A program made the translations under genes and the position numbers. The notes beneath the pieces are model-generated. The model worked only from the letters and a program-made list of their open reading frames with translations. It ran no database searches and was not told the DNA's origin. A stretch of DNA of 11,280 nt, taken from positions 1-11,280 of the forward strand of contig CAJMOO010000063.1 in NCBI GenBank assembly GCA_905215045.1, written 5' to 3'. Shown here piece after piece: positions 1 through 11,280 of the stretch. Origin of the DNA: an uncultured bacterium (GTDB taxonomy: Bacteria > Bacillota_A > Clostridia > Lachnospirales > Lachnospiraceae). How positions within the stretch are numbered: position 1 is the stretch's first letter; every line of letters starts with the position of its first letter.

Positions 1-1465
1 TATAAGCACTGCTCTGTTTTGGTTTCTTCTGGATGCGTTCTCTTGATCCCCATTCAGTCCATTCGCCTGTAATAAGGTCAAACACATCTCCGCTGTATGG
101 TGCTCTGGCTTTGAATTTGTATTCATCTTTTAAGCATGATGTAAATGCTTCACAGACCGCATCTTCTCCATGAACTACAAATACTTCTTCCGGTTTCTTC
201 TCGAAACTATTGACCCATTTTAATAACCCGTTCTTGTCTGCATGTCCGCTTAAACCTTCTAATTGTACGATATCTGCTGCCACTTTGATCACCTCACCAA
301 ACAGTTTTACTTCTTTGGCTCCTTCGATCAGTGATCTTCCCAGAGTTCCATATGCCTGATATCCTACAAATATGATCGTATTCTCTGATCTCCACAGGTT
401 ATGTTTTAAATGGTGTCTGATTCGTCCAGCTTCACACATTCCGGATGCTGAAATGATCACCATCGGTTCTGTTTCAAAGTTGATCTCCTTTGATTCTTCT
501 GTCGTAATGGATAAATGAAGATTGGAAAATGTGATCGGATTAATTCCTTGTTTCACTAATTCCATAGCTTCCTCATCATATGTTTCATCAATATTCATAT
601 TAAAGATCTTCGTTGCTTCCACTGCCAATGGGCTGTCTACAACAACTTTGAAATCTCCATGATTCTTGATCCTATCTTCAGCCTTGATCTGACGGATATA
701 ATATAACAGCTCCTGTGTTCTTCCAACTGCAAATGATGGAATCACGACATTCCCGCCTCGATCAAAGGTCCTCTGGATCACATCGGTCAATTCTGTCACA
801 TAATCCTGATGTTTTCCATGATAACGGTCACCATACGTAGATTCCATAATAACATAATCTGCTTCTCTCGTATAGCTCGGGTCTTTGATCAATGGCTGGT
901 TAAAGTTTCCGATATCTCCAGAGAATACCAGTTTCTTTTCCACATCTACTTCCCTTAACCATACTTCAATGCTGGAAGATCCTAACAGATGTCCGATATC
1001 TGTAAATTTGATCGTAATGCCGTCAGCAACTTCAATCTGTCTGCCATATGGGCATGGCACGAAATACTGCATGACATTGATCGCATCATCCATCGTATAG
1101 ATCGGTACAACTTCTGGTTTTCCAGATCGCCTTGCTTTCCTGTTCTTCCATTCTGCTTCAAATTCCTGAATGTGTGCACTGTCTTGCAACATGATCTCAC
1201 ATAGATCGGTTGTTGCTCTTGTCGCATAAATCTTTCCTCTGAATCCTTTTGCATACAACAGCGGGATCAGCCCTGAATGATCGATATGTGCATGTGTCAG
1301 CAGGATAAAATCAAGATTCCCTGCATTCACTGGAAGATCAACATTCTCGTATACATTTAACCCTTGTTCCATTCCATAGTCAACAATAAATCTTTTGCCG
1401 CAAGCTTCCACATAATGGCAACTTCCGGTCACTTCATGATCCGCTCCGATAAACATTAACTTCAT
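1..1465 (-). CDS. MBL-fold beta-CASP RNA-processing exonuclease (YSH1/COG1236-like), 3' end outside window
   Basis: This is a predicted cytoplasmic zinc-dependent nuclease of the metallo-beta-lactamase/beta-CASP superfamily, which in bacteria is linked to RNA processing or decay. Its exact substrate cannot be told from sequence. The frame is open from the ATG at 1465 to the window edge, giving 488 visible residues; homologues are usually somewhat longer, so only a short C-terminal piece is missing. Metal-binding motifs are visible: THAHIDH at residues 57-63, His159 in GHLLGS, and Asp184 in FSGDIG. Beta-CASP motifs follow: ESTYGDR from Glu208, SASGMCEAGR with HH at 351-352, SGHAD with His408, and VHGE with His432. 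It is the last visible gene of the ispF operon. The AGGAGG site at 1474-1479 is 8 bases before the start and lies within the final codons of the acetyltransferase gene, whose TAA is only 3 bases upstream of this ATG. Translational coupling is therefore likely. Confidence 0.93.
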   Translation of the reverse strand, partial: MKLMFIGADHEVTGSCHYVEACGKRFIVDYGMEQGLNVYENVDLPVNAGNLDFILLTHAHIDHSGLIPLLYAKGFRGKIYATRATTDLCEIMLQDSAHIQEFEAEWKNRKARRSGKPEVVPIYTMDDAINVMQYFVPCPYGRQIEVADGITIKFTDIGHLLGSSSIEVWLREVDVEKKLVFSGDIGNFNQPLIKDPSYTREADYVIMESTYGDRYHGKHQDYVTELTDVIQRTFDRGGNVVIPSFAVGRTQELLYYIRQIKAEDRIKNHGDFKVVVDSPLAVEATKIFNMNIDETYDEEAMELVKQGINPITFSNLHLSITTEESKEINFETEPMVIISASGMCEAGRIRHHLKHNLWRSENTIIFVGYQAYGTLGRSLIEGAKEVKLFGEVIKVAADIVQLEGLSGHADKNGLLKWVNSFEKKPEEVFVVHGEDAVCEAFTSCLKDEYKFKARAPYSGDVFDLITGEWTEWGSRERIQKKPKQSSAY

Positions 1466-1468
1466 GGC

Positions 1469-2629
1469 TTATACCTCCTCTGAAATATAGATTGGGCCAG
1501 CCGGCACGATATCTTTTAGATACTCATGCTCTTTTAATATCTGTCCTGCATCGTAGTCAAAAAACACCTGTGTCAGCTCGTCGATTGAAATTTCATCTTC
1601 CCATCCCTGTGCATCCGTTGTGTGTATGTCTAATGTCTCATCTTGTGGTATGTCTGCACGTTGAATGGATATCTTATGATTCAGACATTGAAACTGGAAT
1701 ACTCCATTCTGATCCTTGATATATGGATCTTTCACCAATATCCTGAATGTAAAATCGTTCTTTCCTTGCAAGATATCTCCCCAAGCAGCAAGGTTCGTGA
1801 TCCTTGCCATGATCTTTGGTACTTTTTTGCTTTGTATAAAATCCTTTCCTGTTGAATTTCCCTTGAATAAATTTCCTTCTGTGATATAAATCTTCTTACC
1901 TTTGTGTCGTTGTTTGATCTGGTTAATCATATGTTCTGGCTCTAAAGAATACGCCCATCGGATATATACTTCATCTTCTTCAAAACTTTCTGCAAATACG
2001 CCTTGTAACAGATCGTCTTCATAATAAGCTAAGAGGCTTCCATCTCCACTCTGGCTTTCTTTTTCCAGTCGTCTCAGGTATGGTTCATCCGGAACTGTAT
2101 ATATCTTGTATTGTTCCATAAACCGCTCTAAAAAATTCTGGATCGTCTGATAATCTTCTGCCATTATATGAACGATCTTATGATTTCTATCCGTTGTATC
2201 ATCTGTATATAAAATGTTATGATCATCGATCATTGTTTCTTCCCAGTCCATCACAAATCGAAACTGAAATGGTTCATAATATGCTTTATTCGCAGGCATC
2301 AGATACGTAAATGGCTGTTGCTGCTCATGCATATCATTGAAACACTTCTTAAGCATCTCTGCCATGATGCCTCTTCTTCTATATTCCTTCCACACCGCAA
2401 CTGCTACAATATAATTTAATGTATATGTCTTCTTTCCTGCTCTTATGTGATATGGATTTAAATGGATCATTCCTAAGATCTTGTTGTCTTCTTCTGCCAG
2501 TATCACTTGATTCGTTGCATATATCTCTTCAAAATAATATTGTGCAAACGGCTCTGGATCTTCAAAAATCTCCTGATACATGTCATATACTGGCTGTTTG
2601 TCTTTGTTTTTCTGATAAACGATCTCCAT
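1469..2629 (-). CDS. GNAT-family N-acetyltransferase, Eis-like (COG4552 type)
   Basis: This is a predicted cytoplasmic acetyl-CoA-dependent acetyltransferase of 386 residues, close to the usual Eis-family length of about 400. The N-terminal GNAT fold shows the acetyl-CoA pyrophosphate-binding loop as RRRGIM at residues 84-89, after the beta strand NYIVAVAVW. It is followed by the Eis-like segment YLMPANKAYYEPFQFRFV. The second half (roughly 140-386) fits the second GNAT-like domain plus the C-terminal sterol-carrier-like domain of Eis proteins. Known relatives acetylate amines on aminoglycosides or peptides, but the natural substrate here is unknown. The start at 2629 is preferred because AAGGAA at 2635-2640 sits 5 bases upstream. 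An in-frame ATG at 2659 would overlap the end of ispF and has no ribosome binding site. It is the second gene of the ispF operon, 16 bases after the ispF stop. Confidence 0.88.
   Translation of the reverse strand: MEIVYQKNKDKQPVYDMYQEIFEDPEPFAQYYFEEIYATNQVILAEEDNKILGMIHLNPYHIRAGKKTYTLNYIVAVAVWKEYRRRGIMAEMLKKCFNDMHEQQQPFTYLMPANKAYYEPFQFRFVMDWEETMIDDHNILYTDDTTDRNHKIVHIMAEDYQTIQNFLERFMEQYKIYTVPDEPYLRRLEKESQSGDGSLLAYYEDDLLQGVFAESFEEDEVYIRWAYSLEPEHMINQIKQRHKGKKIYITEGNLFKGNSTGKDFIQSKKVPKIMARITNLAAWGDILQGKNDFTFRILVKDPYIKDQNGVFQFQCLNHKISIQRADIPQDETLDIHTTDAQGWEDEISIDELTQVFFDYDAGQILKEHEYLKDIVPAGPIYISEEV
1474..1479 (-). promoter_or_regulatory. Ribosome binding site of the beta-CASP nuclease gene
   Basis: AGGAGG read on the minus strand, 8 bases before the ATG at 1465. 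It overlaps the last sense codons (Glu-Glu-Val) of the upstream acetyltransferase gene, so ribosomes finishing that gene pass over it. Confidence 0.85.
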
Positions 2630-2634
2630 GCTAT

Positions 2635-2640
2635 TTCCTT
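2635..2640 (-). promoter_or_regulatory. Ribosome binding site that sets the acetyltransferase start
   Basis: AAGGAA on the minus strand, 5 bases before the ATG at 2629. It supports this start over the longer one at 2659, which lacks a Shine-Dalgarno match and overlaps ispF by 14 bases. Confidence 0.7.
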
Positions 2641-2645
2641 TATTC

Positions 2646-3122
2646 TTATTTTGTTTCATTCAGCAGACACACTGCCTGTGCACTGATCCCGAGTCCCTCT
2701 CCTGTGAATCCTAAATGTTCTTCTGTCGTTGCTTTGACATTCACCTGATCTGGATCTACTTTGAGGGTCTTACTGATATTTTCTTTCATTGTTGGAATAT
2801 AATTTAATAACTTTGGTCTCTGTGCAATGACTGTCGCATCCACATTCCCAATCTCGTATCCTTTTTCCTCGATCAATCTTACAACTTCTGCTAACAACTT
2901 CATGCTGTCTGCATTATGATATGCAGGATCTGTGTCTGGAAAATGCTTTCCGATATCTCCTAATGCTGCTGCCCCAAGGATCGCATCCGTGATCGCATGC
3001 AGCAGAACATCAGCATCTGAGTGTCCTAATAATCCTTTCTCATATGGTATATTTACTCCGCCTAAGATCAAGTCTCTTCCTTCTACTAACTGATGGACAT
3101 CATATCCCATTCCTACACGCAT
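2646..3122 (-). CDS. ispF: 2-C-methyl-D-erythritol 2,4-cyclodiphosphate synthase
   Basis: IspF converts 4-diphosphocytidyl-2-C-methyl-D-erythritol 2-phosphate into the 2,4-cyclodiphosphate with release of CMP. This is a step of the cytoplasmic MEP pathway to isoprenoid precursors. The 158-residue product has the normal family length and starts with the hallmark [12 protein letters not shown], where Asp8 and His10 are zinc ligands. Then come [12 protein letters not shown] with His42 as the third ligand, the [12 protein letters not shown] segment, and the C-terminal [15 protein letters not shown] motif that contributes to the active site and CDP binding. The start is set by AAGGAG at about 3133-3138, some ten bases upstream of the ATG. 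It is the first gene of a three-gene operon with its own promoter (3149-3177), and it is separated from the upstream tRNAs by a terminator. The residues look intact and the assignment is secure. Confidence 0.98.
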
Positions 3123-3148
3123 ATTCTTGCTCTCCTTTTTTTGTTTTT

Positions 3149-3177
3149 ATTATAACATGATTCCACTCTTTTATCAT
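3149..3177 (-). promoter_or_regulatory. Extended -10 promoter of the ispF operon
   Basis: The minus strand reads TGTTATAAT, which is a perfect TATAAT (3149-3154) with an extended-10 TG. It lies about 26 bases before the ispF ATG. Seventeen bases further upstream is ATGATA (3172-3177), a 4-of-6 match to TTGACA. The promoter falls between the tRNA terminator and ispF, so the operon is independently transcribed. Confidence 0.75.
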
Positions 3178-3189
3178 GATTTTTAGCAG

Positions 3190-3220
3190 AAAAAAAGACA
3201 TATTCATATCGAATATGTCT
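3190..3220 (-). terminator. Rho-independent terminator of the tRNA-Val/tRNA-Met transcript
   Basis: A perfect 10-bp stem (3196-3205 with 3211-3220) closes a 5-base loop. On the minus strand it is followed by a run of six U residues (3190-3195). It starts 9 bases after the 3' end of tRNA-Met and ends before the ispF promoter. The stem is AT-rich but complete. Confidence 0.85.
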
Positions 3221-3228
3221 TCCGAAAG

Positions 3229-3302
3229 TAGCGATGAGCAGATTCGAACTGCTGACACTACGGGTATGAACCGTATGCTCTAGCCAACTGAGCTACATCG
3301 CC
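3229..3302 (-). tRNA. tRNA-Met (CAT), elongator type
   Basis: This 74-base gene folds into a full cloverleaf. The acceptor is GGCGATG with CATCGCT (one G-U pair at position 1). The D-arm stem is GCTC/GAGC, the anticodon stem TACGG/CCGTA encloses TTCATAC with anticodon CAT, and the T-arm AGCAG/CTGCT encloses TTCGAAT. The discriminator is A. The anticodon-arm context GGTTCATACCC and the paired first position fit elongator Met rather than the initiator. A lysidine-modified tRNA-Ile(CAT) is less likely. No CCA is encoded, so CCA must be added after transcription. It is the second gene of a two-tRNA transcript. Confidence 0.95.
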
Positions 3303-3320
3303 ATATGTTATGAAATTACT

Positions 3321-3335
3321 CCATGAAGTTCATGG
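3321..3335. repeat. Short perfect inverted repeat between the two tRNAs
   Basis: Two 7-base arms, CCATGAA and TTCATGG, flank a single central base in the 37-base spacer between tRNA-Val and tRNA-Met. A one-base loop cannot form as such; a smaller stem with a larger loop could. It may act as a processing spacer, or it may be chance. Confidence 0.5.
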
Positions 3336-3339
3336 ATAG

Positions 3340-3412
3340 TGGGACCAATAGGACTCGAACCTATGACCCTCTGCTTGTAAGGCAGATGCTCTCCCAGCTG
3401 AGCTATGATCCC
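3340..3412 (-). tRNA. tRNA-Val (TAC)
   Basis: This 73-base gene has a complete cloverleaf. The acceptor is GGGATCA with TGGTCCC (one T-G pair). The D-arm is GCTC/GAGC, the anticodon stem TCTGC/GCAGA encloses CTTACAA with anticodon TAC, and the T-arm ATAGG/CCTAT encloses TTCGAGT. The discriminator is A. No CCA is encoded. It is first in the tRNA transcript, about 30 bases downstream of the expected start site of the promoter at 3451-3479. Confidence 0.96.
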
Positions 3413-3450
3413 TTGTGTCTCTCAAGCTCTCTTGCCTGACGACAAAATAT

Positions 3451-3479
3451 AATATACTCTTATTTTCGATGAATGTCAA
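3451..3479 (-). promoter_or_regulatory. Strong sigma-A promoter of the tRNA-Val/tRNA-Met genes
   Basis: A perfect TTGACA (3474-3479) is separated by exactly 17 bases from TATATT (3451-3456), a 5-of-6 match to TATAAT. Transcription should start near 3444, leaving a leader of about 30 bases before tRNA-Val. Confidence 0.88.
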
Positions 3480-3482
3480 CAC

Positions 3483-3500
3483 TTTTTTTAATTTTTTTTT
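3483..3500 (-). promoter_or_regulatory. A-tract UP-like element upstream of the tRNA promoter
   Basis: On the minus strand, nine A, two T and seven A lie just upstream of the -35 box. That is where RNA polymerase alpha-subunit C-terminal domains contact UP elements. Such A-tracts are typical of strong stable-RNA promoters. The role is inferred from position and composition. Confidence 0.6.
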
Positions 3501-3521
3501 GATATTTTTATTTTATAGATA

Positions 3522-3557
3522 GAAACCACGTAAAAAATGGCTTATTTACGTGGTTTC
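3522..3557 (-). terminator. Strong hairpin after the giant adhesin gene, probable terminator or 3'-end stabiliser
   Basis: Two perfect 13-base arms (3522-3534 and 3545-3557) enclose a 10-base loop, starting 33 bases after the adhesin stop codon. The position fits the end of the surface-protein operon. However, the minus-strand sequence after the stem is TATCTATAAAAT, not a U-run. The plus-strand side is more T-rich, but no plus-strand gene needs it. Intrinsic termination is therefore uncertain, while the hairpin itself is clear. Confidence 0.55.
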
Positions 3558-3590
3558 TTCATAATTTATTTTTTTATATTTTTTCGGATT

Positions 3591-6500
3591 TTATCGAAAT
3601 TTTCTATGCAATAAAAATAATCCTCCTAAAATCAGAATGATTCCTCCTATGAATGAAAGCTCATCTGTCCGTCCACCTGTCTTTGGAAGATCCAATATAG
3701 AATCATTCGTAACATTGTACGTCAGATGATAGAAGTAATAATCATTTCCCTGTTTGATTGCTTTACTTGTATCCACATTCTGTTTATCCACCTCTGCCTG
3801 TGACATCGTCATTGGCAGTGTAACGATGATTGGTTCTTTTAACAGATTCTTTCCAACCGCTGTCTTTGTCTCTGTGATCGTATAAGTATCAGGAAGCAGT
3901 CCATCAAAAGTGACTTCTCCAGCAGAATCTGTTTTGGCCTTCGCTACTTCTGCTCCATCAGATGATGTGATCACAAATTCGATATCTCTTAATGATTTCC
4001 CCTTAGAATCTTTCTTGATAAGTTTTACAGATCCTTGGATCATCTGATTCATAAACTTCGCTCCACCTGTCAATTGTGCTTTAGCTGTCGTTCCAGTTGG
4101 TCCAATATCGAACGTCACAGTTTCTTTCTCCTGATCGATCGTTGCATTGCTGCTGTTGCTCTTAATATTGAGTAATTTGAAATACTTGATCATACCTCCT
4201 TCATTACACGTATAAGTGCCATATTCCAGATCATCAAACGTCACAGACAGTTCGATCAGATCTCCCGGATGATCTTTCATCTGTTTTTCAACCTCTGCCT
4301 TTGTGAATTTGACTTTCTTCTCATAACTGTGTTTCTTTCCATAGACATCGGTTCCAGTCAGTGTAAATATAAAAGTCGGATCCCCAACATCCATATTCAG
4401 ATTACCTGGTTCCAATGCTTTTGTGATCGTAATGCTTCCTTTCGGCCCTGTACGGTCATGTGTGTTTGTGATTACTGTAAGATCCTGATCATTTTCATCC
4501 GTATCATAGGTTGGTCTGTATCCGATCTCAGATTCTCCCGTGATCAATCCTTCTTCGACTTCTTTCCATGTATAATTGACTTTTTTACCATTGACTTTCA
4601 CAGGAAGTACCTTACTGGACGCTTTCCAGTTATTCTTCGCACTGAGCATCAATGTTTCTTCCACTTTACCATCAGCCAACAGATTAACTAAGACAGACTT
4701 TGGGCGTATGCCATCTTTATTCCCATGATCATTCCATACCTTTTTAACCTTTTTCTTCGTCGTATCTGGTGTATGCGTATTCGTGATCATGATATTCTTC
4801 GTTGTTGTACCATCATCATCTATTGTCTCATTTGTCTCGTAAGTATCGACATATCCTGTTTTTGCATTACCTGTCAGCTTATCATAGACTTCTTCTTTCA
4901 CTTCATACTCAAATGGTTCGCCAGCTTTGTCATACTTATCGAGGCAATGATACGTTACATCATCTGACCAGTTATTTGTTTCGTCTAATGTAATAGCATT
5001 CTTGTATTTCTCACCATTTCTATATAATTGAGCTTTGATCGATATCGGCCTCAGATCATCTCCATTGTCACCATCTTCCCAAACCTTTTGTACATTGATA
5101 TCGACATATTCTGGATTTTCATGGAAGTTCGTAAACGAAATCACATACATCGCATTATTCCAGTGTGTACTCGTCAAAGTATAACCTTCGGGAACATCTT
5201 CACGAAACTCCCACTTTTCACGATCATCCTTCTTGATATCCGTAAACATTGTCCAGTTATTATCTTTTGTCAGTGTATACACCTTTACTTCTTTTGTTGT
5301 CTTATGTGTTGCCTTGATCGTAACAACATCTGGACGGATCTTTGCTACATTGTCATGATCATCCCATATCTTCTTCAATGCAATATAATCCAGTTTCTGG
5401 TTGACTAAAGTATCTGAATCATGCACATATGTTGTTGTATCATTATCCGTATTATTCTCGGCTTTTACATCATGAATGAGATTTTCTTTCGTATCATTGA
5501 TCACTTTACCCTTAAATGTTAATGTCTTGTCCGATTTCTCGTATCCATCTGGTGCGTAGATTTCTTCTACCTCATACATATCACTGTCTGTTCCATCCTT
5601 TGCATAGATATCGGTCGGCAATCCAATAAATTCCAGATATTCAAACTGATCATCCTGTGATGTAGTGGTGGCGATCGTATCACCCTTCTTAAAGATATTT
5701 TCTCCTTTGCTATTAACGATATCTGTTTTCGCTTTTAAGGCAAATATGGCTCCCGCCAGCTTGTTTCCGTCTTGATCAGTCTTGATCAGGTGGATGCCGT
5801 ATTTTTGCAAAGTATCATTAGCTTTGACATGAATACTTGCTTTCTTTGCAACCTTTAAGGCGATATCTTCCTCTTCTGAATCCAGAACCTCTACCGTAGT
5901 CTTGATCGTTTTCTCTGGCAGATCTTTATACGATCCTTGGTTGTTAAAACTGATATTGATCTCGTATTTTCCTGATTTTTCTGCATATGTCGGTGTAAAT
6001 GCCACATCTTTATCCGTCACTTCCACATCTTCTGCTCCATCGTCATCATAAAGGATTCTCCAGCTAAAGTCCTCTGCCTTGAATTTATCACCTTTTAAGA
6101 ACCTGTTCTTTGGCATGGCAACGATCTTTAACGGCTGTTCCTCGATAAACTTATCTTCTTCGATCTTTAAGATCTGATCCATGACATATGTTGTCTTAAG
6201 AACTGGATTTCCATAGAACATCTGGCTGACATCTTCTACATTGGAGGTATTGAAAGATGAAAGATCGAGTGTTTTGATGGAATCCATGGCATAAAACATC
6301 TGACTCATATCCACAACTGCGGATGTATCAATATTTTTAAAATGGATCTCTGTGAGATTCCTGCAATTTTTAAACATTTTAGATGATATTGCATTCATGT
6401 AGATGACCTGTCCGGCTCTTTGACTTGAGATATAACAATCTCCATCATCGTTCCAAAGCACAATACTGCCATCTTTATTCTGAGAAACATCCGTTGTCAC

Positions 6501-9500
6501 AGCTCCTTCTGGTGCACTCTTCCACGTGAAAGTCACAGATTCCGCATCCTTGATCTTCTGGTTCAATTTTTCGCCTTTTTCCAACACATAAATACCTGTA
6601 CTTACATTATTGTCTTCATTTCCAAACGGATCTTCCTTGTCTGGTACTTTATCATCATCACGAATATCATTGATACTTCCTGCAGTTGTATCCCATGTCA
6701 GTTCTACTTCATGTTTTTCCTGATCTTTGATATAGCCTGTCGGAGACTTGATCTCTTTTATGTAATACTTTCCTAAATAGAAGTTAGTTGTTTCTTTTCC
6801 ATCCATATCCTTTCTTGTAAAATGGATCTCCTTCTCTTTTGTCGTTGTCTTTTGATCGATCAGTTCGTCCTTCTTCCATACGAGCGTTCCGTCATCTTTC
6901 TTGATATTCTCATCCGCATACAGCCCATAGACTGCTCCTGCGATCTGATCGTTGTCATAGATAAAACTCTGAGAATCCTTGTCATAATCTGTTAAGATAT
7001 CTCCCGTCTTACTGAACGTAATTTCTCCATAGACTGGCGTATCCATCTGTTCAAACCTGCAGCTTCCATTTCCAGCATTATCGTACGTGATCTTGATGCT
7101 TGTGGATTCCCCGCTTAACTCAAAAGATTTTTCTTCTGCGTCATCCATGTTGTAGCCTGCTGGCGCAGCAGTTTCCTTAATCGTATATTTTCCATATGGA
7201 AGATAGCACTCTGCAGTTCCATCTCCACTCGTTCCTGTAGTCAAAGTTGCCACAATATCCTGATCTTCATCATAGATTTCATAGACTGCATCATTTAACA
7301 GCTTCTTTGTCTCTGATGAACGTTTGACTAGTTCGATCCTGATCTTATTTTCATCATCTTTATACGGACCAAACGTGACTGTCTTATGGACATCAGACTT
7401 GATCAAGACCACATCTTCATCTTCCATCATTTCATGCTTTGGATCACCCTTGATCTGATGCAATGTATAAACACCGATCGCTAACGAGATTGAAGTTGCT
7501 TCTCCTTTTTCATCAGTTATCAGAGTATCGACCACTTCTCCATGCGGATCAATGATCTGAAATTCCGCCCCAGATTCCGGTACATACTTATCTTTATTTA
7601 CGGACATTTGCTTTTTGATCGAAATCTTTGCGGATTTTGTATAATCGTCTTTTAAAACGAATTCATACACTTTGACTTCATCCTCGATCGATGCTTTCAT
7701 TTCTGTGGAATACTGCGGTAGCGCAAGGTCATAGCCTTCGACACCTCTGGTCTGCACGACTATAAACCCTGTCTTCTTTACGAAATCTTTTAGGAGCATC
7801 GCTGCCTTTCCTTCGGAATCTGTGACTAATGTTCCAAGAATCGCATCTCTATTATCTTTTTTCAGTTTTTCAATGTAATGAAGCCTGTCCTGTGACGTTG
7901 CCAATGTCTGATCCTTGAAATCTTTCACCATAGATTCATCCAGTACAACAAACTCAGCCCCTGGTTCTGGTTTAGACTTTCCATTCTTGACCATCGTTTT
8001 TCTGACCCGGATCTTGTTTCCATTATAATAATTATCCAGCTCAAATTTTTTAAATTTCTTATCGCCATCTTTGATCGTTACATCAAAATCATCAGCAATC
8101 TTATAATTATCACTTCCTTTTGTCTGATGAACCGTGTAGATGCCAGGATCTAACTTTCCAGATTGAGCTGCACCATTTTCATCCGTGATCAATGTTTCTA
8201 TGACTTTCTTTGTCGACTGATCGATGATCTGGAATTCTGCCTTATATTCTTCTTTTTTTGTATAAGTTCCAGTTTCCTTATCACTGATCCTTGTAACCTT
8301 TGTCAACATGATCCCTGCATGCTGCTTTGGATCGTTTGATTCAACCTTATAGATCATTTTAGATCCATCAATGCTTACCCATTTGTCCGGTACCATATCA
8401 TATCCATCGGTCGTTTTCGTCTGATGAATACGGTAAGCTCCATAAGGAAGTAAATCTGTTTCTGCGATCCCTTTGTCATTCGTTGTGATCGTCTGTTTTA
8501 AGTTATTCTTGGAATCATAAACCTCAAAAACTGCCTGTGCTTCTGGAACATTTTCCCCGCCAAACGTCTTTACAACCTGTATCGTTCCTTCATATTGCTC
8601 TTCTTTCAGATACTGGGATGTATTTTTATCGACCGTGACTGATATATCATTACCAGATAACTTATATCCCAACGGAGCATACTTCTCATGTAAACGGTAA
8701 TATCCCGGATACAGATCTGTCACTTTTGCATAACCATCCGCATCAGTTACCATCTGTGTCACAAGTGTTCCTGCTTTATAGACAACACTCTTGTTATCGG
8801 AGCCTGTGATATCATGGTCAGCATATAGCTCATAGACAGCATTCTGCAAGTTTGCTTCAACTCCTAGATCCCCTCGTTTATTCTTTACAGTTCCCTGTTT
8901 AAAGATCTCCAGATCACTCTTTTGAAATTCATTGGTATAGTTAAATGTGAATGATCTGACTCCACCCTGTTCCACTTTGCTCTGATCTGTCTGATCTGGG
9001 ATCAGGTGTCCGAATGGGGATTTTGTTTCCCTGACCATCCAAGTGTGGACCGAGGCACTCTTTAAGGCTGAAATCTTCTGCTCTGCAAGTTTTTGTGCTT
9101 CCTGCATTGCCACAGCATATGCTTTTGCCGAAGAATCGTACCAGCCATTATCTGTCGCTTCTTTTTGCTGACTTTTTGAAAGATCGTTCCAATTCTTTAC
9201 ATAAGTCTTTTTCGTTGATGTCACACTATAACTTACCGTTCTTTGAACAGTATAAGAAGCTTCTCCATTGCCATCGGTTGTTACACTTCCTTGATAATTC
9301 CCATCCATATAGATCTGAAATACTGCTCCAGAAAGCCCTGCTCTTGTTTCCGCATCTTTCTTTTTGATCTTGATCCTTACATTATCTGGGCTGGTTCCTG
9401 ACTTTGTTGCACTCGTTTTCGCTTTTTCAATATCTGGCGGTGTATGACGAAATCCGAACAAAACCTGATGAGAATCCAGTTTCTTCTTTTTCACACATTT

Positions 9501-10061
9501 CTTCACTGTATAATAGTAGATCGTTCCTTCTGGATCCTGATCACTGATCATTTTACAGAACTTTTTTGCATCTTTCTGCGAATAACCTCTGTCCACATTT
9601 TTTCCTGCCTGATAAACGGTATTTTGCTTATTCGCTCCATGTCCACATGCCCAGATGTATGCCTGACACAATGACAGATCTTTTGTATTCTTGCCGCTTG
9701 ACCTGAAATACCAGTTTAATGCTTTTGCAATTCCCTTTTTTTCATAAGTTGCTGCATTGATTGTCTTGTATTTTAAGGTATCTCCAGAACACATGGTCTT
9801 TCCAGAGTTTAAGCAAAACACTCTGTGTCCGTCAGCTGTCATACTCCACAGACCTTCTGATGCAGGACGATCGATCTCTGAAATCTTATTATTTGATAAT
9901 GCCTGGCTCATCACCAGTTTGGCTTCTCCTGTGAAAGCCTTGACGTCTCTATTCTTCAGGAACAGTGATTCTCCTGAACCACTCAGATACATTGTCATGA
10001 TCATCAGGAGGGTAAGAATACTTACCGATATCTTTTTACAGATCGTCTTCATTTGTTTCAA
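3591..10061 (-). CDS. Giant LPXTG-anchored adhesin: thioester domain, SpaA/Cna-B-like stalk, BspA-type LRR insert
   Basis: This is a predicted cell-wall-anchored surface adhesin of 2156 residues, numbered from the TTG start. Residues 9-28 are a hydrophobic signal-peptide core, with possible cleavage after VKA near 42. Residues 46-200 resemble a thioester domain, with Cys83 in VFCLNSG and Gln133 in CQAYIW as the candidate bond. SpaA-like domains follow at about 227-380 (with a helical-looking insertion), 382-483, 492-576, 583-680, 682-808, 811-900, 906-998 and 1011-1135. Next are BspA/DUF285-type repeats (1229-1284, in a region from about 1150) and an Ig-like stretch (1312-1393). The rest is a SpaA-like domain (1421-1535), three Cna-B domains (1556-1869), a further prealbumin-like domain (1873-2008), a final SpaA domain (2009-2120), LPKTG (2125-2129), a membrane span and an RKFR tail. 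No YPKN-type pilin motif or sortase gene is visible, so a monomeric fibre is likelier than a pilus subunit. It is co-transcribed with the InlB-repeat gene 16 bases upstream. Confidence 0.92.
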   Translation of the reverse strand: MKQMKTICKKISVSILTLLMIMTMYLSGSGESLFLKNRDVKAFTGEAKLVMSQALSNNKISEIDRPASEGLWSMTADGHRVFCLNSGKTMCSGDTLKYKTINAATYEKKGIAKALNWYFRSSGKNTKDLSLCQAYIWACGHGANKQNTVYQAGKNVDRGYSQKDAKKFCKMISDQDPEGTIYYYTVKKCVKKKKLDSHQVLFGFRHTPPDIEKAKTSATKSGTSPDNVRIKIKKKDAETRAGLSGAVFQIYMDGNYQGSVTTDGNGEASYTVQRTVSYSVTSTKKTYVKNWNDLSKSQQKEATDNGWYDSSAKAYAVAMQEAQKLAEQKISALKSASVHTWMVRETKSPFGHLIPDQTDQSKVEQGGVRSFTFNYTNEFQKSDLEIFKQGTVKNKRGDLGVEANLQNAVYELYADHDITGSDNKSVVYKAGTLVTQMVTDADGYAKVTDLYPGYYRLHEKYAPLGYKLSGNDISVTVDKNTSQYLKEEQYEGTIQVVKTFGGENVPEAQAVFEVYDSKNNLKQTITTNDKGIAETDLLPYGAYRIHQTKTTDGYDMVPDKWVSIDGSKMIYKVESNDPKQHAGIMLTKVTRISDKETGTYTKKEEYKAEFQIIDQSTKKVIETLITDENGAAQSGKLDPGIYTVHQTKGSDNYKIADDFDVTIKDGDKKFKKFELDNYYNGNKIRVRKTMVKNGKSKPEPGAEFVVLDESMVKDFKDQTLATSQDRLHYIEKLKKDNRDAILGTLVTDSEGKAAMLLKDFVKKTGFIVVQTRGVEGYDLALPQYSTEMKASIEDEVKVYEFVLKDDYTKSAKISIKKQMSVNKDKYVPESGAEFQIIDPHGEVVDTLITDEKGEATSISLAIGVYTLHQIKGDPKHEMMEDEDVVLIKSDVHKTVTFGPYKDDENKIRIELVKRSSETKKLLNDAVYEIYDEDQDIVATLTTGTSGDGTAECYLPYGKYTIKETAAPAGYNMDDAEEKSFELSGESTSIKITYDNAGNGSCRFEQMDTPVYGEITFSKTGDILTDYDKDSQSFIYDNDQIAGAVYGLYADENIKKDDGTLVWKKDELIDQKTTTKEKEIHFTRKDMDGKETTNFYLGKYYIKEIKSPTGYIKDQEKHEVELTWDTTAGSINDIRDDDKVPDKEDPFGNEDNNVSTGIYVLEKGEKLNQKIKDAESVTFTWKSAPEGAVTTDVSQNKDGSIVLWNDDGDCYISSQRAGQVIYMNAISSKMFKNCRNLTEIHFKNIDTSAVVDMSQMFYAMDSIKTLDLSSFNTSNVEDVSQMFYGNPVLKTTYVMDQILKIEEDKFIEEQPLKIVAMPKNRFLKGDKFKAEDFSWRILYDDDGAEDVEVTDKDVAFTPTYAEKSGKYEINISFNNQGSYKDLPEKTIKTTVEVLDSEEEDIALKVAKKASIHVKANDTLQKYGIHLIKTDQDGNKLAGAIFALKAKTDIVNSKGENIFKKGDTIATTTSQDDQFEYLEFIGLPTDIYAKDGTDSDMYEVEEIYAPDGYEKSDKTLTFKGKVINDTKENLIHDVKAENNTDNDTTTYVHDSDTLVNQKLDYIALKKIWDDHDNVAKIRPDVVTIKATHKTTKEVKVYTLTKDNNWTMFTDIKKDDREKWEFREDVPEGYTLTSTHWNNAMYVISFTNFHENPEYVDINVQKVWEDGDNGDDLRPISIKAQLYRNGEKYKNAITLDETNNWSDDVTYHCLDKYDKAGEPFEYEVKEEVYDKLTGNAKTGYVDTYETNETIDDDGTTTKNIMITNTHTPDTTKKKVKKVWNDHGNKDGIRPKSVLVNLLADGKVEETLMLSAKNNWKASSKVLPVKVNGKKVNYTWKEVEEGLITGESEIGYRPTYDTDENDQDLTVITNTHDRTGPKGSITITKALEPGNLNMDVGDPTFIFTLTGTDVYGKKHSYEKKVKFTKAEVEKQMKDHPGDLIELSVTFDDLEYGTYTCNEGGMIKYFKLLNIKSNSSNATIDQEKETVTFDIGPTGTTAKAQLTGGAKFMNQMIQGSVKLIKKDSKGKSLRDIEFVITSSDGAEVAKAKTDSAGEVTFDGLLPDTYTITETKTAVGKNLLKEPIIVTLPMTMSQAEVDKQNVDTSKAIKQGNDYYFYHLTYNVTNDSILDLPKTGGRTDELSFIGGIILILGGLFLLHRKFR
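3594..3689 (-). other. Cell-wall sorting signal of the adhesin
   Basis: LPKTGG (LPKTG encoded at 3675-3689) is followed by a short polar linker, a hydrophobic span of about 15-17 residues rich in Ile, Leu and Gly, and the basic C-terminal tail HRKFR. This is the complete three-part substrate of a class A/housekeeping-type sortase, which would cleave between Thr and Gly and attach the protein to peptidoglycan. Confidence 0.95.
4455..5402 (-). repeat. Three tandem Cna-B domains in the adhesin
   Basis: Three consecutive domains each open with a K-x-W-x-D signature followed by RP: KKIWDDHDN, QKVWEDGDN and KKVWNDHGN. Each contains an NNW motif mid-domain (DNNW, TNNW, KNNW). Each has a candidate catalytic Glu (1621, about 1723, about 1834), and each ends in FTN or ITNTH, carrying the Asn expected to bond with the first-strand Lys. 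All parts for Lys-Asn isopeptide cross-links appear present. This matches the Cna-B family (PF05738 type). Confidence 0.85.
6210..6377 (-). repeat. BspA/DUF285-type 26-residue leucine-rich repeats inside the adhesin
   Basis: Two full 26-residue units and the start of a third begin at Met1229, Met1255 and Met1281 of the adhesin, each with MF. The middle unit contains TLDLSSFNTSNVEDVSQ, the hallmark of the DUF285/BspA-like repeat. The first unit reads FKNIDTSAVVDMSQ at the same position, and the third decays after MFYGNPVLK. A preceding segment (about 1150-1228) resembles the cap that often comes before such repeats. These repeats usually occur in long arrays that mediate binding; here only two to three remain. 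Confidence 0.8.
7353..8594 (-). other. Block of four SpaA-like domains with Gln at the usual Glu position
   Basis: Adhesin residues about 490-903 hold four consecutive prealbumin-like domains. Their Y-x-x-x-E-T motif is replaced by RIHQTK (Gln547), TVHQTK (Gln646), IVVQTR (Gln770) and TLHQIK (Gln869). The domains on both sides keep Glu (345, 459, 963, 1103 and later). First-strand Lys residues remain (for example VVKTFG, VRKTM, IKKQM). The second and fourth domains of the block are close copies of each other. Confidence 0.75.
9489..9926 (-). other. Predicted Cys-Gln thioester domain (TED) at the adhesin N-terminus
   Basis: Right after the signal peptide, the segment GHRVFCLNSG is followed about 50 residues later by LCQAYIWACG. 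This matches the thioester-domain pattern (PF08341 type) of a Cys in a strand and a Gln in a helical Q-x-x-[IV]-W motif. The intervening KGIAKALNWYFRSS fits the helix usually found there. In characterised streptococcal examples the Cys-Gln thioester lets the adhesin bind host proteins covalently. Candidate residues are Cys83 and Gln133. The segment also carries Cys91, Cys132, Cys139, Cys169 and Cys189, which is unusually many. Confidence 0.78.
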
Positions 10062-10069
10062 ACTTTCTT

Positions 10070-10076
10070 CCTCCTT
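10070..10076 (-). promoter_or_regulatory. Ribosome binding site that sets a TTG start for the adhesin
   Basis: AAGGAGG on the minus strand lies 8 bases before TTG (10059-10061), but 17 bases before the next in-frame ATG (10050-10052) and downstream of the ATG at 10133. Translation from TTG gives a short basic leader and then the signal-peptide core. The upstream gene's TAA is immediately before this site (10078-10080), so the two genes are tightly coupled. Confidence 0.8.
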
Positions 10077-10077
10077 T

Positions 10078-11280
10078 TTACTTGTAACGGTTTGTGAAAT
10101 ATCCTGGCTGCCCTTCCTTGTCGATCCTTCCATACTCAGAATCTACGTAGTCTCTCGAAAATCCAGTTCCATTCTGCCCTTCCAGTTCGATCGAGCCATT
10201 AAACATGCCGTCATCATGAATAATGTTGTGTGTGTCAAATGATCCATCTGTTTTCTTCCAGACAGCATACAATTCACAAGTCTGTCCAGCATCGCAGAGA
10301 GTATTGACTGCCTGTCTGTCGGTATATTTTGCTTTGATCGCATTCGGATCTTCACTCCATCCAAGGAAGGTATATCCCGGCCGTTCAAATGTATTTGCTG
10401 GCAGGATATCATCCTGTCCATATTTTAATTCCACAGTCTTTTTGCTGCCTGATGCACCATTTCCATCAAATGTTACTTCATAAGAGTTCTTGGACCAGAC
10501 AGCATAAAGTCTCATACCCTCCGTGTTACTCCATGTGATCGTCTCTTCTGGAGAATACCGTGCTCTCACCGCATGTTTATCTGTATTCCATCCAACAAAG
10601 GCATAGCCTTTTTTCGTGTATCCATTCTCAGCAAAGCTGTAATTTTGATCGTACGTGGCTTTCCCATCATTCACATATCCAGAATCTTCTCCATTTCCAT
10701 CATAGTTTACAGTGTATGTATTCGCTGTCCACTGGGCTGTCTCTGTATAATTACCACATACCAGCCAGCCTGTATTAGACATCCATTTTGTTCCTTCATC
10801 CAGCCATCCTTCCAAGGTATAACCTCTTCTTGATACCGTTGGAAACGAAAAATAATCTCCATCCGTAAAATTCCATGTTACATCTGCACCATCTCCACCA
10901 TTTCCGTTGTAATAAATGCTGCGGCTTGGCTTTTCCAGATTCAGATTTATAGAACACCAGTCATAAGTTTTCCATCCATCTCTGTCAGCAGAGGCCACTC
11001 CAACCAATCCAGTACTGACATGGATATTTACTGATTTCCAATGTTCTTGAGTATCATGATAGGAATTTTCCCAAAATCCATCATTTCCTCCGCAATAAAG
11101 CGTTATATCCTTGCTCGGATCTGAAAATACTGGTTTATCCACCGTTACCCATTCCCAGGATCGATGCTGTTCATGGGCCGGTAACAGATACCAGACTTTG
11201 ATCGTTAAAAGTGTATAGTTGTTGTTACTGTTCTTCTCTGAATATATCGTCTGTTTATTCACTGTAAGCTTATAATCTCC
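10078..11280 (-). CDS. Secreted/surface protein with three InlB-type B-repeats (C-terminal part; 5' end outside window)
   Basis: The frame is open from the window edge to the TAA at 10078, giving 400 visible residues. There is no convincing internal start: the first candidate, a GTG near 11260, has no ribosome binding site and lies within continuous coding sequence. Visible residues about 120-186, 187-264 and 266-343 are three Listeria-Bacteroides repeats (InlB B-repeat/Flg_new, PF09479 type). They show YxVxFDGNG openings, RPGYTFLGW or KKGYAFVGW centres and LYAVW ends; the first copy is the most diverged. Residues 1-115 are Trp-rich and not recognised. The tail after 344 ends in YFTNRYK with no LPXTG or membrane span. 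The gene is therefore either a secreted protein or one held on the surface by its missing N-terminal part. Such repeats are extracellular beta-grasp-like modules. It is co-transcribed with the giant adhesin, whose ribosome binding site begins right after this stop. Confidence 0.88.
   Translation of the reverse strand, partial: GDYKLTVNKQTIYSEKNSNNNYTLLTIKVWYLLPAHEQHRSWEWVTVDKPVFSDPSKDITLYCGGNDGFWENSYHDTQEHWKSVNIHVSTGLVGVASADRDGWKTYDWCSINLNLEKPSRSIYYNGNGGDGADVTWNFTDGDYFSFPTVSRRGYTLEGWLDEGTKWMSNTGWLVCGNYTETAQWTANTYTVNYDGNGEDSGYVNDGKATYDQNYSFAENGYTKKGYAFVGWNTDKHAVRARYSPEETITWSNTEGMRLYAVWSKNSYEVTFDGNGASGSKKTVELKYGQDDILPANTFERPGYTFLGWSEDPNAIKAKYTDRQAVNTLCDAGQTCELYAVWKKTDGSFDTHNIIHDDGMFNGSIELEGQNGTGFSRDYVDSEYGRIDKEGQPGYFTNRYK

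Follow-up and report, generated by a model that had tools for sequence, protein, structure and literature searches.

The adhesin gene and its surroundings

The window, by which we mean the whole stretch of 11,280 nucleotides that was analysed, corresponds without gaps to positions 2278722-2290001 of a genome (G001) with which it is 99.14% identical, and its sequence points to an Anaerostipes-like gut bacterium as the host. In a scan with ispF, the best 80 of 594 matches, at 68-82% identity, include two from Anaerostipes (78 and 82%), though the species of the window itself may not be among them. A single open reading frame on the minus strand (3591..10061, with the stop codon at 3591-3593) encodes a protein of 2156 amino acids that is predicted to be a surface protein tipped with a thioester domain (TED). 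The best start in the window sequence is the TTG codon at 10059-10061, which is preceded at a spacing of 8 nt by an AGGAGG element (10070-10075); residues are numbered from this codon, as they were in an earlier note on this DNA. All parts of the gene are given below by their positions on the minus strand.

Residues 1-42 (9936..10061) form a hydrophobic signal peptide that ends in V-K-A and is probably cleaved directly after this tripeptide; Ala42 is invariant in all 15 non-redundant representatives of the protein family described below. The putative TED follows at residues 43 to about 208 (9438..9935) and is succeeded by a long stalk, an LPKTG sorting motif (residues 2125-2129; 3675..3689), a hydrophobic span and a terminal RKFR. 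The signal peptide and the LPXTG-anchored stalk had both been described in the earlier note and are borne out here; the stalk is of CnaB type.

The stop codon of the next gene upstream lies 16 nt from the TTG start. Its 3′ part (10078..11280, minus strand) is contained in the window and was recognized from its reading frame and by HMM as coding for a Listeria-Bacteroides repeat protein. The complete protein carries these repeats behind a signal peptide (its start falls within stretch L038 of G001) and has no LPXTG end. On the other side of the adhesin gene are two tRNA genes, tRNA-Val and tRNA-Met (3339-3412 and 3228-3302), followed by a terminator-like hairpin (3193-3223). Farther along, at 1469-2659, the window contains a GNAT-type acetyltransferase gene with weak similarity to Eis, far under the curated cut-offs.

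A pilus cassette at a tRNA site

The window does not contain the remaining pilus genes. In G001, where they were read, five genes are tightly packed on one strand in the order pilin, sortase, sortase, Listeria-Bacteroides repeat protein and, last, the TED protein. The pilin matches the major pilin model NF033902 (SpaH/EbpB-type) with 127.9 bits against a cut-off of 95 and by reading carries both YPKN and LPMTG, and the two sortases match the class C model NF033745 with 197.5 and 270.7 bits against a cut-off of 160. A major pilin with a pilin motif and an LPXTG signal thus adjoins a class C sortase gene in this genome.

Past the cassette, G001 has genes for a C39-like peptidase and a HAD-type protein. 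The corresponding order in G004, G008, G009 and G010 is HAD, SbcD/SbcC-like, C39-like, tRNA-Val, tRNA-Met and ispF, and in G002 it is HAD, tRNA-Val, tRNA-Met and ispF; the gene names at these HAD-ispF loci were assigned by reading, except those of the tRNAs and ispF. At this tRNA site, G001 thus has the cassette and all five relatives that were read lack it, such that its five genes come or go as a block at the tRNA-Val/tRNA-Met site, which separates the adhesin gene from ispF. By distance alone, HAD and ispF are about 5.6, 0.5 and 0.5 kb apart in G005, G006 and G011 versus 13.5 kb in G001; in G003 and G007, the contig that bears ispF has no HAD gene close by. Among the 11 genomes of the genus, this TED was found in one and the pilin in three, two of these pilins being only distant (24-34% identity), and such counts are lower bounds on presence because the PF08341 gene of G001 was found in one search and went unlisted in another that covered more genomes.

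Encoded in one cassette with a major pilin and two class C sortases, the adhesin is probably a pilus-tip adhesin like Cpa, and we infer that it is the tip of the pilus rather than its base or a free TIE protein. The alternative is a monomeric adhesin of TIE type that a housekeeping sortase anchors to the wall alone, with the neighbouring pilus genes working separately. Published TED proteins, in the portions of the literature consulted, are mostly single LPXTG-anchored TIE proteins (PMC4450167), the chain is long by itself, and a scan for the TLxTC motif revealed no sortase beside three other TED genes (L034, L036 and L035, in stretches L053, L054 and L057). Against this stands the place of the gene as the last of a tightly packed cassette that is present or absent as a unit, and we regard the free-standing monomer as rather unlikely. 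The giant fibre proposed in the earlier note is accordingly upheld in its LPKTG anchor and long chain, but is probably not free-standing, being the tip subunit of a pilus assembled by class C sortase.

The N-terminal domain as a thioester domain

Judged by the fold of predicted models and by profile comparison, the N-terminal domain of the LPKTG protein is a TED. Direct searches are silent on this point: PF08341 has no match in the N-terminal 226 residues (E ≤ 10) or in the whole protein (E ≤ 1), and an NCBIfam scan of the whole protein and of its N-terminus returned no match to a TED model. The domain is therefore classed with the TEDs for its fold and motifs only, and not as a PF08341 hit. 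A sequence search of the PDB with the domain gave 17 matches, the best with an E-value of 0.089; none is a TED, and they were taken as chance.

For conservation we used a family set of 231 distinct proteins, comprising the protein of the window and the listed matches of two protein searches, of which the best 120 from each (out of 241 and 176 matches) were listed, so that more distant ones fall outside the set. Fifteen non-redundant representatives with mutual identity below 85% were drawn from it, and 14 of these, with P0136 left out, make up the full-length alignment.

A first scan of contigs with the family alignment yielded 80 stretches that fitted a pattern, none of which was confirmed. 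A profile of nine family domains then matched 4 of 299 family genomes, namely G001 itself and three with remote proteins at per-genome E-values of 2.1e-8, 8.0e-6 and 5.0e-5; multiplied by 299 genomes, two of these matches are weak (E about 2e-3 and 1.5e-2). PF08341 is the top Pfam match of all three remote proteins (E of 3e-4, 0.0076 and 0.024), under its curated cut-off in each case. The earlier note had looked to PF08341 for confirmation of its TED, which fails for the protein directly and is obtained only by way of these three relatives, below the cut-off. That TED-like proteins (L034, L035 and L036) fall under the PF08341 threshold suggests that the current model misses further TEDs.

From 31 PF08341 loci, 9 near-identical ones were removed to leave 22 PF08341-positive TEDs, against which the family profile of 15 rows scored 46.9 with a probability of 93.3; the highest score in 200 column shuffles was 27.5, and the reversed profile scored 20.5. 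An HMM built from the 22 TEDs detects all 15 family members with E < 0.005 (database size set to 25000). The reverse search is weaker: at E < 1e-3, the family HMM picks up only 2 classical TEDs out of 22. Taken by itself, the sequence from the window can be aligned to the TED profile along 46 columns, not far enough to include Gln133.

In fold comparison, the top 10 and the top 12 PDB rows for two predicted models are TED adhesins, if we count among them FNE (5dcq), which we take to be one although its title does not say so. The mean pLDDT of the second model ranged from 80.6 to 60.5 over five runs. The predicted models have the fold of a TED, and together with the profile score they support the N-terminal thioester domain that had been proposed from the sequence.

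Cys83 and Gln199 as the likely thioester pair

In characterized TEDs, according to the parts of the two reports that were available, the thioester Cys sits in a [YFL]C-hydrophobic-hydrophilic motif, its partner Gln is on a C-terminal strand in a weak ΦQxΦΦ motif, and the Gln and Trp of a helical TQxxΦW motif are not essential for the bond (PMC4450167, PMC6194298). The sequence F82-C83-L84-N85 conforms exactly to the first of these. Phe, Cys and Leu are each found in 227 of the 231 listed proteins, with Asn at the fourth position in 219 and Asp in 8, and the remaining four proteins start downstream of the Cys83 position. Cys83 (codon 9813..9815) is thus retained from the earlier note as the predicted thioester Cys.

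The partner named in that note, Gln133 (codon 9663-9665), belongs to the sequence CQAYIW (residues 132-137; 9651..9668), which conforms to the helical TQxxΦW motif. Gln133, Ile136 and Trp137 are each present in all 231 listed proteins, while the first position of the motif is Thr in 155, Cys in 67, Val in 6, Ile in 2 and Ala in 1. Gln133 corresponds to residue 92 of the model and lies inside the helix formed by model residues 85-100.

Gln199 (9465..9467), in the sequence HQVLFG, is likewise Gln in 231 of 231 listed proteins, preceded by His and followed by Val/Met/Lys/Thr, Leu/Met and Phe/Tyr; we counted this as the weak ΦQxΦΦ context even though the preceding residue is His and not hydrophobic. 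It is model residue 158, one residue before the strand at 159-164, and the sole Gln in the last two strands of the model and the turn between them. The register with known structures was derived from the ends of the aligned ranges in VIA and not from coordinates: model residue 166 or 167 ends on CpTIE 275 or 276, PnTIE 255 and SfbI 270, which, if the alignments are ungapped at their ends, places Gln199 on CpTIE Gln267, PnTIE Gln247 and SfbI Gln261. These three are the thioester Gln residues in the published accounts, as far as those were available. For Cpa, of which there are five rows, this sum leads to 575 in four and to 574 in the fifth, and 575 is presumably the number of the Cpa thioester Gln. 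Class II rows carry insertions, so the sum is not possible for them. Three distinct remote proteins align that far, L034, L036 and L048, and all have Gln at the Gln199 position; the first two were in the profile used for this alignment and L048 was outside it; in the PF08341-positive TEDs, the column is gapped in 23 of 28 rows.

Because Gln199 is invariant and in register with the published Gln residues, and Gln133 belongs to the dispensable helical motif, the thioester bond is most likely formed between Cys83 and Gln199, and Gln133 is very probably not the bond-forming Gln. The earlier pairing of Cys83 with Gln133 was hence right in that both motifs are present and conserved beyond chance, and very probably wrong as to the bond, given that the helical Gln is described as dispensable in the accessible text of PMC4450167. 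The interval originally marked, 9489-9926 (residues 46-191), is too short to take in Gln199. Two other residues were considered: Cys132 was ruled out as the thioester Cys, being Cys in only 67 of the 231 listed proteins, and Gln151, which is invariant too, was not chosen as the partner because the model has it in the third helix.

A class I-like domain with four additional cysteines

According to the available part of PMC6194298, class II TEDs have a β-sandwich of about 75 residues inserted after the last helix and ahead of the last hairpin. In the model, a helix (121-132) and a strand (139-147) are separated at this place by 6 residues, so the domain is class I-like. The spacing of 116 between Cys83 and Gln199 is short.

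Four further cysteines, Cys91 (9789..9791), Cys139 (9645..9647), Cys169 (9555..9557) and Cys189 (9495..9497), are each Cys in 231 of 231 listed proteins. None of them occurs, where aligned, in 28 relative rows outside the family, for which reason an attempt to pair them by partial loss failed. With Cys83 used by the thioester, an even number of cysteines is left, enough for two disulphides or a four-Cys metal site, and the four probably serve in one of these ways. The word disulfide is absent from the available text of PMC4450167, as is the word cysteine from that of PMC6194298. The domain thus appears to be a covalent hook of known kind that is unusual in being rich in cysteines.

That so small a domain has five invariant cysteines would also suit a TED fold in which the thioester is no longer formed or is normally blocked, leaving a non-covalent binding head with its cysteines in disulphides or a metal site. 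Counted on this side too is the lack of a match in G001 to either of the two families of disulphide machinery searched, DSBA (PF01323) and VKOR (PF07884); in 14 control genomes, VKOR was matched in 3 and DSBA in 8. If the thioester were dead, though, its residues should have drifted, and Cys83 and Gln199 are invariant wherever they are present, with Cys83 in its canonical context. We therefore think it unlikely that the bond has been lost or is kept blocked, and favour a thioester between Cys83 and Gln199.

A stalk with relocated glutamates

By Pfam, the stalk consists of nine SpaA and three Cna_B stretches together with one DUF285 and one Big_3 stretch, for which the "roughly a dozen" domains of the earlier note are a fair count. 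The first block of SpaA/CnaB-like domains spans residues 218-1130 (6672..9410). It is followed mid-stalk by the DUF285/BspA-type repeat stretch (residues 1227-1285; 6207..6383), the Big_3 stretch (residues 1317-1384; 5910..6113) and a second block (residues 1423-2095; 3777..5795) made up of SpaA, three Cna_B, a stretch without assignment and SpaA. Two cysteines of the stalk are conserved: Cys1233, within the DUF285/BspA-type stretch, is found in all 14 representatives and Cys952 in 12 of them.

At the E-box position, eight stalk domains have Glu in all 14 representatives, and another has it in 13 and is gapped in one. Four domains in a row (residues 490-900; 7362..8594) have an invariant Gln there instead, at positions 547, 646, 770 and 869 (14 of 14 representatives). 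These domains keep the invariant first-strand Lys and have an invariant Glu on an early strand, three residues before an A-x-F sequence, 9 to 17 residues after the Lys; in the rows available from a table in PMC12617251, the catalytic Glu of CnaB-type domains comes 50 or more residues after the Lys.

The E-box and early-Glu columns were located with an HMM of five stalk domains of the adhesin family itself, and rows from the cassette of G001 and from the window's protein were dropped before counting. Among 85 distinct domain rows from TED-linked loci outside the lineage of the window, 72 have an E-box Glu, 12 an E-box Gln and 1 is gapped; the early-strand Glu is present in all 12 E-box-Gln rows and in none of the 72 E-box-Glu rows, 12 of which are gapped there. 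A wider phylum sample of 75 rows comprises 68 with an E-box Glu (3 of them also with an early Glu), 1 with a Gln and no early Glu, and 6 that are other or gapped, so the pair of E-box Gln and early Glu does not recur in it. Both are raw counts, uncorrected for relatedness of the rows.

Proposed mechanism

We consider it likely that the protein is the tip subunit of a sortase-assembled pilus, in which a TED with a Cys83-Gln199 thioester, borne on a CnaB-type stalk of about 12 domains, acylates a suitable amine. With its signal peptide and LPKTG motif, the protein is exported, and its N-terminal domain would form the internal thioester suggested by conservation and structural register. One of the class C sortases, encoded two genes upstream, could then join the LPKTG end to the Lys of the YPKN motif in the major pilin, which would place the reactive bond, at the head of its stalk of about a dozen domains, at the distal tip of a covalently joined fibre. 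By analogy with characterized TEDs, the thioester may acylate an amine, for instance a lysine on some protein from the host, mucus or bacteria, and thereby attach the cell irreversibly. The four additional cysteines, as two disulphides or a metal site, would probably stabilize or gate the domain.

A bolder version, which we hold to be quite unlikely, makes the TED a gated hook whose four cysteines act as a redox or metal switch, such that the pilus tip reacts only in a certain gut niche. In this version the stalk has a rearranged type of isopeptide domain, its catalytic Glu shifted to an early strand and replaced in the E-box by a Gln.

A TED adhesin has also been reported in a conjugation operon, that of pLS20 of Bacillus subtilis (PMC8092201, available in part), and the adhesin might by the same token assist mating. 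G001 does contain a second TED protein (L039, 10172-13603), with PF08341 over its cut-off and VaFE repeats, whose gene adjoins TcpF and other conjugation genes and which may be the mating adhesin of an integrative element. The gene in the window sits instead with pilus genes, tRNAs and ispF, and no conjugation gene was recognized in the 26 kb around it in G001 (by reading of open reading frames, some of them HMM-scanned), which leaves a role in conjugation highly improbable. That the domain is no TED at all, its Cys and Gln motifs being due to chance or to another Cys-containing fold such as a protease, would agree with the negative direct HMM and PDB sequence searches, but in the face of the fold and profile results we give this almost no credence.

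Most work on covalent adhesion through thioesters has been on pathogens. If an anaerobic gut commensal does have a pilus with a TED at its tip, this suggests that irreversible attachment is a normal tool of colonization too, and a TED that is missed by the standard domain model, if it is one, suggests that Pfam counts of TEDs are too low. The relocated acid in four stalk domains leads to a testable prediction on isopeptide chemistry, and the Cys83-Gln199 pair offers a cheap and decisive test by mass spectrometry.

Comparison with known systems

The adhesin is of a known kind, and its particular form shows features that are unmentioned in the accessible portions of the TED literature (PMC4450167, PMC6194298). 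Searches of the open-licence literature retrieved no report of a thioester domain in Anaerostipes, two papers that mention one along with Lachnospiraceae and, for pilus and sortase, no title on pili of Anaerostipes itself.

The class II TEDs SaTIE, BaTIE and EfmTIE86 (PDB 6fx6, 6fwv and 6fwy) have a β-sandwich of about 75 residues where the domain in the window has 6 residues. CpTIE of Clostridium perfringens (PDB 5a0d and 5a0g) is 13-14% identical to this domain and has a Cys-Gln spacing of 129 versus 116; it is described, in the available part of PMC4450167, as a TIE protein and not as part of a pilus. The giant adhesin of Mobiluncus mulieris likewise has a giant chain, a predicted N-terminal TED and disulphides in other parts of the protein, but the disulphide demonstrated is in stalk domain 47I and not in the TED; it also contains ester domains, and no pilus operon is mentioned in the part of the report available (PMC10619420).

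Cpa (Spy0125), the pilus tip adhesin of Streptococcus pyogenes (PDB 2xic, 2xi9, 4bug and 4c0z), is 9-13% identical to the window's domain. It is presumably much smaller than the protein described here. One Cpa TED lies within an isopeptide domain (PMC6194298, available in part), and extra cysteines like those of the present domain are unmentioned for Cpa in the sources as available. The two systems are alike in that the arrangement of genes around the adhesin fits a pilus with a TED-bearing tip.
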